From Cytobacillus massiliigabonensis (GTDB lineage: Bacteria; Bacillota; Bacilli; Bacillales; Cytobacillaceae), in the NCBI RefSeq assembly GCF_900199725.1, contig NZ_LT904904.1, positions 2,456,074 to 2,520,073 on the forward strand: a DNA stretch of 64,000 nucleotides. The letters are read 5' to 3'. The notes below the pieces were generated by a model. It had not been told where the DNA came from, searched no databases, and saw only the letters and a list, made by a program, of their open reading frames with translations. Both the position numbers and the translations under genes were made by a program. This document shows, one piece after another, positions 1 through 64,000 of the stretch; the first letter of the stretch is position 1, and each line of letters begins with the position of its first letter.

Positions 1-204
1 TGAAATTTCCGTGCGAATGAAAATCGGACGCTATGAGCGCTTTATGGCGCCTGAAATTTCCGTATGAATGAAAACCGGTCGCCAAGAGCGCTTCATGGCG
101 CCCGGAATTTCAGAACGTATAAAAACTAGTCTCTAAGAGGTTTTCGTGGCGGCCAAATTTTAACTTGGAACAAAAATCCGTAGCCATAAAAATTTATTTT
201 AGCT
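1..204. repeat. 51-bp imperfect tandem repeat, about four units
   Basis: Units run 1-51, 52-102 and 103-153, with a strongly decayed fourth at about 154-204. The first two differ at only a few bases. Each carries a conserved GAAATTTCCG-like start and a GCGC-rich end. The period is exactly 17 codons, but all three plus-strand frames contain stops, so it does not look coding as it stands. The array may extend beyond the left window edge. Bases 205-309 hold no other gene, only the AT-rich leader of the next gene. Confidence 0.8.
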
Positions 205-309
205 ATAGCACCAAATTTCTTCTACTATTTAATCACAATCTCCTTTTATAAATATGTTAAACTAGAATTGCATAAATTCAGAATTTTAACATTAAAAAGG
301 GTGGTTCAT

Positions 310-1035
310 ATGAGACTAAATGGGAAAACAGCTGTAATTACCGGAGGGGCGAGCGGTATTGGCTTAGAAGCTGTTAAACTTTTTGCTAGGGAAGGTGCAA
401 ATGTAGCAATTGTCGATTTTAATGAACAAGCGGGAAAAGAACATGAAAATGGCAATAACGTTCTATTTTTTCAGGCGGACGTAGCTAATAGAGAAAATAT
501 CGATCTTGCAATCCAAGGTGTAATCGAAGCATTTGGAAAAATAGATATTCTAATTAATAATGCAGGTATTACAAGAGATGCAACCTTACGAAAAATGACG
601 ATTGAGGATTTCCAAAAAGTGATTGACGTGAATCTAACAGGTGTCTTTCATTGTACACAAGCCGTCCTTCCAATTATGCTGGAGGCAGGGAAAGGAAAAA
701 TCATCAATACTTCCTCTATCGCAGGTGTGGGGGGGAATTTTGGACAAACGAACTACTCAGCTGCAAAAGCAGGTGTCATCGGATTAACAAAAACATGGGC
801 AAAAGAATTGGGGAGAAAAGGAATTAATGTCAATGCAGTTGCCCCAGGTTTTATCGAGACTGACATGATTAGCACGATTCCTGATCATATTCTCATGCAA
901 ATTAAACTAATTACACCAAGTGTTCGTCTAGGGAAGCCTGAGGATATTGCTAATGCGTATTTATTCCTAGCATCAGATGAATCCGATTTTATCAATGGGC
1001 ATGTGCTTAGTGTTGATGGGGGAATGATGAAATAG
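310..1035 (+). CDS. SDR-family oxidoreductase (FabG-like)
   Basis: A 241-residue classical short-chain dehydrogenase/reductase, probably cytosolic. It has the cofactor motif TGGASGIG (residues 11-18), NNAG (83-86) and a full catalytic set Asn108, Ser136, Tyr149 and Lys153. Asp36 at the end of the second strand favours NAD(H) over NADP(H) by the usual SDR rule. The family includes 3-oxoacyl-ACP and acetoacetyl-CoA reductases. Nothing nearby belongs to fatty acid or polyhydroxyalkanoate synthesis, so the substrate is open. I chose ATG 310 because an AGGGTGG-like ribosome site lies just upstream; the in-frame ATG at 268 has none. It is followed within 40 bases by a GNAT gene and may be co-transcribed with it. 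Confidence 0.9.
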   Translation: MRLNGKTAVITGGASGIGLEAVKLFAREGANVAIVDFNEQAGKEHENGNNVLFFQADVANRENIDLAIQGVIEAFGKIDILINNAGITRDATLRKMTIEDFQKVIDVNLTGVFHCTQAVLPIMLEAGKGKIINTSSIAGVGGNFGQTNYSAAKAGVIGLTKTWAKELGRKGINVNAVAPGFIETDMISTIPDHILMQIKLITPSVRLGKPEDIANAYLFLASDESDFINGHVLSVDGGMMK

Positions 1036-1074
1036 TTTATCTGAAAAATTTAGTATAATAGAGAGGTATATATT

Positions 1075-1530
1075 TTGATAAAAGAAATAGATATTACTAA
1101 TAAAATGGCTGCAGAAGATGTATTTAATATTCAAATTCCATCATACGAGATAGAAGCTGAAATAATCGGCTATTCAGAAATTCCGCCATTAAATGATACA
1201 ATCCCCGCGTTGATGAAATGTGGAGAAACATTCTTTGGTTATTACATAAATGAAGTGTTATGTGGTGTCCTGTCCTTTAAGTCAGAAAAGGATGAAATTG
1301 ATATCCACCGGCTAATGGTACATCCAAACCATTTTCGAAAGGGAATTGCAAAGAAGCTATTAGAATATATCGAAAAAAATGCAATGGGGACAAAAACACT
1401 AATCGTATCAACTGGTTCAAAAAATATGCCAGCTGTTCAATTCTATGAAAAATTTGGCTTTGTAAAAACAGGAGAAATTAATATAAACGAACAGTTATCG
1501 TTAACTTCTTTCAAGAAACAAATAAAATAG
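1075..1530 (+). CDS. GNAT family N-acetyltransferase
   Basis: A 151-residue protein with a GNAT fold. The acetyl-CoA loop appears as RKGIAKKLLEYIE around residues 90-102, preceded by the strand HRLMVHP, and a C-terminal QFYEKFGF motif precedes the last strands. It starts at TTG 1075 behind GAGAGG. The acceptor substrate cannot be read from the sequence. It lies 39 bases after the SDR gene on the same strand and is followed by a terminator-like hairpin, so the two may form a short operon. Confidence 0.85.
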   Translation: MIKEIDITNKMAAEDVFNIQIPSYEIEAEIIGYSEIPPLNDTIPALMKCGETFFGYYINEVLCGVLSFKSEKDEIDIHRLMVHPNHFRKGIAKKLLEYIEKNAMGTKTLIVSTGSKNMPAVQFYEKFGFVKTGEININEQLSLTSFKKQIK

Positions 1531-1539
1531 ACTTTTTAT

Positions 1540-1567
1540 GGGGCTGTTACTCAGCTCCTTTTTTTTA
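1540..1567 (+). terminator. Weak intrinsic terminator
   Basis: A five-pair stem GGGGC/GCTCC with one G-U pair and a nine-base loop is followed by a run of eight T. It closes the SDR-GNAT unit. Confidence 0.6.
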
Positions 1568-1602
1568 TTAATATGGGCATAATAGGTTAAATGCAGAGAT
1601 AC

Positions 1603-1659
1603 TTGACATGTAACCAAAAGGTGTTATATCATTTAAAACGAAACCAAAAGGTGTTATAT
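1603..1659 (+). promoter_or_regulatory. Promoter with duplicated ArsR-type operator
   Basis: A perfect -35 TTGACA lies at 1603-1608, with TATCAT or TATATC as -10 around 1625-1632. The 18-base sequence AACCAAAAGGTGTTATAT occurs twice, at 1612-1629 and 1642-1659, exactly 30 bases apart, about three helical turns. Its core AACC-AAAA-GGTg is a near palindrome. Copy 1 fills the promoter spacer and copy 2 covers the likely transcription start, as expected of a repressor site. The ArsR protein encoded at 2110 is the obvious candidate to bind it (inference). Confidence 0.75.
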
Positions 1660-1683
1660 TATCTACTAAGAAGGAGTTTTTTT

Positions 1684-2109
1684 ATGACAAATCAAAATAA
1701 AGTAAAAGATATTGAGCAAAAGGTGATTATTGAAGCGCCTATTCAAAAGGTGTGGGATAAAGTAGCAAATGCAGAAGGAATTGCGTCATGGTTTATGCCT
1801 AATGATTTTAAACCTGAGGTAGGTCATGAATTTCATTTACAATCTCCTTTTGGACCATCTCCATGCAAGGTATTAGAACTAGACGAACCAAATCGGCTTT
1901 CATTTTCATGGGATACAGATGGATGGCTCGTTTCATTTATTTTGAAAGATCTAGGAGGAAAGACAGAGTTTACTCTCATTCATGGCGGGTGGAAAGAAGT
2001 GGATGAGATTGTACCAAAAGCGGGTGAACAGGCTTCAGTTATTCGTGATCGCATGAATCAAGGCTGGATAGGAATTACAGAGAAGCTTAAAAAGGCTGTT
2101 GAGGGCTAA
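1684..2109 (+). CDS. SRPBCC-domain protein (AHSA1-like)
   Basis: A 141-residue START/SRPBCC-type helix-grip protein of the Aha1-C-like family. Recognisable parts are the first strand ([19 protein letters not shown]), the short GIASWFMP segment, and a C-terminal helix with [13 protein letters not shown]. These domains bind hydrophobic ligands, and the ligand here is unknown. ATG 1684 follows AAGGAG at 1671 with good spacing; an in-frame start at 1591 lies inside the promoter and is rejected. It is paired head to tail with an ArsR regulator with no bases between them, an arrangement common in Bacilli, and probably shares its promoter and terminator. Confidence 0.85.
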
Positions 2110-2439
2110 GTGTCTCAAGCTGCACATAAGCATGATGTTTTTCAAGCGATAGCAGATCCTACCCGCAGGGAGGTTCTTCGGCTGCTTTCACAAAAAGAAA
2201 TGCCCATTTCAAAAATCACTGAACATTTTCCAATGACCCGAACAGCAATAACTAAGCATCTTCATGTGTTAGCGGAAGCGAAGTTAGTAAGTGGACGTAA
2301 GGAAGGTAGAGAAAAAGTTTATCAGCTGCACCCCGAACCTTTGGAGGAAGTTCAGCAATGGATTTCATTCTATGAGAAATTCTGGAATAACAAATTATCC
2401 ATACTAAAATATATAGTAGAAAATGAAGACAAAAACTAG
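2110..2439 (+). CDS. ArsR-family winged-helix repressor
   Basis: A 109-residue metal-independent-type ArsR/SmtB protein. It opens with the family hallmark DPTRREVLRLL (about 17-27), followed by a helix-turn-helix with ITEHFPMTRTAITKHLHVL (about 38-56) and a wing. I see no Cys metal-binding pair in the recognition helix, so the signal is probably not arsenite or a heavy metal. It starts at GTG 2110 immediately after the TAA of the SRPBCC gene, implying translational coupling. It likely represses the common promoter through the twin sites at 1612 and 1642. Confidence 0.88.
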   Translation: MSQAAHKHDVFQAIADPTRREVLRLLSQKEMPISKITEHFPMTRTAITKHLHVLAEAKLVSGRKEGREKVYQLHPEPLEEVQQWISFYEKFWNNKLSILKYIVENEDKN

Positions 2440-2450
2440 TGAAATGAAAA

Positions 2451-2482
2451 AGACCGACAATGATAAATGTCGGTCTTTTTTT
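2451..2482 (+). terminator. Intrinsic terminator of the SRPBCC-arsR unit
   Basis: A perfect nine-pair stem AGACCGACA/TGTCGGTCT with an eight-base loop runs into a T tract. Confidence 0.9.
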
Positions 2483-2599
2483 CCTTTAATAAAATTATTG
2501 ACTTTTAAAGTGAACAGATTTTAGTTGAAAAAGTATTTCCAGAATATATTTCGAAGGGTAGAAAATACTATCAAAAAATCGGATGAAGGAGATGTTATT

Positions 2600-3634
2600 T
2601 TGCAAACCATTAAGCCGATTAAATTAGGATCTAATAAATCTGGCTCCAATGAAAAACTCGGATCTGCGGAAATGGGGAAGCTATGGGCAACTTATATGGG
2701 GAACAGTATGTCAAAATGTATTTTAAGCTACTATCTTCAGCATGTTGAAGATAGTGATATTAAAACCTTGTTAGAAAATGCATTAAAGTTATGCGATGAA
2801 TTTATGAAAACTACAACAGAAATTTTTCAAAAGGAAAGCTTTCCTATTCCAAAAGGATTTGGCGAAGAGGACGTCAATCTTGGTGCTCCAAGATTATTTG
2901 AGGATGAATTCTATGTTCATTATTTAAAATATACAGCAAAGGCAGGGCTTAGTATTTACAACATCGCGGTTCCACTAGTTTTTCGAAAGGATGTTAATGA
3001 ATTTTTTATTCATTGTTTACATTCCACCATTTCCTTAATGGAGCAGATTAAAGAAATATTAATGAATAAAGGATTTATTATTAAGCCGCCAATTATCCCT
3101 GTGCCAGAAAAAGTAGAGTTTGTACAAAATGATTTTTTAAATGGCTTTTTTGGTCACGTCAGACCTTTACATGCGTTAGAAATCGCTCATTTTTATGATA
3201 ATATTGAAAATAATGTAACTAGTAAAGCACTCATCATGGCATTTGCGCAAGTGGCAAAGGACGAGAAAATAAAGGAATTATTTGAAAGTGGAAGAGACGG
3301 TACACAGAAAAATGTTGAACACTATATGAATATGCTGCTAAAAGAAAATTTACCAGCACCGACTTTTCTAGATGATTTAGTGACAGCTTCTAAATTCTCT
3401 CCATTTTCGGATAAACTAATGCTCTATCATAAAATGGATATGTTTACGATGAAGATCAGAGCTTTTGGAAACTCATTAGCAGTTAATGGCAGGCATGATA
3501 TAGGAGCACTTTATACGAAATCATTTATGAAAGTCGGAGTATTTGTAGAAAATGCAGCGAAAATTATGATCGAAAAGGGCTGGATGGAACAGCCGCCTTA
3601 TGCGATTGATCGAAAAAATTTAGCGTCTGAATAG
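2600..3634 (+). CDS. DUF3231 family protein
   Basis: A 344-residue protein built of two similar halves. Each begins near an ELGSAEMGKLW- or FLNGFFGHVRPL-type segment and continues through helices with regularly spaced His/Glu, as in the DUF3231 family. Members are all-alpha, often found in Bacilli, and of unknown function; a ferritin- or DinB-like bundle is a guess only. TTG 2600 is preferred because AAGGAG lies at 2586; the in-frame TTG at 2525 has no ribosome site. It stands alone between the arsR terminator and the helicase gene. Confidence 0.75.
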   Translation: MQTIKPIKLGSNKSGSNEKLGSAEMGKLWATYMGNSMSKCILSYYLQHVEDSDIKTLLENALKLCDEFMKTTTEIFQKESFPIPKGFGEEDVNLGAPRLFEDEFYVHYLKYTAKAGLSIYNIAVPLVFRKDVNEFFIHCLHSTISLMEQIKEILMNKGFIIKPPIIPVPEKVEFVQNDFLNGFFGHVRPLHALEIAHFYDNIENNVTSKALIMAFAQVAKDEKIKELFESGRDGTQKNVEHYMNMLLKENLPAPTFLDDLVTASKFSPFSDKLMLYHKMDMFTMKIRAFGNSLAVNGRHDIGALYTKSFMKVGVFVENAAKIMIEKGWMEQPPYAIDRKNLASE

Positions 3635-3716
3635 TGGACACCTGTGATGGCATCATACAGCGAATAGTGTTATTCTTTAATCATTAAAGACAAAGAAAGA
3701 TTAAGGGGGAGGGTCT

Positions 3717-6700
3717 TTGAACTTCAAAATAAATCAGAAAGTCATTACAGATAAGTGTGGAATCGTCTCCTATAAACGAGGAGACGCTTTTTATCGTGCA
3801 AATAAAGTAAGTTTTGAACATTTTGATTCAAGCGGCTGCAAAGCCATAGTTGCTGGGAACGAACATTTTTTTGTAACGATTAAAGAAGAAAATAATAGTG
3901 GTTTCTATACAGAATGCAGCTGTCCAAAGCTAGCTTCTTTCGATAAAGACTGTCAGCATATTGCAGCAGTATTAATTGCCATTTGGGAACATCAACGCAA
4001 TGGGGTGATCTCTTCGTCCTCGCAAAAGGATGTGGCGGTATCTGGAAATATTTTTGGGCTCACAGAGGAAATGATGTCAATTTTTAATGACAAGCCGATC
4101 CGTTCAAGTGGTCATCAGCTGCACTTTGAAAATAGGCAAGTTGTTGAAGCTGATTTTTTCTGTAGACCTGTTGCTATTGATAAGGAAAATCTATTATTAG
4201 GAATTGAAATAAATATTGCGACAAATAAAGTGAAAAACATCCGTGAATTTTTGGGTAATATTAAAGAGGGAAAACCAAGCGCTCTTACTAATTCGTTTAC
4301 TTTTGATCCGAATTCCCACTGTCTTCATAGGGAGTCAGATGCTGTGATTGGACAGCTTATTGACGTTGTCAAAGATGAGGACATGTATAGGAATAGTTTA
4401 TCAGATGAATTAAGTAATAGGATAAGCAATGAAATGTTACTTATACCTCCAACATCTTGGGAAAAGCTGCTGCATCTGCTTACAAGAGCACCGGGTGTTA
4501 AGCTATTGTACGATGGGACAATATATGAAAGACTTCAATTATCTGAAAAGACATTGCCATTACAATTTCACTTTGAGGGAACTGATGATAAGGGCTATCT
4601 GTTAAAGATTAAGGGATTGAATCAAATGATCCTCCTTCATTCGTATCGTTCTGTGCTATTTAAAGGTAAAATTACTGAATTAAAAAGTGATGACTGCAAC
4701 CGCCTTTATGAGCTAAAGCAGATGCTAGAGGCATCTGGAACGAATCAAATTCCCATTCATAGAGATCAAATTGATTTTTTTATGGAAAAAGTAGTGCCAG
4801 GTTTGAAGAGATTGGGACATGTACAAATAACGGAAGTGATTTCTAAGCAGTATTTGAAGACACCATTAGTTGCTAAGCTTTACTTGGATCGCGTAAAAAA
4901 TCGTTTACTTGCAGGACTTGAATTCCATTATGACCATATTGTCATTAACCCTCTCGATGACAAAGAAGTTCAGACATCATCTTTACTCATAAGAGATGAT
5001 GCAAAAGAGGAAGCGATTTTACAGTTGATGGAAGACAGCTCTTTTGCAAAGACAGAGGGAGGCTATTTTTTACATAATGAAGAATTAGAGTATGAGTTTT
5101 TAACCTATATGATTCCAAAGCTGCAAAAGCTAGTACAAATCTATGCAACGACAGCTGTAAGAAATCGGATTTTTAGAGAGAATACTCATCCTAAGATACG
5201 AGTTAAAGTGATAAAAGAACGGACGAACTGGCTTGAATTCAAATTTGAAATGGATGGTGTTTCTGACAAGGAAATACGGGAGCTTTTATCGGCTTTGGAA
5301 GAGAAGCGAAAATATTACCGTTTACGAAGCGGATCGCTGCTCTCATTAGAAACAAAGGAATTTCAAGAAATTCAGCGTTCTCTTCATGCACTTCCTGTCC
5401 AAAATGAAGATCTTGAAAGAGGTCTTAATATCCCCATTGTGAGAGGGATCCAACTTATTGACTCCATTGAAGATAGAAAACTATTGACGATGGAGGAATC
5501 ATTTAAACATTTTCTTGAAACATTAAGTAATCCTGGCAGCTTGGATTTTATTATTCCTGCTCGTTTAGAATCAAAATTACGAGACTACCAGAAGACTGGT
5601 TTTAAATGGATGAAGGCTCTTGCAAAGTATGGCTTTGGCGGGATTTTAGCAGATGATATGGGACTTGGGAAAACATTGCAAAGCATTGCATTTATTTTAT
5701 CTGACCTTCCGATTATTCGTAAAAGGAAACAGCCAGCTCTGATTGTTTGTCCATCATCTTTAACATATAACTGGCTGAATGAAATGATGAAATTTGCTCC
5801 TGAACTTCAGGCTGTAGTCATTGATGGAACGAAAACGGAAAGAATAGGTTTACAAAAAAACATATTGGATTTAGATGTTGTTATTACTTCCTACCCACTT
5901 GTAAGAAGAGATATAAAATGGGTAGAGAAACAAATATTCCATACCGTATTTTTTGATGAGGCTCAAGCATTTAAAAATCCGATTACGCAAACAGCACGTG
6001 CGGTAAAACGGATACAGGCTAATCATCGGTTCGCACTAACTGGTACACCTATTGAAAATTCAATAGAGGAATTGTGGTCTATTTTTCATGTGATATTTCC
6101 CGAGCTTTTCCAGGGGTTAAAGGAGTACAGTCATCTTTCTAGAAAAACAATTGCACGAAGGGTCAGTCCATTTTTATTGCGGAGGATGAAGGAGGATGTC
6201 CTTTCAGAGCTGCCTGAAAAAATTGAGTCAATTGAATCAACTGAGCTGCTGCCTAATCAGAAGAAGCTGTATGCAGCATATTTAGCAAAATTAAGACATG
6301 ACACTCTAAAGCATTTGGATAAAGATACTTTACGGAAAAATAAAATCAGAATCCTGGCAGGTTTGACAAGGCTAAGACAGATTTGCTGTCACCCCGCATT
6401 GTTTGTTGACGGCTATAAGGGAGAATCGGCAAAGTTAATACAGCTCTTGCAGATTATTGAGGAATCCAGGCTTTCAGGAAGAAGAGTCCTCATTTTTTCT
6501 CAGTTTACAAAAATGCTTGCACTCATCGGAAAAGAATTAGCCATTCGAGATATGCCGTTTTTTTATCTTGATGGACAAACGCCATCAGAGGAACGAGTAA
6601 AAACTTGCCATCGTTTTAATGAAGGAGAAAGGGATTTCTTTCTCATTTCCTTGAAGGCTGGCGGGACAGGGTTAAATTTAACGGGAGCAGATACCGTCAT

Positions 6701-6935
6701 TCTTTATGATATCTGGTGGAACCCTGCAGTGGAAGAACAAGCAGCCGATAGAGCCCATCGCATTGGCCAGACAAATACCGTGCAGGTAATTAAGCTAGTA
6801 TCCCGTGGTACGATTGAAGAAAAAATGAATGAGCTGCAAGAAAAAAAGAAAGATTTAATAGATGAGATTATTGATTCTGAGAAGAAAGCAGCAGCTTTAA
6901 CTGAAGAGGATATTAGAGAGATATTGAATATATAA
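3717..6935 (+). CDS. SWIM zinc finger / SNF2 helicase
   Basis: A 1072-residue SNF2-family DNA-dependent ATPase resembling B. subtilis YwqA. The N-terminus has a SWIM-type zinc finger (CSCPKL...DCQHI, about residues 68-84). A long bacterial SNF2-associated region follows, then the motor: motif I DDMGLGKT (about 645), motif II DEAQ (about 747), motif III LTGTPIENS, and C-lobe motif VI QAADRAHRIGQ (about 1010). Such proteins translocate on double-stranded DNA and remodel protein-DNA complexes; the cellular role in bacteria is poorly defined. TTG 3717 sits behind AAGGGGGAGG. The gene is followed 36 bases later by nrnB, suggesting an operon of nucleic-acid enzymes. Confidence 0.9.
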   Translation: MNFKINQKVITDKCGIVSYKRGDAFYRANKVSFEHFDSSGCKAIVAGNEHFFVTIKEENNSGFYTECSCPKLASFDKDCQHIAAVLIAIWEHQRNGVISSSSQKDVAVSGNIFGLTEEMMSIFNDKPIRSSGHQLHFENRQVVEADFFCRPVAIDKENLLLGIEINIATNKVKNIREFLGNIKEGKPSALTNSFTFDPNSHCLHRESDAVIGQLIDVVKDEDMYRNSLSDELSNRISNEMLLIPPTSWEKLLHLLTRAPGVKLLYDGTIYERLQLSEKTLPLQFHFEGTDDKGYLLKIKGLNQMILLHSYRSVLFKGKITELKSDDCNRLYELKQMLEASGTNQIPIHRDQIDFFMEKVVPGLKRLGHVQITEVISKQYLKTPLVAKLYLDRVKNRLLAGLEFHYDHIVINPLDDKEVQTSSLLIRDDAKEEAILQLMEDSSFAKTEGGYFLHNEELEYEFLTYMIPKLQKLVQIYATTAVRNRIFRENTHPKIRVKVIKERTNWLEFKFEMDGVSDKEIRELLSALEEKRKYYRLRSGSLLSLETKEFQEIQRSLHALPVQNEDLERGLNIPIVRGIQLIDSIEDRKLLTMEESFKHFLETLSNPGSLDFIIPARLESKLRDYQKTGFKWMKALAKYGFGGILADDMGLGKTLQSIAFILSDLPIIRKRKQPALIVCPSSLTYNWLNEMMKFAPELQAVVIDGTKTERIGLQKNILDLDVVITSYPLVRRDIKWVEKQIFHTVFFDEAQAFKNPITQTARAVKRIQANHRFALTGTPIENSIEELWSIFHVIFPELFQGLKEYSHLSRKTIARRVSPFLLRRMKEDVLSELPEKIESIESTELLPNQKKLYAAYLAKLRHDTLKHLDKDTLRKNKIRILAGLTRLRQICCHPALFVDGYKGESAKLIQLLQIIEESRLSGRRVLIFSQFTKMLALIGKELAIRDMPFFYLDGQTPSEERVKTCHRFNEGERDFFLISLKAGGTGLNLTGADTVILYDIWWNPAVEEQAADRAHRIGQTNTVQVIKLVSRGTIEEKMNELQEKKKDLIDEIIDSEKKAAALTEEDIREILNI

Positions 6936-6971
6936 TCATTAAGAAACCATACTACATTAAGGGTGATAAAT

Positions 6972-8150
6972 ATGTATAAATTATTGACTCACAATGATTT
7001 GGATGGAGTTGGATGCGGGATTTTGGCTAAGCTCGCCTTTGGCAATGAAGTAAAGGTTCGCTATAATTCCATCTCTAGCCTCGATCGGGAAGTAGAATGG
7101 TTTTTGGAAAATGATGAGAAAGAAACCTTCCTAATCATTACAGATTTATCTGTAAATGAAGCAAATGAAAAAAGACTGCAGGCATTTTATGAGGATAAAG
7201 GGAAAGTGCAGCTAATCGATCATCATAAAACATCTCTATCCTTGAATGATTATGAATGGGGTCATGTAGTCGTTGAAGATGAAGAGGGAAAATTAACTTC
7301 AGCTACATCTTTGTTATATGAATACTTAATCAAACACCAACAGTTGAATCCTACAAATGCAGTAACAGAGTTTGTTGAGCTTGTTAGACAGTACGATACA
7401 TGGGAATGGGAGAAGAATAACAACCAGTATGCACGCCGGTTAAATGCACTTTTTTACCTAATCTCTATTGAAGAATTTGAGGAAAAGATGATTCAGCGAT
7501 TGCAGTTGGATGACTTCTTCTCATTTGATGAATTTGAGAAGAAATTGCTTGATATGGAGGATGAGAAGATTGAGCGCTATATTCGCAGGAAAAGAAGAGA
7601 ACTAGTTCAATCTCCTATCGGTGATCATTTTGCAGGAATTGTGTATGCTGAGTCCTATCACTCAGAACTTGGAAATGAGCTAGGAAAGGAATATCCTCAT
7701 CTTGATTATATTGCAATCATAAATATCGGTGGAAAAAGGTTGGGCTTCCGTACGATTCATGATCATATCGATTTGTCCGAGATAGCTGGAAATTTCGGAG
7801 GAGGCGGACATGCAAAAGCATCGGGATGTACGTTGACAGATGAGACCTATAAACAATTTGTGACTGATACTTTCCATCTCGAGCCGCTGAGAGAGGATGC
7901 TAAACATAATCGATTTAATCTAAAACGATCTTCATTCGGGTCATTATACCAAGATCGAGCGGATAACCTCTTTCTTCTTTATCCTCTAAATGAACAAGAG
8001 TGGGCTATGAATGAAAATAAAGTACAGATTGAAAAGACTTTTGCCAGCTTTGAAGAAGGGGAAAGCTATTTAAAAAGAACGTATGCTGCATGGCTAGTTA
8101 AAGATGAAATTTTCGTTAACTATTTAATAAGTGAAGTAAAAAATAGGTAA
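6972..8150 (+). CDS. nrnB: Oligoribonuclease NrnB (DHH phosphoesterase)
   Basis: A 392-residue DHH/DHHA1 phosphoesterase, close in length and sequence to B. subtilis NrnB (YngD), which degrades short RNA oligonucleotides from the 3' end. The metal-binding motifs are HNDLDG (residues 7-12), ITDLSVNE (56-63) and the signature DHH at 83-85; the DHHA1 glycine motif GGGGHAKASG lies near 275-285. Unlike NrnA, the C-terminus carries an extra region of about 100 residues, as in YngD. ATG 6972 follows AAGGG with proper spacing; the GTG nine bases earlier overlaps the ribosome site. A strong terminator follows. Confidence 0.9.
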   Translation: MYKLLTHNDLDGVGCGILAKLAFGNEVKVRYNSISSLDREVEWFLENDEKETFLIITDLSVNEANEKRLQAFYEDKGKVQLIDHHKTSLSLNDYEWGHVVVEDEEGKLTSATSLLYEYLIKHQQLNPTNAVTEFVELVRQYDTWEWEKNNNQYARRLNALFYLISIEEFEEKMIQRLQLDDFFSFDEFEKKLLDMEDEKIERYIRRKRRELVQSPIGDHFAGIVYAESYHSELGNELGKEYPHLDYIAIINIGGKRLGFRTIHDHIDLSEIAGNFGGGGHAKASGCTLTDETYKQFVTDTFHLEPLREDAKHNRFNLKRSSFGSLYQDRADNLFLLYPLNEQEWAMNENKVQIEKTFASFEEGESYLKRTYAAWLVKDEIFVNYLISEVKNR

Positions 8151-8160
8151 ACAATGAAAG

Positions 8161-8195
8161 AGCGATGCTTCCTTTGTGAAGGATCGCTTATTTTG
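8161..8195 (+). terminator. Intrinsic terminator after nrnB
   Basis: Arms AGCGATGCTTC and GAAGGATCGCT form a stem with one mismatch and a short loop, followed by TTATTTT. Confidence 0.8.
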
Positions 8196-8271
8196 TGGAT
8201 TATTTTTCAGATTATTGTCATAATAAGAGAAAAATAACAGTTCCTAACAATGTAGAGAGGAATGCAATATA

Positions 8272-8826
8272 ATGACAAACTTATACTTCGTGCGCCATGC
8301 CCATTCTACTTATACACCAGATGAGCGCCAAAGACCTTTATCTGAACAAGGCTTATTAGATGCGGAAAAATTAACGAATATATTAAAACATGAAAATATA
8401 GATTATGTCCTATCAAGCCCGTATAAACGAGCGATTCAAACAGTGGAAGGAATCGCAGAATATATTGAGAAAGAGATAATAATTGAAGAGGATCTAAGAG
8501 AACGGAATTTATCAGATGATCCTGTGGAAGATTTTTATTTTGCTATGAAAAAAGTATGGGATGATCCTTCTTTTTCTTTGAAAGGCGGGGAATCAAACCA
8601 AACTGCTCAGGTGAGAGGTGTGCATGCAACTTTGCAAATTATAGAAGAGTTTAAGGGGAAAAATATTGTTATTGGCACACATGGAAATATAATGGTTTTA
8701 ATTATGAACTACTTTGATAAAAAATATAATTTCGAATTTTGGAAGGAGCTTTCCATGCCAGACATATATAGACTAGAATTTGATAAAGGTAAACTGAAGG
8801 ACGTAAATAGAATAATTAATATATGA
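8272..8826 (+). CDS. Histidine phosphatase superfamily protein
   Basis: A 184-residue protein of the phosphoglycerate-mutase-like branch 1. The catalytic motif is FVRHAH (about residues 6-11, RHG-type with Ala in place of Gly). A second basic motif is LSSPYKRAIQT, and the later catalytic His lies in GTHGNIM (about 139-145). These enzymes use a phosphohistidine intermediate on small phospho-metabolites or proteins; the substrate is not predictable. The gene starts at ATG 8272 behind GAGAGG and is followed by a P-loop kinase gene 12 bases later, so the two are probably co-expressed. Confidence 0.88.
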   Translation: MTNLYFVRHAHSTYTPDERQRPLSEQGLLDAEKLTNILKHENIDYVLSSPYKRAIQTVEGIAEYIEKEIIIEEDLRERNLSDDPVEDFYFAMKKVWDDPSFSLKGGESNQTAQVRGVHATLQIIEEFKGKNIVIGTHGNIMVLIMNYFDKKYNFEFWKELSMPDIYRLEFDKGKLKDVNRIINI

Positions 8827-8838
8827 ATTATTTTTCTA

Positions 8839-9489
8839 GTGAAAGTGAGAAAAAATGAGATGACAAATGAGGAAATAACAAAGAGAATACTTATTCAATA
8901 TTTTGCAAGTACTAGTAAAAAACGTCCCTTTATTATTGCGATTGATGGGTTAAGCGGGGCGGGAAAAACAACTCTTGTACATAGGATTGACAGTGAATTA
9001 AGAAATAATGGCTGCAAGGTAGTTATTATACATATCGATGATCATATTGTCGAAAGAAATAAACGATATAATACAGGTTTTGAAGAATGGTATGAATATT
9101 ATTATCTTCAATGGGATGTGGATCTTATTTCAATCGATTTATTTATGAAACTGCATAATAACAAGAATGAACTTTTACTTCCATTTTATAATCATTCAGA
9201 GGATACATTAACATTAAAGAAAATCTATATACCGAATGACTCGATCATTCTTATTGAAGGCATCTTCCTCCTAAGGAAAGAATGGAGTAGTTTTTATGAC
9301 TACACAATTTTTCTAGATTGTCCACGTGATGTCAGATATGAAAGAGTGCTAAATCGGGATTCATATATTGGAGATTACCAAGAGAGGCTAAATAAGTATA
9401 AAAGAAGATATTGGCAAGGAGAGGGTTATTATCTAGAAAGAGAGAATCCAATTGGACTTGCGGATTTAGTAATAGACTTAATTGAATAA
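8839..9489 (+). CDS. P-loop kinase, uridine-kinase-like
   Basis: A 216-residue P-loop NTPase of the uridine/pantothenate kinase type. Walker A is DGLSGAGKTT (about residues 34-43), followed by the HIDDH segment typical of phosphoribulokinase/uridine kinase relatives. The Walker B-like strand is IILIEGIFLL, and an Arg-rich lid (RDVRYERVLNRD) comes later. It phosphorylates a small hydroxyl-bearing substrate by family analogy; which one is unknown. The start is uncertain: GTG 8839 gives the longest form, ATG 8860 is also plausible, and neither has a strong ribosome site. It lies directly behind the histidine-phosphatase gene. Confidence 0.78.
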   Translation: MKVRKNEMTNEEITKRILIQYFASTSKKRPFIIAIDGLSGAGKTTLVHRIDSELRNNGCKVVIIHIDDHIVERNKRYNTGFEEWYEYYYLQWDVDLISIDLFMKLHNNKNELLLPFYNHSEDTLTLKKIYIPNDSIILIEGIFLLRKEWSSFYDYTIFLDCPRDVRYERVLNRDSYIGDYQERLNKYKRRYWQGEGYYLERENPIGLADLVIDLIE

Positions 9490-9590
9490 AGAGAGGATGG
9501 AAAAACTGGAATATACAATGATTCATCTTACATCATTGAACTATGCGATTGTTATACCTACTCACTGATTTAAAAAGGAGTGTATCCATT

Positions 9591-10013
9591 ATGTATGAAT
9601 TAAAAACAAAGGAAACTGATAATAGTGTCATCGAATTTATTGAAGCAGTTGAAAGTCCAAAAAAACGTGAAGATGCCTACAAATTATTAGATATTTTTAC
9701 GGAAACTACTGGATTTGAAGCAAAGATGTGGGGACCAAGCATTATTGGATTTGGGACTTATCATTACAAATATGAATCCGGCCATGAAGGAGTTGCACCT
9801 CTTGTTGGGTTCTCACCAAGAAAAGCAAAAATTAGCCTGTACTTCGCACCTGGTGAAACAAAACGAGAACAATTATTAAAGAATTTCGGCAAGCATACAA
9901 CAGGAAAAGCATGTGTATACATTAATAAAATTGCAGATATTGATGTTAATGTATTAAAAGAATTGATTATTGAATCGGTAAAATTTTTGCAGGAGACTTA
10001 TCCGGAAAATTAA
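9591..10013 (+). CDS. DUF1801 domain protein (YdhG-like)
   Basis: A 140-residue protein recognised as DUF1801 by the conserved segments KMWGPSIIGFGTYHYKYESG and VGFSPRKAKISLYF, followed by the GKACVYINKI strand. The fold is small alpha/beta and the biochemical role is unknown. ATG 9591 follows AAAAAGGAG at the correct distance; the upstream in-frame ATG at 9543 has no such site. It stands as a single gene between the kinase and the peptidase E-like gene. Confidence 0.85.
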   Translation: MYELKTKETDNSVIEFIEAVESPKKREDAYKLLDIFTETTGFEAKMWGPSIIGFGTYHYKYESGHEGVAPLVGFSPRKAKISLYFAPGETKREQLLKNFGKHTTGKACVYINKIADIDVNVLKELIIESVKFLQETYPEN

Positions 10014-10081
10014 ATATTGTTACATAAAGAACAGTTTTATTCCCAATAGGCTCTCAAAATTGCATTACAAAGGGTGATTAA

Positions 10082-10753
10082 ATGAACACGCATTTATTTC
10101 TATTTGGCGGTAGCCCGCCATTTACAAATAAAATGGCAAAATTATTTATAGAAAAGTTAAAAGATAAAACTGGTCCCCTCTCTATTCTTTTTGTAGATAG
10201 AGAGGGCTGGGAAGGATATATGCCCAAATACACAAGTGCAATGGAGGAGTATAGTATTAATAATTTTTATTTGCTTCCTCTCCCCACAACACCGGTCGAA
10301 CAGGTTATTCAAGCTATTCAAATGAGTTCAGGCATTATCATTGGGGGTGGTGACACGAATTTATATGCTGATTATCTCGTTGACACTCCTATTTCCAATA
10401 TCATTAAGGACTGCTTCCTTTCAGGTGTGCCTGTTGCTGGGTTTTCAGCAGGAGCTTTAATCAGTTCTAACCATTGTGTTATTTCACCAAAGGATAATCC
10501 GCAGAAAGAATTTCAACATAGAAAAGGGCTTGGATTAATTACAGACCATTTACTTGCTGTTCACTTTACTGAATGGAACGATGAGAACCATTTAAGAAAT
10601 GCAGTAAATTACATACACGCTTCCTCAAATTATGGGATTGACGAGAAAACGGGAGCGTATTTTCTTAATGGCCATCTTGCAGCCACTGAAGGGAAAGGCG
10701 TTTATTCCATTGAAAATAATGTATTAGTAAAAATAAGCAAAAATAGCTTTTGA
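10082..10753 (+). CDS. Peptidase E-like (S51) protein
   Basis: A 223-residue class I glutamine-amidotransferase-like protein of peptidase family S51. The nucleophile elbow is AGFSAGALIS with Ser near residue 122, after a glycine-rich strand GIIIGGGDTNLY; a His is available in VHFTEWN near 160. Relatives are aspartyl dipeptidase and cyanophycinase; no cyanophycin synthetase is visible here. The gene begins at ATG 10082 behind AAGGGTG and ends 21 bases before an MFS gene, so the two may form an operon. Confidence 0.82.
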   Translation: MNTHLFLFGGSPPFTNKMAKLFIEKLKDKTGPLSILFVDREGWEGYMPKYTSAMEEYSINNFYLLPLPTTPVEQVIQAIQMSSGIIIGGGDTNLYADYLVDTPISNIIKDCFLSGVPVAGFSAGALISSNHCVISPKDNPQKEFQHRKGLGLITDHLLAVHFTEWNDENHLRNAVNYIHASSNYGIDEKTGAYFLNGHLAATEGKGVYSIENNVLVKISKNSF

Positions 10754-10774
10754 ATTTTGAAATTAGGTGAATAA

Positions 10775-11995
10775 ATGAGGGCTGCGAAAAACCCACTACT
10801 TTTAATAGCTGGAATAGGTATTTCACATTTAGGCAACTGGATTTATTTAATTGCTCTAAATCTATCAATTTTGAACTTAACAGGTTCAGCAGCTGCAGTG
10901 GCAGGGCTTTACATAATTAGACCAATTGCTGTATTAATCACAAATACTTGGTCAGGTAGTATTATTGACCGTGTAAATAAAAGATCATTAATGATAATGG
11001 TTGATGTTATTCGAGGGATCTTTGTACTTTGTATTCCATTTCTAGGCTCGCTTTGGACTATCTATGCACTACTCCTATTGATTAATATTACTGGCTCTTT
11101 TTTTGGTCCAAGTTCATCTGTTTATATTACGAAACTTGTTCCTGCAGAAAATAGAAAAAGATTCAATTCATTGATGAGCATGATCAGCTCAGGGGCATTT
11201 CTTGTTGGTCCTGCACTTTCTGGATTCCTAATCATGCTTGTAGGAACAAATCTTTGTATCTTTATCAATGCAATTACATTTTTTATTTGTGCATTTTTTA
11301 TTTATCTTTTACCGAATGTAGATGAGAAAGTAGAAAATGAAAGAGAACAGATTAATTGGCAAACACTCATTCAGGATTGGTTAGTAATCCGAGATTTCGC
11401 CAAATCAGCAAAATACTTTATTACCGTTTACATATTATTTCAGAGCGCGATGTTAGTGGGGTTTGCCCTTGATTCACAGGAGGCAACATTCATTAAACAG
11501 CATTTACAATTATCTGATCAGGATTATGGATGGATAGTGAGTATTACTGGTCTTGGAGCATTGACTGGTGGGGCTGTCGCTGCTTTTGCATCAAAAAAGA
11601 TACAGTTACGCTTATATTTAGGTGTAGGGATGCTTTTGACAGCAGTAGGCTATGTATTTTTTTATGCTTCCTTTAATTTCATATCGGCAACATTAGCATT
11701 TATATTTTTAGGCTTTTTCATGGCATTTGCTAATACAGGCTATCAAACATTTTTCCAAAACAATGTGCCTGTCGAAATGATGGGCAGATTTGGAAGCATA
11801 GCAGAAATGGTGCAAGGCATCATTCAAATTGGATTGACATTGCTGCTCGGGTTAACTGCTGATTGGTTTTCATTACAAGCAGTATGCATTATTTTCTCCA
11901 TCGTTAGTACAGTAATCGCTGGAATACTCTTAGGATCGGTCATGATTCCAGCTAAATCGATGTATTTCGAGGAGAATGTTAAAGTACCTTTGTAA
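10775..11995 (+). CDS. MFS transporter, probable drug exporter
   Basis: A 406-residue protein of about 12 hydrophobic helices of the MFS-3/MdtH-MacAB-MefE type. The loop between helices 2 and 3 carries WSGSIIDRVNKRSLMIMVD, which matches the GxxxDRxxRR-type A motif, and the second half has a matching GALTGGAVAAFASKK segment. The closest broad group contains macrolide-efflux (MefA-like) and uncharacterised exporters in Bacilli. ATG 10775 follows AGGTGA. It is followed by a perfect inverted repeat and then a leader-controlled GNAT gene, so the neighbourhood looks like antibiotic or metabolite defence (inference). Confidence 0.85.
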   Translation: MRAAKNPLLLIAGIGISHLGNWIYLIALNLSILNLTGSAAAVAGLYIIRPIAVLITNTWSGSIIDRVNKRSLMIMVDVIRGIFVLCIPFLGSLWTIYALLLLINITGSFFGPSSSVYITKLVPAENRKRFNSLMSMISSGAFLVGPALSGFLIMLVGTNLCIFINAITFFICAFFIYLLPNVDEKVENEREQINWQTLIQDWLVIRDFAKSAKYFITVYILFQSAMLVGFALDSQEATFIKQHLQLSDQDYGWIVSITGLGALTGGAVAAFASKKIQLRLYLGVGMLLTAVGYVFFYASFNFISATLAFIFLGFFMAFANTGYQTFFQNNVPVEMMGRFGSIAEMVQGIIQIGLTLLLGLTADWFSLQAVCIIFSIVSTVIAGILLGSVMIPAKSMYFEENVKVPL

Positions 11996-12030
11996 AATGT
12001 ATAGGAAAATAATGTTACTTATGATAAAAT

Positions 12031-12077
12031 TCAATAGTTCTGAAATATTAATGTATATTAAATTTCAGAACTATTGA
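12031..12077. repeat. Perfect 16-bp inverted repeat
   Basis: Bases 12031-12046 and 12062-12077 are exact reverse complements with a 15-base AT-rich centre. No T run follows on the plus strand, so it is not a standard terminator. It lies between the MFS gene and the leader peptide and could be an operator or an mRNA-end stabilising hairpin. Confidence 0.85.
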
Positions 12078-12097
12078 TAGAAAGGGGGCGTTCATTT

Positions 12098-12154
12098 ATG
12101 AAAAATAAAATGCTTGCTATTAATACGTATAAGATGGGGAAACTGCCTAGTTAA
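12098..12154 (+). CDS. Putative regulatory leader peptide, 18 residues
   Basis: A short ORF reading MKNKMLAINTYKMGKLPS. It has a very strong ribosome site (AAAGGGGG, nine bases upstream) and lies 42 bases before the GNAT gene. Its codons 13-15 (ATG GGG AAA) contain a sequence that can pair with the segment that otherwise masks the GNAT ribosome site. Position, size and strong initiation signal match the uORFs of translation-attenuated resistance genes. There is no homology evidence. Confidence 0.65.
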   Translation: MKNKMLAINTYKMGKLPS

Positions 12155-12191
12155 TGTAACTTTGCCTTTCCCCGATATTAGAGAGGGGAAA
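12136..12191 (+). promoter_or_regulatory. Candidate translational attenuator for the GNAT gene
   Basis: Three seven-base elements alternate: GGGGAAA (12136-12142, inside the leader ORF), TTTCCCC (12167-12173) and GGGGAAA (12185-12191). The third overlaps the Shine-Dalgarno of the ATG at 12197. Pairing 2:3 would hide the ribosome site; pairing 1:2 would free it. A ribosome finishing the leader would cover element 1 and favour the closed form. A ribosome held early in the leader would leave 1 free and favour the open form. The pairings are seen in sequence; the switch is inference. Confidence 0.6.
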
Positions 12192-12196
12192 ATATA

Positions 12197-12652
12197 ATGA
12201 AAACGGATAATATTAAACTTATAGAGTTAAATTCGGATAATTGGTATGAATGCTGCCAATTAGAGGTTTCTGAAAATCAGAAGGCATTTTTTGAGCCGAA
12301 TGCAATATCTATTGCACAATCTAAATTTGAACCAACATTAAAACCATACGCAATTTATTTAGAAGATAAGGTGGTAGGCTTTCTCATGTACAATACTGTA
12401 CTTGAAGAGCTTAAAGGCTATTGGGTATACAGAATTATGGTAGATAAAAATTACCAAGGCAAGGGAATTGGCAAAAAGGCAACTGAGTTAATGATTGCAG
12501 AAATGACTAAATTGCCAAATGCCCAGAAAATTATTGTAGGTTATCATCCGGATAATTTTGGAGCGCATCATTTATATTTAAGTTTAGGTTTTGTAGACAA
12601 TGGCGACCGTTTTGGAAAGGAAATGGCGGTTGTGAAGTATATTACTAAGTAA
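12197..12652 (+). CDS. GNAT acetyltransferase, BltD/spermidine-acetyltransferase-like
   Basis: A 151-residue GNAT enzyme with acetyl-CoA loop NYQGKGIGKKATELMI (about residues 86-101), the strand YRIMVDK before it, and the late motif HHLYLSLGFVDNG. Overall it resembles the BltD/PaiA polyamine acetyltransferase group of Bacilli, which acetylate spermine/spermidine, but antibiotic-modifying GNATs share the same plan. ATG 12197 follows AGAGGGG by eight bases; that ribosome site can be masked by the hairpin described at 12136-12191. Drug-type leader control suggests, but does not prove, that an inhibitor of translation is involved in its induction. Confidence 0.82.
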   Translation: MKTDNIKLIELNSDNWYECCQLEVSENQKAFFEPNAISIAQSKFEPTLKPYAIYLEDKVVGFLMYNTVLEELKGYWVYRIMVDKNYQGKGIGKKATELMIAEMTKLPNAQKIIVGYHPDNFGAHHLYLSLGFVDNGDRFGKEMAVVKYITK

Positions 12653-12714
12653 ATTTATACAAGATAATAATAAATTTTACCTGGCTGACTTAAAGATCGA
12701 AAAAAACGATCTGT

Positions 12715-12855
12715 TTGAATCAGCTTTTGGTGCAGGTAGTGCTTTCAGTGAACAAACAAGCCTATGCACACATTATAAATAAATATAAAAACCAGGTCTA
12801 TGCCACAACTTTACGAATGACAAAAAATGCACAGGATGCACAAGATTTAGTAGTG
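12715..12855 (+). pseudogene. Fragment of an ECF sigma factor gene (region 2)
   Basis: The reading frame matches the start of a sigma-70 region 2: VNKQAYAHIINKYKNQVYA is followed by TTLRMTKNAQDAQDLV, after which the expected QEVFLK-type continuation is lost and unrelated residues run to a stop at 12909. The remaining domains are not found downstream in any frame. It is a truncated remnant with no good ribosome site. The stretch 12653-12956 holds nothing else recognisable. Confidence 0.7.
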
Positions 12856-12956
12856 ACAAAGACTGTTCCTTCTGATTTTTCATTTGCTATCTGTTACTCG
12901 CTATTATGATGCAAGAGATAAGTGGGAGATTCCATTGTATAAAAAAGAGTAAGGTA

Positions 12957-12997
12957 AAAGGAGCGAAACCCTATGTGGTTTCACTCCTTTGTTTTTA
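12957..12997 (+). terminator. Intrinsic terminator
   Basis: Arms AAAGGAG-GAAACC and GGTTTC-CTCCTTT form 13 pairs around one mismatch with a six-base loop, followed by GTTTTTA. It probably ended the now-degraded sigma gene or the upstream GNAT transcript. Confidence 0.8.
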
Positions 12998-13041
12998 TCG
13001 ATGTAGAATGCTCCCTCACACTTACGGTAGCCATAACAAAG

Positions 13042-13072
13042 TAGGGATACCGCCAAATTGACGGTATCCCTA
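13042..13072. repeat. Perfect 11-bp hairpin, not terminator-like
   Basis: TAGGGATACCG (13042-13052) and CGGTATCCCTA (13062-13072) are exact complements around a nine-base loop. The following bases are A-rich, not T-rich, on the plus strand, and no T run follows on the minus strand. It might be the foot of a lost mobile element or a structured RNA end. Apart from this hairpin, 12998-13167 shows nothing recognisable. Confidence 0.75.
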
Positions 13073-13167
13073 AAAAACATATAAAGAACACCGATGAATC
13101 GGTAATCATAGAATTTAAGAAAATACATTGAAAAAGGTGAGTCCTTGTGATAAATTTATATAGATAT

Positions 13168-13228
13168 GTATCGTTTATCTAATTTTAAATATATTATCCC
13201 TATATTAATTATACGATGTAAACGATAC
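13168..13228. promoter_or_regulatory. Inverted repeat in the helD promoter region
   Basis: GTATCGTTTA (13168-13177) and TAAACGATAC (13219-13228) are exact complements 41 bases apart in very AT-rich DNA just upstream of helD. Two half-sites that far apart could bind a dimeric repressor pair. I do not find a confident -35/-10 between them. Confidence 0.5.
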
Positions 13229-13271
13229 GTTAGTCAACCTTTTTTATAAATTTTTTTAAGGAGTGTTTGCT

Positions 13272-15608
13272 ATGAATTTGGAATTTCAGCAGGAGCAAAA
13301 ACGAGTGGACAGTGTAATGAAGATAATTACACAGGAAATCAGCAGATTGGAAGAAGAAACCTCCAGGCGCAGAAATGAAGTGGTTCATATCCGCAAGCAC
13401 TTTTGGGATGAAATCAAGGTGAATACGGATACCTTTGATGATTATCTTGAGACCATTATCGGCTTGAGGCAGGAGGCACAGGCTTTGTCAGTAAACCAAA
13501 GTGTCCATAGGCATGCATCCAAACGGTTATCTACGTTACGGCGAATGCATGAGATTCCTTACTTTGGGCGCATTGATTATATTGAAGAAGGTACTTCAGC
13601 TGAAGAACAAATCTATATTGGGATCTCATCGCTTAGTGATCCTAGGGGAGAAGAATTCCTTATTTACGATTGGAGGGCTCCGATCTCAAGTGTCTACTAT
13701 GATTACCAGCCCGGTCCGGCTAAATATGCAACACCAGGAGGAACAATCCAAGGGATTTTGGAGAAAAAGTGGCAATATCTTATCCGCAGCGGCATTCTTA
13801 AGTCTATGTTCGATACGAGTCTCACCATTGGAGATGAGATATTACAGCAGGTTCTTGGTAAAGGAACGGACAAAAAGATGCACAATATAGTAGCGACCAT
13901 TCAACAGGAACAAAACAGGATCATCCGCCATGATCAAGGTATGCTACTCATTGTTCATGGTGCAGCTGGCAGTGGCAAAACATCAGCCGCTATGCAGCGA
14001 ATTGCTTATTTGCTTTACAAATATCGAGATCGTCTAAATGCAGATCAAATCATTCTTTTTTCGCCTAATTCCATGTTTAATAGTTATGTATCGAATGTGC
14101 TGCCAGAACTTGGCGAAGAGAATATGCAACAAGTTACATTTCAGGAATATCTGGATCACCGATTAAGTAAAGAGTTTCAAGTTGAAAATCCTTTTGAGCA
14201 ATTGGAATATGTTTTAACAGGAGAAAATACTTCTTCATACATGTCAAGGGTTGCTAGCATCCGATTCAAAGCATCTGCCAGTTTTTTTGAAACAATCCAA
14301 ACATACAGGCAGTCGCTAGAAATATCAGGAATGCTATTTAAGGACATTCGATTTAGAGGGAAACCAATCGTTACTGCACAGCAAATTGCGGACAGATTTT
14401 ATAGCAATGACATTTCACTCCGCTTTCACAATAGGCTGGAAAAATTGAAAGAGTGGCTTATTAAGAAAATAAAAGATGCACAAAAATTAGAAAGAACAAA
14501 GCCATGGGTTCAAGAGGCAATAGAGTTGCTTAGCAACGAAGAATACTATAATGCACGTGCTTTCTTAGCTAAAAAAAGCGGGTTTAAAGGCGAAACGATC
14601 TCAGACTATGAAGTTGAGACAAAAGCACTTGCCAAATTAATTGTTCACAAGAAAATGAAGCCTTTGCAAAAACAAATCCGAGCGTTTCAATTCGTGGATA
14701 TAAACGGGATGTATAAGCAGCTATTTACTGATCCATTAAAGATCAAAGATTGGATAGACGGGGAGACACCAGTAGATTGGGCGGATATTTGTCAAATGAC
14801 GTTAGAAATGCTAGATGAAGGTAAACTTTTTTATGAGGATGCTACCCCATTTTTACTTTTGAAAGAGATGATACTAGGATTTCAGACGAATAGCTCAATT
14901 AAACATCTCGTTGTTGATGAGGCGCAGGATTATTCCCCGTTTCAATTTGAGTTTTTGAGGCGTTTATTTCCTGCGGCAAGAATGACAGTACTCGGCGACT
15001 TTAATCAGGCGATATTCGCTCATGCCAGTGAAATGGTTGATTTTAACAATCTTACAAGTCTCTATGGTCCAGATGAAACAGACGTGATCAATATGGAACG
15101 CAGCTACCGATCCACAAAACCAATCATCGAATTTACACGAAAACTCATTCCGAACGGTGATAGAATTATCCCTTTTGAACGTGACGGTGAGCGACCAGTG
15201 CTGAAACAAGTGGCTGATTATGCAGAGCTGCACAGCACCATTGTCACAAAAATCAGTGACTTGAAAGGTTTAGGGTTAAATAGTATTGCAGTCATATGCA
15301 AATCTGCCAAGGAAAGTAATCGCGCATTTGAAGCTTTATCCTGCATCGATGATATTAAACTCTTGAAGAGTAACTCGATTGAATACGAACAAGGAGTCGT
15401 TGTTGTTCCTTCCTATTTATCCAAGGGCATCGAATTCGATGCTGTCATCATTTATGATGCATCTGAGGATGTATACGGTGATGAGAGCTTGCGCAGAGTT
15501 TTCTATACCGTCTGCACGAGAGCTATGCATTATTTGCAGCTTTACAGTGTAGGTGAACCGAGCCCATTTTTAAGAAATGTGTTGCAGGAAGGGTTCATTC
15601 AGGTATAA
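13272..15608 (+). CDS. helD: RNA polymerase recycling motor HelD
   Basis: A 778-residue UvrD-like superfamily 1 ATPase matching the length (774) and layout of B. subtilis HelD. HelD enters RNA polymerase channels, releases nucleic acid from stalled complexes and helps recycle core enzyme. The N-terminus is a charged coiled coil (about 1-70) that reaches into the secondary channel. The split 1A domain follows with Walker A GAAGSGKT (about 230-237). The Walker B is VDEAQDYSPFQ (about 548), and the C-terminal motifs include SKGIEFDAVIIYD. ATG 13272 lies eight bases after AAGGAG. Relatives in other bacteria protect against rifamycins; that role is not shown here. Confidence 0.92.
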   Translation: MNLEFQQEQKRVDSVMKIITQEISRLEEETSRRRNEVVHIRKHFWDEIKVNTDTFDDYLETIIGLRQEAQALSVNQSVHRHASKRLSTLRRMHEIPYFGRIDYIEEGTSAEEQIYIGISSLSDPRGEEFLIYDWRAPISSVYYDYQPGPAKYATPGGTIQGILEKKWQYLIRSGILKSMFDTSLTIGDEILQQVLGKGTDKKMHNIVATIQQEQNRIIRHDQGMLLIVHGAAGSGKTSAAMQRIAYLLYKYRDRLNADQIILFSPNSMFNSYVSNVLPELGEENMQQVTFQEYLDHRLSKEFQVENPFEQLEYVLTGENTSSYMSRVASIRFKASASFFETIQTYRQSLEISGMLFKDIRFRGKPIVTAQQIADRFYSNDISLRFHNRLEKLKEWLIKKIKDAQKLERTKPWVQEAIELLSNEEYYNARAFLAKKSGFKGETISDYEVETKALAKLIVHKKMKPLQKQIRAFQFVDINGMYKQLFTDPLKIKDWIDGETPVDWADICQMTLEMLDEGKLFYEDATPFLLLKEMILGFQTNSSIKHLVVDEAQDYSPFQFEFLRRLFPAARMTVLGDFNQAIFAHASEMVDFNNLTSLYGPDETDVINMERSYRSTKPIIEFTRKLIPNGDRIIPFERDGERPVLKQVADYAELHSTIVTKISDLKGLGLNSIAVICKSAKESNRAFEALSCIDDIKLLKSNSIEYEQGVVVVPSYLSKGIEFDAVIIYDASEDVYGDESLRRVFYTVCTRAMHYLQLYSVGEPSPFLRNVLQEGFIQV

Positions 15609-15678
15609 CTCTTATATTATAAAGTTCCTTATCAAAATGAAATAATGTATAACTTCACTTAATTTCTAGAAGTATGTT

Positions 15679-15725
15679 AAAAGTCCAACTTCTCAATTTC
15701 TAAGATGAAAAGTTGGACTTTTTTA
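15679..15725 (+). terminator. Intrinsic terminator after helD
   Basis: Thirteen pairs between AAAAGTCCAACTT (15679-15691) and AAGTTGGACTTTT (15710-15722), followed by T residues. Confidence 0.9.
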
Positions 15726-15782
15726 TATAAATGTATCTGTTTTTAATTCATTGTTGATTTTCGTGTAGATACGAGAATTAAT

Positions 15783-15975
15783 AGGCAGAGAATTTCCGGC
15801 TAATGTTTAAAAAGGAAGCTGAAGAAGCTGATATAAGCGGAGATATTCCGATTAACTGTTCTAAATAAGTTAAAATCCAACGATATGGATACTATAAACG
15901 GAAAAACTCCCCTTATTTTTAAAGAAATATCGGTATTTCCTAATTTAAACGGAAATTCTCCGTTTATTTTTTAAT
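15783..15975. repeat. Degenerate dispersed repeat array, about 51-60 bp period
   Basis: Four related segments of the type TAAACGGAxATxCTCCGxTTA occur near 15783, 15834, 15894 and 15946. The last is a perfect palindrome (TAAACGGA-AATTC-TCCGTTTA, 15946-15966) followed by seven T, which could itself terminate transcription. The array is broken by stops. Spacing of the outer copies, 51-52 bases, resembles the 51-bp array at the start of the window. No gene is seen in 15726-16087. Confidence 0.6.
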
Positions 15976-16087
15976 ACAGTAAAATCAATATTCAGTTATA
16001 ACTAAGAATCATAGTTGAGTTAATATTCAATGAACTATAAAATAATATTTATACTGAATTGGAAAAAATATTTAGGATGTGGAAATA

Positions 16088-16714
16088 TTGGAAAATGAAA
16101 TGCTGAAAATATTTGACCAACATCGGAATCAAATTGGAGTTGCTTCTAGAGAAGAAGTTCATCGGGTAGGTTATTGGCATGAAGCCTTCCATTGTTGGTT
16201 TTTTAGCAGAGAAGGGGATGCGTGTTATATTTACCTTCAAATTCGGAGCAAAATGAAAAAAGATTATCCGAATCTAATTGATATCACAGCTGCAGGGCAT
16301 CTCTTAGCACATGAAACTGTTGACGATGGGATAAGAGAGATAAAAGAAGAGATTGGGATTGATGTTTCCTTCAATGAATTAATTTCAGCAGGTATTTTTA
16401 AATATTCTGTTGTAAAAGGAGAATTTATCGATAATGAGCTGGCTCATATCTATCTATATGAAACGAATCATTCCCTTCATGATTTTATATTGCAGAGAGA
16501 AGAAGTATCAGGGATTGTTAAGGTGAAATGGAGAGAATTCTATGATTTATGGATAGGCAAAATAGATGAAGTCAACATTCAAGGGTTTGAAGTAAATAAG
16601 GAAGGGCAAAGAGCTTTAATTAGCCGATTTGCAAGTAGAAATCATTTTGTTCCACATGATACTTCTTATTATGAGCATGTTATTCAATCGATACAAAAAA
16701 TTAATGAAGATTAG
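16088..16714 (+). CDS. NUDIX hydrolase, isopentenyl-isomerase-like branch
   Basis: About 208 residues. It opens with the FDQHRNQIGVASREEVHRVGYWH pattern typical of the IPP-isomerase-like NUDIX group (quoted in parts: FDQHRNQIG, then REEVHRVGYWH). The NUDIX box is GHLLAHET...REIKEEIGI with a spacer one residue shorter than the textbook motif, as in that branch. It probably hydrolyses a nucleoside diphosphate-linked compound; the true substrate is unknown. The start could be GTG 16079 or TTG 16088; I prefer TTG because AGGA lies ten bases upstream of it. It is followed nine bases later by a small exporter gene. Confidence 0.82.
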   Translation: MENEMLKIFDQHRNQIGVASREEVHRVGYWHEAFHCWFFSREGDACYIYLQIRSKMKKDYPNLIDITAAGHLLAHETVDDGIREIKEEIGIDVSFNELISAGIFKYSVVKGEFIDNELAHIYLYETNHSLHDFILQREEVSGIVKVKWREFYDLWIGKIDEVNIQGFEVNKEGQRALISRFASRNHFVPHDTSYYEHVIQSIQKINED

Positions 16715-16723
16715 GGTGATCAT

Positions 16724-17260
16724 ATGGCAGTATCCTATTTTTTAGTGTTTTTATTAGCGGCTATCCCATTATTTGAGCTGATTACAGTCATCCCTTTAGC
16801 GATCATAGGCGGATTGTCGCCGGTTCCGGTAGCTATCCTGGGTTTCTTAGGGAATCTATTAACTATATTATTGTTAATTGTGTTTGTTGATAAAATAAAA
16901 CTTCTTCTCAGAACTAGAAAGCAAAAACGAAATGTGGTTACAGAAGTAGAGGGCGGGGGAGACCATTATACGGAAGGAACAGAACTAGAACAAGATTCCA
17001 AAAAGCAAAAACGAGCAAGAGTACTCTTTGATAAATATGGTCTTCCTGGCTTAACAATTTTTGGGCCACTTTTAGTAGGATCACATATATCTGCATTCAT
17101 GGGAATGAGCTTTGGATCAAGCAGAGGGTTGGTTACAGGCTGGATGATTGCAAGTTTAGTTATTTGGACCATTCTCTCAACAGTATTAGCTAATTCAGGG
17201 GTATCATTCCTGGCACCTGATTTGAAAGAGAATGGTTTTCTCCTTCGTATCTTTCGGTAA
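16724..17260 (+). CDS. Small multidrug export protein family membrane protein
   Basis: A 178-residue membrane protein of the Sm_multidrug_ex family (COG2426-like). It has two hydrophobic segments at about 3-55, a polar linker rich in Lys/Glu (about 60-95), and two more hydrophobic helices containing GLPGLTIFGPLLVGSHISAF, the family hallmark. The family is named from a weak drug-efflux association and its function is not firmly known. ATG 16724 follows AGGGTGAT directly after the NUDIX stop, so the pair is likely co-transcribed. Confidence 0.82.
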   Translation: MAVSYFLVFLLAAIPLFELITVIPLAIIGGLSPVPVAILGFLGNLLTILLLIVFVDKIKLLLRTRKQKRNVVTEVEGGGDHYTEGTELEQDSKKQKRARVLFDKYGLPGLTIFGPLLVGSHISAFMGMSFGSSRGLVTGWMIASLVIWTILSTVLANSGVSFLAPDLKENGFLLRIFR

Positions 17261-17443
17261 GGGGAATAGGATATATTAAGCTTTAATAAATAAAGATTGG
17301 TTGCGGTGGAGGATGCAACATTTGGTAAAGAAAGTAAAAAATAATAACTTTACTCCGTTATATCATTAAAGGAATGGGGAAAATTGAAACTTTTTAAATC
17401 AAATTCCGTAGAAATGATAGGCTGAAATGACGGAGGGACTCCC

Positions 17444-18568
17444 TTGAAAATATTAGTTTGGCTGGTTATTGCAATAGTAGCTTTATTTGGATTCGTAATA
17501 GGTATTGGAATTCTCAAATATAGAAAAGAAATAAAAGGAACGAACCCGGAATATTTAATTGAGATTATCAAGGAAAAGGCAAAGGATAGCAATATTTCGT
17601 TATCGATTCAACACAATAATGAGAAGTGGGTAGGGATCAACGAAAAAACGCTGCTTCCTTTAGCAAGCACAGTAAAAATTATAGTCGCAATTGAATATGC
17701 CAAGCAGGTGGCAGGCGGTCAAGTGGATCCGAAGAAAGGGGTAAGTTTACAAGAATTAGATGCATATTATGTACCAAAAACTGACGGAGGAGCACATGAG
17801 GCTTGGCTTGCACATTTGCGGAGCGGAAAGGAAATAGATTATATACCTTTAAGTGAAGTTGTGAAGGGAATGATCGCTTATAGTTCAAATGCGAATACTG
17901 ATTATCTGATTTCAGTTCTGGGCTTAGAAAACATCAATCGAGTGGCGGAAAGCCTAGGAATAACAAATCACGAGCCTCTATATCCGATTGTTAGTGCAAT
18001 TTTTATTCCCTCAAAATTAATGACAGATAAGAACATTTCCAAAAAAGAGGCACTGCAGGACCTCAAGCATATGGGCATGAATGAATATCGAAAGTATGCG
18101 ATTGCCATTCACACGCATTATCTCAGCCATCCGTTATCTTCCAAAGATAAACAGCAATTAATTAAAGTAATGAATATGGATTTTCAAAAAATCTGGTCAG
18201 ACCGACTAACACGAGCAACGACAGAAGACTATGTTTCAATTATGAGGAAACTGAACAGTAAGGAGTTTTTTCATAAGGATGTTCATGAACATCTTGATCC
18301 AATCATGGAGCAAATAATAGAAAATCCCGCCAATCGCGAATGGCTCGTACATGCTGGACAAAAAGGGGGATCTACTGCATTTGTTTTTACAGTGGCGATG
18401 TATGCGACTGATAAGAAAGGGAATCAAACCGAGTTAGCCTTTTTTGCCAATGATTTAACTTTAATAGAACAAGAAAAACTTTCTCGGGTGATGAATGAAT
18501 TTCAGTTAAAGTTTCTTAAGGATTCAGAATTTCGAAACTTTGTTAAATCTGAATTAGCGCATTTATAA
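17444..18568 (+). CDS. Membrane-anchored serine hydrolase, class A beta-lactamase-like
   Basis: A 374-residue protein with one N-terminal membrane helix (about 3-25) and an extracytoplasmic penicillin-binding/beta-lactamase fold. Motif one is Ser75-Thr-Val-Lys78 (SxxK) in LASTVKIIVA. Motif two is in YSSNANTDYL near 145. A KGGS near 307 takes the place of KTG/KSG. This architecture is found in Bacillus serine hydrolases related to beta-lactamase class A that are not proven resistance enzymes. It starts at TTG 17444 behind GGAGGGA. It is monocistronic. Bases 17261-17443 show only AT-rich spacer. Confidence 0.82.
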   Translation: MKILVWLVIAIVALFGFVIGIGILKYRKEIKGTNPEYLIEIIKEKAKDSNISLSIQHNNEKWVGINEKTLLPLASTVKIIVAIEYAKQVAGGQVDPKKGVSLQELDAYYVPKTDGGAHEAWLAHLRSGKEIDYIPLSEVVKGMIAYSSNANTDYLISVLGLENINRVAESLGITNHEPLYPIVSAIFIPSKLMTDKNISKKEALQDLKHMGMNEYRKYAIAIHTHYLSHPLSSKDKQQLIKVMNMDFQKIWSDRLTRATTEDYVSIMRKLNSKEFFHKDVHEHLDPIMEQIIENPANREWLVHAGQKGGSTAFVFTVAMYATDKKGNQTELAFFANDLTLIEQEKLSRVMNEFQLKFLKDSEFRNFVKSELAHL

Positions 18569-18663
18569 AGGGCATTTTATATGCTCTTATAATGACCTTT
18601 ACTCAAAAAAATAGTAGATTTCTCCCAAAAAAAGCCTAAAATGAATAATGGGAGGTTTTATAC

Positions 18664-19383
18664 ATGCAAGAAATTAGCAATCTCGCATTATTCATTATTC
18701 TTTTATTTGTCTTTGTCCCAATCATTATATCGATGAATCAAAAGTTAGGAATGGGAAGGGATATACTATATTCCTCAATTAGGGGATTTATTCAATTATT
18801 ATTATTAGGATTTTTTATTTCTTTCCTGTTTAGCTTAGAAAATGTTTTCGTTGTATTTGGCTATATTTTTCTCATGATGATTATTGCTTCATTAAATGCA
18901 TCAAAAAGAGGCATAGACCGGAAGAAATCTTTTTTTATTTTGCTAGTAGGAATTGCACTGTCTGTCCTTCTCTGTATTTGTATTTGGCTAGTTTTTGAAA
19001 TCATTCCACTTGAGGCGCAATATCTCATTCCAGTAGGTGGGATGTTTATTGGAAATGCGATGATTGCTGGCGCAGTTGTATTAGAAGCAATGAAGAACAA
19101 TCCAGAAATGGAAGAAGAATTTTTGAAAAAGAAGGCTATAAAAATCGCAATGATACCGACAGTTGATATGTTAAAAACGGTAGGTCTCATTCAAATACCA
19201 GGAACAATGACAGGAATGATTCTTGCTGGTGCAGATCCTTTCGGTTCTGTAAAATATCAAATATTCATTATTTTTACCTTATTGGTTGTTTCCTCATTGG
19301 CAGCGATAATTGTCTGTTTACTCAATTATAAATATATTATGAAGGAATTTTCTGTCCAACAGGATACAAGTATTACATTTTAA
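18664..19383 (+). CDS. fetB: ABC exporter permease FetB (UPF0014)
   Basis: A 239-residue membrane protein with about seven helices of the UPF0014/FetB family, which in E. coli pairs with the ATPase FetA to export iron. Family marks visible here are RGFIQLLLLGF near the N-terminus, GGMFIGNAMIAGAVVL in the middle, and QIPGTMTGMILAGADPFGSVKYQI near the C-terminus. ATG 18664 follows GGGAGG. No FetA-like ATPase is adjacent: the next gene is an AraC-type regulator beginning 13 bases later. The partner must be elsewhere or dispensable. Confidence 0.88.
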   Translation: MQEISNLALFIILLFVFVPIIISMNQKLGMGRDILYSSIRGFIQLLLLGFFISFLFSLENVFVVFGYIFLMMIIASLNASKRGIDRKKSFFILLVGIALSVLLCICIWLVFEIIPLEAQYLIPVGGMFIGNAMIAGAVVLEAMKNNPEMEEEFLKKKAIKIAMIPTVDMLKTVGLIQIPGTMTGMILAGADPFGSVKYQIFIIFTLLVVSSLAAIIVCLLNYKYIMKEFSVQQDTSITF

Positions 19384-19396
19384 GAGGATGAAATTT

Positions 19397-20302
19397 ATGC
19401 AGCAAATTCAGATTCTGCAAAACGTCATAGATTACATAGATGAACATATAAAAGAGGAGATTTATCCAAAGGATTTAGCCAATCTCGCTGGATATTCTCC
19501 CTATCATTTTTATCGCTTATTTAATCGGCATATTGGCTTTTCCATTATGGAATATGTTTTAAGAAGAAAGCTGCAATATGCTTTATTTGAACTTGCTAAT
19601 GGAAAGAAAATAATCGAAATTGCCATGGATTATGGTTTCCATACACATGCCGGATTTACAAAAGCCTTTAAGAGATGTTTTGGATGTCCTCCGAGTCTAT
19701 ATAAGCTCCATTGTCCAGTATCTGCCCCGAACAGACTAGAATTAAAGAAATTACAGCAAAAGGAGGTAGGGGGGATAATACTCCAGCCAAAAATGATTTC
19801 TAGAGAATCCTTTTGGGTTGCTGGAAAAAGGTTTGAAATCCAAGCGGGCAATATTTCATTCACAAGAGATTCTCCCGCTTTTTGGGAAACTGGCGGATAT
19901 AACGACGGTTCAGTAGAAACAGCTCTATATAAATTACTCAATCCCAAAAAGCATGGAGAGTATTGCTTTAATATTAGCCATGATATATTTGAAAATCATT
20001 TTACGTTTCTCTTTGCAGTAGACTATGATCAAAATAGTGATATTCCGCCAGAAATGGTAAAATGGGAGATTCCAGAAGCCACCTATGCTGTTTTTAGAAC
20101 TCCATTAGTGGAAGAGAGTCAGTTTGTATCCTCTATTAAAGGGACATGGCGCTATATTATCGAAGACTGGCTCCCGCATTCAGGCTATGAAGTTGACGAA
20201 AACAGCTATGATTTCGAATACTATAATGAATATTGTCATCATTGGGAGCATGAGAAAATTTTTATGGAAATACATCTTCCAGTGAAAAGAAAAAGAGGGT
20301 GA
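19397..20302 (+). CDS. AraC-family regulator with GyrI-like effector domain
   Basis: A 301-residue transcription factor. The N-terminal 105 residues hold two helix-turn-helices: LANLAGYSPYHFYRLFNRHI and, later, IAMDYGFHTHAGFTKAFKR with the PSLYK tail. Residues about 125-298 form a GyrI-like (AraC_E_bind) small-molecule-binding domain, as in Rob/BmrR-type sensors of drugs or amphiphiles. ATG 19397 is preferred because AAGAGG lies nine bases before it; ATG 19388 overlaps that site. It may be co-transcribed with fetB, and it converges on an MFS gene four bases downstream. Confidence 0.88.
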   Translation: MQQIQILQNVIDYIDEHIKEEIYPKDLANLAGYSPYHFYRLFNRHIGFSIMEYVLRRKLQYALFELANGKKIIEIAMDYGFHTHAGFTKAFKRCFGCPPSLYKLHCPVSAPNRLELKKLQQKEVGGIILQPKMISRESFWVAGKRFEIQAGNISFTRDSPAFWETGGYNDGSVETALYKLLNPKKHGEYCFNISHDIFENHFTFLFAVDYDQNSDIPPEMVKWEIPEATYAVFRTPLVEESQFVSSIKGTWRYIIEDWLPHSGYEVDENSYDFEYYNEYCHHWEHEKIFMEIHLPVKRKRG

Positions 20303-20316
20303 CTACTCACCCTCTT
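20293..20316. terminator. Hairpin spanning both converging stop codons
   Basis: AAGAGGGTGA and TCACCCTCTT pair perfectly (ten pairs, four-base loop). The stop codons of the AraC gene and of the opposing MFS gene both lie inside the arms. No T run follows on either strand, so Rho-independent termination would be inefficient. Confidence 0.65.
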
Positions 20317-21539
20317 GAAAGTTCTAATGCTTTTTTTAGTAAGAACAAAACTGGAGATAAGAGGATTGCACTAATAAGGATAGCCGTTTTGATTGAAAAT
20401 ATTGAAGCAATTCCCCCAATAATTGGACCTCCGCTAATTTGACCAATTGCATCAACTTGCCCTTTCATTGAGAAAAAGGTTGCACGGACGGATGATTCAG
20501 GAATGATTGTATTAAGCCATATTTCTTCCAGCGGCTGCATGATCTGTCTTGCCATTTGAACAATCACATAAAATATAAGCAAAGTGATTATTGATGTCGA
20601 GTATGAAAAGCCAATTAATGAACAAATAATCAGGATGCTTCCAATAAATAAAGAGATATAGATTAACTTCAGGTGCTGATGAATAGAGCTGCGATTAATT
20701 ATATGCAATACAAAAAAAGAGCCAGTAACAACTAAAAATTGAATCCCTCCAGTTACAAGTACAATGCTTTTCTCAGAGAAAAAGGAGAGTTTAGATGTTT
20801 CTAAGAAATGTGATAACCATAAACGATCAAAGCCCTCACTATAAAACCCAAAAAACATTGCAATGAGAAAAAGTAGACGCATCAAGCGGTTTGCTTTAGA
20901 GTATATAGCAATTTTGCTTACATTCATCTTCATATTCTTCCATACAGATGATTGACCTTCTAGCCTCAATGGTACGAACTTTTCTTCTTTCATATAGAAC
21001 ATTAAATAAACTGCTAGACCCAGCATGCACAGTCCACCAAGTATAATAGGGAGGTTCAGCATAAATATTCCAGTAAAGATACTTAGAGGAATCGCAATCA
21101 CTTGACCAAGATTGCCAGCCTTTGCTCCATTAATAAATGCACAAGCCGCAAGTTCTTCGCCAACTTCATCACTTACCCATGCTTGTAATGATCCACTCGT
21201 GAATGTATAACCGATCCCCCATAATATTTGTGAGAAAATCACTGCTAAGAAAAAAGGGAACAATCCTTCAATCAGGAATCCGAATCCGATTAATAAGTAT
21301 CCAATAATAATAGACAGTTTTCTGCTCTTCATATCAGAAACAATCCCAGTAGGAATTTCAAAAATAAAAACAGAAAGTTCCAGAACAGTTCCGATCAAAA
21401 CAAGCTCAAGTGGGTTAAGATTGACAATTTGTACATGATACAACAGATTTACAGTGAAAATATAAGTAAAGAAGAGCTGAGATAGAAAGCAAGTATGGAT
21501 ATAAACGTAATATGGATCTTTCATAAATAACTGTTTCAT
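20307..21539 (-). CDS. MFS transporter
   Basis: A 410-residue, 12-helix major facilitator. Loop 2-3 carries GIVSDMKSRKLSIIIGYLL, a good version of the GxxxDxxxRR motif, after the strand EIPTG. This EIPTGxxxD pattern belongs to a group of Bacillus and Clostridium exporters annotated as multidrug MFS. The ATG at 21539 (complement) has GGAGGAAG just upstream. The gene ends four bases from the AraC-family gene on the opposite strand. Regulator and transporter may be functionally linked, as is common for GyrI-like AraC sensors, but this is inference. Confidence 0.85.
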   Translation of the reverse strand: MKQLFMKDPYYVYIHTCFLSQLFFTYIFTVNLLYHVQIVNLNPLELVLIGTVLELSVFIFEIPTGIVSDMKSRKLSIIIGYLLIGFGFLIEGLFPFFLAVIFSQILWGIGYTFTSGSLQAWVSDEVGEELAACAFINGAKAGNLGQVIAIPLSIFTGIFMLNLPIILGGLCMLGLAVYLMFYMKEEKFVPLRLEGQSSVWKNMKMNVSKIAIYSKANRLMRLLFLIAMFFGFYSEGFDRLWLSHFLETSKLSFFSEKSIVLVTGGIQFLVVTGSFFVLHIINRSSIHQHLKLIYISLFIGSILIICSLIGFSYSTSIITLLIFYVIVQMARQIMQPLEEIWLNTIIPESSVRATFFSMKGQVDAIGQISGGPIIGGIASIFSIKTAILISAILLSPVLFLLKKALELSRG

Positions 21540-21616
21540 TATTTCTTCCTCCTTACAATTATCATAGAGGGGAGAAATGGATATTTCTTTTCCAAACTTG
21601 CGGAAATTGCAATCAA

Positions 21617-21654
21617 AAAACCCTGTCCTTAGTTGAAGATTAGGACAGGGTTTT
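21617..21654 (-). terminator. Intrinsic terminator of the diguanylate cyclase gene
   Basis: AAAACCCTGTCCT (21617-21629) and AGGACAGGGTTTT (21642-21654) form 13 perfect pairs. The T run lies on the minus strand, just after the stop at 21657. Confidence 0.9.
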
Positions 21655-21656
21655 AA

Positions 21657-23207
21657 TTAATATTTATTTGCAGCAATGACTTTATTTCTTCCTTCTTGCT
21701 TTGCTTTATACAATGCTTGATCTGTCATGTCCAGAAGTTCAGAGAAATTGTCAGCGGACTCTGGAAGATGGCCTACTCCGATAGAAACTGTTACTGGATT
21801 TCCAGTCGGACTGATTGTCGTTTCTAACGTTTTTCTTAAACGCTCTGCAATTAATAATGCTTTAGCTAAATCAACGTCAGGAAGGATAATGAGGAATTCT
21901 TCTCCGCCCCAACGGAAACAAAGGTCCGTTTCGATAGTATTCTCTGTGATTAATTTTGCAATGTATTGAATGACTTCATCACCTTTAAGATGACCATACT
22001 GATCATTAATTAATTTAAAACGATCAATATCGAAAAGGATAATGGAATATGAATCTGAATTTAGTGCTAATTTTTCCAATGCACGGCGATTATATAGACC
22101 TGTTAAATGGTCACGTTTTGATTCGCTTTCAGCAAAGTGAAGTTTTTTCTGATAAAAGTCGATTGCAATTAGAAGGGTACGTTTCAATTCTCTTATCTCA
22201 AAGTACCATTCTGGGATTTTTTCTGTTGGTACAGGTTTGTTTTTTGTAACTTGATGAGCATAAGTTGCTAGGTCCTTTATGGGGTTTACAATTTTTGCAA
22301 GTAAATAAATGGTAAGAACAAATACAAATATCATAAATGGAATCATAAATAGGCTAATTTGCCTGGCAAGGTCCCAAGTTGGTTTCATTACGGCATTTTT
22401 GGGTGTTTGTGAGATGATCCCCCAACCATTGGCAGCTTCTGCAGCAGCATAACCGGCCAACATTGTTTGACCTTTTGTATTAACAAGCTCTTGACTCCCG
22501 CTGTTGCCCTTCATTACCTCTTGAACTACTATATTTTCTTTTACACTATCATTAATCCTTTTTATATCTGGATGAAAAATGATATTTCCTTTTGAATCAA
22601 CAACATAAACATAAGAATTGTTTTGGTGCTTAGGATGTTGATCAAGTATTGTCTTTAGGCTATTATCTTCATGCAAATTGATGGTACCTGCAAGAAATCC
22701 AATATACGTACCAATATTATCAAATACAGGTACCGAAATTAGGATTACTAGTTTCCCATTAATCCCAACATAAGGGTCAGAAACGGTGTGTCTCTTTTTT
22801 GCTAGTGCTTCACGTGCACCAATAGAATCGACCTTAGTACCTTCAACATTAATATCTGGTACCGATGCAATAACTGTCCCATTGCGATCGACAAACCAAG
22901 TGCTATTGAAATAAGTTGTAGAGTGCAGAAGATCATATAAATCTTTATATATGATCTTCGAATCTAAAGTTTTATAATCTATATCTCTGGCTTCAACACT
23001 TAAATTTGAAAACATATCACGGAAATGCATATTCGTGGTGTCAGCTAATTTTTTTGCGTAATATTGGTTTTCTATTAAATAGTTTTTCTCAAGTGTGTTT
23101 TTACTTACAATATGGCTCGAAATTAAACTTCCAGCATATGTGCCAAACATGGCAAAGGCTAACAATCCTAATATCAGTAATTTTATACTTAATCTTATCC
23201 GTTTCAT
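21657..23207 (-). CDS. Cache-domain diguanylate cyclase
   Basis: A 516-residue membrane sensor. Order: N-terminal membrane helix (about 10-30), extracellular double Cache domain (about 35-270, with WFVDRNGTVIAS and DPYVG...LVILISVPVFD), second membrane helix (about 280-303), HAMP-like linker, and a GGDEF domain (about 350-510). The active-site loop is GGEEF near residue 435, an allowed variant, so it should make cyclic di-GMP. I see no RxxD inhibitory site five residues before it (ETDLCFRW instead), so product inhibition is probably absent. It controls motility or biofilm traits by family knowledge. It is monocistronic. Confidence 0.92.
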   Translation of the reverse strand: MKRIRLSIKLLILGLLAFAMFGTYAGSLISSHIVSKNTLEKNYLIENQYYAKKLADTTNMHFRDMFSNLSVEARDIDYKTLDSKIIYKDLYDLLHSTTYFNSTWFVDRNGTVIASVPDINVEGTKVDSIGAREALAKKRHTVSDPYVGINGKLVILISVPVFDNIGTYIGFLAGTINLHEDNSLKTILDQHPKHQNNSYVYVVDSKGNIIFHPDIKRINDSVKENIVVQEVMKGNSGSQELVNTKGQTMLAGYAAAEAANGWGIISQTPKNAVMKPTWDLARQISLFMIPFMIFVFVLTIYLLAKIVNPIKDLATYAHQVTKNKPVPTEKIPEWYFEIRELKRTLLIAIDFYQKKLHFAESESKRDHLTGLYNRRALEKLALNSDSYSIILFDIDRFKLINDQYGHLKGDEVIQYIAKLITENTIETDLCFRWGGEEFLIILPDVDLAKALLIAERLRKTLETTISPTGNPVTVSIGVGHLPESADNFSELLDMTDQALYKAKQEGRNKVIAANKY

Positions 23208-23359
23208 AATCCTATCCCTAAAAAAAGTACTATTCTAAAATAGAATAACCTAGATTTGAGTATACTATTTTTTTTATAAGGATAACAATACGAAATATCC
23301 ATTTAATCAGCTAGTTATGTTGTTAAAAAGTGGATTTTAGAGCTATTTTACTTCACTTA

Positions 23360-24553
23360 TCAAAATAATGTGATGACCCAACCACCAATTGCCCCGGCAG
23401 CAACAATAACCCAAGGAGGGACCTTCCAAAACACGAGCAGGCTAAATAAAATGGCTGCAAATACAAAATCAATTGGAGATAATATCGAGCTAGTCCAAAT
23501 TGGATGGTACAATGCTGCAATTAAAATCCCCACCACAGCAGCATTTATACCCATTAATGCACCTTTGATTTTCGGGTTTTGCCGCACCATGTCCCAAAAA
23601 GGGAGGGTGCCTAGAATTAACAGAAATGCAGGTAAGAAAATAGCAATTGTAGCGATCATTCCTCCTAGCCATCCATTCATTACTGCACCGATATAGGCTG
23701 CAAATGTAAATAATGGACCAGGTACAGCTTGTGCTGCTCCGTAACCAGCTAAGAAGCTTTCTTCACTAATCCATCCAGTTGGAACAAATTCACGCTCAAG
23801 TAAGGGGAGGACGACATGCCCACCTCCAAATACTAAAGAACCGGATCGGTAGAAACTGTCAAACATCGCAATCCAATAGGATGAGGTGGTTTCTCGTAAA
23901 ATTGGCAATAAAATTAATAAACTGATGAATAAAATGAGGCATCCAATAGAAAATCCCCGTGATAAAGGAAAATTTATTTTCACTGCATTTTTTTCATGAT
24001 TTTGTTTAAATAGAACTAATCCAATTAGTGCTGAAAGTACAATAATCACAACTTGAGTAAAGGCGGTTTGCCACAAGAAAGTAGCTGCTAGTGCAAATAA
24101 AGAGATGGCTTTTCTGCTTAAATCTGGGGCTAGTTTCTGCCCCATTCCCAAAATAGCATGGGCAACAACTACTACTGCAACAATCTTTAATCCGTGAATC
24201 CATCCTGCTTCTCCAATATTATAACGATTAAGCATAAGAGCAAATAATATTAAGACAGTTACTGAGGGCAAGGTAAATCCAATAAATGATACAATTCCTC
24301 CTAATAAACCAGCTCGCATCACTCCAATACCAATACCAACTTGGCTGCTTGCAGGTCCAGGCAAGAACTGACATAAGGCAACTAAATCAGCATAGCTTTT
24401 TTCATCCATCCATTTCTTTCTTCGAATATATTCTTCATGAAAGTACCCTAAATGGGCGATAGGTCCACCAAATGAAGTAAATCCGAGGCGTGTTGAAATG
24501 ATAAGAATTTCCAAAATAGAATTAATATAACTTACGGATCTTTGCTTTTCCAT
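23360..24553 (-). CDS. chrA: ChrA-family chromate transporter
   Basis: A 397-residue long-chain CHR protein made of two homologous membrane halves. The first half has FTSFGGPIAHLGYFHEEYI and the CQFLPGPASSQ motif. The second has FGGGHVVLPLLE, then AAQAVPGPLFTFAAYIG. ChrA proteins export chromate in exchange for other ions; many chromosomal copies have no proven substrate. The ATG at 24553 (complement) follows AAGGTGAT. It is a lone gene between the diguanylate cyclase and the LD-carboxypeptidase-like gene. Bases 24554-24806 carry no other gene. Confidence 0.9.
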   Translation of the reverse strand: MEKQRSVSYINSILEILIISTRLGFTSFGGPIAHLGYFHEEYIRRKKWMDEKSYADLVALCQFLPGPASSQVGIGIGVMRAGLLGGIVSFIGFTLPSVTVLILFALMLNRYNIGEAGWIHGLKIVAVVVVAHAILGMGQKLAPDLSRKAISLFALAATFLWQTAFTQVVIIVLSALIGLVLFKQNHEKNAVKINFPLSRGFSIGCLILFISLLILLPILRETTSSYWIAMFDSFYRSGSLVFGGGHVVLPLLEREFVPTGWISEESFLAGYGAAQAVPGPLFTFAAYIGAVMNGWLGGMIATIAIFLPAFLLILGTLPFWDMVRQNPKIKGALMGINAAVVGILIAALYHPIWTSSILSPIDFVFAAILFSLLVFWKVPPWVIVAAGAIGGWVITLF

Positions 24554-24806
24554 AGGTGATCACCTTCTTGTTTGTATTTTATTATTGCACTGCTCTATAG
24601 TTTCTATAAATGCAGGCAAGCAATATTAAAAATATAGCATTTGATCAGTTCCAAATAAGATTATTCAATAGAAAATTTACAAAATCTTTACATTGTAATA
24701 TAGCCTATATGATTGAATAAGAAGGGAATGATTGACAAATGTCGAATTTTTAACACTAGGAGATTTGTTTCTTATAAATTGATTGAAAACGAAGGTAGGG
24801 TTATGA

Positions 24807-25820
24807 ATGATAACTTTTCCATTTTTAGAAAAGGGAACAACGATTGGTGTTACTGCACCATCCTCTGGGGTAGAACCAGAACTGCATGAACTGATTAAAC
24901 AATCGTGCAAAAGGATGAAATCAAAGGGGTTCGAAATTACATGCGGAGATTCCATTTGGACTCAAGACAAAGCCAAATCTGCTTCAGCAAAAAAACGTGC
25001 TAAAGAATTTAATGAGATGATGGCTGACAAAAACATTGGCCTGATCTTTCCGCCTTGGGGCGGGGAGTTGCTAATTGAAATTCTACAAGAAATTGATTTT
25101 AACAATATACAAGACAAGTGGGTATTAGGCTATTCGGATACGAGTGTATTATTGCTGGCCATCACTTTAAAGACTGGGCTTGCAACTGCTCATGGAACAA
25201 ATTTAATCGATTTAAGAGGGGAATATTCAGACGAAACGACAGCAATGTGGGAGAAAGTGCTTTCGACAAAGCATAATGAATCTGTCCTGCAGCATTCGTC
25301 TAGCAAATATCAAGAAAAGTGGCAGCATGATCATCCTGCTCCATGTGTATTTCATTTAACAGAATCAACATTTTGGAGAACGATTACAAATAAAAAGGTT
25401 AAGATGCAAGGAAGATTAGTAGGAGGCTGTATTGATGTTATCCGACATTTAATAGGCACACCATTTGGGGATGTACGAAGCTTTAAAGAAAATCATATAA
25501 ATAATGAGCCTCTTCTTTGGTATTTTGAGAATTGTCAATTGACTACCACTGATTTAAGAAGAACATTAGTGCAAATGAACTTAGCTGGCTGGTTTGAAAG
25601 TTGTGCTGGGATTATGTTTGGCAGAAGTGCAGCGAATTTGCCTGTTGAAAATTATACCATTGAGGATGTTTATCTAGAACTTTCCCAAGAACTCCATATA
25701 CCAATTGTTTATGATATCGATTGTGGTCATGTTCCTCCACAAATGACTTTCATTAATGGTTCGTTTGCTGAGGTAATTGTGGAGGAAGGAAAGAGTACCG
25801 TACGACAATACTTTAGATAA
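24807..25820 (+). CDS. S66 LD-carboxypeptidase / MccF-like protein
   Basis: A 337-residue serine peptidase of family S66. N-terminal marks are GTTIGVTAPSSGVEPE. The nucleophile Ser lies in GYSDTS (near residue 110). The His of the Ser-Glu-His triad is in DIDCGHVPPQM near 306. Family members trim peptidoglycan tetrapeptides in the cytosol (LdcA) or cleave microcin C (MccF); the extra loop WGGELLIEIL and the length fit the MccF-like branch best. ATG 24807 lies seven bases after GAAGGTAGGG. The gene overlaps no neighbour, and a hypothetical gene follows after 25 bases. Confidence 0.87.
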   Translation: MITFPFLEKGTTIGVTAPSSGVEPELHELIKQSCKRMKSKGFEITCGDSIWTQDKAKSASAKKRAKEFNEMMADKNIGLIFPPWGGELLIEILQEIDFNNIQDKWVLGYSDTSVLLLAITLKTGLATAHGTNLIDLRGEYSDETTAMWEKVLSTKHNESVLQHSSSKYQEKWQHDHPAPCVFHLTESTFWRTITNKKVKMQGRLVGGCIDVIRHLIGTPFGDVRSFKENHINNEPLLWYFENCQLTTTDLRRTLVQMNLAGWFESCAGIMFGRSAANLPVENYTIEDVYLELSQELHIPIVYDIDCGHVPPQMTFINGSFAEVIVEEGKSTVRQYFR

Positions 25821-25845
25821 TAGATTATATGTTAGGAGGTATACA

Positions 25846-26448
25846 ATGAAACGAACAGGATTTATTCGTCCAACCGTTTATTATGATGAACGTATTTCGA
25901 CAATTGATGAACAGCTATGCCATTTAATACGAAAAAGGAAAGAGCTTTCTTATAATAACCCTGGCTTTCCACCAGACAAAAATATATCTAAATGGGCTAA
26001 ACAATTTGATCTGTATGAAGACTTGTTGAGATCGATATTTGGAACACTGAGAATGGATGACGATTTTAAGCCTCGTGTGGAGCCGCATAACTTTATTAAG
26101 CATATCCCCATCTTGAAATCTGTTGAAATCGGCGTGAATTTATATACGGTCACATTTATACGGCAATTTGAAAATGCAAGCGTTGTCCAATTAGATATCA
26201 ATTGGGACGGTACGAACGATTCCCATGAAGATCTACATAATCATCCTACCTTTGAAATGAACATAGGAGAGCAATACGATTGCCGGTGGAATGGAGGAAG
26301 AGGAGGTACAGGTCGTTATTCACAAGAATTTATTGTCTCCCCTCCAATTCCGGATAACCCATCAGGGCTCACATTCATCTTTAAAGAATACAGCTCCCTT
26401 TTTAAAGATAAACCAACTGGAGTTGAAGTGAAGATTTATTTAGAGTAA
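25846..26448 (+). CDS. Hypothetical protein with chorismate-mutase-like N-terminal helix
   Basis: A 200-residue protein that I do not recognise as a named family. Residues about 15-35 read ISTIDEQLCHLIRKRKEL, a pattern like the first helix of AroQ chorismate mutases, but no other mutase segment is seen. The remainder is rich in aromatic residues and beta-strand patterns with WNGGRGGTGRYSQEF in the middle. No signal peptide or membrane segment is evident. ATG 25846 follows TAGGAGG; an in-frame start at 25777 lies inside the previous gene without a ribosome site. Confidence 0.7.
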   Translation: MKRTGFIRPTVYYDERISTIDEQLCHLIRKRKELSYNNPGFPPDKNISKWAKQFDLYEDLLRSIFGTLRMDDDFKPRVEPHNFIKHIPILKSVEIGVNLYTVTFIRQFENASVVQLDINWDGTNDSHEDLHNHPTFEMNIGEQYDCRWNGGRGGTGRYSQEFIVSPPIPDNPSGLTFIFKEYSSLFKDKPTGVEVKIYLE

Positions 26449-26490
26449 CGTTAAAAATAAAATTGGACTAGACAAGTTTGTGAGGGACAT

Positions 26491-26964
26491 ATGATGCAAT
26501 TTTATATTAGAAAAATGACTGAACATTTTGCGATTGAAATACTTAGTTGGAAGTATGAAGCCCCTTATGATTTTTATAATAATGACCTTTGTTCAGAAAA
26601 TATTCGAGAATTACTAGATGATAAGTATTATGCAGTGATAAATGAAAAGGATCAGTTATTTGGGTTTTTCTGTATAGGCAGCTCTGCCCAAGTTCCAATC
26701 GGCTCAGAATATGGGGCATATACGGAGGATCATATCGATATAGGGCTTGGGATGAAACCAGAATTTACTGGTAAAGGCTATGGGGATTCATTTTTTACTT
26801 ATATCCTTGAATATATTAAGAAGACCTATAATGATAAAAACATTCGTTTAACAGTGGCCAAGTTTAATCACCGTGCGATACATTTATATGAAAAATTAGG
26901 ATTTAAAAGGAGGGCTGAATTTGCTAATAATTCAACTCTTTTTATAACAATGATAAATGAATAA
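26491..26964 (+). CDS. GNAT family N-acetyltransferase
   Basis: A 157-residue GNAT enzyme. The acetyl-CoA loop is FTGKGYGDSFFTYILEY (about 90-106), preceded by DIGLGMKPE. The end carries NHRAIHLYEKLGFKR, the usual tail motif. The first residues, FYIRKMTEHFAIEILSWKYE, resemble the RimJ/RimL-like subgroup. Two adjacent ATG codons (26491 and 26494) follow GAGGG; either may be used. The end overlaps the next gene by eight bases, which implies translational coupling. Confidence 0.85.
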   Translation: MMQFYIRKMTEHFAIEILSWKYEAPYDFYNNDLCSENIRELLDDKYYAVINEKDQLFGFFCIGSSAQVPIGSEYGAYTEDHIDIGLGMKPEFTGKGYGDSFFTYILEYIKKTYNDKNIRLTVAKFNHRAIHLYEKLGFKRRAEFANNSTLFITMINE

Positions 26965-28087
26965 AAAAGTTTTTAAGAAAGGAATGGTCTCCATTCGATC
27001 AAAAGTTAATTATCCATTCGTCTATTTTTTTATGGAGCCAAATGTCGTGTTTGTTTATAAAATTGAAACGAATGATTATTTAACCGTTTCAACAGTGAGT
27101 AACAGAGGAAGTTGGGAGACATATGAATTGAATCATCCCGAAGAATTTAACACCTTTATCCATGATGAATGGGAACCACTTGTAGGGCGGGGGTATTTAA
27201 TTCAACAAGAAGATACATACAAGATGACAAAATTAATTAATAAGCAAATTCAAAAGCACAGTGTAAAAAACAAAGAACCCGTTCACATTGTTTCAACAGA
27301 ATCGGCTGCTGGAACCATCAGATTTAGTCTGGATCGTCCAAAGAAAGTGCTGGCATTTTCAGATTTTTTTTCCTATGGACCATTGTGGAAGCTGAATAGG
27401 GAAAAAGGGCAGGCTTACCGAAAAGAATGGCTGTTTGACAATATAAACATCGAGTTTCAGGATGATTATGAAAACGAAATGAGATTTACAAATACATTAC
27501 TAGAAATAGAAGACATAGAAGAGAAATCTCCTATTTATGTGTGGGTTGGAGATAATGCGTATGAACAAACGGGAGTCCGGTTGATCCTCCAGCTTCTTAG
27601 CGGGAAAGAAAATTCTGTCAATCTAATCAATTCGACAGAACTTTATGTTAAATTCATTGATGAAAAACAGCCAATATATCATACTAGTCAAATGACACCT
27701 GATCAAATAAAGCATATTTTCGAACAAGGCAAAGACAGTAACCCATTATCTCAAGCTGATCGTGATCAATATGTACGAGAATGGGAAGCACTGGCCCAAA
27801 CACGGGAAGTCTTACGCTTATGGCGGAATCACGAATTAATTAGTGTTTCTGAAAATTATTATGATTCCCTGATCATTCATACAATTGAAAAACTGCATCG
27901 AGAACAGGAGAATAAAGACTTCATCAAAGCAGCTAAAGTGATTGGTGTAATGCTTGAACAGATGATGGAAGAATGGATTGGCGATTCCTTCTTAGAATAT
28001 CGTATTAGATATTTAATATACAATGGAATACTCGAGTTAAAGGGTGTGCCTAAATCGATGAGACACTATAGTGTGAAGTTAAGGTGA
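26957..28087 (+). CDS. DUF1835/DUF3658 domain protein
   Basis: A 376-residue cytosolic protein. Residues about 1-95 are a variable N-terminal part. A DUF1835 domain follows, with VHIVSTESAAGTIRFSL and FSDFFSYGPLW, and the C-terminal part with RLWRNHELISVSENYYDSLI fits DUF3658. Proteins of this type are frequent in Bacilli and have no assigned activity. The ATG overlaps the stop of the GNAT gene (26957-26964), and it is followed by a small DUF3951 gene, so these form one operon. Confidence 0.85.
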   Translation: MNKKVFKKGMVSIRSKVNYPFVYFFMEPNVVFVYKIETNDYLTVSTVSNRGSWETYELNHPEEFNTFIHDEWEPLVGRGYLIQQEDTYKMTKLINKQIQKHSVKNKEPVHIVSTESAAGTIRFSLDRPKKVLAFSDFFSYGPLWKLNREKGQAYRKEWLFDNINIEFQDDYENEMRFTNTLLEIEDIEEKSPIYVWVGDNAYEQTGVRLILQLLSGKENSVNLINSTELYVKFIDEKQPIYHTSQMTPDQIKHIFEQGKDSNPLSQADRDQYVREWEALAQTREVLRLWRNHELISVSENYYDSLIIHTIEKLHREQENKDFIKAAKVIGVMLEQMMEEWIGDSFLEYRIRYLIYNGILELKGVPKSMRHYSVKLR

Positions 28088-28113
28088 TAAAAATATCCAA
28101 GGGGAATCATCTG

Positions 28114-28326
28114 ATGAATCCAATAAATATCATGGCATTAGGATTACCATTTGTCATTGTCGTATTAGTAATAATAGGATTTTATAAAGTGTTTGTAAAG
28201 AAAAAAAGTGTGACGACTTTTTATACTCCATTCGATAAAATTACTGGTCAAACGGAAGTGGAATTTCATGAAGAACAAGAAATTCTTGCTGAGGACGAGG
28301 GAGAGGGCGATGATAAAGATCGGTAA
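28114..28326 (+). CDS. Small DUF3951-like membrane protein
   Basis: A 70-residue protein: one N-terminal membrane helix (about 4-26), a short basic stretch KVFVKKKS, then an acidic tail. The segment FYTPFDKITGQTEVEFHEE is what I recall from DUF3951 proteins of Bacillaceae. Function unknown. ATG 28114 is chosen because AAGGGG lies nine bases upstream; the longer form from GTG 28084 overlaps the preceding stop. It closes the operon that begins at 26491. Confidence 0.75.
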   Translation: MNPINIMALGLPFVIVVLVIIGFYKVFVKKKSVTTFYTPFDKITGQTEVEFHEEQEILAEDEGEGDDKDR

Positions 28327-28360
28327 AAGGTGCTGGAATTCTGGTATCTCCAATAAAATG

Positions 28361-28411
28361 AAGAGTTGTCCAATAAGTCTATTTTCCAGACTATCGGACA
28401 GCTCTTTTTTT
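28361..28411 (+). terminator. Intrinsic terminator after the DUF3951 gene
   Basis: A long stem between AAGAGTTGTCCAATAAGTCT and the complementary stretch ending at 28406, with a few wobbles, is followed by TTTTT. Confidence 0.85.
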
Positions 28412-28462
28412 ATTTATTGATGGTGCAATAAGTGTGCAATCATATATAAATATTTATAGAGG

Positions 28463-28561
28463 CTATTCAATTAAATCATCTTTCGGCACGAACCAAAAAG
28501 CAGCTGTTATAGAAAGAAATACAATAATAAATGGTGCATAAAAAATCATAAAATAACTCAT
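28463..28561 (-). CDS. cydS: Cytochrome bd small subunit CydS
   Basis: A 32-residue ORF immediately downstream of cydB. It starts at the ATG whose complement is 28559-28561, preceded by AAAGGAGAG, and stops at TAG. The sequence begins MSYFMIFYAPFIIVF, has a single membrane helix, and continues AAFWFVPKDD. It matches the pattern of the 33-residue CydS described as the third subunit of Geobacillus cytochrome bd (MYAP- and AAFW-type motifs, as I recall them). It is expected to pack against CydA and stabilise the haem region. Twelve bases separate it from the cydB stop, so it belongs to the operon. Confidence 0.88.
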   Translation of the reverse strand: MSYFMIFYAPFIIVFLSITAAFWFVPKDDLIE

Positions 28562-28573
28562 AATATCTCTCCT

Positions 28574-29599
28574 TTATGGATGATTGCTTTGTTTTCCCTG
28601 TACATATTCCTTATTAAATAAAAATAATCTAAGAAGAAGGATCAGCGAAGGAATTAATAAAGCAAGCCCTGCAATGAAAGCAATGATTAGTGCTGTTGCC
28701 ATAGCTTCATTGGTGAAACTGTCATAAATAGTGAGATGTGTATACAGTAAATAGGGATAATGAGAAATGCCATATGCGAAAAAAGCAAGCGCAAATTGGC
28801 CGGTTAAAAGACCAAATGCCAGCCCGTATCTTTGTCGTTTCCATAATAAATATACGGTTCCAATAAATAATACGAGTGATATTGCAAATAACCACCATAA
28901 ATGAATTAAGCGCGTGTAATGTTCATAATTATGTCCGTGCATTTCAACGATAATTCCAGTGGCGGTAAGGATACATGGCCCTGCCCAAATTAGAGCATAT
29001 TTACGCATTAGTTCAGCTGCATGAGCATCATTTGCATAATCTGCATACCATGTCAAAAAAACAGCTGAAATATATAATACGGCTGTCAAACTTAAGACAA
29101 CAATACTCCAGCTTAATGGACTCGTAAAAAGCTTTAAATAATCGAGGGCTGGACCAGTTTGCTCCATAGCGACAAAACCGCCTTCTGATATAGTTATGAC
29201 AATGGATAAAGAAGCCGGTATAAATAATCCTGATACACCATATAAAAAGACATATATATTATTTTTAAGTCCCCCATAAGTTGTAAATGCATAATAGGAG
29301 CCTCGAATAGCCAGCAAAATGATCGCTATGCTAACTGGTACGAGTAAAGTTGTCCCATAATAATACGCGGTTTTTGGAAAAAAGCCGACAATTCCAACAA
29401 AGAAGAATACAAGAAAAACATTCGTAACCTCCCAAACAGGGGATAAATATCTTTGAATAATTCTTGTTAAAATATGCTGCTTTCCCCTATATAGACTATA
29501 GGCATTAAAAAATCCAGCACCAAAATCAATGGAAGCAACAATAATATATCCAAAAAGGAAGAACCATAGAACTGATATACCGATCACTTCTAATGTCAA
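28574..29599 (-). CDS. cydB: Cytochrome bd ubiquinol/menaquinol oxidase subunit II
   Basis: A 341-residue membrane protein with about eight helices, equal in length to B. subtilis YthB. It opens with ISVLWFFLFGYIIVASIDFGAGFF, quoted here in part as the conserved GYxxxxxxDFGAG signature of CydB (residues about 17-29). CydB partners CydA to reduce O2 with quinol without proton pumping. It overlaps the cydA stop by four bases (29596-29599), implying coupled translation. Good oxygen affinity suggests use in low-oxygen or stressed cells, by family knowledge. Confidence 0.93.
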   Translation of the reverse strand: MTLEVIGISVLWFFLFGYIIVASIDFGAGFFNAYSLYRGKQHILTRIIQRYLSPVWEVTNVFLVFFFVGIVGFFPKTAYYYGTTLLVPVSIAIILLAIRGSYYAFTTYGGLKNNIYVFLYGVSGLFIPASLSIVITISEGGFVAMEQTGPALDYLKLFTSPLSWSIVVLSLTAVLYISAVFLTWYADYANDAHAAELMRKYALIWAGPCILTATGIIVEMHGHNYEHYTRLIHLWWLFAISLVLFIGTVYLLWKRQRYGLAFGLLTGQFALAFFAYGISHYPYLLYTHLTIYDSFTNEAMATALIIAFIAGLALLIPSLILLLRLFLFNKEYVQGKQSNHP

Positions 29600-30942
29600 T
29601 ACAGTTCACCTGCTTCCTCTGCCTCTCGATCAGCTAACTCCCGTTCAATGGTGTTTTTCCTAAACATTCTTGAAAGGACAATGATACTTCCTATTCCTAA
29701 AATAATATATAAACTTGCGAATAAAATAAGCATCGTATCCACTTGATCACTTGATGTTGCAGCATCCTTTGTTTTCATAATTCCTCTTAAAACCCATGGC
29801 TGACGCCCAACCTCGTCAAGCCACCAGCCTGCTTCAATCGCCAAAATGGAAAGCGGACCTCCTATGACAACTAACGATCGATACCAATTCGAACATACGA
29901 ATGTCCATTTTCTCCATAACCCGACTATATACGCGATAGACAATACAAACATAAACATGCCAATCGTAACCATCGCATCGAACAAATAATGTATATATAA
30001 TGGTGGTGTTTCATCCTTATTAAAATCATTAAGCCCAATGACTTCGGAACTAGGATTTCCGTGTGCTAATATACTTAGAGCATATGGGATTTTGAAAGCA
30101 TATTTCACTTCATTATTTTTAAGGATTCCATATAGAATTAATGGAGCTTTTCCCTCAGTTTCAAAATGCCACTCTGCTGCAGCTAATTTTTCTGGCTGAT
30201 ATTCTGCCAAATACTTGCCAGAGAAATCACCAATAATAACCGTTGCAATGGTAAAGATTAACCCAACCTTCATTGTGAAGAATAATGCCTTTTTATGATA
30301 TACATGATTAGATCCTTTCATTAAGCGAAACGCAGCGATCGATGCGAGTACAAACGCCGAAGTCATATAAGCGGATACAAGAACATGCGCAATCTTAGTA
30401 GGCATCGCAGGATTAAACATAGCTAGCAAAGGTTTAATATTAACCAAATGACCATCTATAATATCAAAGCCCTGTGGGGTATTCATAAATGCATTTACAA
30501 TTGTTATAAAAATTGCAGAAAATGAAGCACCAAGAGCAACAGGAATAAGAAGCAGCAAATGTTTTTTCTGATTTTCAAACCGATCCCATGTGTATAGATA
30601 AATGCCAAGAAATATCGCCTCAAAGAAAAAGGCAAATGTCTCCATAAATAACGGCAGGGCAATTACATTCCCAGCAAGCTCCATGAAGTTTGGCCATAGA
30701 AGCGAAAGCTGTAAACCTATCGCTGTGCCAGTAACAACACCAACAGCTACTGTTATCACATAGCCTCGGGTCCATCTTCTTGCTAATAGAATATAATGAT
30801 CATCCTGCTTCTTTATTCCAACCCATTGAGCCATCATAATCATAAGTGGGATGCCTACCCCAATCGTGGCATAAATAATATGGAAGGACAAAGTCATTTC
30901 AGTTAAGATCCGACTAAAAAAAACGGCTTCTTCATTACCCAT
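29596..30942 (-). CDS. cydA: Cytochrome bd oxidase subunit I
   Basis: A 448-residue haem-binding subunit, the same length as B. subtilis YthA, with the short Q-loop typical of Bacilli. The N-terminal haem ligand is His21 (SFHIIYATIGVG); a second His in KIAHVLVSAYM is the expected b558 ligand. The family signature EVGRQPWVLRGIM is intact. The ATG at 30942 (complement) lies behind AAAAGGAGATTTTG. A longer in-frame form reaching 31026 would overlap the small ORF at 30960-31055 and has no ribosome site, so I reject it. Operon order: small ORF, cydA, cydB, cydS. Confidence 0.94.
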   Translation of the reverse strand: MGNEEAVFFSRILTEMTLSFHIIYATIGVGIPLMIMMAQWVGIKKQDDHYILLARRWTRGYVITVAVGVVTGTAIGLQLSLLWPNFMELAGNVIALPLFMETFAFFFEAIFLGIYLYTWDRFENQKKHLLLLIPVALGASFSAIFITIVNAFMNTPQGFDIIDGHLVNIKPLLAMFNPAMPTKIAHVLVSAYMTSAFVLASIAAFRLMKGSNHVYHKKALFFTMKVGLIFTIATVIIGDFSGKYLAEYQPEKLAAAEWHFETEGKAPLILYGILKNNEVKYAFKIPYALSILAHGNPSSEVIGLNDFNKDETPPLYIHYLFDAMVTIGMFMFVLSIAYIVGLWRKWTFVCSNWYRSLVVIGGPLSILAIEAGWWLDEVGRQPWVLRGIMKTKDAATSSDQVDTMLILFASLYIILGIGSIIVLSRMFRKNTIERELADREAEEAGELY

Positions 30943-30959
30943 TTCAAAATCTCCTTTTC

Positions 30960-31055
30960 TTATCCTGCAAAAACGCGACCTATAAATGATAATCCCATAA
31001 TCATGGCAACAATAATTACCAGCCACGTTAATTTTCTTTCGTGATTTTTATACAT
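30960..31055 (-). CDS. 31-residue single-span membrane ORF upstream of cydA
   Basis: A small ORF starting at the ATG complementary to 31053-31055, preceded by AAGGAG twelve bases upstream, and ending in TAA 17 bases before cydA. It reads MYKNHERKLTWLVIIVAM and ends FIGRVFAG. A basic N-terminus precedes one hydrophobic helix of about 19 residues, so it should lie in the membrane with its N-terminus inside. Codons are used sensibly and initiation signals are strong. I recognise no family. Possible roles are an assembly factor, a further small oxidase subunit, or a leader for cydA; all inference. Confidence 0.72.
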   Translation of the reverse strand: MYKNHERKLTWLVIIVAMIMGLSFIGRVFAG

Positions 31056-31291
31056 AAACTTATACACTCCTTCATTCTTTTCCCTTTATATATCATTTTC
31101 CAAAAGGTGGTGTTTGATTTAAGAAAGAATATTGAAATAATTTTATGATGATTAGGATTTAGAGGAATGAAAAGATTTCAGAAAATACCATAATCTGTTA
31201 GAATTGATATAAACTGCTCTTCTCAGCGGTTACAGTCAAGAGAGTACGATAATAATAGTTAATAGCGGGCTGGAAAAGGAGAGTCAAGACG

Positions 31292-31864
31292 ATGAAACCG
31301 AAAGTATTATTGTTTATTTTTAATGGGTATTGCGAATTTGAAATCGCATCTGCTATTTCAATGTTAAGAGATACTCACGATTTACATACATTTTCATTAA
31401 AAAAGCTCCCTTGTTATTCAGAAGCTGGATTAATAACTATGCCTAATTTTTCCATTGATGAAATTAATCCGAATAAGTACGAAATTTTAATTATCCCGGG
31501 TGGAGATTTAAAGCCAATTGCAAATGCAGAAGAATTATTTGTATTAGTTAACAATTTTTTTAATTTAGGTAAAAATATTGCTGCAATATGCAGTGGTGTA
31601 TATGTTTTAGCAAAAGCAGGAGTCCTAAATAACTTATCTTATACTGTTACATTATCAAAAGAACAAAGAAACTTTTTAGGTGTTTTTGATGAAAGAAATT
31701 ATCGTTATAAAGAAATTGTAATACAAGAAAATGTGATAACTGCGCAGGGGCATGCCTATGTTGAGTTTGGAATCCAAGTAGCTAAAATGGTAAGAGAAAC
31801 TAGTACAGAAATAATAGAGTTCTATCGTGGAGAAAGAAATAGATTAATGGAAGCTGATGAATAA
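31292..31864 (+). CDS. DJ-1/PfpI family protein
   Basis: A 190-residue class I amidotransferase-like protein. The nucleophile elbow is AAICSGVYVLAKAG with Cys near residue 100, and the early conserved Glu lies in NGYCEFEIA near 15. Members include chaperone-like glyoxalases and intracellular peptidases; the exact role cannot be set. ATG 31292 lies behind AAGGAGAG. It stands alone. Bases 31056-31291, between it and the cyd operon, hold only divergent promoter DNA. Confidence 0.88.
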   Translation: MKPKVLLFIFNGYCEFEIASAISMLRDTHDLHTFSLKKLPCYSEAGLITMPNFSIDEINPNKYEILIIPGGDLKPIANAEELFVLVNNFFNLGKNIAAICSGVYVLAKAGVLNNLSYTVTLSKEQRNFLGVFDERNYRYKEIVIQENVITAQGHAYVEFGIQVAKMVRETSTEIIEFYRGERNRLMEADE

Positions 31865-31958
31865 TGATTAGTCACAAGAGAATTAGGATATTATAGACTC
31901 TTATGAATTTATATCAGTTATGAGGATGTCAATAAACTAACTTAAGGAACGCAAATAT

Positions 31959-32870
31959 ATGAACATAACAAATACAGAGTTAGAGAAATTAAGACTAAAA
32001 GTTACCAATATTTTAATGCATGAAAAGAAATGGAAAATTGAAAAGATACAATTGATTGGCAGTGGAGTTATAAATGCGGTATTTTTGATTACCGAAAAGG
32101 AGAGAGGATTGCTTGCAGTTAGAACGCCTTGGAGAACAGATGAAAGCATGATGGACAACAATTCAAGCGGAATTATTTCTTTACAAAAAGAGGCTGAGAT
32201 AGCAAAGCATTGTTATGGACATGAAATTCCCGTTCCAAAGATACATGAGCTTTATTTTAGCAATGAAATTAACTTTCTAGTCTCAGAGTTTGTAGCTGGT
32301 GATGATAATGAAATTTCATCTTTTGATGTGGGGAAGTTAACATCAAAAATACATAAGATACCTACAAATGGCTTGTCAATTATTGACCAGAAAGAACAAA
32401 CATTAAGTAAAATTATTTCTGAAAGAATAAGAGATCGAATCGTGTCATTAAGAAAACTAGTATATACAGAACTTATCATCCCAGATTCGGTGGCTTTGGA
32501 AGCGATTTTAAATACTTCAAAAATTCCTAATTGCCTTTTGCATCTCGACGTTAGAAGATCAAACATAATAGCAAAAAACGGAATCATTCAAGCGATAATT
32601 GATTGGGATAATGCATTTATCGGGAATCCAATCATGGAATTAATGAGAATTTCTGAAACACAAGAGTTAGACTGGACAGAGTTTTTAAAAGGATATGACG
32701 GAGAAGAATTACTTAAAAATACGGAAAAAGTAATTCAATCAATATATCGTCTTGATACAGCCTTAATGCTCTCTTTATTGTTTATTTCGTTTTTACATGA
32801 TAAAGAAAAAGGTGAATACTATATGAATCGTGTTCAGTTGTTAATCAATGACATAAACAAATGCCTTTAA
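31959..32870 (+). CDS. Aminoglycoside-phosphotransferase-like kinase
   Basis: A 303-residue APH-fold enzyme. The N-lobe has a nucleotide-binding Lys replaced or shifted in LLAVRTPWRTDE. The catalytic loop is LLHLDVRRSNIIAKNG (Brenner-type, with Asp near 191), and the metal-binding Asp lies in AIIDWDNAFIGNP. The family phosphorylates antibiotics, choline, homoserine or sugars; this member is not close enough to any of them for me to assign a substrate. ATG 31959 follows AAGGAA. No operon partner is evident. Confidence 0.85.
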   Translation: MNITNTELEKLRLKVTNILMHEKKWKIEKIQLIGSGVINAVFLITEKERGLLAVRTPWRTDESMMDNNSSGIISLQKEAEIAKHCYGHEIPVPKIHELYFSNEINFLVSEFVAGDDNEISSFDVGKLTSKIHKIPTNGLSIIDQKEQTLSKIISERIRDRIVSLRKLVYTELIIPDSVALEAILNTSKIPNCLLHLDVRRSNIIAKNGIIQAIIDWDNAFIGNPIMELMRISETQELDWTEFLKGYDGEELLKNTEKVIQSIYRLDTALMLSLLFISFLHDKEKGEYYMNRVQLLINDINKCL

Positions 32871-32936
32871 AGTCTCCAAACGTTGGTTGATTGTATTAAA
32901 CAAAAATAAAAAATTTTAAGATAGGAGTGCTATATT

Positions 32937-33239
32937 TTGACCAAATGTGACAGCTGTCATTCTCCATTTAGCTGGAGTAAAATTTATAAGGCTAATTTGT
33001 TGTATAGTCCTGTTCAGTGTGATCATTGCAGCTCTAAGCATATGATAACTTTTCCTTCAAGACTTATAGTAACCGCATTTACTGTTTTGCCTTTTATATT
33101 ATTTTGTTTCTTTTTCTCGCCATTTAACAGTATTTTTTTAACTTTGATTATAGGGTTATTCATAACTTTTCTTGGTTCATTGCTTGCACCTTATGCAGTA
33201 AATTATAAAAAATTACAAAATACGATTACAAATATTTAA
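32937..33239 (+). CDS. Small CxxC-20-CxxC family membrane protein
   Basis: A 100-residue protein. Residues 4-31 contain two Cys pairs, CDSC and CDHC, about 20 residues apart, which fits the cxxc_20_cxxc family (TIGR04104) and suggests a zinc ribbon. Two hydrophobic helices follow (about 44-65 and 68-88). Function unknown; relatives are widespread in Bacillaceae. TTG 32937 follows AGGAGTG. The next gene, also a small membrane protein, begins 132 bases later. Confidence 0.78.
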   Translation: MTKCDSCHSPFSWSKIYKANLLYSPVQCDHCSSKHMITFPSRLIVTAFTVLPFILFCFFFSPFNSIFLTLIIGLFITFLGSLLAPYAVNYKKLQNTITNI

Positions 33240-33371
33240 ATGTCTCTTTGATAGAAAATTGGGCAAGTATGTATATCCATGCAAAGCAAAATTTCTTAAA
33301 GTTTAATGAAACTTCCCAATGGGATGATCGTACATTTTAGTAAAATATTGTAACTTAGGAAGGTGAACTGT

Positions 33372-33581
33372 TTGGATAGCAAGAGAAAAGAAAAAAACAT
33401 AACATGGTTAATAGTCGTTTTAATAGCAACACTTGCTGGCTCAATTGGTTTTATGATTTTAGGCTATTTCAAAATAGGATTAGCATCAGGTGGAATATGT
33501 ATGTTCGTAGCAACATTTCTTGCTGAATGGACACGAGATAAAAGCACCGTATATATACATAGAAAAGAGTATAAAAGGTGA
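33372..33581 (+). CDS. Small two-helix membrane protein
   Basis: A 69-residue protein with two predicted membrane helices (about 12-30 and 35-53), a basic N-terminus (KRKEKN) and a charged tail (EWTRDKSTVYIHRKEYKR). I do not recognise a family. TTG 33372 is favoured by AGGAAGGTG at 33357-33365; GTG 33363 overlaps that site. Bases 33582-33750 contain no convincing gene. Confidence 0.65.
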   Translation: MDSKRKEKNITWLIVVLIATLAGSIGFMILGYFKIGLASGGICMFVATFLAEWTRDKSTVYIHRKEYKR

Positions 33582-33750
33582 AGGAGGCTGTTTGTAAATA
33601 CAAGCATATTTTACTGAATATTCTTTCTTCAGGTGTATATCTAATCAGCACAAACTAGATTTTTTTTTCCGTAATTATCCAATCATAAACCTTTTCTTAT
33701 TCATCCAAAATAAGATGGCTTGTTCAATCAAACAAGGGGGATGATTACGG

Positions 33751-34161
33751 TTGAAATGGCATAAAAGAATGCTTTCTTTGTTGCAGCAGCAGCAAGGTAA
33801 AAAAGTTGCATTGTGTGTGGATACATCGACAAATGAAGTTCCGAAGATCCTGATTAATAATATTGTGAAGCTTTTTGAACAACTAAAACCTGATACATTA
33901 TTAGTTCAAGCAGATTTTAAAATAAGAAGCATTACCCCTATAAAAAGTGATACGATTAAATATTACACACATGGAAAATCTTCGTACACACTCGTACTTG
34001 AGTGGGCACAAGAAGAAAAAATTGATACACTTTTTTATATTACAGATGTCACTGGTTTTATTCCAGATGAAATGAATACTGTGGATTTTGAGTTATATTG
34101 GCTTGTTCCTGATGATTTTATCCCGCATGTTCCATTTGGGAAAGTGATTAAGGTAGCTTAA
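33751..34161 (+). CDS. Stand-alone VWA-like domain protein
   Basis: A 136-residue protein similar to the C-terminal VWA-like domain found in DUF2201 metallopeptidase-like proteins. Strands VALCVDTSTNEV, LVQADFKI, and the segment YTHGKSSYTLVLEW...DTLFYITDVTGFIPDE follow that pattern, and it ends with the usual PFGKVIKV. The MIDAS-type triad would be DTSTN rather than DxSxS, so metal binding is doubtful. The large N-terminal partner domain and the usual MoxR ATPase are missing here. TTG 33751 follows AAGGGGG. It ends before a two-way terminator. Confidence 0.7.
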   Translation: MKWHKRMLSLLQQQQGKKVALCVDTSTNEVPKILINNIVKLFEQLKPDTLLVQADFKIRSITPIKSDTIKYYTHGKSSYTLVLEWAQEEKIDTLFYITDVTGFIPDEMNTVDFELYWLVPDDFIPHVPFGKVIKVA

Positions 34162-34168
34162 CAGAAAA

Positions 34169-34198
34169 GATCCCTCATTAAAAGTGAGGGATCATTTT
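34169..34198. terminator. Bidirectional intrinsic terminator
   Basis: GATCCCTCA and TGAGGGATC pair perfectly around a seven-base loop. Short T/A tracts flank both sides, serving the two converging genes. Confidence 0.85.
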
Positions 34199-34200
34199 AG

Positions 34201-35784
34201 TTAGCTATATATATGCTGCTGTTTTTTTTGATAATCTTTATAAATCAAATGCCATTTTCTGAATTTTGTCCATGCTTTTTCAAAGTCAGGCTGGATAATC
34301 GACAGTTGGACCCAGCCTCTTTCAGCCAAGTAAGCACTCTTATAATGCAATTCAAAACCTGATAGGGCTGCATCCTCTGCCATATATTGATCATCCTCAT
34401 TTCCTTTTAAGGTGACAATCATTGGATACCCTTCAGTTGTTAAAAACGACATTTCTTCTTCATTCTCCGCAGCAAGAAGTTGTTCATACCTGCTTTGCAA
34501 CAGTGTATAGCGCTCATCATCTTCATATGCATGAAGTGCTTGCTCAAAGCTTTTAAATAGCTGGGAAGAGTAGGTGAAAGGAATATTACCATTTGCATAC
34601 AAACCTAAATCAAGATAGGAAGGCAAATTCTTGTCGCTTTCTATCACATGATTGGAAAATACAACGGCAATTCCGCTCATCGTTCCAATTGCTTTCCCGC
34701 TAACTCCTGTTGCTAAATATACATCAGCTAAAGAGAAGGGCAATGAACCAAATGAACTCACACAATCCATACATAGTTTGACCTTATATTTACGGCATAG
34801 CTGCTGAATCAATTGTAAATTATTAAGCATACCGGTCGAAGTTTCACCATGAGCCATTAAGAGCCATTCATATTTATTACTTTCTAGCTTTTCATTCATT
34901 TGAAACTCATTAAATGGCTCGCCCCATTCATATGAGAGTAAATCGTATTTAAGATTCCATCGATCTGCTTGTGCTTTTAAACGTTCTCCAAATGCCCCGT
35001 TCGTAAGAATTAACCCTTTTCCAGACAATCGGCTGATTTGCCCAACCATCGCCTCGTTTGCAAGTGTGCCGCTGCCAGTCAATACGTGTACATGTTTAGC
35101 CTTACTCATGGTCAGAAGACGATTTTGAACTCTTTTTAACGAAACTGAGAAATCATATGAACGGTGAGAAATTGGCTCTTCTAATAAAGCAGCACGTATA
35201 TCATCCGTTAATTGAACAGGTCCCGGGAAAAAGGAATACGTCTTTTGCTTTAATCTTGCAGCAACAGATTGTTCATAACGAGCTCTTGTTAGAACCATAG
35301 GAACAAATTGTGCACCATCAGAACCAACTGGCTCTGAAAAAGCTTCAAAACCCATTTGATCATATAGTTTTAATTCGCGTACAGTTCCAGATATCACTGC
35401 AGCACTATACCCTTTTTTATAAGCATAATCGGATAAGGCCCCAGTAAGCATAAAGAATACACGCCCATTCCTGTGTTCTTTCCTGACGGCAAGAAGCCGG
35501 ATCTCACAAAGCTTACCAGTTAACGCATTCTCAGATAACAGATTTTCAACAGGGCCAAGCTTCTTATCTAAAGAGAAGGGACGTTGATCACGTATCGCGA
35601 TCATTCCTACAAGCTCCTGATCTTTTAATACAATAATATATTGATTTTCATTATGGAATGGATCCACACGCACTCCATTGGGATCTGGGGCATGCTGTGG
35701 AATCTCTTCTACAAAGGTTTCATAGTTTAATTTTGCAATTTCCGCAAACTCTTTTTCAGTACGTGCAATTTTACACCAATACAT
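34201..35784 (-). CDS. GNAT-class V aminotransferase fusion
   Basis: A 527-residue two-domain enzyme. Residues about 1-180 are an acyltransferase-like domain of the autoinducer-synthase/GNAT type (YETFVEEIPQH, LCEIRLLAVRKEHRNGRVFFML, LYDQMGFEAF). Residues about 185-515 are a class V PLP aminotransferase starting FFPGPVQL, with SHRSYDFS, GSGTLANEAM and the likely PLP Lys in GVSGKAIGT. The second part resembles alanine-glyoxylate or 2-aminoethylphosphonate aminotransferases. The fusion suggests making an amine and acylating it, or the reverse (inference). The ATG at 35784 (complement) follows GAGAGG. It is monocistronic. Confidence 0.85.
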   Translation of the reverse strand: MYWCKIARTEKEFAEIAKLNYETFVEEIPQHAPDPNGVRVDPFHNENQYIIVLKDQELVGMIAIRDQRPFSLDKKLGPVENLLSENALTGKLCEIRLLAVRKEHRNGRVFFMLTGALSDYAYKKGYSAAVISGTVRELKLYDQMGFEAFSEPVGSDGAQFVPMVLTRARYEQSVAARLKQKTYSFFPGPVQLTDDIRAALLEEPISHRSYDFSVSLKRVQNRLLTMSKAKHVHVLTGSGTLANEAMVGQISRLSGKGLILTNGAFGERLKAQADRWNLKYDLLSYEWGEPFNEFQMNEKLESNKYEWLLMAHGETSTGMLNNLQLIQQLCRKYKVKLCMDCVSSFGSLPFSLADVYLATGVSGKAIGTMSGIAVVFSNHVIESDKNLPSYLDLGLYANGNIPFTYSSQLFKSFEQALHAYEDDERYTLLQSRYEQLLAAENEEEMSFLTTEGYPMIVTLKGNEDDQYMAEDAALSGFELHYKSAYLAERGWVQLSIIQPDFEKAWTKFRKWHLIYKDYQKKQQHIYS

Positions 35785-35868
35785 TTGAAAAACCTCTCTT
35801 TTACAAAGCTACATTCTAAAGATATGTATCATGACTAAAATCTATTTTCGCATAAGAAGAGATATATG

Positions 35869-35921
35869 GAAATACCTTTCTCCTAAAAATGGAAACCTGT
35901 TGTAAAAAATAAAGGTATTTC
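35869..35921. repeat. Perfect 11-bp inverted repeat
   Basis: GAAATACCTTT (35869-35879) and AAAGGTATTTC (35911-35921) are exact complements 31 bases apart, in the 340-base divergent region between the fusion gene and the symporter gene. It could be an operator for either. The rest of 35785-36124 is AT-rich with no ORF. Confidence 0.6.
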
Positions 35922-36124
35922 TTATGAATGTATGATTTATCCTATTTTATTATTATTGTCAGTTTAATAGAATCAACAGTTCATATTTTTGTATAAATTA
36001 GAACAGAAAAAACTATAGAGATTATTCTTTTAATTCACGTTGTTCTCACTAGGAAATTAGCCCTATTGATTAAAATAAATGGAATATTTATAATTATCTG
36101 TATATTGTATAAAGGAGGCTAAGT

Positions 36125-37360
36125 ATGTCTTTATCAAAAAAGATCCTTTTGGGGATGGGACTTGGGATTATTGTTGGACTAATCCTAAATTTAGCTTTGC
36201 CTAGTATGTATGACACTATTCAATCGTATATTCTATATCCATTAGGTAAAATATTCGTCAATCTAATTAAAATGCTGGTTGTACCAATTGTAGTTGTATC
36301 CTTAATTCTTGGGACTTCAGGAATCAGTGATCCGAAGAAATTAGGGCGAATTGGTGCGAAGACCATCTCTTTCTTTCTTATCACAACGGCAATAGCCATT
36401 ATTTTAGCTATTGGAATGAGCTACTTATTTCAGCCTGGGTCAGGGGATTTTCAATTAGATGGAGCAAATTATGAGGCAACGGAGGCTCCGCCTGTCATTG
36501 ATACACTTGTGAACATTATTCCAACAAACCCTGTCAATGCGATGGCACAGGAATCGATGCTGCAAATCATCGTTTTTTCGATATTTATTGGATATGGATT
36601 ATCCAGGCTTGGTGAAAAGGTGAGTGGAATTTATCGTCTCATTGAGCAGGCAAATGATGTATTAATGTATCTAGTGAACGTAATTATGAAATTTGCTCCA
36701 TATGGAGCATTTGCTTTAATTGCTACTGCAATCGGCGGTCAAGGCTTTGATGCGATTATGGCGATGGGCAAATATATGTTTGTTGTATTATTTGTTCTCC
36801 TTCTTCAGCTTGTACTTGTCTACGGATCTGCCCTTTCCTTCTTAGGAAAAATGAACCCAATCAAATTTTTCAAAGGATTTTCTCCTGCAATGATTGTTGC
36901 TTTCAGCACTTCAAGCAGCAATGCAACATTACCTATCTCTATGAAGGCAGCACAAAATAATTTAAACGTTTCAAAGAGTGTCAGTGGTTTTGTCCAGCCG
37001 CTAGGTGCGACTATTAATATGGATGGTACGGCCATAATGCAAGGAGTCGCAACTGTATTCATTGCGCAGGTTTATGGGAGTAATCTGAGCTTAAGTCAAT
37101 TGCTTACGATTTTGTTAACTGCAACATTAGCTAGTATCGGGACTGCAGGTGTGCCTGGTGTAGGGCTAATTATGCTATCGATGGTATTGACATCCGTAGG
37201 GCTTCCAGTTGAGGCAATTGCATTAGTCCTCGGGGTTGACCGTTTACTTGATATGTGCAGAACCTCTGTCAATATTACAGGTGATGCTGTATGTGCAGTT
37301 ATAGTAGATCGATCGGAAGGAAAACAGGAAGATTCGGCATCAGAGGAGAAAAGTGCATAA
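36125..37360 (+). CDS. Dicarboxylate/amino acid:cation symporter (DAACS family)
   Basis: A 411-residue membrane protein of the GltP/GltT/DctA/TcyP family. Recognisable parts: eight helices, a re-entrant loop with FSTSSSNATLPIS (SSS-type hairpin 1), the helix-7 motif ATINMDGTAIMQ (NMDGT), and a C-terminal VDRLLDMCRTSVNITGDAV. An Arg in RTSVNITGD points to an acidic substrate such as glutamate, aspartate or a C4-dicarboxylate. ATG 36125 follows AAAGGAGG. It is a lone gene closed by a terminator. Confidence 0.92.
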   Translation: MSLSKKILLGMGLGIIVGLILNLALPSMYDTIQSYILYPLGKIFVNLIKMLVVPIVVVSLILGTSGISDPKKLGRIGAKTISFFLITTAIAIILAIGMSYLFQPGSGDFQLDGANYEATEAPPVIDTLVNIIPTNPVNAMAQESMLQIIVFSIFIGYGLSRLGEKVSGIYRLIEQANDVLMYLVNVIMKFAPYGAFALIATAIGGQGFDAIMAMGKYMFVVLFVLLLQLVLVYGSALSFLGKMNPIKFFKGFSPAMIVAFSTSSSNATLPISMKAAQNNLNVSKSVSGFVQPLGATINMDGTAIMQGVATVFIAQVYGSNLSLSQLLTILLTATLASIGTAGVPGVGLIMLSMVLTSVGLPVEAIALVLGVDRLLDMCRTSVNITGDAVCAVIVDRSEGKQEDSASEEKSA

Positions 37361-37376
37361 AAATTCTTCATTTTTC

Positions 37377-37401
37377 AGGCTCCCAATGGGAGTCTTTTTT
37401 A
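37377..37401 (+). terminator. Intrinsic terminator of the symporter gene
   Basis: AGGCTCCC and GGGAGTCT pair around the loop AAT, followed by six T. Confidence 0.9.
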
Positions 37402-37500
37402 TTTCTATCTGACTATTTTTGTAAAAAGTTCCATATTAAACTATAATTATATCAATTATTAATAGAATTTAAATCATTTTGTAAATTGATGGAGGACCCT

Positions 37501-37962
37501 ATGGAATTAATACGTACTTTTGGCATGAAGGATCCAAATAAAACATACATAGTGAGACCCGCAGTATATGCGGTTGTTTTTAATGATACAAATGAAAAGG
37601 TAGCGGTTGTCCAAACAGATTGTGGCAAGTCTTTTCTACCTGGCGGCGGTATAGAGGGGGAAGAGACACACACTGATTGTTTAAAAAGAGAAGCAATCGA
37701 GGAATTAGGATTAGAGATAGAAATCATACAGTATATTGGATTCGCTGAAAGATACTTTTTTTCCACAAAGGAGTATAGGGATTATTTGAGTCAGGGCTAT
37801 TTTTATATATGCCGGCTCGGAAAAAAGGTTTGCGAACCAATGGAAGACGATCATCATTTAGTATGGATGGAATTTGCAGAGGTTCAAAAGAAATTATTTC
37901 ATGAACATCAATGCTGGGCGGTGAAAAAAGCATTAGAAATAGGTAGACAAAATGGCAAATAA
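37501..37962 (+). CDS. NUDIX hydrolase
   Basis: A 153-residue NUDIX enzyme with an intact box: GGGIEGEETHTDCLKREAIE followed by ELGLEI (about residues 47-72), including the REx2EE metal-binding residues. It hydrolyses a nucleoside diphosphate-linked substrate in general terms; more cannot be said. ATG 37501 is preferred because GGAGG lies five bases upstream; TTG/ATG at 37486-37489 precede that site. Its end overlaps the flippase gene by 11 bases, so both are co-translated. Confidence 0.88.
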   Translation: MELIRTFGMKDPNKTYIVRPAVYAVVFNDTNEKVAVVQTDCGKSFLPGGGIEGEETHTDCLKREAIEELGLEIEIIQYIGFAERYFFSTKEYRDYLSQGYFYICRLGKKVCEPMEDDHHLVWMEFAEVQKKLFHEHQCWAVKKALEIGRQNGK

Positions 37963-39529
37963 ATTGCTAAAGGGAACTTTTTTACTTTCCTCAGCTTCCT
38001 TTATTTCAAAAATTCTTGGATTTATTTATATTGTTCCTTTAACAGTATTAATTGGGACTTCTGGCTACGCCTTATATAGATATGCATATGGACCTTATAC
38101 GATTATGCTAAGTCTTTCAACGATGGGCATTCCTTTAGCCATTTCTAAATTAACTGCCAAATACAAACAGCTTGAAAGGGAGGACATCGTTCGAAAAATA
38201 GTAAAGTCCGGAATGGCATTCATGTTCGTTACGGGCATGACTTCATTCTTACTTTTATATATGCTAGCCCCGCTGCTTGCAGGAATCGTTGTTGATGAAA
38301 AAAGTGATGGAAATACGTTAGAAAGTGTAACCTATGTCATTCGCGTTGTCAGCTTTGCTTTGATTATTATTCCGCCTATGAGTCTATTACGGGGATTTTT
38401 TCAAGGGAACGACTCGATGGGACCTCCAGCTATCAGTACAGTTGTGGAACAGTTATCCAGAGTATTATTTATTTTAGCAGGAGTTGTCGTATCATTAAAG
38501 CTCTTAGATTTATCAATCAAGCATGCTGTTGGAGTAGCAGCATTTGGTGCATTTATTGGCGGAATTGCGGGACTTGCTGTCCTTTTGTTTTATTTTTGGA
38601 AGAGAAAAAATTTTCTTCTGAAGTCAAGAAATGAGGTCGTCATACAAACTGATATATCGGTCATTTCTATTTTTAAAGAAATCATCACATACTCTATTCC
38701 ATTCGTCATCATGGGATTAAGCCTGCCGCTTTATCAAAATATTGATACATACTCAATAAATTTTGTATTAAGTAACTATGGCTATGACGGGGTAGATCCA
38801 GAAAGTGTTAATTCCATTATCGGGCTCGCACAAATTCTAGTGCTCATTCCTGTTTCTATTACTACTGGACTTAGCGTGACGATCATTCCGAACATAACAA
38901 AATCGTTTGTTCAGAATAATTTTGGTTTGTTAAGAGAGCAGATGGGTCAATCTTTATTAATTCTTACATTCATAATCATCCCTGCAGCAACGGGCATCTG
39001 CATTCTTGCAGAACCTCTATATCTTTTGTTATTTACAGAAAAGAACTTGCCGGTACTTGGCGGCGAACTGCTGAAAGTTTATGCTCCTGCTGCAATTTTG
39101 ATCGCTTTTTATGGTGTGACTTCATCTATTCTACAGGCAATCAATCAGCAGAAGAAATTAATTATCGGACTTTTTTCTGGAATACTGATTAAATTTATCC
39201 TGAACTTTATGCTGCCAGGAATATTTTTAGAAAAGGGTTTTATCATAGCCACTTATTGTGGGTATCTAGTATCACTTACTTTTAACATGATCATCATTCG
39301 AGAAAGAATTGGAATAGATCTAATAAAAGTCAATTATCGCGTTGTCACTGTTATTATTTCGACTTTCATTATGGCTTTTTTTGTTAATATACTGGAAAAT
39401 GCATTGAGTCAACATGCAGGGACATTTTTAGTTGTGTTCCTATGTAGCTCTTTAGGTATTCTAATTTATTTTACTTCTTTATATGGCATGAATTTCATTA
39501 GATTTAAAAAATTTCTAAAGGGTCAGTAA
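37952..39529 (+). CDS. MurJ/SpoVB-type polysaccharide flippase
   Basis: A 525-residue membrane protein of 14 predicted helices in the MOP exporter superfamily, like the SpoVB, YtgP (MurJ) and YabM proteins of B. subtilis. N-terminal marks are KGTFLLSSASFISKILGFIY and YRYAYGPYTIML. These flip lipid-linked cell-wall or polysaccharide precursors. The sequence does not decide which of the paralogues it equals. ATG 37952 lies inside the end of the NUDIX gene. Confidence 0.88.
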   Translation: MANKLLKGTFLLSSASFISKILGFIYIVPLTVLIGTSGYALYRYAYGPYTIMLSLSTMGIPLAISKLTAKYKQLEREDIVRKIVKSGMAFMFVTGMTSFLLLYMLAPLLAGIVVDEKSDGNTLESVTYVIRVVSFALIIIPPMSLLRGFFQGNDSMGPPAISTVVEQLSRVLFILAGVVVSLKLLDLSIKHAVGVAAFGAFIGGIAGLAVLLFYFWKRKNFLLKSRNEVVIQTDISVISIFKEIITYSIPFVIMGLSLPLYQNIDTYSINFVLSNYGYDGVDPESVNSIIGLAQILVLIPVSITTGLSVTIIPNITKSFVQNNFGLLREQMGQSLLILTFIIIPAATGICILAEPLYLLLFTEKNLPVLGGELLKVYAPAAILIAFYGVTSSILQAINQQKKLIIGLFSGILIKFILNFMLPGIFLEKGFIIATYCGYLVSLTFNMIIIRERIGIDLIKVNYRVVTVIISTFIMAFFVNILENALSQHAGTFLVVFLCSSLGILIYFTSLYGMNFIRFKKFLKGQ

Positions 39530-39639
39530 GTAAGAGATAATTAAAGAATCATTAAGCATTTATAAAGAAATTTACAGATTTTGATGTTTGCCACGATGTT
39601 TTACCTATGTTAAAAATAATATGAACTGAATAAGAATGT

Positions 39640-39762
39640 TTTCTAGGGTTCCGCAAATTTATTTGGACTGGTCCGAGAGAAAACTCATAGCGATTGCTGT
39701 GCCACGGAAGGATAAAAGCCTGGGAGATGACTGTTATACAGATCTCTTTGGCTTATTTTTTT
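39640..39762 (+). promoter_or_regulatory. Guanidine-I (ykkC) riboswitch
   Basis: The aptamer shows the conserved blocks of the ykkC RNA: TTCTAGGGTTCCG at 39641-39653, GGACTGGTCCGAGAGAAAAC at 39665-39684, then CACGGAAGGATAAAAGCC and TGGGAGA near 39703-39727. Free guanidine stabilises the aptamer and prevents the terminator that follows, switching on the two downstream SMR genes. The match of sequence and gene context is strong. Confidence 0.95.
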
Positions 39763-39764
39763 TT
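39716..39764 (+). terminator. Riboswitch expression-platform terminator
   Basis: AAGCC (39716-39720) pairs with GGCTT (39750-39754), with inner GGGAGAT/ATCTCTT and CTGT/ACAG stems, then a run of nine T. The first arm shares bases with the aptamer, so the two structures exclude each other. Confidence 0.9.
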
Positions 39765-39802
39765 GAAAAAATTAAATAATAATATTAAATGGAGGGAAAA
39801 AA

Positions 39803-40141
39803 ATGAACTGGGTTAAGGTTTTTATTGCAGCATTTTTTGAAGTATTCTGGGTAATTGGCTTGAAGCATGCGGACGACTTATGGACATGGACAGGGACAGT
39901 TATCTCAATCATTGTTAGCTTTTATTTAATGATCATGGCCGGGAAAAAACTTCCCGTTGGCACGGTTTATGCCGTATTCGTTGGAATGGGTACAGCTGGC
40001 ACGGTACTTGCGGAAATTTTATTCTTCCATGAACCATTGAAAATTTCAAAAATGATTCTTGTTTCAATACTTTTAATTGGTGTTGTTGGTCTAAAGCTTG
40101 TAACGAAAGATGAACAAAATGAGGGAGGGGAAACGGAATGA
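39803..40141 (+). CDS. ykkC: Guanidinium exporter subunit YkkC (SMR)
   Basis: A 112-residue four-helix small multidrug resistance protein, the same length as B. subtilis YkkC. It has the membrane Glu in [16 protein letters not shown] (about residue 13), the WTGT segment and the [19 protein letters not shown] helix typical of guanidinium-exporting (Gdx) SMR pairs. With the next gene it should form a heteromeric exporter of guanidinium in exchange for protons. ATG 39803 follows GGAGGG. The guanidine-I riboswitch lies directly upstream. Confidence 0.93.
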
Positions 40142-40452
40142 GCTGGATGTATCTGGTACTTGCAGGAATCTTTGAAATGGTAGGCGTAACGATGATCAAC
40201 AGCTTACACAAGAACCGCAACTGGCAATCTCTTCTTTTTATGCTAGTAGGGTTCGGATTAAGCTTTTTATTTCTTGCACTTGCTATGGAAAATTTGCCAA
40301 TGGGCACGGCTTATGCGATCTGGACAGGAATTGGGGCTTCAGGAGGGGCCATCTTAGGTATGGTTCTTTATGGGGAACCAAAAGACTGGAAACGACTCCT
40401 TTTTATTGCGATGGTGTTAGGAGCTGCAATTGGATTAAAAATCGTATCATAA
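40138..40452 (+). CDS. ykkD: Guanidinium exporter subunit YkkD (SMR)
   Basis: A 104-residue SMR protein similar to B. subtilis YkkD (105). The conserved Glu is in [16 protein letters not shown] near residue 13, and the helix [19 protein letters not shown] follows. Its ATG overlaps the TGA of ykkC (ATGA, 40138-40141), so the two subunits are translated together. It probably works as an antiparallel heterodimer with YkkC. Confidence 0.93.
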
Positions 40453-40596
40453 TAAATTTTCTTATTGGACTGAATATTATTTATTAAAACTTTCCATCAC
40501 TTTACCGATATAATAAAGTACGATTCATAATTGTATTAACTGCTTATAGTTAAACAACAAAACAATTATTTAACACCGAATGGGAGTGACGGAAAG

Positions 40597-42282
40597 TTGA
40601 AGATTAAAACGAGTCTAATTTCTACCATATCCATCTTAATAATAACGATAATTGCTCTAGGGTTGTTTTCTATTGCTATTATCAATTCAACCATTGATCA
40701 AAATCAGTTATTAAAAAATAAAATGGAAGTTCAAAAAGGAATAATAAAAGTCCAATATCGTCTGGCAGGACTCTCAAATGATGAAAGAGCTTTTATTATT
40801 ACAGGGGATGAGCAGTTCTCAAGCGGAATGCAGAGTAAAGCTAGTGAGATTAAAAAAACAATTAAAGATATTGAAAAACTTATAGTAGTGGATGAATATA
40901 AAAAGAATCTTGCATCACTCGAACAGAGTTTTAATGAATTTTGGCAGATGAATCAGCAGGTTATTCGGTCCTTTCAAGATAACCCATCAGAAGCTAGAAG
41001 TTTACACTTTGGAGAAGAGAGAGCATTAAGAAAAGAAGTTTTAGATCCCGCAGTTAACCGGTTCGTGGAAGTACTTGAGAAAGATGTTAATGGTCTAAGC
41101 AGAAAGATAGAGAAAGAAGGAAGCTGGAGTAAAGCAGCACTTCTATCCGCAGTAGTAATAGCCACAATCATAGGTGTTATACTAGGCTTTTTCTTATTAA
41201 GAGCGATTCTGATTCCGCTTGGTCAGATTAATAAACAATTAGAGGAGATTGCCCAAGGAGAGGCGGACTTAACGAAACGAGTAAGAATCAAGGGGAAAAA
41301 TGAGTTTGGACAACTAGCATTATCGTTTAATATGTTCGTTGAATCATTGAGAGAAATCATTAAACAAGTTGGCAGCTCATCTGAGCAAGTTGCAGCATCG
41401 TCAGAGGAATTAACTGCCAGTGCAGAACAATCTAAGGCAACTACTGAACTTGTTTCCGCTTCTATGCAGACAATTGCAGACAGTAACTCTCAGCAAAGTG
41501 ATATGATGGAGAATAGTTTAGAAGCTGTTAATCAATCACTGCAAAACTTAGTAGAAGTGACTGAAAACACAGCAAATGTGGCAGAGGTATCATCGGCTAT
41601 GAAAATTCAGGCTGAAAATGGATCAGAATCTGTAAAAAAGGTTGTAGAGCAAATGGAGTCCATTCATCAGTCTGTAGATATGGCTGGTGAAGGTGTAAAT
41701 TCCTTAGTATCAAGTGTTCAAGAAATTAAAGAGATTTCATCTTTGATTACTGAGATTTCTAGTCAAACCAATTTACTTGCATTAAATGCTGCAATTGAAG
41801 CAGCTAGAGCAGGTGAACATGGAAAAGGCTTTGCTGTCGTTGCAGATGAAGTGAGAAAATTGGCGGACGAAACGAATCTTTCAGTCAATAAAATACATCA
41901 TTTAGTTGCAACGATACAAAGTGAATCGGCTGATACGGTAAGCAACATTGTTCAGGTGAAGGAAAATGTCGCCTCAGGTATCAAAATATCTAAGGAAACA
42001 GTTTCTAATTTTAATGAAATTCTTGACTCTATTGAAAAGGTGACTTCACAAATTCAAGGAGTAGCTGCGACCTCACAGCAAATTACTGCTGGCTTTGAAA
42101 TGGTGCAGCATTCAATTGAAGGAATCACAGATGGAACGAAAGAAACGGCAGCAAGTACAGAAAACATTGCTTCTTCTACAGAAGAGCAGCTTGCCACAAT
42201 GGAAGAAATCACATATGCAACTGCATCATTATCTAAATTAGCAGAGGGCTTGCAATCAATGGTATCAAGATTTAAAGTATAA
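40597..42282 (+). CDS. Methyl-accepting chemotaxis protein
   Basis: A 561-residue transmembrane chemoreceptor. Order: membrane helix (about 8-30), short four-helix-bundle ligand domain (about 35-185, with [19 protein letters not shown]), second helix (about 187-207), HAMP (about 208-262), and a long cytoplasmic coiled coil with the tip [20 protein letters not shown] near 390-410. It signals to CheA/CheW. The ligand is unknown; the small sensor domain is of the 4HB/CHASE3 type. TTG 40597 follows GGGAGTGACGGAAAG. It is monocistronic. Confidence 0.93.
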
Positions 42283-42339
42283 ATTCCATTTATATTAAGA
42301 CTTGTTTTGACTTATAACACAGCGAATTGCTATATATGA

Positions 42340-42367
42340 CACCTCCATTTTCTTGGAGGTGCTTTTT
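42340..42367 (+). terminator. Intrinsic terminator after the MCP gene
   Basis: CACCTCC and GGAGGTG pair perfectly with an eight-base loop and are followed by CTTTTT. Confidence 0.88.
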
Positions 42368-42455
42368 AGTGTGAAAATAAAAAATAGAAAATTATACCAA
42401 TGCGAGCGTTTATATATTATAATTTTAGGAATATTTAAAAAAGGAGGGAATCATT

Positions 42456-42899
42456 ATGAATGATTGTTTTATTTGTCATAAACATAATGGAGCTATAAAA
42501 ACTGATGGAGTAACCATATACGAAGATGAGTATATCTATGTTGGTCATATTGATAGAAATGGAAAACCTAATTACCTAGGTCATATTATGATTGATTTAA
42601 AGAGACACGCTCCAACACTTGGTGATATGACAGAAGAGGAAGCAAAAGCATTTGGATTAATGATGTCTAGAGTTAGTAAAGCTCTTATGAAATCTGAAAA
42701 TGCAGAACATGTGTATGCTGTTGTGTCAGGAAATGCTGTCCCGCATCTCCATCTCCATCTTATGGCACGATATCCTAATACGCCAAAAGAATTTTGGGGA
42801 CCTTGGGAAGTATATGATTGGGAGGATGCACCAATGGGTGACAACCAAGCTGTTATTGAACTTTGTAACCGTATAAAAAAGTACCTAGAGAACAATTGA
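42456..42899 (+). CDS. HIT family hydrolase
   Basis: A 147-residue histidine-triad protein. The triad appears as PHLHLHLMAR near residues 88-97 and a Cys pair (CFICHK) opens the chain, as in Hit-type zinc-binding members. These hydrolyse nucleoside phosphoramidates or dinucleoside polyphosphates. ATG 42456 follows AAGGAGGG. One base separates its stop from the start of the PP2C-like gene, so they form a two-gene unit. Confidence 0.9.
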   Translation: MNDCFICHKHNGAIKTDGVTIYEDEYIYVGHIDRNGKPNYLGHIMIDLKRHAPTLGDMTEEEAKAFGLMMSRVSKALMKSENAEHVYAVVSGNAVPHLHLHLMARYPNTPKEFWGPWEVYDWEDAPMGDNQAVIELCNRIKKYLENN

Positions 42900-42900
42900 T

Positions 42901-43710
42901 ATGAATACGATCATTAAAGAATTTACTTGGGTTGGCAGTCAGGAACATTTTGTAGATAAAATAGATGTTCAAAAAATCCAACAAATAATAATAGGCCGGT
43001 TTGGAGGAAATTCAACAGCAGGGCAGGATAAAAATGAAGATGGCTGCTTGATATGGGTTGACGATAAAGAGGAGTGGGAATTTGCAATTATTTTGGATGC
43101 ACATCATACCACGGAAAGTGCAGAAATAGTAATAGAAACATTTTCATTTAAAAAAACAGAAATTGCCACTATACTATCAATGCCGGTGAACCAATGTTTT
43201 AAAAGACTTGAAGCAGCGGTCTTGGATCTCTTTCAAGGAGAAAAATTTCTTTCTGCTTGTCAGAAAGCAAAGGGGGAAACAGCCTGTTTAATTGTTGCTC
43301 GGAAAAATAAATATGTTTGGTGGTTTTCAGTTGGTGATTGTTCCTCATATATTTTCCACCCAGAACTTGCTTCTCTTGGTCAATACCAAATGAACCAACG
43401 GCAATTCTTCGAATGGGTTGGACAAGTCAACACGTTTGTACAAACAGTTCCTTGTTATAGCAGTGGAATAAGGGAGCTAAGAAGAGGTTCAAACCGAATA
43501 TTTTTAACTACCGATGGACTTATTGAGTGTCCGAATGAACCTTTTTCAAATCCAAAAGAAATAGATAAAATTCTTTCAAATTTTGAAGATGAAGAGGGCA
43601 TAAAGCTACTATTACAAAAAATTCAGGATAATCATGTGAGGGATAGTACGACCATTATTTCATGGAAAGTAAGTATAACTAATAAAGTTACAAGACCAAG
43701 CAATGAATAG
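42901..43710 (+). CDS. PP2C-like serine/threonine phosphatase
   Basis: A 269-residue protein with the PP2C motif order. GQDKNEDGCLIW stands for the RxxNED strand. AIILDAHHTTES replaces the usual DGHGG. GETACLIVARKNKYVWWFSVGD matches the GSTA/VGDSR region (quoted in parts). LTTDGLIE and DSTTIISW supply the later metal-binding Asp residues. The first metal Asp is present, so activity is plausible, though the altered DAHH motif is unusual. It follows the HIT gene with one base between, and a terminator closes the unit. Confidence 0.82.
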   Translation: MNTIIKEFTWVGSQEHFVDKIDVQKIQQIIIGRFGGNSTAGQDKNEDGCLIWVDDKEEWEFAIILDAHHTTESAEIVIETFSFKKTEIATILSMPVNQCFKRLEAAVLDLFQGEKFLSACQKAKGETACLIVARKNKYVWWFSVGDCSSYIFHPELASLGQYQMNQRQFFEWVGQVNTFVQTVPCYSSGIRELRRGSNRIFLTTDGLIECPNEPFSNPKEIDKILSNFEDEEGIKLLLQKIQDNHVRDSTTIISWKVSITNKVTRPSNE

Positions 43711-43738
43711 GGAACTTGGTTTAAATGATGTTTACTAG

Positions 43739-43763
43739 AGGTGCGGCTTGCACCTGTTTTTTT
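43739..43763 (+). terminator. Intrinsic terminator of the HIT-PP2C unit
   Basis: AGGTGC and GCACCT pair around GGCTT, followed by GTTTTTTT. Confidence 0.88.
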
Positions 43764-43945
43764 ATTGATCTATAGCATTTATTTTCTGCTGTGCTATGAA
43801 AAAATAGCATATTTATCGTCCTCTAGCATCAAATCATATCAGGAAGTTGAAAATCCTGTTATACTATATTAAGTAAATGTTTGAATCGAATGATAAGCAT
43901 TCCTTAATTGAAACCAGCTAATTATTGATAAAAGGAAGGTAATAT

Positions 43946-45118
43946 ATGTCTGTTGAAAATGAAAATATAACTAGATTATACATAGAAAATAAAGAATACA
44001 TATTAATCGGTACGGCACATGTTTCAAAACATAGCGCAGAATTGGTAAAAGAAGTAATCGAAGCTGAACAGCCAGATGCAGTTTGCATCGAATTGGATGA
44101 CCAAAGATATAAATCCATTACTGACGGGAATAAATGGAAGGAAATGGACATTTTTCAGGTCATAAAAGAAAAAAAAGCTTCATTATTATTAATGAATCTT
44201 GCCATTTCTTCCTTCCAGAACCGAATGGCAAATCAATTTGGTATAAATGCAGGCCAAGAAATGATTCAAGGGATTGAATCAGCGAAGGAAACGGGTGCAG
44301 AACTTGTTCTTGCTGACCGAAATATCCAAATTACCTTTTCTCGCATTTGGGGAGGTATTGGATTAAAAGGTAAAACAATGCTACTAACACAAGTAATAGC
44401 TAGTATATTCAGCAAGGAAAGCATATCAGAAGAAGAACTGGAAAAGATTAAAGAGCAGGACACAATCAATGCGATTTTGAATGAATTCACGGAAACTTTT
44501 CCTAAATTAAAGAAGCCATTAATTGATGAGCGGGACCAGTATTTAGCAGAGAAGATTAAAAATGCTCCTGGAGAAAAAGTAGTTGCTGTATTAGGCGCAG
44601 CACATGTTCCGGGTATTACAAAAGAAATAAGGAAAGACCATGATTTAGCCCGCTTAAATGAAGTGCCACCTAAATCGAAAGTTCCAAAAATTATCGGATG
44701 GCTCATTCCAATCTTTATTATTTCCATAATCGCTTATACTTTTTATACAAATCCTTCTGCAGGACTTCAGCAGACATTAAGCTGGGTGCTTTGGCATGGA
44801 TCGTTCGCTGCACTTGGAACTGCACTTGCTTTCGGTCACCCAATAGCCATTTTGACAGCCTTTATTGCCGCGCCAATTACAGCGTTAGATCCAATAACGG
44901 CTGCAGGCTGGTTTGCTGGAACTGTACAAGCATACTTCCGCAGACCAAGTGTAAAAGATTTTGAGACATTATCTGAGGACGTTTTTAGTTTCAAAGGATT
45001 TTGGAAAAATAAAGTAACTCGAGTACTCCTTGTTGTTGTACTGGCAAATATCGGGAGTTCACTAGGAACCTTTATTGGCGGAGCAGATGTCATTCGATTA
45101 TTTATTAAGCATTTATAA
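43946..45118 (+). CDS. TraB/PrgY-family membrane protein
   Basis: A 390-residue protein. The first 240 residues form a TraB-type domain: ILIGTAHVSKHSAELV with the GTAH motif (about 20-23), VCIELDDQRY and VVAVLGAAHVPGI. Hydrophobic helices follow (about 250-270, 285-345, 365-388). Relatives include enterococcal pheromone-shutdown proteins and the erythromycin-esterase-like Tiki fold; a protease-like activity is suspected in the fold but unproven here. ATG 43946 follows AAAGGAAGG. It converges with a DUF1259 gene. Confidence 0.87.
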   Translation: MSVENENITRLYIENKEYILIGTAHVSKHSAELVKEVIEAEQPDAVCIELDDQRYKSITDGNKWKEMDIFQVIKEKKASLLLMNLAISSFQNRMANQFGINAGQEMIQGIESAKETGAELVLADRNIQITFSRIWGGIGLKGKTMLLTQVIASIFSKESISEEELEKIKEQDTINAILNEFTETFPKLKKPLIDERDQYLAEKIKNAPGEKVVAVLGAAHVPGITKEIRKDHDLARLNEVPPKSKVPKIIGWLIPIFIISIIAYTFYTNPSAGLQQTLSWVLWHGSFAALGTALAFGHPIAILTAFIAAPITALDPITAAGWFAGTVQAYFRRPSVKDFETLSEDVFSFKGFWKNKVTRVLLVVVLANIGSSLGTFIGGADVIRLFIKHL

Positions 45119-45122
45119 TGAC

Positions 45123-45161
45123 AAAGGATGTTGTCTATGAACTTAGATAACATCCTTTTTT
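45123..45161. terminator. Bidirectional intrinsic terminator
   Basis: AAAGGATGTT and AACATCCTTT pair, extended inward by GTCTA/TAGAT, with a T run on the plus strand and the A run of the other strand just before it. It serves two converging genes. Confidence 0.85.
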
Positions 45162-45174
45162 ATAGGTTTACCTT

Positions 45175-46056
45175 TTATTTATTATTAGGGGTAATCTTTT
45201 TTGCAGTGAGTACTTTCATTGCATCATCTACATCATTTGCAAAGCGGATTGGATTTTCAATTTTTTCAAAATGAATATACATAAGTCTTGGGTCATCAAA
45301 TAGCCAATGATTATGAAAGGCTGTCACAATAATATCGTGTTCGCGAAGCTCGCTAATGAATGGATTTATTTCTTCTTGAAGTATCACTGTTTCTCCACTG
45401 CATAGTGCTCTTCCGTCCGCTGTTAATGATTCAAAGGCAAACATTTGCGGAATCAATAAAAATGATCTACCACGTCTTCCAAGCACTCGAGGCATAATAT
45501 TTGTCCGCGATTTCATTACAATGCAAACCCCATCTTCAAATGTATGCATGCTGCCATCCAAAATTCTATTGAATTCTTCACATAATTCTTCTCCTCGTCT
45601 GTTTGATGCTTTTTGAACTCTGCGAGAATTTCCAACATTGCGTGTGATTAATACTTCTATTGCTCTTCTTACTTTTCTGGCAAATGACAAAGGATTATCA
45701 ATGGATTCGAAATGCATATACATTAGACGGGGATTTTCAAAAAGCCAGTGATTGTGAAGGGCTGTTACAATAATACCCTCTTCACGCAAAATAGTCATAA
45801 ATGGATTAACTTCTTCTTGAAGGATGACAGTCTCACCAAGACATAATGCCTTTCCATTCTGATCTAGGTTTTCAAAAGAATATGCCTGTGGAACAAACAT
45901 AAAGGATTCAGCTCTCCGACCTAATACAACTGGGTGAATATTTGTCCGGGATGTGGTCGCAGTACAAACACCATTAATAACAGAAGGTGTGGCCCCCAGA
46001 ATTTCCGCAAATTCCTGGCAAAGGGAATCAGGGTTCATGCTGCTCATATTGTCCAA
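45175..46056 (-). CDS. Tandem DUF1259 (LppY/LpqO-like) protein
   Basis: A 293-residue protein made of two copies of DUF1259, about 130 residues each. Each copy carries EF..ILG or RILDGS, then VCxxxxSRTNIxPxVLGRR, ETVILQEE(V/I)NPF and (I/V)VTAxHNHWLF. The doubled HNHWLF, with nearby Glu, looks like a metal or catalytic site, but the function is unknown. There is no lipoprotein signal, unlike mycobacterial LppY. It starts at TTG (complement of 46056) behind AGGAG. Upstream DNA has repeated CCTGAA/TTCAGG elements near 46070-46103 that could be operator sites. Confidence 0.85.
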   Translation of the reverse strand: MDNMSSMNPDSLCQEFAEILGATPSVINGVCTATTSRTNIHPVVLGRRAESFMFVPQAYSFENLDQNGKALCLGETVILQEEVNPFMTILREEGIIVTALHNHWLFENPRLMYMHFESIDNPLSFARKVRRAIEVLITRNVGNSRRVQKASNRRGEELCEEFNRILDGSMHTFEDGVCIVMKSRTNIMPRVLGRRGRSFLLIPQMFAFESLTADGRALCSGETVILQEEINPFISELREHDIIVTAFHNHWLFDDPRLMYIHFEKIENPIRFANDVDDAMKVLTAKKITPNNK

Positions 46057-46207
46057 TTTTAAATCATCTCCTGAATATTAAATTTCAGGACATTATATTC
46101 AGGTACGTTAATTAAGGAACTTGACTGAATGTTTGAGACAATATCCTTTTGATAAAATTGAGCCGTATATAATCATTGCATCGTCTAATAAGTAAGAGAG
46201 AGATGAG

Positions 46208-46726
46208 GTGAGAAGACTGGAGCAGCGAGATGAATTATTTGAATCGATCGTACATGATTATCTGAATGAGATTAGAAAATTAATATACTCTTATGTGAAA
46301 AATCATCATACGATGGAAGAAATTACGCAGGAAGTTTTTCTAACAGCGTTTCAAAAAATAGGAGAATTTAGAGGGGATAGTTCATTAAAAACATGGCTTT
46401 ACACAATTGCAATTAATAAAAGCAAGGATTATTTAAAAAGCTGGCATTACCGTTACATGAGTTTTAATCAGTTTTTTCAAGATCGAGGGAGTGTAAAAAG
46501 TGTAGAAGAAGAATTAATATCCGTGCAACGTAATCGTGAGCTTGCGAAAGTCATCATGGCGTTGCCGGTTAAATATCGGGAAATCATTATTCTATATTAT
46601 TATCATGATTTGGATAGCAATGAAATTAGCATCTTATTGAACTTAAATGTAAGTACTGTTCGAACAAGGTTAACACGAGGCAGAGATCTCATAAAAAGGA
46701 GGTTCAATATAGAATGGACCCACTAA
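46208..46726 (+). CDS. ECF sigma factor
   Basis: A 172-residue sigma-70 factor with only regions 2 and 4. Region 2 is EEITQEVFLTAFQKIGEFRG with LKTWLYTIAINKSKDYL; region 4 is LPVKYREIIILYYYHDLDSN followed by LLNLNVSTVRTRLTRGRDLI. It directs RNA polymerase to a stress or envelope regulon. The start is probably GTG 46208; the ribosome site is weak, so it is not certain. Its end overlaps the next gene by 13 bases, the classic sigma/anti-sigma layout. Confidence 0.9.
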   Translation: MRRLEQRDELFESIVHDYLNEIRKLIYSYVKNHHTMEEITQEVFLTAFQKIGEFRGDSSLKTWLYTIAINKSKDYLKSWHYRYMSFNQFFQDRGSVKSVEEELISVQRNRELAKVIMALPVKYREIIILYYYHDLDSNEISILLNLNVSTVRTRLTRGRDLIKRRFNIEWTH

Positions 46727-47349
46727 AAAATAGTGTGAAAGAGGCACTTGATGAGTATGCTTACAAAAATATTGAGGTTGATCAGAATGGCAAAAATAGA
46801 TTTATTTCTCAAATCACTCAGTGGCAAAAACGTTCGAAAAGGAAAACCTTTCATTTTTATCTATCCGTTTTAGCAGGGGCAGGAGCAATATTGTTAGCAG
46901 TTTTGTTATTTATGCCACAGCTGCCTTCAAACTCAATTAGTGAAAAGGAGATTAATCAGTTTGTTACCGAGTACAAAACCATACAGTATACGATTGAAGA
47001 TCCAGTTCATTCACCCACAGGTATTGAAATAAGTGAGAAGGTGAAAGAATATCTTACAGAAGATGCTTATAAAAAACAAATGGCTAATCGAGTTTATGAT
47101 ACTGCCCCAATTATCGCACAACAAACGAATCAAAGCATCTCATTGGTAGAAGTAAGTTTAGTAAAGGAGAAGGAAAAGGATAATGGAATGATCGATTACA
47201 ATTACACGACTAGAATTAAAATTTATGATAATCAATCTTCTAAGGAAATTGAAATTAAAGGACAATTAACCATATCTAATGAAGATGGACTTAAGATCAC
47301 TCGTGACTGGGAAAATATTAAAAGAATAGGAGACGAACTTTTCAAATAA
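46714..47349 (+). CDS. Putative anti-sigma factor, single-span membrane protein
   Basis: A 211-residue protein with a cytosolic N-terminus of about 45 residues, one membrane helix (about 48-67, YLSVLAGAGAILLAVLLFM) and an extracytoplasmic domain. Overlap with the ECF sigma gene and this topology make it the likely cognate anti-sigma factor. I see no zinc-binding ZAS motif (HxxxCxxC), so it would belong to another anti-sigma class. ATG 46714 follows AAAGGAGG. Confidence 0.75.
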   Translation: MDPLKNSVKEALDEYAYKNIEVDQNGKNRFISQITQWQKRSKRKTFHFYLSVLAGAGAILLAVLLFMPQLPSNSISEKEINQFVTEYKTIQYTIEDPVHSPTGIEISEKVKEYLTEDAYKKQMANRVYDTAPIIAQQTNQSISLVEVSLVKEKEKDNGMIDYNYTTRIKIYDNQSSKEIEIKGQLTISNEDGLKITRDWENIKRIGDELFK

Positions 47350-47461
47350 GAAATGGAATTAATTTCAAGGTTATTAAATAAATATAAACACTCAGATTGG
47401 TGTCCAGGGGTCTATTATATGATATATTATTACTGTATATATTTTCCTTGGGAGGGATAAT

Positions 47462-47683
47462 ATGACTGGAGCCATTGCTATTGTTATGGTTTTCTCTATT
47501 CCAATCATCGCCATCGTAACGGATCATTTTCAAACACAGTCAAAAATCAAGCATAAAATGATTCAAGATGAATTAGAACTGGAAAAGCTTAAACATCAAA
47601 ACTATCTAATAGAAACGCAAAAAATGAGGCTTGAGCTTGAACAAATGCAGTTAGAGGGACAAAAAGAAAAAAAGATTTTGTAA
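47462..47683 (+). CDS. Small membrane protein with coiled-coil tail
   Basis: A 73-residue protein: one N-terminal membrane helix (about 3-21) followed by a charged amphipathic helix full of heptad-like Leu/Met (ELELEKLKHQNYL, KMRLELEQMQLE). The plan resembles phage-shock protein B, though similarity is only architectural. ATG 47462 follows TTGGGAGG. It is followed by a terminator, so it is a single-gene unit. Confidence 0.72.
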   Translation: MTGAIAIVMVFSIPIIAIVTDHFQTQSKIKHKMIQDELELEKLKHQNYLIETQKMRLELEQMQLEGQKEKKIL

Positions 47684-47708
47684 AGTCCATGTTTTTTAAA
47701 AATCAGGT

Positions 47709-47744
47709 GATAACGAATGATATGCTTTTCGTTATCTTTTTTTT
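47709..47744 (+). terminator. Intrinsic terminator
   Basis: GATAACGAA and TTCGTTATC pair perfectly with a ten-base loop, followed by eight T. Confidence 0.9.
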
Positions 47745-47764
47745 ATTTCTTGTTTTTATATAGG

Positions 47765-47838
47765 CGTAAAAATAATTACGTTTTAAGGTAAAAATAGTCG
47801 TTGCATTTTAACGGAATTTGTTTTACTCTTAAAAGTAA
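47765..47838. promoter_or_regulatory. Short palindromes upstream of the HTH fusion gene
   Basis: CGTAA/TTACG (47765-47769 and 47776-47780) and TTACT/AGTAA (47823-47827 and 47834-47838) are small palindromes in the upstream region. The second lies just before the ribosome site AGGAGG. They could be binding sites of the encoded helix-turn-helix protein, by inference only. Confidence 0.35.
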
Positions 47839-47853
47839 TAGGAGGTGAAAAAA

Positions 47854-48906
47854 ATGGAAGATCTGAGATTAAATGTTTCATTATTACGTAGAAGAGTGCC
47901 TAATTTAACAACGGCTGCAAAATCTGTTGGCTTACGTCCTGCTACCGTTTCAAATCTATGTACAGGGAAGATTCCTGTTGGCAGGTCAGAGGTTCGTACA
48001 TTAGTTGCACTTGCTTCACTGGCTGAATGCAGTTTGGATGAGTTGATCATTAGAGGGGAGAAGGTTGAGATGATTGAAACGAAGATTAAAGCACTGGATT
48101 TATTTGCACCACTTGCAAAAGGCGGAACAATTGGTCTAGTAGCACGCCACGGAATGGGGCAGCTTGTCTTGTTATCGGAGCTGTTTTTCCGCTTAAAAAA
48201 GGATGACTTTACAACCATTTTACTCATGCCAATTGGGGACTATCCAGAATTAAGTGATGTAACAGTAAATACTGACATCATTGCACATACAATCGATGAA
48301 GCTTATGATGTAATAGCTGTGAAAGGTAAGACTGGTGAAATCGCATTTGCTGCAGATCGAAGAAATGTTTTAACTGGGGAAATTTACGACCTTCAGGAGC
48401 GATTACAGGGAATAGGGATTAATAATGTAACCACTTTTTTAGTCGATTTGACTGGAGCGTCGGTTGACGAAGACCTTCCATACGGTCCGCTTGAAACATT
48501 ATGGCAGTTCGATGCAGATTTGTCAGCAAGACATAAATTCCCAGCAGTAAACCCAATTTATTCAACATCTTCTGTATTAGAGGGAGCCCATCTAGATCAA
48601 AATCATCTCACCACTCAACAGCGCGCACAAAAACTTCTACGCCGGTACCGTGAGCTCCGTTCATTAGTAAATGTACGAGGATTGGAGCATCTCCCTGCAG
48701 CAGAAATTCAAACATTTAAACGAGGCGAACGACTGGAAGCCTATTTAACTCAGCCATTCTATGTTGCAGAAGACTTTACAGGACAAAAAGGGGAATCAGT
48801 AGCCTTAAAAGATACAATAAACGATGTCCGTAAAATCCTTGATGGGGTAACTGATTCTATTGAAATTGATCAGTTAACCTATATTGGGCAGTATATTGTA
48901 GATTAA
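47854..48906 (+). CDS. HTH domain fused to a degenerate F1-ATPase beta-like domain
   Basis: A 350-residue protein. Residues about 17-60 form a helix-turn-helix (TTAAKSVGLRPATVSNLCTG). Residues about 80-345 follow the F1-ATPase beta subunit: LDLFAPLAKGGTIGL aligns with the beta LAPYxKGGKIGLFG segment, then IYDLQERL, FPAVNPIYSTSSVLE, QKLLRRYRELRSLVN, and QPFYVAEDFTGQKGESVAL. The P-loop is destroyed: GGAGVGKT is replaced by ARHGMGQL (Lys to Gln103), the catalytic GER is GDY, and the Walker B strand is missing. It cannot hydrolyse ATP the normal way and is probably a regulator or decoy. ATG 47854 follows AGGAGG. Confidence 0.8.
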   Translation: MEDLRLNVSLLRRRVPNLTTAAKSVGLRPATVSNLCTGKIPVGRSEVRTLVALASLAECSLDELIIRGEKVEMIETKIKALDLFAPLAKGGTIGLVARHGMGQLVLLSELFFRLKKDDFTTILLMPIGDYPELSDVTVNTDIIAHTIDEAYDVIAVKGKTGEIAFAADRRNVLTGEIYDLQERLQGIGINNVTTFLVDLTGASVDEDLPYGPLETLWQFDADLSARHKFPAVNPIYSTSSVLEGAHLDQNHLTTQQRAQKLLRRYRELRSLVNVRGLEHLPAAEIQTFKRGERLEAYLTQPFYVAEDFTGQKGESVALKDTINDVRKILDGVTDSIEIDQLTYIGQYIVD

Positions 48907-48924
48907 CAAAAAGTTAACAAAATT

Positions 48925-48951
48925 AGAACTCAGCTATTGGGTTCTTTTTTT
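48925..48951 (+). terminator. Intrinsic terminator
   Basis: AGAACTC and GGGTTCT pair (one G-U) around AGCTATT, then seven T. Confidence 0.82.
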
Positions 48952-49116
48952 GATGATAGGGCTATTCAGGAAAACAAAGTAGTTGTTCTAAGGAGATTTT
49001 CATCACTTTCTGTTGTTTTAGGTGGTTATCGCTGAATTTAGTATTTACATTTATTATGGATCACCATTGTGTGTATCACTAGTCTATTATTTACAGTCAT
49101 GATATACTAAAAGGGA

Positions 49117-49137
49117 TATAATTGAGAATGATTTTCA
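49117..49137 (+). promoter_or_regulatory. Fur box at the nitroreductase promoter
   Basis: TGAGAATGATTTTCA at 49123-49137 matches the 15-base Bacillus Fur consensus TGATAATNATTATCA at all but two positions. A TATAAT -10 lies right before it (49117-49122), so a bound Fur dimer would cover the transcription start. The -35 is weak. Confidence 0.72.
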
Positions 49138-49197
49138 TATCGAACAAAAAATTGCATACTATTTTTGGCAGGAGTAAAAGTAAGGAGGATTTCCAAT

Positions 49198-49773
49198 ATG
49201 AGTAATCAAGAAGGAATAAATGCTGTCGAACAAAACATTATAAATCGTAGAACAATTAAATCCTTTAAAAAGGATTCAATCAGTCCTGAGGAGATCATTG
49301 AGTTGCTGAATGTGGCTAAGTGGGCGCCTAACCACAAGTTAACAGAGCCTTGGAGATTTCAATTATACGTGGGTGAAGGGAAAGAAAAATTTATACAAGC
49401 CTTCATTCATTCTCAGCCAAAAGCTGATGGCGAGATCTCAGAAAAAGTGAAGAAAAAAGCACAATATTTTAGAGATATTCCTATGCATCTGGTAGTCATT
49501 ATGCCTGAAGATCCCCGCCAAAGAAGATGGGATGAAGATTATGGAGCTGTCTCCTCACTCATTCAAAATTTTCAACTTGCGGCATGGCAAAGAGGAATCG
49601 GCATGATTTGGCGTACGAATGATTGGATATATGATCCAGCATTCAGGAAGGAGATAGGTATAACTCCTGGTGAGAAAATAGTGGCGACGTTGATGATTGG
49701 CTATCCTGAACATGTACCTGCTGCCCGACAACGTACGGATATTCAAGAGCTTCTAACAATTATAGATAAATAG
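49198..49773 (+). CDS. Nitroreductase family protein (YfhC-like)
   Basis: A 191-residue FMN-dependent nitroreductase. It has the N-terminal RRTIKSFKKDSISPEE, the AKWAPNHKLTEPWRF segment that contacts FMN, and the C-terminal IVATLMIGYPEH. It reduces nitro compounds or quinones with NAD(P)H by family. ATG 49198 follows AAGGAGG; an in-frame start at 49165 lacks a ribosome site. A Fur box overlaps its promoter, so iron limitation should raise expression. It is followed by a terminator. Confidence 0.9.
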   Translation: MSNQEGINAVEQNIINRRTIKSFKKDSISPEEIIELLNVAKWAPNHKLTEPWRFQLYVGEGKEKFIQAFIHSQPKADGEISEKVKKKAQYFRDIPMHLVVIMPEDPRQRRWDEDYGAVSSLIQNFQLAAWQRGIGMIWRTNDWIYDPAFRKEIGITPGEKIVATLMIGYPEHVPAARQRTDIQELLTIIDK

Positions 49774-49783
49774 TGAAAGGATA

Positions 49784-49817
49784 AATAGAACTCAGCATAG
49801 GAGTTCTATTTTTTTAA
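49784..49817 (+). terminator. Intrinsic terminator
   Basis: AATAGAACTC and GAGTTCTATT pair perfectly around a seven-base loop, then T residues. Confidence 0.9.
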
Positions 49818-49988
49818 TTTTATATATGTATACCACAAAACTTAAGGGATTAACTTCATAAAACTCTATATATTCATTATTATTATATAATTACATTAAT
49901 AAAATAGCTTATAATTTTACTAGTAATAATTTAACGTTATTTATATCTGCTTTATTAAATAGCAATTGATGCTGAGGGGATGGAAAAA

Positions 49989-50834
49989 ATGCTTAATTCT
50001 AGAACAAAGTTAATGCAAAACTTATTAAGAATTGAAAAGGAAGATTATCAGCTGAGGGAAGGAGAGTCGTTACAGGATTTCGTTACTCTAATGTTGGAGT
50101 ATATTGGTGATCCAGATCCTCAGTTGCGTGATAATCTTATTTATTCAACTTTCTATAAATGGCTGATTGACTCGAATAAATTTACCAATGAAGAAATGCA
50201 AAATCTTTTGTCTATTTTAATAGATGAGCAGCATTTGTTGTATCATATCGGCAATGCAGGTGATCTTACAGTTTTAAAAAGATCTTTTTCAGTCCTGCCC
50301 ATTGCTCTAATATTACACCGACACTTAAAGAATCCTTTTTTGACGGTTACTGAATATCAATCAGTAAAGAATGCTCTGCTGCGCTATTATAAAAAGGAAA
50401 AAGATTTACGCGGTTATTTATCTGTGGAAGGTTGGGCTCATAGTGCAGCTCACGGTGCTGATGCATTAGAAGAGCTCATACAATGCCCTGAAAGCGATAT
50501 TTCTTTGCAGCTTGAGGTGTTAGATGCGATAAAAGGAATGCTTCATAATGGCATCTACATTTTCTGTGATGAGGAGGATGAACGGATGGCAACCATTGTG
50601 GATACAATGATTGTCAAAAAACTGATCCCTTATAAGGAGATCACTGACTGGCTAATCGGCTTGGCAGATTGCGCTGAATGGAAGCGAACCCGTGACCAAA
50701 GGATTGCTCTAATAAACAGCAAGAATTTTATTCGCAGTCTTTATTTTAGGAGAGACTATGTAAGCTTTCATAATCAACTTGCTGCTGCTTTACTTGAAGC
50801 AGAAGGGAAACTAAATCATTTTGCAAAACGTTGA
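49989..50834 (+). CDS. DUF2785 family protein
   Basis: A 281-residue helical protein. The DUF2785 pattern is clear: LPIALILHRHLKNPFL, then RYYKKEKDLRGYLSVEGWAH followed by SAAHGADALEELI. No catalytic role is known for the family. ATG 49989 is preferred, with GAGGGG nine bases upstream; ATG 49980 touches that site. It converges on ywbE, separated by a two-way hairpin. Bases 49818-49988 show only AT-rich promoter DNA. Confidence 0.85.
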   Translation: MLNSRTKLMQNLLRIEKEDYQLREGESLQDFVTLMLEYIGDPDPQLRDNLIYSTFYKWLIDSNKFTNEEMQNLLSILIDEQHLLYHIGNAGDLTVLKRSFSVLPIALILHRHLKNPFLTVTEYQSVKNALLRYYKKEKDLRGYLSVEGWAHSAAHGADALEELIQCPESDISLQLEVLDAIKGMLHNGIYIFCDEEDERMATIVDTMIVKKLIPYKEITDWLIGLADCAEWKRTRDQRIALINSKNFIRSLYFRRDYVSFHNQLAAALLEAEGKLNHFAKR

Positions 50835-50855
50835 GTAAAATAATCTAAAAAATGA

Positions 50856-50890
50856 AAAAGCATTCTAGGAATACCCAAGAATGCTCTTTG
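50856..50890. terminator. Terminator-like hairpin between converging genes
   Basis: AAAGCATTCT and AGAATGCTCTTT pair, with A and T runs on the two sides. Confidence 0.75.
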
Positions 50891-50895
50891 TCTTC

Positions 50896-51093
50896 TTATT
50901 TAGGATGAATGTGCTGGACTCTCCCAACTTGCCCGTCTGTTAGTCTAACTTTGATTCCGTGTGGGTGTGTCCCAGAATTCGTGAGGATATCTTTAACGAC
51001 TCCTCTTGTAAGCTTTCCAGTTTTTTGATCCGCTTTTAAAACGATGTCAACTGTTATCCCTGGTGATAAATCCTTGCGATTTTTCCCATTCAT
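50896..51093 (-). CDS. ywbE: YwbE family protein
   Basis: A 65-residue protein of the YwbE/DUF2196 family (64 residues in B. subtilis). It contains PGITVDIVLKADQKTGKLT, then GVVKDILTNSGTHPHGIKVR and VGRVQHI. The fold is a small beta barrel; the role is unknown, with nucleic-acid binding a possibility. Its ATG overlaps the stop of the upstream small gene by one base (TAATG), so the two are coupled. Confidence 0.9.
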   Translation of the reverse strand: MNGKNRKDLSPGITVDIVLKADQKTGKLTRGVVKDILTNSGTHPHGIKVRLTDGQVGRVQHIHPK

Positions 51094-51287
51094 TAGCTGC
51101 CCATTTTTCTGCGGGTATTGCTTGGTTTCTTTGTTTGCTGGCTTTTCATTTTCTTTGCTGAGAGGTCTACATTCCCTTTTCCTTTATTAGATGAATTCTG
51201 ATTCTTTTTGTTTTCAAGCTGCTTTTTCATAGCCTCTTGCAAGCTTATTTTCTTTTTTGGTGCATCGGATTGATTGTTTTCAGTCAT
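51093..51287 (-). CDS. Lysine-rich small protein coupled to ywbE
   Basis: A 64-residue, strongly basic protein with Lys, Gln and Asn making up much of the chain. Only the segment KKISLQEAMKKQLENKK looks helical and the rest is probably disordered. It has no membrane segment. The start at 51287 (complement) follows GGAGG; a longer form would start before the ribosome site. It is translationally coupled to ywbE by a TAATG overlap, so the two products probably act together. Family unknown to me. Confidence 0.75.
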   Translation of the reverse strand: MTENNQSDAPKKKISLQEAMKKQLENKKNQNSSNKGKGNVDLSAKKMKSQQTKKPSNTRRKMGS

Positions 51288-51442
51288 ATTAAATTCCTCC
51301 AATTGGAATATGTTAGTTAGAAGTATAATCTATTTTTTGGATTTATGAAAGAATAAAAAAGGATTCATGTAGTTACTAATATAATTTTTATTTATTATAT
51401 AAGCGAGATTAAATAATATATTTTTAAACCGGGGTGAAATGA

Positions 51443-52165
51443 ATGAGTACTCAAAGTAAGTTACATCCGATTGAAGCTGCACAACAGTTTATCAATAAAC
51501 ATTTTCCTAATTGTCAAGGAGCATTCTTAGCCGGAAGTGTCGTTCGTGGACAATCAACAGAAACATCAGACCTTGATATTATTATTTTTGAGGATAAAAT
51601 ACGTTCTTCTTATAGGGAATCATTAATAGACTTTGGGTGGGCAATTGAGGTTTTTGTACATACCTTAACTTCCAATAAATTATTTTTTGAAAGTGATCGA
51701 AAAAGAGCGAGACCATCTTTGCCAAGGATGGTATCCGAGGGAATCGTTCTAAAAGATGATGGAATTATAGGCTCTATTAAAAAAGAGGCACAAGACTTAT
51801 TAAAGAATGGACCAGAAAAATGGTCATTAGATACTATAATAACAAAGCGCTATTTTATTACAGACGCATTGGATGATTTTATTGGATGTTCGAATCGGGC
51901 AGAAGAACTTTTTATTGCAAATACTCTTGCTGAATTAGCAAGTGAATTTGTTTTAAGAACAAATGACCAATGGATTGGTGCTTCAAAATGGATCGTACGC
52001 TCTTTAATTCATTATAATGAAGAGTTCACAAGAGAATTTGTAGAGGCTTTTGATGTTTTTTATAAAATTGGTGACAAGAGAAAAGTGATTCAATTGGTTG
52101 ATTCTATCTTGCAGCCATATGGTGGACGGCTATTTGATGGATTTTCATTGGGGAAATGTGAATAG
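51443..52165 (+). CDS. Minor nucleotidyltransferase family protein
   Basis: A 240-residue protein with a polymerase-beta-like nucleotidyltransferase core: AGSVVRGQSTETSDLDIIIF (residues about 30-49) gives the GS motif and the DxD metal pair. The remainder is helical, resembling antibiotic- or tRNA-directed nucleotidyltransferases such as the aminoglycoside nucleotidyltransferases, but no specific substrate is evident. ATG 51443 follows GGGGTGAAATGA. It is monocistronic and lies just upstream of the ABC-F leader. Confidence 0.83.
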   Translation: MSTQSKLHPIEAAQQFINKHFPNCQGAFLAGSVVRGQSTETSDLDIIIFEDKIRSSYRESLIDFGWAIEVFVHTLTSNKLFFESDRKRARPSLPRMVSEGIVLKDDGIIGSIKKEAQDLLKNGPEKWSLDTIITKRYFITDALDDFIGCSNRAEELFIANTLAELASEFVLRTNDQWIGASKWIVRSLIHYNEEFTREFVEAFDVFYKIGDKRKVIQLVDSILQPYGGRLFDGFSLGKCE

Positions 52166-52202
52166 AATTTACTAAAGTTTAATGTATCTATATCGTAATT
52201 CA

Positions 52203-52231
52203 TTGACATTTTCAAGTAAACACTTTAAAAT
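52203..52231 (+). promoter_or_regulatory. SigA promoter of the ABC-F leader
   Basis: TTGACA (52203-52208), a 17-base spacer and TAAAAT (52226-52231) form a near-perfect vegetative promoter. Transcription should begin near 52238, giving a leader of about 395 bases before the ABC-F gene. Confidence 0.88.
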
Positions 52232-52270
52232 GTTATTAAATTTTTCTATGCATAGGAGGATTATTAAAAA

Positions 52271-52315
52271 ATGACACACGCAATGAGACTAAGATTCCAA
52301 TCTTTGAACAAGTAA
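52271..52315 (+). CDS. Macrolide-type leader peptide (RLR arrest motif)
   Basis: A 14-residue uORF, MTHAMRLRFQSLNK, behind AGGAGGA. It closely resembles the ErmD-type leader and contains the R-L-R arrest motif that stalls ribosomes when a macrolide occupies the exit tunnel. It is followed by hairpins and two terminators in the same leader. Confidence 0.9.
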   Translation: MTHAMRLRFQSLNK

Positions 52316-52414
52316 TTGAATATGTTCAGGAACTCTGTTAGTGAATGCAGAGTAAATGGGAATAGTCTGTCCATTTTTAATGATCTTCATTTCGAATATA
52401 TTTATGTGTTATGA

Positions 52415-52446
52415 AGAAAGGCGGGTCGTTCTGCCTTTCTTTTTTA
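52415..52446 (+). terminator. Leader terminator 1
   Basis: AGAAAGGC (52415-52422) and GCCTTTCT (52433-52440) form eight perfect pairs with a ten-base loop, then six T. It lies about 180 bases into the leader, after the first uORF. Confidence 0.85.
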
Positions 52447-52482
52447 AATGTAAAGATAGACTAAATCCTTTTACTCAAAAAT

Positions 52483-52514
52483 CACAGGCAGACGTCTGTG
52501 TTTTTTTATTTTAA
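52483..52514 (+). terminator. Leader terminator 2
   Basis: Bases 52483-52500 fold into a seven-pair stem (one G-U) with loop AGAC, followed by TTTTTTTATTTT. It is a second point at which the leader transcript could be cut short. Confidence 0.82.
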
Positions 52515-52534
52515 TATTGAAGGAGAGGAAAGAG

Positions 52535-52558
52535 ATGCAATTTTTATTGTTTCATTGA
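52535..52558 (+). CDS. Second leader peptide, 7 residues
   Basis: uORF MQFLLFH behind a strong AAGGAGAGG, stopping at TGA 52556-52558. Its last codons overlap the first arm of the hairpin that precedes the ABC-F ribosome site, so a ribosome paused there would open that hairpin. Confidence 0.72.
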   Translation: MQFLLFH

Positions 52559-52625
52559 TACGAGCTTGAAATAGAAGCTCGTATCGATCCTAGCTATCGA
52601 TACGAAATCCAAAAAATTTCGGAGG
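52554..52625 (+). promoter_or_regulatory. Erm-like four-segment translational attenuator
   Basis: Arm 1 (GATACGAGCTT, 52557-52567) pairs with arm 2 (AAGCTCGTATC, 52575-52585), extendable to 14 pairs. Arm 2 (CGTATCGAT, 52580-52588) also pairs with arm 3 (ATCGATACG, 52596-52604). Arm 3 (CGAAAT, 52603-52608) pairs with arm 4 (ATTTCG, 52616-52621), which abuts the GGAGG ribosome site. 1:2 with 3:4 is the closed state; 2:3 is the open state. A ribosome stalled in the second uORF would cover arm 1 and open the switch. Confidence 0.78.
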
Positions 52626-52633
52626 TAGCGAAA

Positions 52634-54088
52634 ATGGAACAAATATGTTTTGAAATAGAAAATGTTGAAGTAACTTATTTAGATAAAGAAATATTGAAGA
52701 TTGACAGATTAGCAGTCCATCAATTTGACCGCATTGGCATTGTTGGAAAAAATGGTGCGGGGAAGAGTACATTAATCAAGTTATTATCTGGAAAAATATC
52801 TCCAACAAGTGGAAGAGTGAATCGGTACATTGATTGTGGATTATTTGAACAGCTTGAAGCTCCAGCAAAAGCAGAAGCAGATGTATCCTTACTAGGAAAA
52901 CTGGCAGTTCCGAAACATTCAGAACGATTAAGCGGCGGGGAGCAAACAAGGCTAAAACTTGCCCAATTGTTTACTCACTATTATGAAGCTTTATTAATCG
53001 ACGAGCCAACAACACACTTGGATCAAAAGGGGATTTCATTTCTTCTCGAAGAGCTAGAATATTACTATGGTGCACTTGTGTTAATTAGTCATGATCGCAG
53101 TGTTTTAGATAAACTTATCACCACCATTTGGGAAATAGAAGATGGAAAGGTGAATGTTTATACTGGAAATTATAGTGAATATATGCAGCAAAAGAAATTA
53201 GAGCGTGAACAGCAAAAACAAGCGCATGAACAATACATGAAGGAAAAGAGCCGACTTGAAAAAGCTGCACAAGAAAAAATGAAAAAGGCTGAAAAGATTG
53301 CTCAAGCAGGAAGTATGTCCAAGAAAGAAGCGAATGCAAAACCAAACAAGATGTTTATGACGAAATCAAAAGGAACAAGTCAAAAGGCAGTTCAGCGTGC
53401 AGCGAAAGCGATTGAACATCGAATGGAGAAACTTCAAGAAGTTGATGCAGTACAAGTGGAAAGAAAAGTCATCTTTCGTCAGTCTGAAACATTAGAATTG
53501 CATAATAAGTTTCCGATAATGGCTGACCAGCTCACTCTTCACGTGGCAGGTAAAGTATTATTGGAAAAGGTAAGTTTCCAACTGCCTCTAGGTAAAAAAA
53601 TTGCGATTACTGGCAGCAATGGCAGTGGAAAGAGTACACTGCTTCATCTGATTGCGAATAAGACGGAAGGAATTACAGTTTCTCCAAAAGCTAAGATTGG
53701 CTGCTTCCGCCAAATGAGCTATCAATTTTCAAGTAATGAAACAGTACTCCAGTTTTTGAAAAATCGTTCAGACTATGATGAAGGTTTTTTAAGAAGTGTA
53801 TTACATGCCATGCACTTTACGGGTACAGACATACGAAAAAGGGTGGAATCATTAAGTGGTGGAGAAGCGATTCGCCTCCAGCTTTGCCAGCTGTTTTTAG
53901 GGAAATATAATATCTTATTGTTAGACGAACCGACCAATTTTTTAGATGTACCTACTATTGAGGCATTAGAACAATTTATTGCTGCATATGAAGGAACGAT
54001 TATTTTTGTATCCCATGATCGTGCATTCATAAATAACACTGCAGACATTGAGTTTCATATTGCGAATAAAAAATTAAATCAAGTATAA
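52634..54088 (+). CDS. ABC-F ribosomal protection protein (Msr/Vga-like)
   Basis: A 484-residue soluble ABC-F protein with two ATPase domains and no membrane part. Domain 1 has Walker A GKNGAGKST (about 37-45) and signature LSGGEQTR; domain 2 has GSNGSGKST (about 326-334) and LSGGEAIR. Between them lies a Lys/Gln-rich linker (about 190-290) that in this family reaches the ribosomal P/E sites and dislodges drugs. Its length, and the lack of the C-terminal extension seen in VmlR, fit the Msr(A)-like group. ATG 52634 lies eight bases after GGAGG. The leader implies induction by ribosome-targeting antibiotics. Confidence 0.9.
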   Translation: MEQICFEIENVEVTYLDKEILKIDRLAVHQFDRIGIVGKNGAGKSTLIKLLSGKISPTSGRVNRYIDCGLFEQLEAPAKAEADVSLLGKLAVPKHSERLSGGEQTRLKLAQLFTHYYEALLIDEPTTHLDQKGISFLLEELEYYYGALVLISHDRSVLDKLITTIWEIEDGKVNVYTGNYSEYMQQKKLEREQQKQAHEQYMKEKSRLEKAAQEKMKKAEKIAQAGSMSKKEANAKPNKMFMTKSKGTSQKAVQRAAKAIEHRMEKLQEVDAVQVERKVIFRQSETLELHNKFPIMADQLTLHVAGKVLLEKVSFQLPLGKKIAITGSNGSGKSTLLHLIANKTEGITVSPKAKIGCFRQMSYQFSSNETVLQFLKNRSDYDEGFLRSVLHAMHFTGTDIRKRVESLSGGEAIRLQLCQLFLGKYNILLLDEPTNFLDVPTIEALEQFIAAYEGTIIFVSHDRAFINNTADIEFHIANKKLNQV

Positions 54089-54102
54089 TTGATTTTCTGA
54101 AG

Positions 54103-54135
54103 TAAGCTGCCTATCATGCAAGGTGGCTTATTTCT
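54103..54135 (+). terminator. Intrinsic terminator of the ABC-F gene
   Basis: TAAGCTGCC and GGTGGCTTA pair with two G-U pairs around a ten-base loop, then TTTCTTT. Confidence 0.75.
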
Positions 54136-54184
54136 TTATCTAAGGATTCATATAGGAAGCTATATCAAAAAGGAATAATTTCCC

Positions 54185-54239
54185 TTTACAACTCATTCAC
54201 ATGAGTGTAGAATTTCTATATACCTAAAAAAACTAGGTA
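54185..54239 (+). promoter_or_regulatory. padR promoter and operator
   Basis: TTTACA (54185-54190), a 17-base spacer and TAGAAT (54208-54213) make a good SigA promoter. TACCTA-7-TAGGTA (54221-54226 and 54234-54239) is a perfect inverted repeat at the transcription start. The same layout, with the same flanks, recurs before the gene at 55288. Confidence 0.8.
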
Positions 54240-54249
54240 GGTGAAAAAT

Positions 54250-54597
54250 ATGTTTAATCGTGAATTAGTAAAAGGCAGTACATCGCTCTTATTGCTTCAA
54301 TTGTTAGAGGAGCGGGACATGTATGGCTATGAACTTGTAAAAGAGCTAGAGAAACGAAGCGAGAATGAATTTTCAGTGAAAGAGGGAACTCTTTATCCAG
54401 CGCTTCATAAACTTGAAAAGCAGGAATACATTGAATGCTATTGGCAAGAACAGGAGAAGGGACCGGCTAGGAAGTATTATCGCATAACTGATGCTGGTAA
54501 GGAAATGCTCCTTGAAAAGACACGTGAATGGAATGATTTTGTTTCAGTGATGAACAGGCTGATTGGGAGAAAAAAACATGGAACGGCTGAAGAATGA
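54250..54597 (+). CDS. PadR-family transcriptional regulator
   Basis: A 115-residue winged-helix repressor. It opens with [20 protein letters not shown], followed by [14 protein letters not shown], the wing [18 protein letters not shown] and [17 protein letters not shown]; these are the PadR marks. ATG 54250 follows AGGTGA. It overlaps the next gene by 20 bases. It likely binds the inverted repeat at its own start and the matching one at 55251, so it would control both units. Confidence 0.9.
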
Positions 54598-55216
54598 GTT
54601 TTTGGAGGAGTTAGCTCAGAAGCTTATTGATCATCCAGATAAAGAATCGATATTGAACGATTATGATGTGCATCTTGATGATCTGCTTGTTACTCTATAC
54701 AAAGTCGAAAACGAATCAGAGCTGAGAGATCAAGTCTATTCTAGGTTCGGAACACCGAATGAGATAGCTGAAATGTGGAAAGAAGAACTGTCTGTTACTC
54801 CTAGTAAAATGAAATGGCTATTCGTTGCAGTAAATATATGTTTGTTTGCTGGAGGCGCGATCCTTACTATCGCGCATAATCTCCTTGATTGGCATTGGCT
54901 ATCTAATCTATGGACCCAATTAACTTCAATTCCAATCGTAATAGCACTGATATACGTATTCTTTTGGGCATTGTTAGGCTATGAAATTGGAAGAAGTTTC
55001 GGACATAAAGGCAGAAAGTTAATGAAAGGAACATTCTTGGTGGCTTTGCTTCCAAATATTCTCTTGATGATTTTAACGGTTTTCAATATCATTCCTCATG
55101 AATGGTTTAGTCCGCTGCTAACAGAAACGTTTATTGTTATCTGCATTCTTTTCACCATTCTTTTATACCCCATTTGTCTAATTAGTTACAGGTGGGGCAA
55201 AAAAGCTTCTGTATAA
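54578..55216 (+). CDS. DUF1700/HAAS-type membrane protein
   Basis: A 212-residue protein. The first 80 residues are a helical HAAS-like domain ([20 protein letters not shown], then DYDVHLDD and [13 protein letters not shown]), followed by four hydrophobic helices (about 85-105, 118-140, 155-175, 182-202). PadR genes paired with DUF1700 genes are common in Firmicutes, where the membrane protein is thought to work with the regulator. ATG 54578 lies inside the padR gene. A terminator follows. Confidence 0.83.
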
Positions 55217-55228
55217 GCTTTTTTTTAA
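55198..55228 (+). terminator. Intrinsic terminator of the padR operon
   Basis: AAAAGCTT and AAGCTTTT pair around CTGTAT, then TTTT; it begins inside the last codons of the DUF1700 gene. Confidence 0.85.
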
Positions 55229-55230
55229 AC

Positions 55231-55269
55231 TTATACATAGAAATTCTATATATATAGAAAAACTATATG
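55231..55269 (+). promoter_or_regulatory. Second copy of the PadR-type operator
   Basis: TATATA-7-TATATG (55251-55256 and 55264-55269), with the spacer GAAAAAC, repeats the layout of 54221-54239. The surrounding 36 bases are largely identical to the padR start region, for example TAGAAxTTCTATATA followed by AAAAACTA. It lies just before the DUF4173 gene. Confidence 0.72.
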
Positions 55270-55287
55270 CATTTGGAGGTATTTGTT

Positions 55288-56748
55288 ATGGAATTGAAAA
55301 TAGAAAAGGCAGACTGGTTATTCTTTCTGTTATGTTTATTTGCAGGGGTACTTGCTGAAGAAGCATTTTTTAGGGAACAAATCGGCATCTCCTATTTTGT
55401 TTTTATAGCTGTTTTCTATACTATATTTTTTTGGAAGTTTCGTTCATTTTCGTTCTCTCATCAGCGAGTGGGGTATCTCATATTAATTTCAATCTGGATT
55501 TTAGCAGCAGGCTACTATTTACATGACACCGCTCTTTTCTATGCCCTGAATATACTTGTGATACCTTCCCTAGTGATCTTTCATTTAGCCTTAATAACCT
55601 CACCGAAGAAATTGGAGTGGAATAAGCTATTTTTCATTCTTTACACTGCTTTAAGACTTGGACAGGGAATTCGCTATGGAGGTATCTTCATTAGCTATCT
55701 TGCAAAAATATTAAACCGCAGCAGCAACCCAAAACAGTTTAATGTGTGGAAAAAAATTCTCATAGGTGTTGCTATCGCTATTCCCTTCTTATTTGTCGTT
55801 CTTAACCTGCTGATTTCAGCTGATGCCCAATTTGAAAAGCTTGTAAACAACCTCCCAAATTTGTTTAGCTTTCAGACAGAATATGTCTTCCGTGTTATTA
55901 TCATGCTTATTTATGGATTGGGATTTTTTGGGTTTATGCAAGTTCTTATACAAAAAAATGTCCAAATAGTAAAGAAAGAGGACACATTAAAGCTTCATCA
56001 AATGGATGGAATCATAACTTTGACTGTGCTATTCCTTTTGGATTTGGTCTATGTTTTATTTGTAATTGTCCAATTCAAATATTTCTTTAGCGGCACACTT
56101 GATGCTGGCTTCACTTATGCAGAATATGCTCGTCGGGGATTTTTCGAACTGCTATTTGTTACTCTAATTAACTTAACTGTAACAACAGGTGTGATTACTT
56201 TTACAAAGGGTGTTCAGGGAAAATTAAAAATTGTCATTCGTTTTTTCTTATCAGTACTCGTCTTATCAAGCGGTGTCCTGCTAATATCAGCATTTATGCG
56301 TATGTCGATGTATGAGGATGCATATGGCTTCACGTTTACAAGAGTTCTTGTCAATTCGTTTATGATTTTCCTGCTGGTCATTTTTGCCTACACACTTGTG
56401 AAGATCTGGCTGGATCGACTGTCTTTATTTCATTTTTATTTTATTGCATCCTTAATCTACTACGCCGGCATGAATATTATCAATTTTGACCAGATTGTGG
56501 TAGATCGTAATATCGCACGCTATGAGACAACAGGAAAAATTGATATTCATTATTTAAATAGCTTTTCATCAACAGGAGTCCTCGGACTAATAGAGCTTTA
56601 TGAAACAAACCCTGATGTACCAGGTTTAAAAGCATTACTAAAACAACGGAATGCAGAAAGAGAATATTTAAATCCAGATACATGGCAATCGCAAAATCTT
56701 GTGAGGGATAAAGCGTATAAAAGGCTGGGAGAGTTGGATTTAAAGTGA
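55288..56748 (+). CDS. DUF4173 multi-span membrane protein
   Basis: A 486-residue protein of about eleven hydrophobic helices with a short soluble C-terminus (RYETTGKIDIHYLNSFSSTG). The pattern LNLLISADAQFEKLVNNLP in mid-protein and the overall plan match DUF4173, whose function is unknown. ATG 55288 follows TTTGGAGG; the in-frame ATG at 55267 precedes that site. The gene has the same operator-like sequence as padR, so it is probably part of that regulon. Confidence 0.82.
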   Translation: MELKIEKADWLFFLLCLFAGVLAEEAFFREQIGISYFVFIAVFYTIFFWKFRSFSFSHQRVGYLILISIWILAAGYYLHDTALFYALNILVIPSLVIFHLALITSPKKLEWNKLFFILYTALRLGQGIRYGGIFISYLAKILNRSSNPKQFNVWKKILIGVAIAIPFLFVVLNLLISADAQFEKLVNNLPNLFSFQTEYVFRVIIMLIYGLGFFGFMQVLIQKNVQIVKKEDTLKLHQMDGIITLTVLFLLDLVYVLFVIVQFKYFFSGTLDAGFTYAEYARRGFFELLFVTLINLTVTTGVITFTKGVQGKLKIVIRFFLSVLVLSSGVLLISAFMRMSMYEDAYGFTFTRVLVNSFMIFLLVIFAYTLVKIWLDRLSLFHFYFIASLIYYAGMNIINFDQIVVDRNIARYETTGKIDIHYLNSFSSTGVLGLIELYETNPDVPGLKALLKQRNAEREYLNPDTWQSQNLVRDKAYKRLGELDLK

Positions 56749-56793
56749 TATTTCTCGGTAAAACTGAAAGAAAAGTAGTTTGAATCGTTTAAA

Positions 56794-56845
56794 AAGAAAG
56801 AACCCATTTTGATGATTTTTCTACAAAAAATGGATTCTTTCTTCT
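56794..56845. terminator. Bidirectional intrinsic terminator
   Basis: AAGAAAGAACCCATTTT and AAAATGGATTCTTTCTT pair with one mismatch; T and A runs flank both sides between converging genes. Confidence 0.85.
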
Positions 56846-56867
56846 TTCGCCTATTCATCTTAGATTA

Positions 56868-57749
56868 TCAATGTGATTGATATTCGTCTACGTTTATATG
56901 ATCAATAACCGAATTCATGTTATAAAAGTGGTCTATTTTCATCATATCATTTGATGTTAACTCTTGCTCGTTCTTTTCAATGAAATGCAGCCATTCCTCT
57001 TCTATTTTCTCTAATTGTTTTCCATAAATATCTTGCATCTTTTTTTCTAGTTGATCTTGATTGTATACCTGTTCAAACTTCTCTAGGCCATAGGAATCAA
57101 TTAAAAAGGTAATAAATGATCCTGCATGTGTGTAGCTAATCCATTGTAAGACGACATCCTCATATTCAACGAAAGGCGGGCGAAAAAAGAAATCATCGGT
57201 TGTTAGATCTATTAACTTATTTATAGGAATGATTTTCTCTTTATCCATCAAATAATTCATTACTTTATGAACAGGATAGCTTTGTTTTCCATATGTATTT
57301 TCCATATAAACTCCAAGTCCCTCCTGCGTGAGGTACCCCTTGCTATCATCAAAATTATTTCCATAGCCAAGTAGCGTGTGTGTCATTTCATGTACAAGAG
57401 GATATTTGCCATTTCTGACAGAATACAGTTTAATTTCAGATCTTAATCCCCATGAATTTTCATTCCCTTCTAATAAGAAAATATTTATTTTTTCAGACGG
57501 TGTATAGTCTGTTTTAATAAATTGATGAATGACTTTATAAGCATTTGAAATCTCTTTTTTAATGATATCAACTCTTTCTTCTGGGACACCTGCTGTATTA
57601 TAAATTTTAAATGATATTTTTCCATCTTCAGAGATTACGATATTATCTTGAACAGTTTTCTCTTTCTTTTTTTCTGTATCGATTACCGTACTATTCGAAC
57701 AGGCAGTAATCAATAGAATTGAGAATATAATCGTCATATACCTTAACAT
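56868..57749 (-). CDS. Lipoprotein with HExxH metalloprotease motif
   Basis: A 293-residue exported lipoprotein. The signal peptide ends in a lipobox LLITAC (Cys near residue 17), so it is anchored to the outer face of the membrane. The catalytic motif HEMTH lies near 140 and a Glu in YLTQEGLGVYME follows about 20 residues later, as in gluzincins. It therefore looks like a cell-surface zinc peptidase of the MA-clan type; the family is not otherwise recognised. I chose the ATG at 57749 (complement), about 12 bases after AGGAGA. Confidence 0.78.
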   Translation of the reverse strand: MLRYMTIIFSILLITACSNSTVIDTEKKKEKTVQDNIVISEDGKISFKIYNTAGVPEERVDIIKKEISNAYKVIHQFIKTDYTPSEKINIFLLEGNENSWGLRSEIKLYSVRNGKYPLVHEMTHTLLGYGNNFDDSKGYLTQEGLGVYMENTYGKQSYPVHKVMNYLMDKEKIIPINKLIDLTTDDFFFRPPFVEYEDVVLQWISYTHAGSFITFLIDSYGLEKFEQVYNQDQLEKKMQDIYGKQLEKIEEEWLHFIEKNEQELTSNDMMKIDHFYNMNSVIDHINVDEYQSH

Positions 57750-57890
57750 ATATATATACATCTCCTATTTCTTCATTGATATTATTTTTTGTAATTTTAG
57801 TATACAAGAAAAATATGGGTAAGGAGGAAAATAAAGCATTTATATAGAAGAGAAATTATGAAATATTATAAAAAGGAAAGTGAGAATGAT

Positions 57891-58379
57891 ATGAACATCC
57901 ATTTAGCAGAAGTAAACGAGGACAACTTTTGGCAAATCGTCAACTTAAAATCTGATCCAGATCAGGAAAAACAAATTCAAATATTTGAACGATGGGTAGG
58001 ATCGAATACCTTTTTCCTAGCAGCCAGTCAAGTTTATGGTTTTACCCCGAGAGCCATCTATGATGGAGAGAGGCTAATTGGATTTGCTTCACATGGTTTA
58101 AACAAGGAAACAGGAAGATATGAATTAATAAGCATCATGCTCGGCCATGCTTTTCAAGGTAAAGGGTATGGGGTACCAATTTTAAAAGCGATAGTTAATG
58201 AAATGATAGATTTATATTATTGCAAGGAGATATATTTGTCAGTCATTTATAATAATGAGGCAGCGAAACGAATATATGAAAAAGTTGGTTTTAAGCCGAC
58301 AGGTGAAGTGGAGCAAGGACATCACCCTGAGCCGGTTTACCGTTTAATAATCACAGAATACCAGAAAACATTAAAATGA
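57891..58379 (+). CDS. GNAT acetyltransferase, polyamine-acetyltransferase-like
   Basis: A 162-residue GNAT enzyme with acetyl-CoA loop FQGKGYGVPILKAIV (about 84-98) and the tail NNEAAKRIYEKVGFKPTGE. The N-terminus (MNIHLAEVNEDNFWQIVNLK) and the ARGxGY-like middle fit the spermidine/spermine acetyltransferase group (PaiA/BltD/SpeG-like) of Bacilli. The start may be ATG 57858 or 57891; the second matches the family's usual N-terminus better. It is closed by a very strong hairpin. Confidence 0.8.
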   Translation: MNIHLAEVNEDNFWQIVNLKSDPDQEKQIQIFERWVGSNTFFLAASQVYGFTPRAIYDGERLIGFASHGLNKETGRYELISIMLGHAFQGKGYGVPILKAIVNEMIDLYYCKEIYLSVIYNNEAAKRIYEKVGFKPTGEVEQGHHPEPVYRLIITEYQKTLK

Positions 58380-58406
58380 GGATGATTCCAATCATCCTCA
58401 TTTTCA
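58373..58406 (+). terminator. Strong intrinsic terminator
   Basis: AAAATGAGGATGATT and AATCATCCTCATTTT pair perfectly (15 pairs; the innermost form the loop), then T residues. The GNAT stop codon lies inside the first arm. Confidence 0.88.
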
Positions 58407-58547
58407 TGCTGTTTGTGCTTCCGATCCGCCAACATGAATAAATCGTCTAGCCGGTAAACTAGATTATCTAAAGGTACTGGTTTCCCATCTCTTTTATTTC
58501 AAGTACTTCAGGCGAACCGTGCTTATAATTAAAAAATTCTCCAAATA

Positions 58548-58574
58548 TGCAACTTTTTGCTATGCTAAAACGTG
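58548..58574 (+). promoter_or_regulatory. Probable SigM-type ECF promoter
   Basis: TGCAAC (58548-58553), a 17-base spacer beginning TTTTT, and CGTG (58571-58574) fit the ECF consensus TGAAAC-N16/17-CGTC, with two base changes. It stands right before the sigM-like gene, which suggests autoregulation. Confidence 0.7.
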
Positions 58575-58598
58575 GATAGGCTGAAAGGGGGCACAGCT

Positions 58599-59111
58599 TT
58601 GGAGTTAGATGAAGCATATGAGGTATATGTAAAGGATCTATACCGTTATTTGTTTTCCCTTTCAAAGGATCATTTTACAGCGGAAGACTTAGTACAAGAG
58701 GCGTTCTACCGTGCGTATATTCATTTAGGTGATAATGAAATCAATAATATTAAGGCATGGCTTTTTAAAGTGGCTTTCCATGCATTTATTGATTTTTCGA
58801 GGAGAAATAATCGATTAATTATCAGTGACAAAATCGAAAATATGAACAAAAATCGTATTACTCATGAAAAGGTTCCTGAGAATCGAATGTTAGAGAAGGA
58901 GAGCTTTCAACTCTTGATAGAAGATATTCATTCTTTAAAGGTAGCAGAAACACATGTGATCCTTTTATGTGATTTACATCAGTTAACTCTTAAAGAATCA
59001 GCAGAAATCCTTGATATGAATCTTAATACATTAAAAAGCCATCTTGTACGCGGCCGAAAAAAATTGATTGAAAGGGTAAAAGAAAGGAGGATGAATGATG
59101 AAAGAGGATAA
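58599..59111 (+). CDS. sigM: ECF sigma factor SigM
   Basis: A 170-residue ECF sigma factor. Region 2 has DLYRYLFSLSKDHFTAEDLV and QEAFYRAYIHLG; region 4 has LCDLHQLTLKESAEILDMNL and TLKSHLVRGRKKL. Sequence, and above all the order of the next two genes, equal the sigM-yhdL-yhdK operon of B. subtilis, where SigM answers cell-envelope stress. TTG 58599 follows AAAGGGGG. It overlaps yhdL by 14 bases. An ECF-type promoter lies just upstream. Confidence 0.85.
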   Translation: MELDEAYEVYVKDLYRYLFSLSKDHFTAEDLVQEAFYRAYIHLGDNEINNIKAWLFKVAFHAFIDFSRRNNRLIISDKIENMNKNRITHEKVPENRMLEKESFQLLIEDIHSLKVAETHVILLCDLHQLTLKESAEILDMNLNTLKSHLVRGRKKLIERVKERRMNDERG

Positions 59112-60120
59112 TCAGAAAGACAAAGAAATTTATCAATCGTATATTAATCATTCCATTCAGGACTTTGATAATAGCCAGCCCATTCATGAAAAGGATCAAA
59201 GATCTTTAATTAAAAAAGGAAAATACACGGCATTAGTCACTACGATTATGATAAGTCTTGCTATTCTGCTATTAATCATTCCTGTCATGACACTCGGATC
59301 TTATTTATACTATGCTATCGGCGGGAAGGCAAATCATTTAATAGAGATTGCCGCAAAAACAATCTATGTAACCGAGCCTAACATCAGCTTAGAGGAAATG
59401 GAATTGGAGGAACATATTAAATTCTTCTCAATGGATATTCAATTTGATGTATTTAAGCGAATTGGAAAAGAAGATTATAAAGCAGGGGAGTACCTGATTA
59501 ATTATGCATTTGATAAACCTAGATTTCCTGAGAGAACGATCCTATTGGATCGTCCATTGCCAAAGATAGCAAGCATGGATTCAAATCGCTTATTTCATCC
59601 AGATGCAGTTAAACCGCCAGGGCTTGAAGTTGAATGGGACTTATTAAAAAATCTGCCTGATGGGACAGTCAGTGAAGTTTATATCTCTTTAAGTAAATTA
59701 ATGAAGGCAAAAGATTTAGAAAAACAACTTGGCAAAAATGTAGAGGTGCGATGGGTTGCGGTTGATACTGGCCTTGAAGAAAAGCAAATAGATAAGGAAG
59801 GCTATCCAGTCGCTCCAATCGGCTATCCTTTACAGGTTGATCAGACCACCTGGTCACCTTTTAATGGACGTGACCAAACAAATGAAGAAGTATTTATGGA
59901 TATTCTCGAATTCCTGAGAAAAGATGAGGAGAACGCAGCGAAAATAGCAAGTGCTAAAACCCTTGCCTTAGAAGAAAGAGTCCCCTATTTAAAGAAAAAT
60001 GGAATTCACGTATACGGGGCTGTAGTGACAGGACCAACCCGAGAATTAAGAAAACTCCAAAAAAATGAAGCCATTCGAACAATGAAGGTAGGGGAAGTTA
60101 AACTATGGAATTGGAAGTAA
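59098..60120 (+). CDS. yhdL: Anti-SigM factor YhdL
   Basis: A 340-residue membrane protein with a cytosolic N-terminus of about 45 residues, one membrane helix (about 45-70, TTIMISLAILLLIIPVM) and a large extracytoplasmic domain of the sigma-factor-regulator type (WDLLKNLPDGTVSEVYISLS, RWVAVDTG, IHVYGAVVTGPT). In B. subtilis YhdL binds and holds SigM. The start is at ATG 59098 (or 59095), seven bases behind AAAGGAGG. It overlaps both neighbours, so stoichiometric co-expression is expected. Confidence 0.88.
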   Translation: MKEDNQKDKEIYQSYINHSIQDFDNSQPIHEKDQRSLIKKGKYTALVTTIMISLAILLLIIPVMTLGSYLYYAIGGKANHLIEIAAKTIYVTEPNISLEEMELEEHIKFFSMDIQFDVFKRIGKEDYKAGEYLINYAFDKPRFPERTILLDRPLPKIASMDSNRLFHPDAVKPPGLEVEWDLLKNLPDGTVSEVYISLSKLMKAKDLEKQLGKNVEVRWVAVDTGLEEKQIDKEGYPVAPIGYPLQVDQTTWSPFNGRDQTNEEVFMDILEFLRKDEENAAKIASAKTLALEERVPYLKKNGIHVYGAVVTGPTRELRKLQKNEAIRTMKVGEVKLWNWK

Positions 60121-60422
60121 AAAGCACAAAAAAGAAGCGTCAAAAGCAAAGAATTCCCTCTGTCACAGGTTTTCTTTCCTTTATTATAGCTATTTTTTCA
60201 CTTACCGGTTTAAATATTGCCTTGATAATGGATTATGATGAATTTCCAGATTTTTTCCTTATAAAACTGCCTTTAGTTGGTTTGATCTTAGGTGGAATTG
60301 GGCTTTTTACTCAGAAACGTTCAAGATTGTTTTCAATATGGGGAATACTCATATGCCTTTTCATATATATTTTTACTTTTTTGATGTTTGGACTGGCATG
60401 GAGCATCAACCCAAAACCATAA
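60105..60422 (+). CDS. yhdK: YhdK, anti-SigM partner membrane protein
   Basis: A 105-residue protein with three hydrophobic helices (about 20-40, 50-67, 76-98) and a basic N-terminus (KSTKKKRQKQR). Position and topology match YhdK of B. subtilis, which works with YhdL to restrain SigM. Its ATG lies 16 bases inside the end of yhdL. A terminator follows. Confidence 0.82.
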   Translation: MELEVKSTKKKRQKQRIPSVTGFLSFIIAIFSLTGLNIALIMDYDEFPDFFLIKLPLVGLILGGIGLFTQKRSRLFSIWGILICLFIYIFTFLMFGLAWSINPKP

Positions 60423-60423
60423 T

Positions 60424-60454
60424 AAATGGCAGGGAGATTTCCCTGCCATTTTAT
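60424..60454. terminator. Bidirectional intrinsic terminator
   Basis: AAATGGCAGGGA and TTCCCTGCCATTT pair with a three-base loop, and T runs flank both sides between converging genes. Confidence 0.9.
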
Positions 60455-61465
60455 TTATACTTTTACTTTCTTATCCGTAACCTCTAATACATCCAAAAGG
60501 AACACAAACACCGGAATACCAACAATCAGTCCCCAAACACCAAAGAAATGTTCTCCAAAGATCAGTACGATAAATGTGTAAAATACAGGTAAGTCAGTCT
60601 TAGCAGACATTAATTTTGGATTAAGGATATATGCCTCAATTGCATGGATAATCATAATTACAATAAGGATATAGATCACTTGTATGAAGCCCCCAAGTGT
60701 ATAGGCAATTGTACAAAGAGGGATGAGTGAAATGATCACCCCTGCAACAGGTATTAACCCTAGTAAAAAGATGAGAATGGATAATCCCATTAATTGAGGG
60801 AAATCCATAATCCATAATGCTAATGTTGTCAATCCGCAATTCACAATAGCAATAATAAATTGTGCTTCAATTACTTTACCAAATGTTAAGACAAACTTTT
60901 TGGCAAAGAACTCAATCTCATTGTAAAAAGGAGCAATCTTACTATTTTTAAATTTTGAAGTAAATTCGATTAGCCTTGGCTTTTCTAATAAGAAGAATAA
61001 ACTAAGTATTAACGAAAGCATGACCTGAATAGCGATATTACTTACACCGCTAAAGTACTTAAGTAGGAATGTAAAACCTTGCTCCAAATATTTCGAGATT
61101 TGGTTTGTTTCTATAAAGCTCATGACATAATTGATGATGATATTATCATGCTGTTGTGTATAAAAAACGGTAATCTGTGTGACTAGCTGGGAGATTTCAG
61201 CAACAATGATCGGCAAATACTTGCTAATTCCAATCGTTAACAGCCCGATAATAGCCAAATATACAATGAGCACGGTTACTTTTCGATTCAATTTAACTTT
61301 TCTAGTAATAAGGTTTACTAACCGATTAAGTAAAAATGAAAAAATAAATGTGATTAGAATTAAATTAATCATGCTTCTTAGCAAATAAAGAACGAATAAT
61401 AAAATTCCAAAAATAATAAATCTTTTGAACGCACTTTTTTGTAATAAAGTTTGAATCGTCTCCAT
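60455..61465 (-). CDS. AI-2E/PerM family transporter
   Basis: A 336-residue membrane protein with seven to eight helices of the AI-2E (UPF0118/PerM) family. The mid-protein hairpin NCGLTTLALWIMDFPQLMGL and the LGLIPVAGVIISLIP segment are the family marks, followed by YILNPKLMSAKTDLPVF. Members act as Na+/H+ antiporters or exporters; autoinducer-2 transport is shown for only a few. I chose the ATG at 61465 (complement), downstream of GGAGG; a TTG nine bases earlier is possible but too close. It is monocistronic. Confidence 0.87.
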   Translation of the reverse strand: METIQTLLQKSAFKRFIIFGILLFVLYLLRSMINLILITFIFSFLLNRLVNLITRKVKLNRKVTVLIVYLAIIGLLTIGISKYLPIIVAEISQLVTQITVFYTQQHDNIIINYVMSFIETNQISKYLEQGFTFLLKYFSGVSNIAIQVMLSLILSLFFLLEKPRLIEFTSKFKNSKIAPFYNEIEFFAKKFVLTFGKVIEAQFIIAIVNCGLTTLALWIMDFPQLMGLSILIFLLGLIPVAGVIISLIPLCTIAYTLGGFIQVIYILIVIMIIHAIEAYILNPKLMSAKTDLPVFYTFIVLIFGEHFFGVWGLIVGIPVFVFLLDVLEVTDKKVKV

Positions 61466-61699
61466 TAAAGTCAAATTCCTCCAATATATCGTAGCAGTCG
61501 TATATCGCAGCAGCTGGCTACACTTCTTATCTTCTATTTTAGTCTATTTTTAAAGATATTCATAATGATTTCATAAAAAAACAGATACTTTTTCACATTC
61601 ACTTCAAGTATATTCCATGATTTAATTAAAATGATGAAACCTTCCTAAATTTGGAACGTAAAAGTATAATATTTACATATTTTCTAAAAGGAGACCAGA

Positions 61700-62383
61700 A
61701 TGGGTAAAATTAAGGAGTTAATTAGCTGGAAATTTTTATTATTTATTGCAATCTCTATTATTCTTACAAAAGTGCCAATCATAGGAAATTACTTTCGTGT
61801 CGTTAATACGGTCGTCCATGAATCGGGTCATGCACTCATTGCCCTTTTTGGAGGAAAAGTACACGAAATTTCTTTGTTTATGAATACGGAAGGAGTGACC
61901 TACACAAGTCATTCCACTTGGTTTGGCGGCTTTTTCACTGGAGGAGCAGGGTATGTGTTCTCTTCCTTTATCGCTTTCCTGTCCTTTTGGTTTATTAGCA
62001 AAAAACAATACAAGCCACTAATCGTCATTCTTTTGTTATTAATTGGATTAAATCTTATCTTCTGGGTTAGAAATTTTTATGGTATTTTTTGGCTTATCAC
62101 ATTTGGTGCAGCCTTTATCTTTTTATTATATAAAGGAACAGCTGCCATTGTGGAGCATTTCTTGCTAATGATAGCAAGTATTCTTTTGGTCGAATCCATT
62201 TCGTCATCATTTACTATTTTTCTATTAAGTTTTACACAGCCACATGCTGCTGGAGATGCAACTGGACTTGCACAGTCCACACATATTATTCCAGCACAGT
62301 TTTGGGGAATAGTCTTTTTATCTCAAGCGATTGCATTTGCGATAGCAGGATTTAAGGTTGGGAGCTATCGAATAAGTAAATAA
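61700..62383 (+). CDS. M50B-type membrane metallopeptidase
   Basis: A 227-residue protein with about six hydrophobic helices. The zinc motif HESGH lies in VVHESGHALIALFGGK (residues about 38-53), and the second ligand region is AGDATGLAQSTHIIPAQFWG. It matches Pfam Peptidase_M50B, intramembrane proteases related to the site-2 protease. No partner is adjacent. ATG 61700 follows AAAAGGAGA. A terminator follows. Confidence 0.85.
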   Translation: MGKIKELISWKFLLFIAISIILTKVPIIGNYFRVVNTVVHESGHALIALFGGKVHEISLFMNTEGVTYTSHSTWFGGFFTGGAGYVFSSFIAFLSFWFISKKQYKPLIVILLLLIGLNLIFWVRNFYGIFWLITFGAAFIFLLYKGTAAIVEHFLLMIASILLVESISSSFTIFLLSFTQPHAAGDATGLAQSTHIIPAQFWGIVFLSQAIAFAIAGFKVGSYRISK

Positions 62384-62396
62384 TTTTTGTTTTCAG

Positions 62397-62432
62397 ACAA
62401 GGATGTATCGAACGATACATCCTTGTTTTTTT
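62397..62432 (+). terminator. Strong intrinsic terminator
   Basis: ACAAGGATGTATCG and CGATACATCCTTGT are perfect complements, followed by seven T. Confidence 0.92.
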
Positions 62433-62525
62433 ATCTCATTAATAAGAATTAATTAGGTTCTTTCTTTATTATGTAAATTTTTCTATAAAAATCTGCCTGT
62501 TCGTATTGGAATATGGTATTATTAC

Positions 62526-62578
62526 GTTTGAATGTTTGTACTATGTTTTTTCGATTTTTTTCGATGAATTCAAACATT
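62526..62578. promoter_or_regulatory. Palindrome upstream of potA
   Basis: GTTTGAAT (62526-62533) pairs with ATTCAAAC (62568-62575), and AATGTTTG (62531-62538) pairs with CAAACATT (62571-62578). They flank two TTTTTTCGAT copies. It looks like an operator or a leader hairpin for the polyamine transporter operon. Confidence 0.5.
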
Positions 62579-62603
62579 AAATAAATGATTGAAGGAGATA
62601 AAA

Positions 62604-63710
62604 ATGGCAGATCATACAATAATTCGTTTTGAACAAGTAACGAAACAATATGATAATGACCCCCCAGTTTTAAATGACGTAAGCTTTGAAATCGAAAGAG
62701 GGAAATTCTATACCCTTCTTGGACCATCTGGCTGTGGGAAAACAACGATACTGAGATTGATTGCTGGATTCATTGAACCGTCCAAAGGAAAAATCTTTAT
62801 TAATGGAAAAATTGTTAACGGCGTGCCTGCAAATAAACGTCAAGTGAATACAGTTTTTCAGGACTATGCTTTGTTTCCGCATTTAAATGTATATGAAAAT
62901 GTGGCATTTGGCTTAAGAATAAAAAAGCTTAAAAACAATGAGATTGATCGAAAAGTGAAAGAGGCATTAAGATTTGTCAATCTTGAAGGATATGAAAAAA
63001 GGGAAATTAAAGAAATGTCAGGCGGACAGCGTCAGCGTGTGGCTATCGCACGTGCGATTGTTAATGAGCCAGAGGTGATCCTGCTGGATGAACCATTATC
63101 TGCTCTTGATTTAAAGCTGCGTACGGAAATGCAGTATGAATTACGTGAGCTGCAGCGCAGACTCGGGATCACATTCATTTTCGTCACACATGATCAAGAA
63201 GAGGCACTAGCCATGTCTGATGAAATTTTTGTCCTTAATAATGGGAATATCGAGCAAAGTGGTACACCAACAGATATTTATGATGAACCGATTAACCGCT
63301 TTGTTGCTGACTTTATTGGAGAGTCGAATATTGTCCCTGGTGTTATGCTGCAAGATTTTTCTGTTCAATTTGCTGGAAAAACCTTTGAATGTGTGGATGG
63401 AGGATTCGATTCAAACGAAGCAGTCGAAATCGTCATTCGGCCTGAGGATTTAGAAATTACAAAGCCGGAAAATGGAAAGCTTCGCGTGCATGTAGATTCT
63501 CAATTATTCCGAGGAGTGCACTATGAAATTAGTTGCAACGATCAGGACGGCAATGAATGGCTAGTCCATTCGACAAGAAAGGCAATTGTTGGTGAGGAAA
63601 TAGGACTTACATTTGATCCTGAAGCAATTCATGTTATGAGACATGGGGAGACAGAAGAGGAATTTGACAAACGTTTAGAAGCATATGAAGAGGGAAGCTA
63701 TGAAAAGTAA
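62604..63710 (+). CDS. potA: Spermidine/putrescine ABC transporter ATPase PotA
   Basis: A 368-residue ABC ATPase. Order: Walker [10 protein letters not shown] (about 38-46), Q-loop [10 protein letters not shown], signature [14 protein letters not shown] (about 136-149), Walker [13 protein letters not shown], and a C-terminal TOBE domain (about 290-355). The closest family is PotA of the polyamine importer. ATG 62604 follows GAAGGAG; TTG 62589 precedes that site. It overlaps the permease gene by 11 bases, and potC/potD should lie beyond the window. Confidence 0.92.
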
Positions 63711-64000
63711 ATCACGGAACTTTTATCTCATTCCATATGTTATTTGGATTGCCCTTTTTGTCATTACACCGATTCTATTAATCCTATATTACTCATTTTT
63801 TGATATTGATGGACAATTTACGTTTGAGAATTACAAGAAATTTTTTACACCCGTCTATTTGAAGATGACATTTAGCTCTTTCTGGTATGCATTTTTAATT
63901 ACAATGTTTACATTGCTTGTAGCATATCCAGTTGCTTTCTTGCTTACAAAATCAAAGCATAAACAGCTTTTACTATTATTAATTATCTTGCCTTCCTGGA
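63700..64000 (+). CDS. potB: Spermidine/putrescine permease PotB, 5' part only
   Basis: The reading frame starts at ATG 63700, inside the last codons of potA, and runs unbroken to the window end (100 complete codons). It begins [16 protein letters not shown] and shows membrane helices at about 8-30 and 64-84, the second running [19 protein letters not shown], as in the N-terminal half of PotB/PotH permeases. The gene is truncated by the window edge, not by mutation. Confidence 0.88.

Follow-up and report, generated by a model that had tools for sequence, protein, structure and literature searches.

The window, by which we mean the whole stretch of 64,000 nucleotides of Cytobacillus massiliigabonensis DNA analyzed here, contains a chromosomal gene for an ABC-F resistance protein that is preceded by a leader with two short upstream open reading frames (Table 1). 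The gene product matches NF000168 with 780.3 bits, above the curated cut-off of 680, which places it among the Msr-type ARE ABC-F proteins. It is about 77% identical to Msr(G) (76.9% to the protein encoded by the plasmid-borne mef(F)-msr(G) pair of Macrococcoides canis). A first-pass annotation of the sequence had recognized an ABC-F resistance gene at this place, and the family match narrows this assignment to Msr. Since the protein is an Msr, it would be expected to confer resistance to macrolides and streptogramin B rather than to lincosamides or pleuromutilins. The near-consensus SigA promoter proposed in the same annotation is also present; in number, promoter-like sites do not exceed chance (2 per 1000 bases compared to 5.0 in shuffled sequences). 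Transcription probably starts near position 52238. The leader as a whole folds better than 100 of 100 shuffled versions (z = -6.79).

Table 1. Sequence features of the msr locus (positions refer to the window)
Feature	Position	Strand	Basis
SigA-type promoter TTGACA-17-TAAAAT	52203..52231	+	11/12 matches
uORF1 ribosome site GGAGGATTATTAAAAA, pairs with 52374-52388 (helix P0)	52255..52270	+	21-row alignment A2
uORF1, MTHAMRLRFQSLNK, ErmDL-like with RLR macrolide-arrest motif	52271..52315	+	SD GGAGGA
Hairpin P2 (A: ACTCTG, B: CAGAGT)	52332..52353	+	folding
B element GAGTAAATGGGA, complementary to C	52350..52361	+	folding
Intrinsic terminator T1, 13-pair hairpin and T run	about 52413..52442	+	fold
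C element TCCTTTTACTC	52466..52476	+	folding
Intrinsic terminator T2 (stem 52483-52500, then seven T)	52483..52507	+	pattern and folding
SD AAGGAG and uORF2 MQFLLFH (52535-52558), stop TGA	52520..52558	+	MsrDL-class
Switch arm 1, overlapping uORF2 end and stop codon	52554..52567	+	complementarity, alignment
Switch arm 2	52575..52588	+	complementarity, alignment
Switch arm 3 GCTATCGATACGAAAT	52593..52608	+	complementarity, alignment
Switch arm 4 ATTTCGGAGGTAGC, carries msr SD (GGAGG, 52621-52625)	52616..52629	+	complementarity, alignment
Msr-family ABC-F ribosomal protection gene, Msr(G)-like	52634..54088	+	family match and identity

The first half of the leader (layer 1) consists of uORF1 and two intrinsic terminators downstream of it, and both parts of this earlier description are borne out. 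uORF1 is a short 5' reading frame with its own ribosome site, and its 14-residue product carries the [RK]-x-[RK] arrest motif of RLR leaders. Four terminator-like sites, including T2, lie on the two strands of positions 51900-52900, where shuffled sequences predict 0.3. RLR leaders of hflXr (PMC6310831) and mef(E) act by transcription attenuation, as experiments described in the accessible parts of the literature demonstrate. In the window, T2 appears to be the regulated terminator. Segment A of P2 (52334-52344) has the 5' arm of T2 as an alternative partner, and the combination of this helix with B:C constitutes an antiterminator that is mutually exclusive with T2. We evaluated this pairing in 23 of 26 leaders, including that of the window, by modeling the stalled ribosome as a cut at nucleotide 34. 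(Two leaders, L003 and L033, were missed by the leader-1 pattern and lie outside this folding set but inside alignment A2.) In free RNA, antiterminator pairing was at most 0.30 in 19 of the 23 evaluated leaders, and with the cut it rose to at least 0.77 in all 23. The shift in the window is modest (0.63 to 0.82) and weaker than in most relatives; three further leaders (L046-L048) reach 0.55-0.77 already in free RNA. The assumed stall position hardly alters the modeled effect, with L021 as the only leader that varies (0.54-0.77). When the RNA ends at the T2 stem, the probability of this hairpin falls upon stalling from at least 0.83 to at most 0.20 in most of 22 leaders. Exceptions are L002, where it stays at 1.00 in the stalled state, L021 (weak, 0.29 in both states) and L011 (weak, 0.50 in free RNA). 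These calculations predict that a ribosome on uORF1 lets the antiterminator take the 5' arm of T2. For the window RNA in the stalled state and with the complete U tail, the lowest-energy structure still includes T2, so that this first lock would need co-transcriptional timing.

Two other assignments were tried and rejected. Pairing of the motif TCTGTCC with the 5' arm of T1 or T2 amounts to 0 to 0.36, except for 0.76 in L011, and we therefore prefer the antiterminator described above. T1 is not predicted to behave as a regulated terminator: in the window its hairpin is barely changed by stalling (0.97 to 0.92), and in most leaders folded it stays formed, so that relief by stalling is not predicted outside the exceptions L011 and L021. 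The T1 pattern occurs in 22 of the 26 leaders and is absent in L008, L009, L013 and L019. By eye, a T1 variant is discernible in L008 and L013.

The second half of the leader (layer 2) comprises uORF2 and a four-arm switch. The first-pass annotation had identified this reading frame correctly and regarded it as the least expected part of the leader. It turns out to be no oddity, being a peptide of the MsrDL class: counted from the stop codon, its ending L-L-F-[FYH]-stop follows the L-[IL]-F-x-stop register of MsrDL (L3, I4, F5), with I to L as a conservative change. According to the accessible parts of the msrD study, MsrDL differs from the window peptide in having six residues and a UAA stop, as opposed to seven residues and UGA. 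UAA prevails in msrDL, and UAG or UGA lowers inducibility (PMC10314930). The earlier description of the switch as four Erm-type arms was correct inasmuch as arms 1:2 (52554-52567 with 52575-52588), 2:3 (52579-52588 with 52596-52605) and 3:4 can all pair. Arm 4, however, does not merely abut the msr ribosome site, since helix GCUAUC:GGUAGC (52593-52598 with 52624-52629) buries the last GG of this site. Pairings 1:2 and 3:4 are alternatives to 2:3, and 3:4 sequesters the SD as in Erm-type translational attenuators. Unlike MsrDL, which controls an intrinsic terminator, uORF2 faces a pairing that covers an SD: no T-run follows hairpin 1:2 or 3:4, and no terminator was called there on the + strand.

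Folding supports this second switch with a qualification as to timing. In the window, openness of the msr SD increases from 0.40 to 0.78 with the P site at uORF2 codon 5, 6 or 7, and does not rise at codon 4. The gain exceeds 0.1 in 12 of the 30 rows of alignment A1 (see below). Once arm 1 is covered, the probability of 2:3 is 0.96 in the window. Across A1, this helix exceeds 0.5 in only 8 of 30 rows at equilibrium, and in all 30 before arm 4 is made. The model thus predicts that a ribosome positioned on the last codons of uORF2 exposes the ribosome site of msr. The proposed division of labor, with uORF1 controlling termination and uORF2 translation, fits the anatomy: terminators with T-runs lie downstream of uORF1, the hairpins after uORF2 lack a T-run, and 3:4 covers the msr SD. 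Apart from the weak points given above, it also agrees with the folding of both switches.

To assess conservation we examined 30 loci with an intact Msr gene of at least 67% identity, the window included, and aligned them (A1, 30 rows). Seven pairs of loci were taken as one place each, and the duplicates were kept outside A1 (L002/L032, L005/L061, L012/L059, L024/L055, L027/L067, L031/L057, L035/L068). The by-eye examination of uORF2 covered loci other than L026 (5' end cut off), L029 and L030 (27% identity). In 30/30 intact loci, the uORF2 peptide, its SD and the arms are found some 100 bases upstream of the msr start codon, and layer 2 is present in 7/7 plasmid loci at 73-79% identity. This conservation makes chance an untenable explanation for layer 2; loss of uORF2 or of arm complementarity in relatives would have spoken against the first-pass reading, and neither was observed in the loci counted. 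The R1 match is absent in L026 and in L028, where a broken msr (67% in the best segment, outside the intact count) stands beside a broken erm. The layer-1 module is found in 23 of the 30 loci and is absent from seven (L004, L012, L014, L016, L017, L020, L035). In A1, 94.2% of 330 cells are paired in helix 1:2, 300 of 300 in helix 2:3 and 99.2% of 359 in helix 3:4, compared to 12.7 to 60.1% for slid controls. Double compensatory changes are scarce, with one such pair in each of the three helices, and the values observed are attained by 7 to 256 of 500 shuffles. The peptide itself is constrained at its end. Counted from the stop, position -2 is F in 30/30 rows (TTT and TTC), position -3 is L in 29/30, and position -4 is L in 30/30 through four different codons. 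The sequence L-L-F-[FYH]-stop is found in 29 rows and L-F-F-H in one. Length is 7 or 8 residues in 28 rows and 6 in two; the stop codon is UGA in 20 and UAA in 10.

The anatomy, its conservation and the mutually exclusive pairings are direct observations; for stalling, termination, drug response and AND logic at the msr locus we infer the following scheme, and we consider a serial double lock on this chromosomal gene probable. In the absence of drug, uORF1 would be read through, P0 (the uORF1 SD with its downstream complement) and P2 would fold, and transcription would stop at T2. With a macrolide, a ribosome stalled at the RLR motif would block P0, segment A would pair with the 5' arm of T2 outside the B:C helix, and RNA polymerase would read on. 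The full-length message would then form 1:2 and 3:4, the latter hiding the msr ribosome site until the second lock responds. Since both locks would have to fire, the gene would be tightly off without drug.

It is improbable, although the most serious alternative, that uORF1 is the sole active sensor, with uORF2 surviving from a mef-msr intergenic region that was lost and the four arms acting as a static translational damper. uORF2 is indeed located between mef and msr in four relatives (L005-L007, L023), and remnants of mef lie between uORF1 and uORF2 in two others (a stub in L034, broken pieces in L002, from the genus of the window). Gene loss may therefore have produced the arrangement in the window, although the window itself contains no mef remnant. 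A left-over is difficult to reconcile with purifying selection on the peptide, visible in its synonymous changes, with arm pairing that is kept even where no gene separates the layers, or with the seven loci that have layer 2 but lack the layer-1 module. Moreover, extra copies in L024 and L074 that do look like relics have visibly decayed arms. It is still less probable that uORF2 acts by transcription attenuation, as suggested by its peptide class, by its place before msr and by the resemblance of its TTNTTT motif to the pause motif named in msrDL, for which stalling of MsrDL and control of a terminator are experimentally established (PMC10314930). Hairpins without a T-run and an SD-burying helix that is paired in all cells of 30 rows argue against this possibility. 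Stalled ribosomes protect the ermC message. A leader serving chiefly RNA stability or ribosome traffic in this manner, with the folds being secondary, is very unlikely, since it would leave unexplained why mutually exclusive pairings are conserved in each of the two layers.

Two-peptide control of msr, which the serial double lock would share, is known. In mef(A)/msr(D), MefAL (MTASMRLR) and MsrDL (MYLIFM) form what its authors term a double-lock system, and, as in the window, the RLR peptide comes first and the MsrDL-type peptide directly before msr. In that system mefA lies between the two peptides and both act on termination (PMC10314930), whereas in the window no gene separates them and the second would act on translation through the four-arm switch. 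On the Macrococcoides canis plasmid (NZ_CP046364.1), the layer-1 module precedes mef(F) and an MQFLLFF switch precedes msr(G), so that mef(F) separates the layers. In the accessible parts of the respective sources, erm(K)/erm(D) (PMC4335068) and Listeria hflXr/rli80 (PMC6310831) share the 14-residue RLR peptide, the terminator with antiterminator and the 5' position, but have a single layer and another downstream gene. The B. subtilis macrolide-resistance gene tlrB (yxjB), with its RYR leader, combines transcription and translation attenuation as proposed here, but through one peptide instead of two peptides with separate RNA switches (PMC6851288). vmlR is likewise a Bacillus ABC-F gene whose leader combines a terminator with a hairpin that sequesters the SD, but it has one uORF (MIN), PLSA drugs and another ABC-F family (PMC9226507), as opposed to the two uORFs and the Msr family of the window. 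Within the passages of open-licence literature examined, we found no description of this switch. What appears to be new is the serial placement of the two locks in front of a single gene, with the MsrDL-type lock predicted to act on translation. If so, the double lock of streptococcal mefA/msrD is paralleled in Bacillales by one whose MsrDL-type peptide drives a translational switch and not a terminator, and one class of arrest peptide serves two output mechanisms. ErmDL stalls with some drugs that lack the C3 cladinose and MsrDL requires this sugar (PMC10314930, accessible parts), and the locus would thus be a small natural system for asking whether drug specificity gains from having two locks in a row.

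Layer 1 is not restricted to msr. Matches to this leader occur in 127 of the 397 genomes searched in the order, and 61 of its 135 genera are represented. Of 139 copies examined, 134 are followed by Mph, Msr, RlmA-type, Mef-like, HflX or Erm genes; this set was drawn from part of the listed matches, mostly the best-scoring ones, and is not a random sample. (L136 and L150, both among the 139, are one place.) Leaders of this type stand before phosphotransferases, ABC-F proteins, two kinds of rRNA methyltransferase, efflux pumps and HflX GTPases. Rfam returned nothing relevant for the window leader either at the gathering threshold or up to E = 5, where all hits fell below gathering scores, and the leader was without a match at nine module loci. 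On balance we favor a broader reading, in which two arrest peptides with different drug needs form an AND gate on one message, and the first half of this gate belongs to an extensive, unnamed family of leaders that connects a whole set of macrolide defenses. If this is true, a single interchangeable RNA sensor serves resistance genes whose mechanisms are unrelated, and genes such as msr and mef supplement it with a translational sensor of the MsrDL type of their own. With no Rfam match for the family, the leader alone could reveal unknown macrolide-resistance genes. Strong CM matches directly before msr number 19, one each in 19 of the 397 genomes. The genome of the window itself contains three layer-1 copies, located before msr, an hflX-like and a mef-like gene.

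Comparison with related loci upholds the reading of this leader as an RLR transcription lock followed by an MsrDL-class translation lock on one gene, with a predicted response to drugs. Serial control of msr by two peptides and joint attenuation of transcription and translation are already known, and in the literature searched we found no description of the two combined as here, with an RLR lock on transcription and an MsrDL-class lock on translation placed one after the other before a single gene. The promoter, uORFs, ribosome sites, terminators and arms named in the first-pass annotation are all present where it placed them, and the comparative evidence bears out both its two-layer reading and its anatomy. 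The SigA promoter is indeed near consensus (11/12 positions match), yet promoter-like sites around the leader are no more numerous than chance (2 observed vs 5.0 in shuffles). The leader fold has a z-score of -6.79 against 100 shuffles. The switch arms, which pair either as 1:2 and 3:4 or as 2:3, were correctly located, but one helix had been overlooked: GCUAUC with GGUAGC covers the final GG in the msr SD and forms 3:4 together with CGAAAU:AUUUCG. The ABC-F protein behind the leader (484 residues) scores 780 bits with the Msr family model, above its cut-off of 680, and falls short of the Vga, CplR and Sal cut-offs. Among chains of solved structure the best sequence match is to 5zlu_EE, which carries the deposition name 'Macrolide efflux protein'. 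The nearest relatives on plasmids (H1-H8, 73 to 79% identity) are of the Msr(G) or Msr(G)-like type.

Coordinates of the leader, its elements and surrounding features (window positions unless a contig is named)
Feature	Position	Strand	Remark
Guanidine-I riboswitch	39632-39728		83.2 bits, gathering 63
240-residue protein	51443-52165		upstream of promoter; start looks nucleotidyltransferase-like by eye; NCBIfam gave no match at E ≤0.001
uORF1	52271-52315		RLR leader peptide
Segment A	52334-52344		P2 hairpin
Segment B	52350-52361
Terminator T1	52413-52442
Segment C	52466-52476
Terminator T2	52483-52507
uORF2	52535-52558		MQFLLFH
Helix GCUAUC:GGUAGC	52593-52598 with 52624-52629		part of 3:4
Terminator-like inverted repeat	52606-52578	minus	from switch arms; pattern search
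msr (ABC-F)	52634-54088
PadR-like regulator gene	54241-54597		just 3' of msr; best NCBIfam scores under cut-offs
Leader copy L139, window's genome	G000:C7:347794-347931		before HflX-like gene
Leader copy L140, window's genome	G000:C7:926653-926791		before Mef-like pump

For the second layer, we examined 30 separate loci whose Msr gene is intact and at ≥67% identity (the window, L001-L025, L027, L033, L034 and L035). All 30 carry uORF2, about 100 bases 5' of the start codon, together with the arms, as do 7/7 plasmid loci at 73-79% identity (L075, L076, L233-L237). Among the loci at 62-65% (L036-L048, L050) the switch occurs in 1/14, namely L043; a covariance model (CM) search added four further switch loci at 63-65% (L062-L065). 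The arms are missing in four more distant relatives (L049, L051-L053); in L052 (44% identity), MTASMRLR and MYIVFM occupy the two uORF positions. The switch is also absent from L028 (67% in the best segment), where Halobacillus karajensis has at 3485-4711 a second, broken msr right after a broken erm, with neither lock found. Across the order, the CM search detected the switch in 19/397 genomes and 15/135 genera; it is thus rarer than the layer-1 leader. It gave 21 matches: 19 immediately precede msr, one precedes mef, and the last is a decayed tandem copy on the 5' side of an msr switch. At L060 (G394:C1:4623697-4626820), tblastn suggests a partial N-terminal repeat within msr, and the tandem uORF2 switch next to it is decayed. 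Plasmid record CP031730.1 (L237), labelled Stenotrophomonas (Gammaproteobacteria), has Lysinibacillus-like neighbours around an Msr(G)-like gene that carries the uORF2 switch, and may reflect either transfer or mislabelling.

With an alignment of 30 rows (29 of the intact loci, without L027, plus L043), we could establish that arms 2:3 pair in 300/300 cells, 3:4 in 99.2% of 359 and 1:2 in 94.2% of 330, while with the partners shifted by 1 to 3 columns 12.7 to 60.1% stayed paired. Compensatory double changes are limited to one pair per helix, and the observed measures were reached by 7 to 256 of 500 shuffles; such scarcity may be expected because one arm has two pairing partners. Matched insertions in arms 1 and 2 of L033 (one base bulged) preserve 1:2 and weaken 2:3 (-10.0 vs -13.8 kcal/mol in most rows).

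Folding of the window leader predicts that the unpaired fraction of the msr SD rises from 0.40 to 0.78 with the P site at uORF2 codon 5, 6 or 7, and stays at 0.40 with the P site at codon 4 or with arm 2 also covered. The probability of 2:3 is 0.96 when arm 1 is covered, so the window switch could act at equilibrium. Among the 30 rows, covering arm 1 brings 2:3 above 0.5 in only 8 at equilibrium vs 30 before arm 4 is synthesized, which suggests that in many relatives the switch probably acts during RNA synthesis; a gain in SD openness above 0.1 is predicted in 12/30. Termination is not a likely output of this layer, since the terminator search of the window leader region found no T-run after the 1:2 or 3:4 hairpin. 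The minus-strand inverted repeat is probably a by-product of the switch arms.

The uORF2 peptide is constrained at its end. Counted from the stop, L occupies position -4 in 30/30 rows, with four codons used; position -3 has L in 29 rows and F in the remaining one, position -2 has F throughout the 30 (TTT 17, TTC 13), and the final residue (-1) is F (17), Y (11) or H (2). Start codons are ATG (26), GTG (3) and TTG (1); stops are TGA (20) and TAA (10). According to PMC10314930, MsrDL reads MYLIFM-stop, L3 and I4 being critical and F5 clashing with release factors. uORF2 has the same register (L, then I or L, then F, one free residue, stop), and in two rows of six residues, MFLLFF and MWLLFF, residue 2 is aromatic and the peptide aligns one to one with MYLIFM. 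By this register match, the longer uORF2 forms are putative arrest peptides as well.

The uORF1 leader is near-identical across many genera (mean column identity 86%, 21 rows). Helices P1 and P2 are kept among the aligned leaders, the downstream TTTTTTAATAATCTTC is complementary to the uORF1 SD region (P0), and segment C and T2 lie near the leader end. R2, a covariance model of this leader, matches 23/30 intact loci at ≥67%, many of them rows of R2 itself; its search gave no match in L004, L012, L014, L016, L017, L020 and L035. Three of these loci (L004, labelled Arthrobacter, L014 and L016; Sporosarcina-type) have another first uORF, MAFLQLY or MGFVQLY, 240-305 bases before msr, with a long hairpin and terminator where other loci have the RLR leader; this is possibly an alternative first lock.

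Published experiments show transcription attenuation by RLR leaders for hflXr and mef(E). In the present leader, A would pair with the 5' arm of T2, outside B:C, as an antiterminator. We evaluated this pairing in 23/26 leaders (L015, L018 and L038 lack a C/T2 match): by folding, it reaches at most 0.30 in 19/23 free leaders, with higher values in the window (0.63), L046, L047 and L048, and at least 0.77 in 23/23 when a ribosome is modelled as a cut at nt 34. Placing the cut anywhere from nt 22 to nt 40 hardly alters the result, except in L021. In RNA ending at the stem, the T2 hairpin forms at ≥0.83 in 20/22 free leaders (L011 0.50, L021 0.29) and at ≤0.20 in 20/22 stalled ones (L002 1.00, L021 0.29). 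With the full U tail, T2 is still part of the minimum-energy fold of the stalled window RNA, and the first lock therefore needs timing. Relief of T1 by stalling is not predicted in most of the 22 leaders, although L011 and L021 fall to 0.16 and 0.04.

This first layer extends well beyond msr. R2 matches occur in 29/36 genomes of the genus, 127/397 genomes and 61/135 genera of the order, and 74/398 genomes of the class. We examined 139 fetched copies, mostly best-scoring (59 loci and 80 regions, one place counted twice), and called, within the four ORFs that follow each copy, the first gene recognised by BLAST (E ≤1e-8) to seven reference proteins. The calls were Mph 33, Msr 32, RlmA-type 19, Mef-like MFS 19, HflX 16, Erm 10, Mef 5 and none 5, amounting to at least six kinds of resistance gene behind the copies examined; 14/14 further copies from the class search precede the same families. 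As for naming, the Mef-like, Mph and RlmA references do not reach the curated cut-off of the named model that fits each best; the HflX reference (L152) takes its name from a scan of its relative L139 (TIGR03156, 444 bits vs cut-off 217). Among the five copies without a call, two are cut off by a contig edge (L101, L107), one is followed by a weak ABC-F match (L095), and two show no match to the reference proteins downstream (L159, L193). Rfam gave no match for the window leader and module loci searched. The window's genome itself carries three copies; one precedes msr, and the others stand before the HflX-like gene and before a Mef-like pump. Where the fetched stretch of a leader copy includes an Msr-like gene, the uORF2 switch motif is present in 8/43 cases, which makes layer 2 the exception among leader copies.

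The interval between the two uORFs holds no recognised gene, as in the window, a Mef-like pump (L001, L005-L007, L023, L027) or Erm (L018); L043 has Mef, with the layer-1 module just beyond the locus edge (L126). At 62-65% identity, 11/14 loci run from uORF1 through an RlmA-type rRNA methyltransferase to msr without uORF2, whereas L038 and L044 show no such methyltransferase gene. A MLLFY-type switch of mef's own occurs in L001, L023, L073 and L076. The window interval contains no recognisable gene remnant. L002, from the same genus, retains broken mef pieces there, L034 has a mef stub between a MLLFY-type switch and uORF2, and L024 and L074 hold decayed extra switch copies. The simplest reading is an ancestral operon of uORF1, gene X, uORF2 and msr, from which gene X would have been lost in the window. 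On the Macrococcoides canis mef(F)-msr(G) plasmid, layer 1 precedes mef and layer 2 precedes msr.
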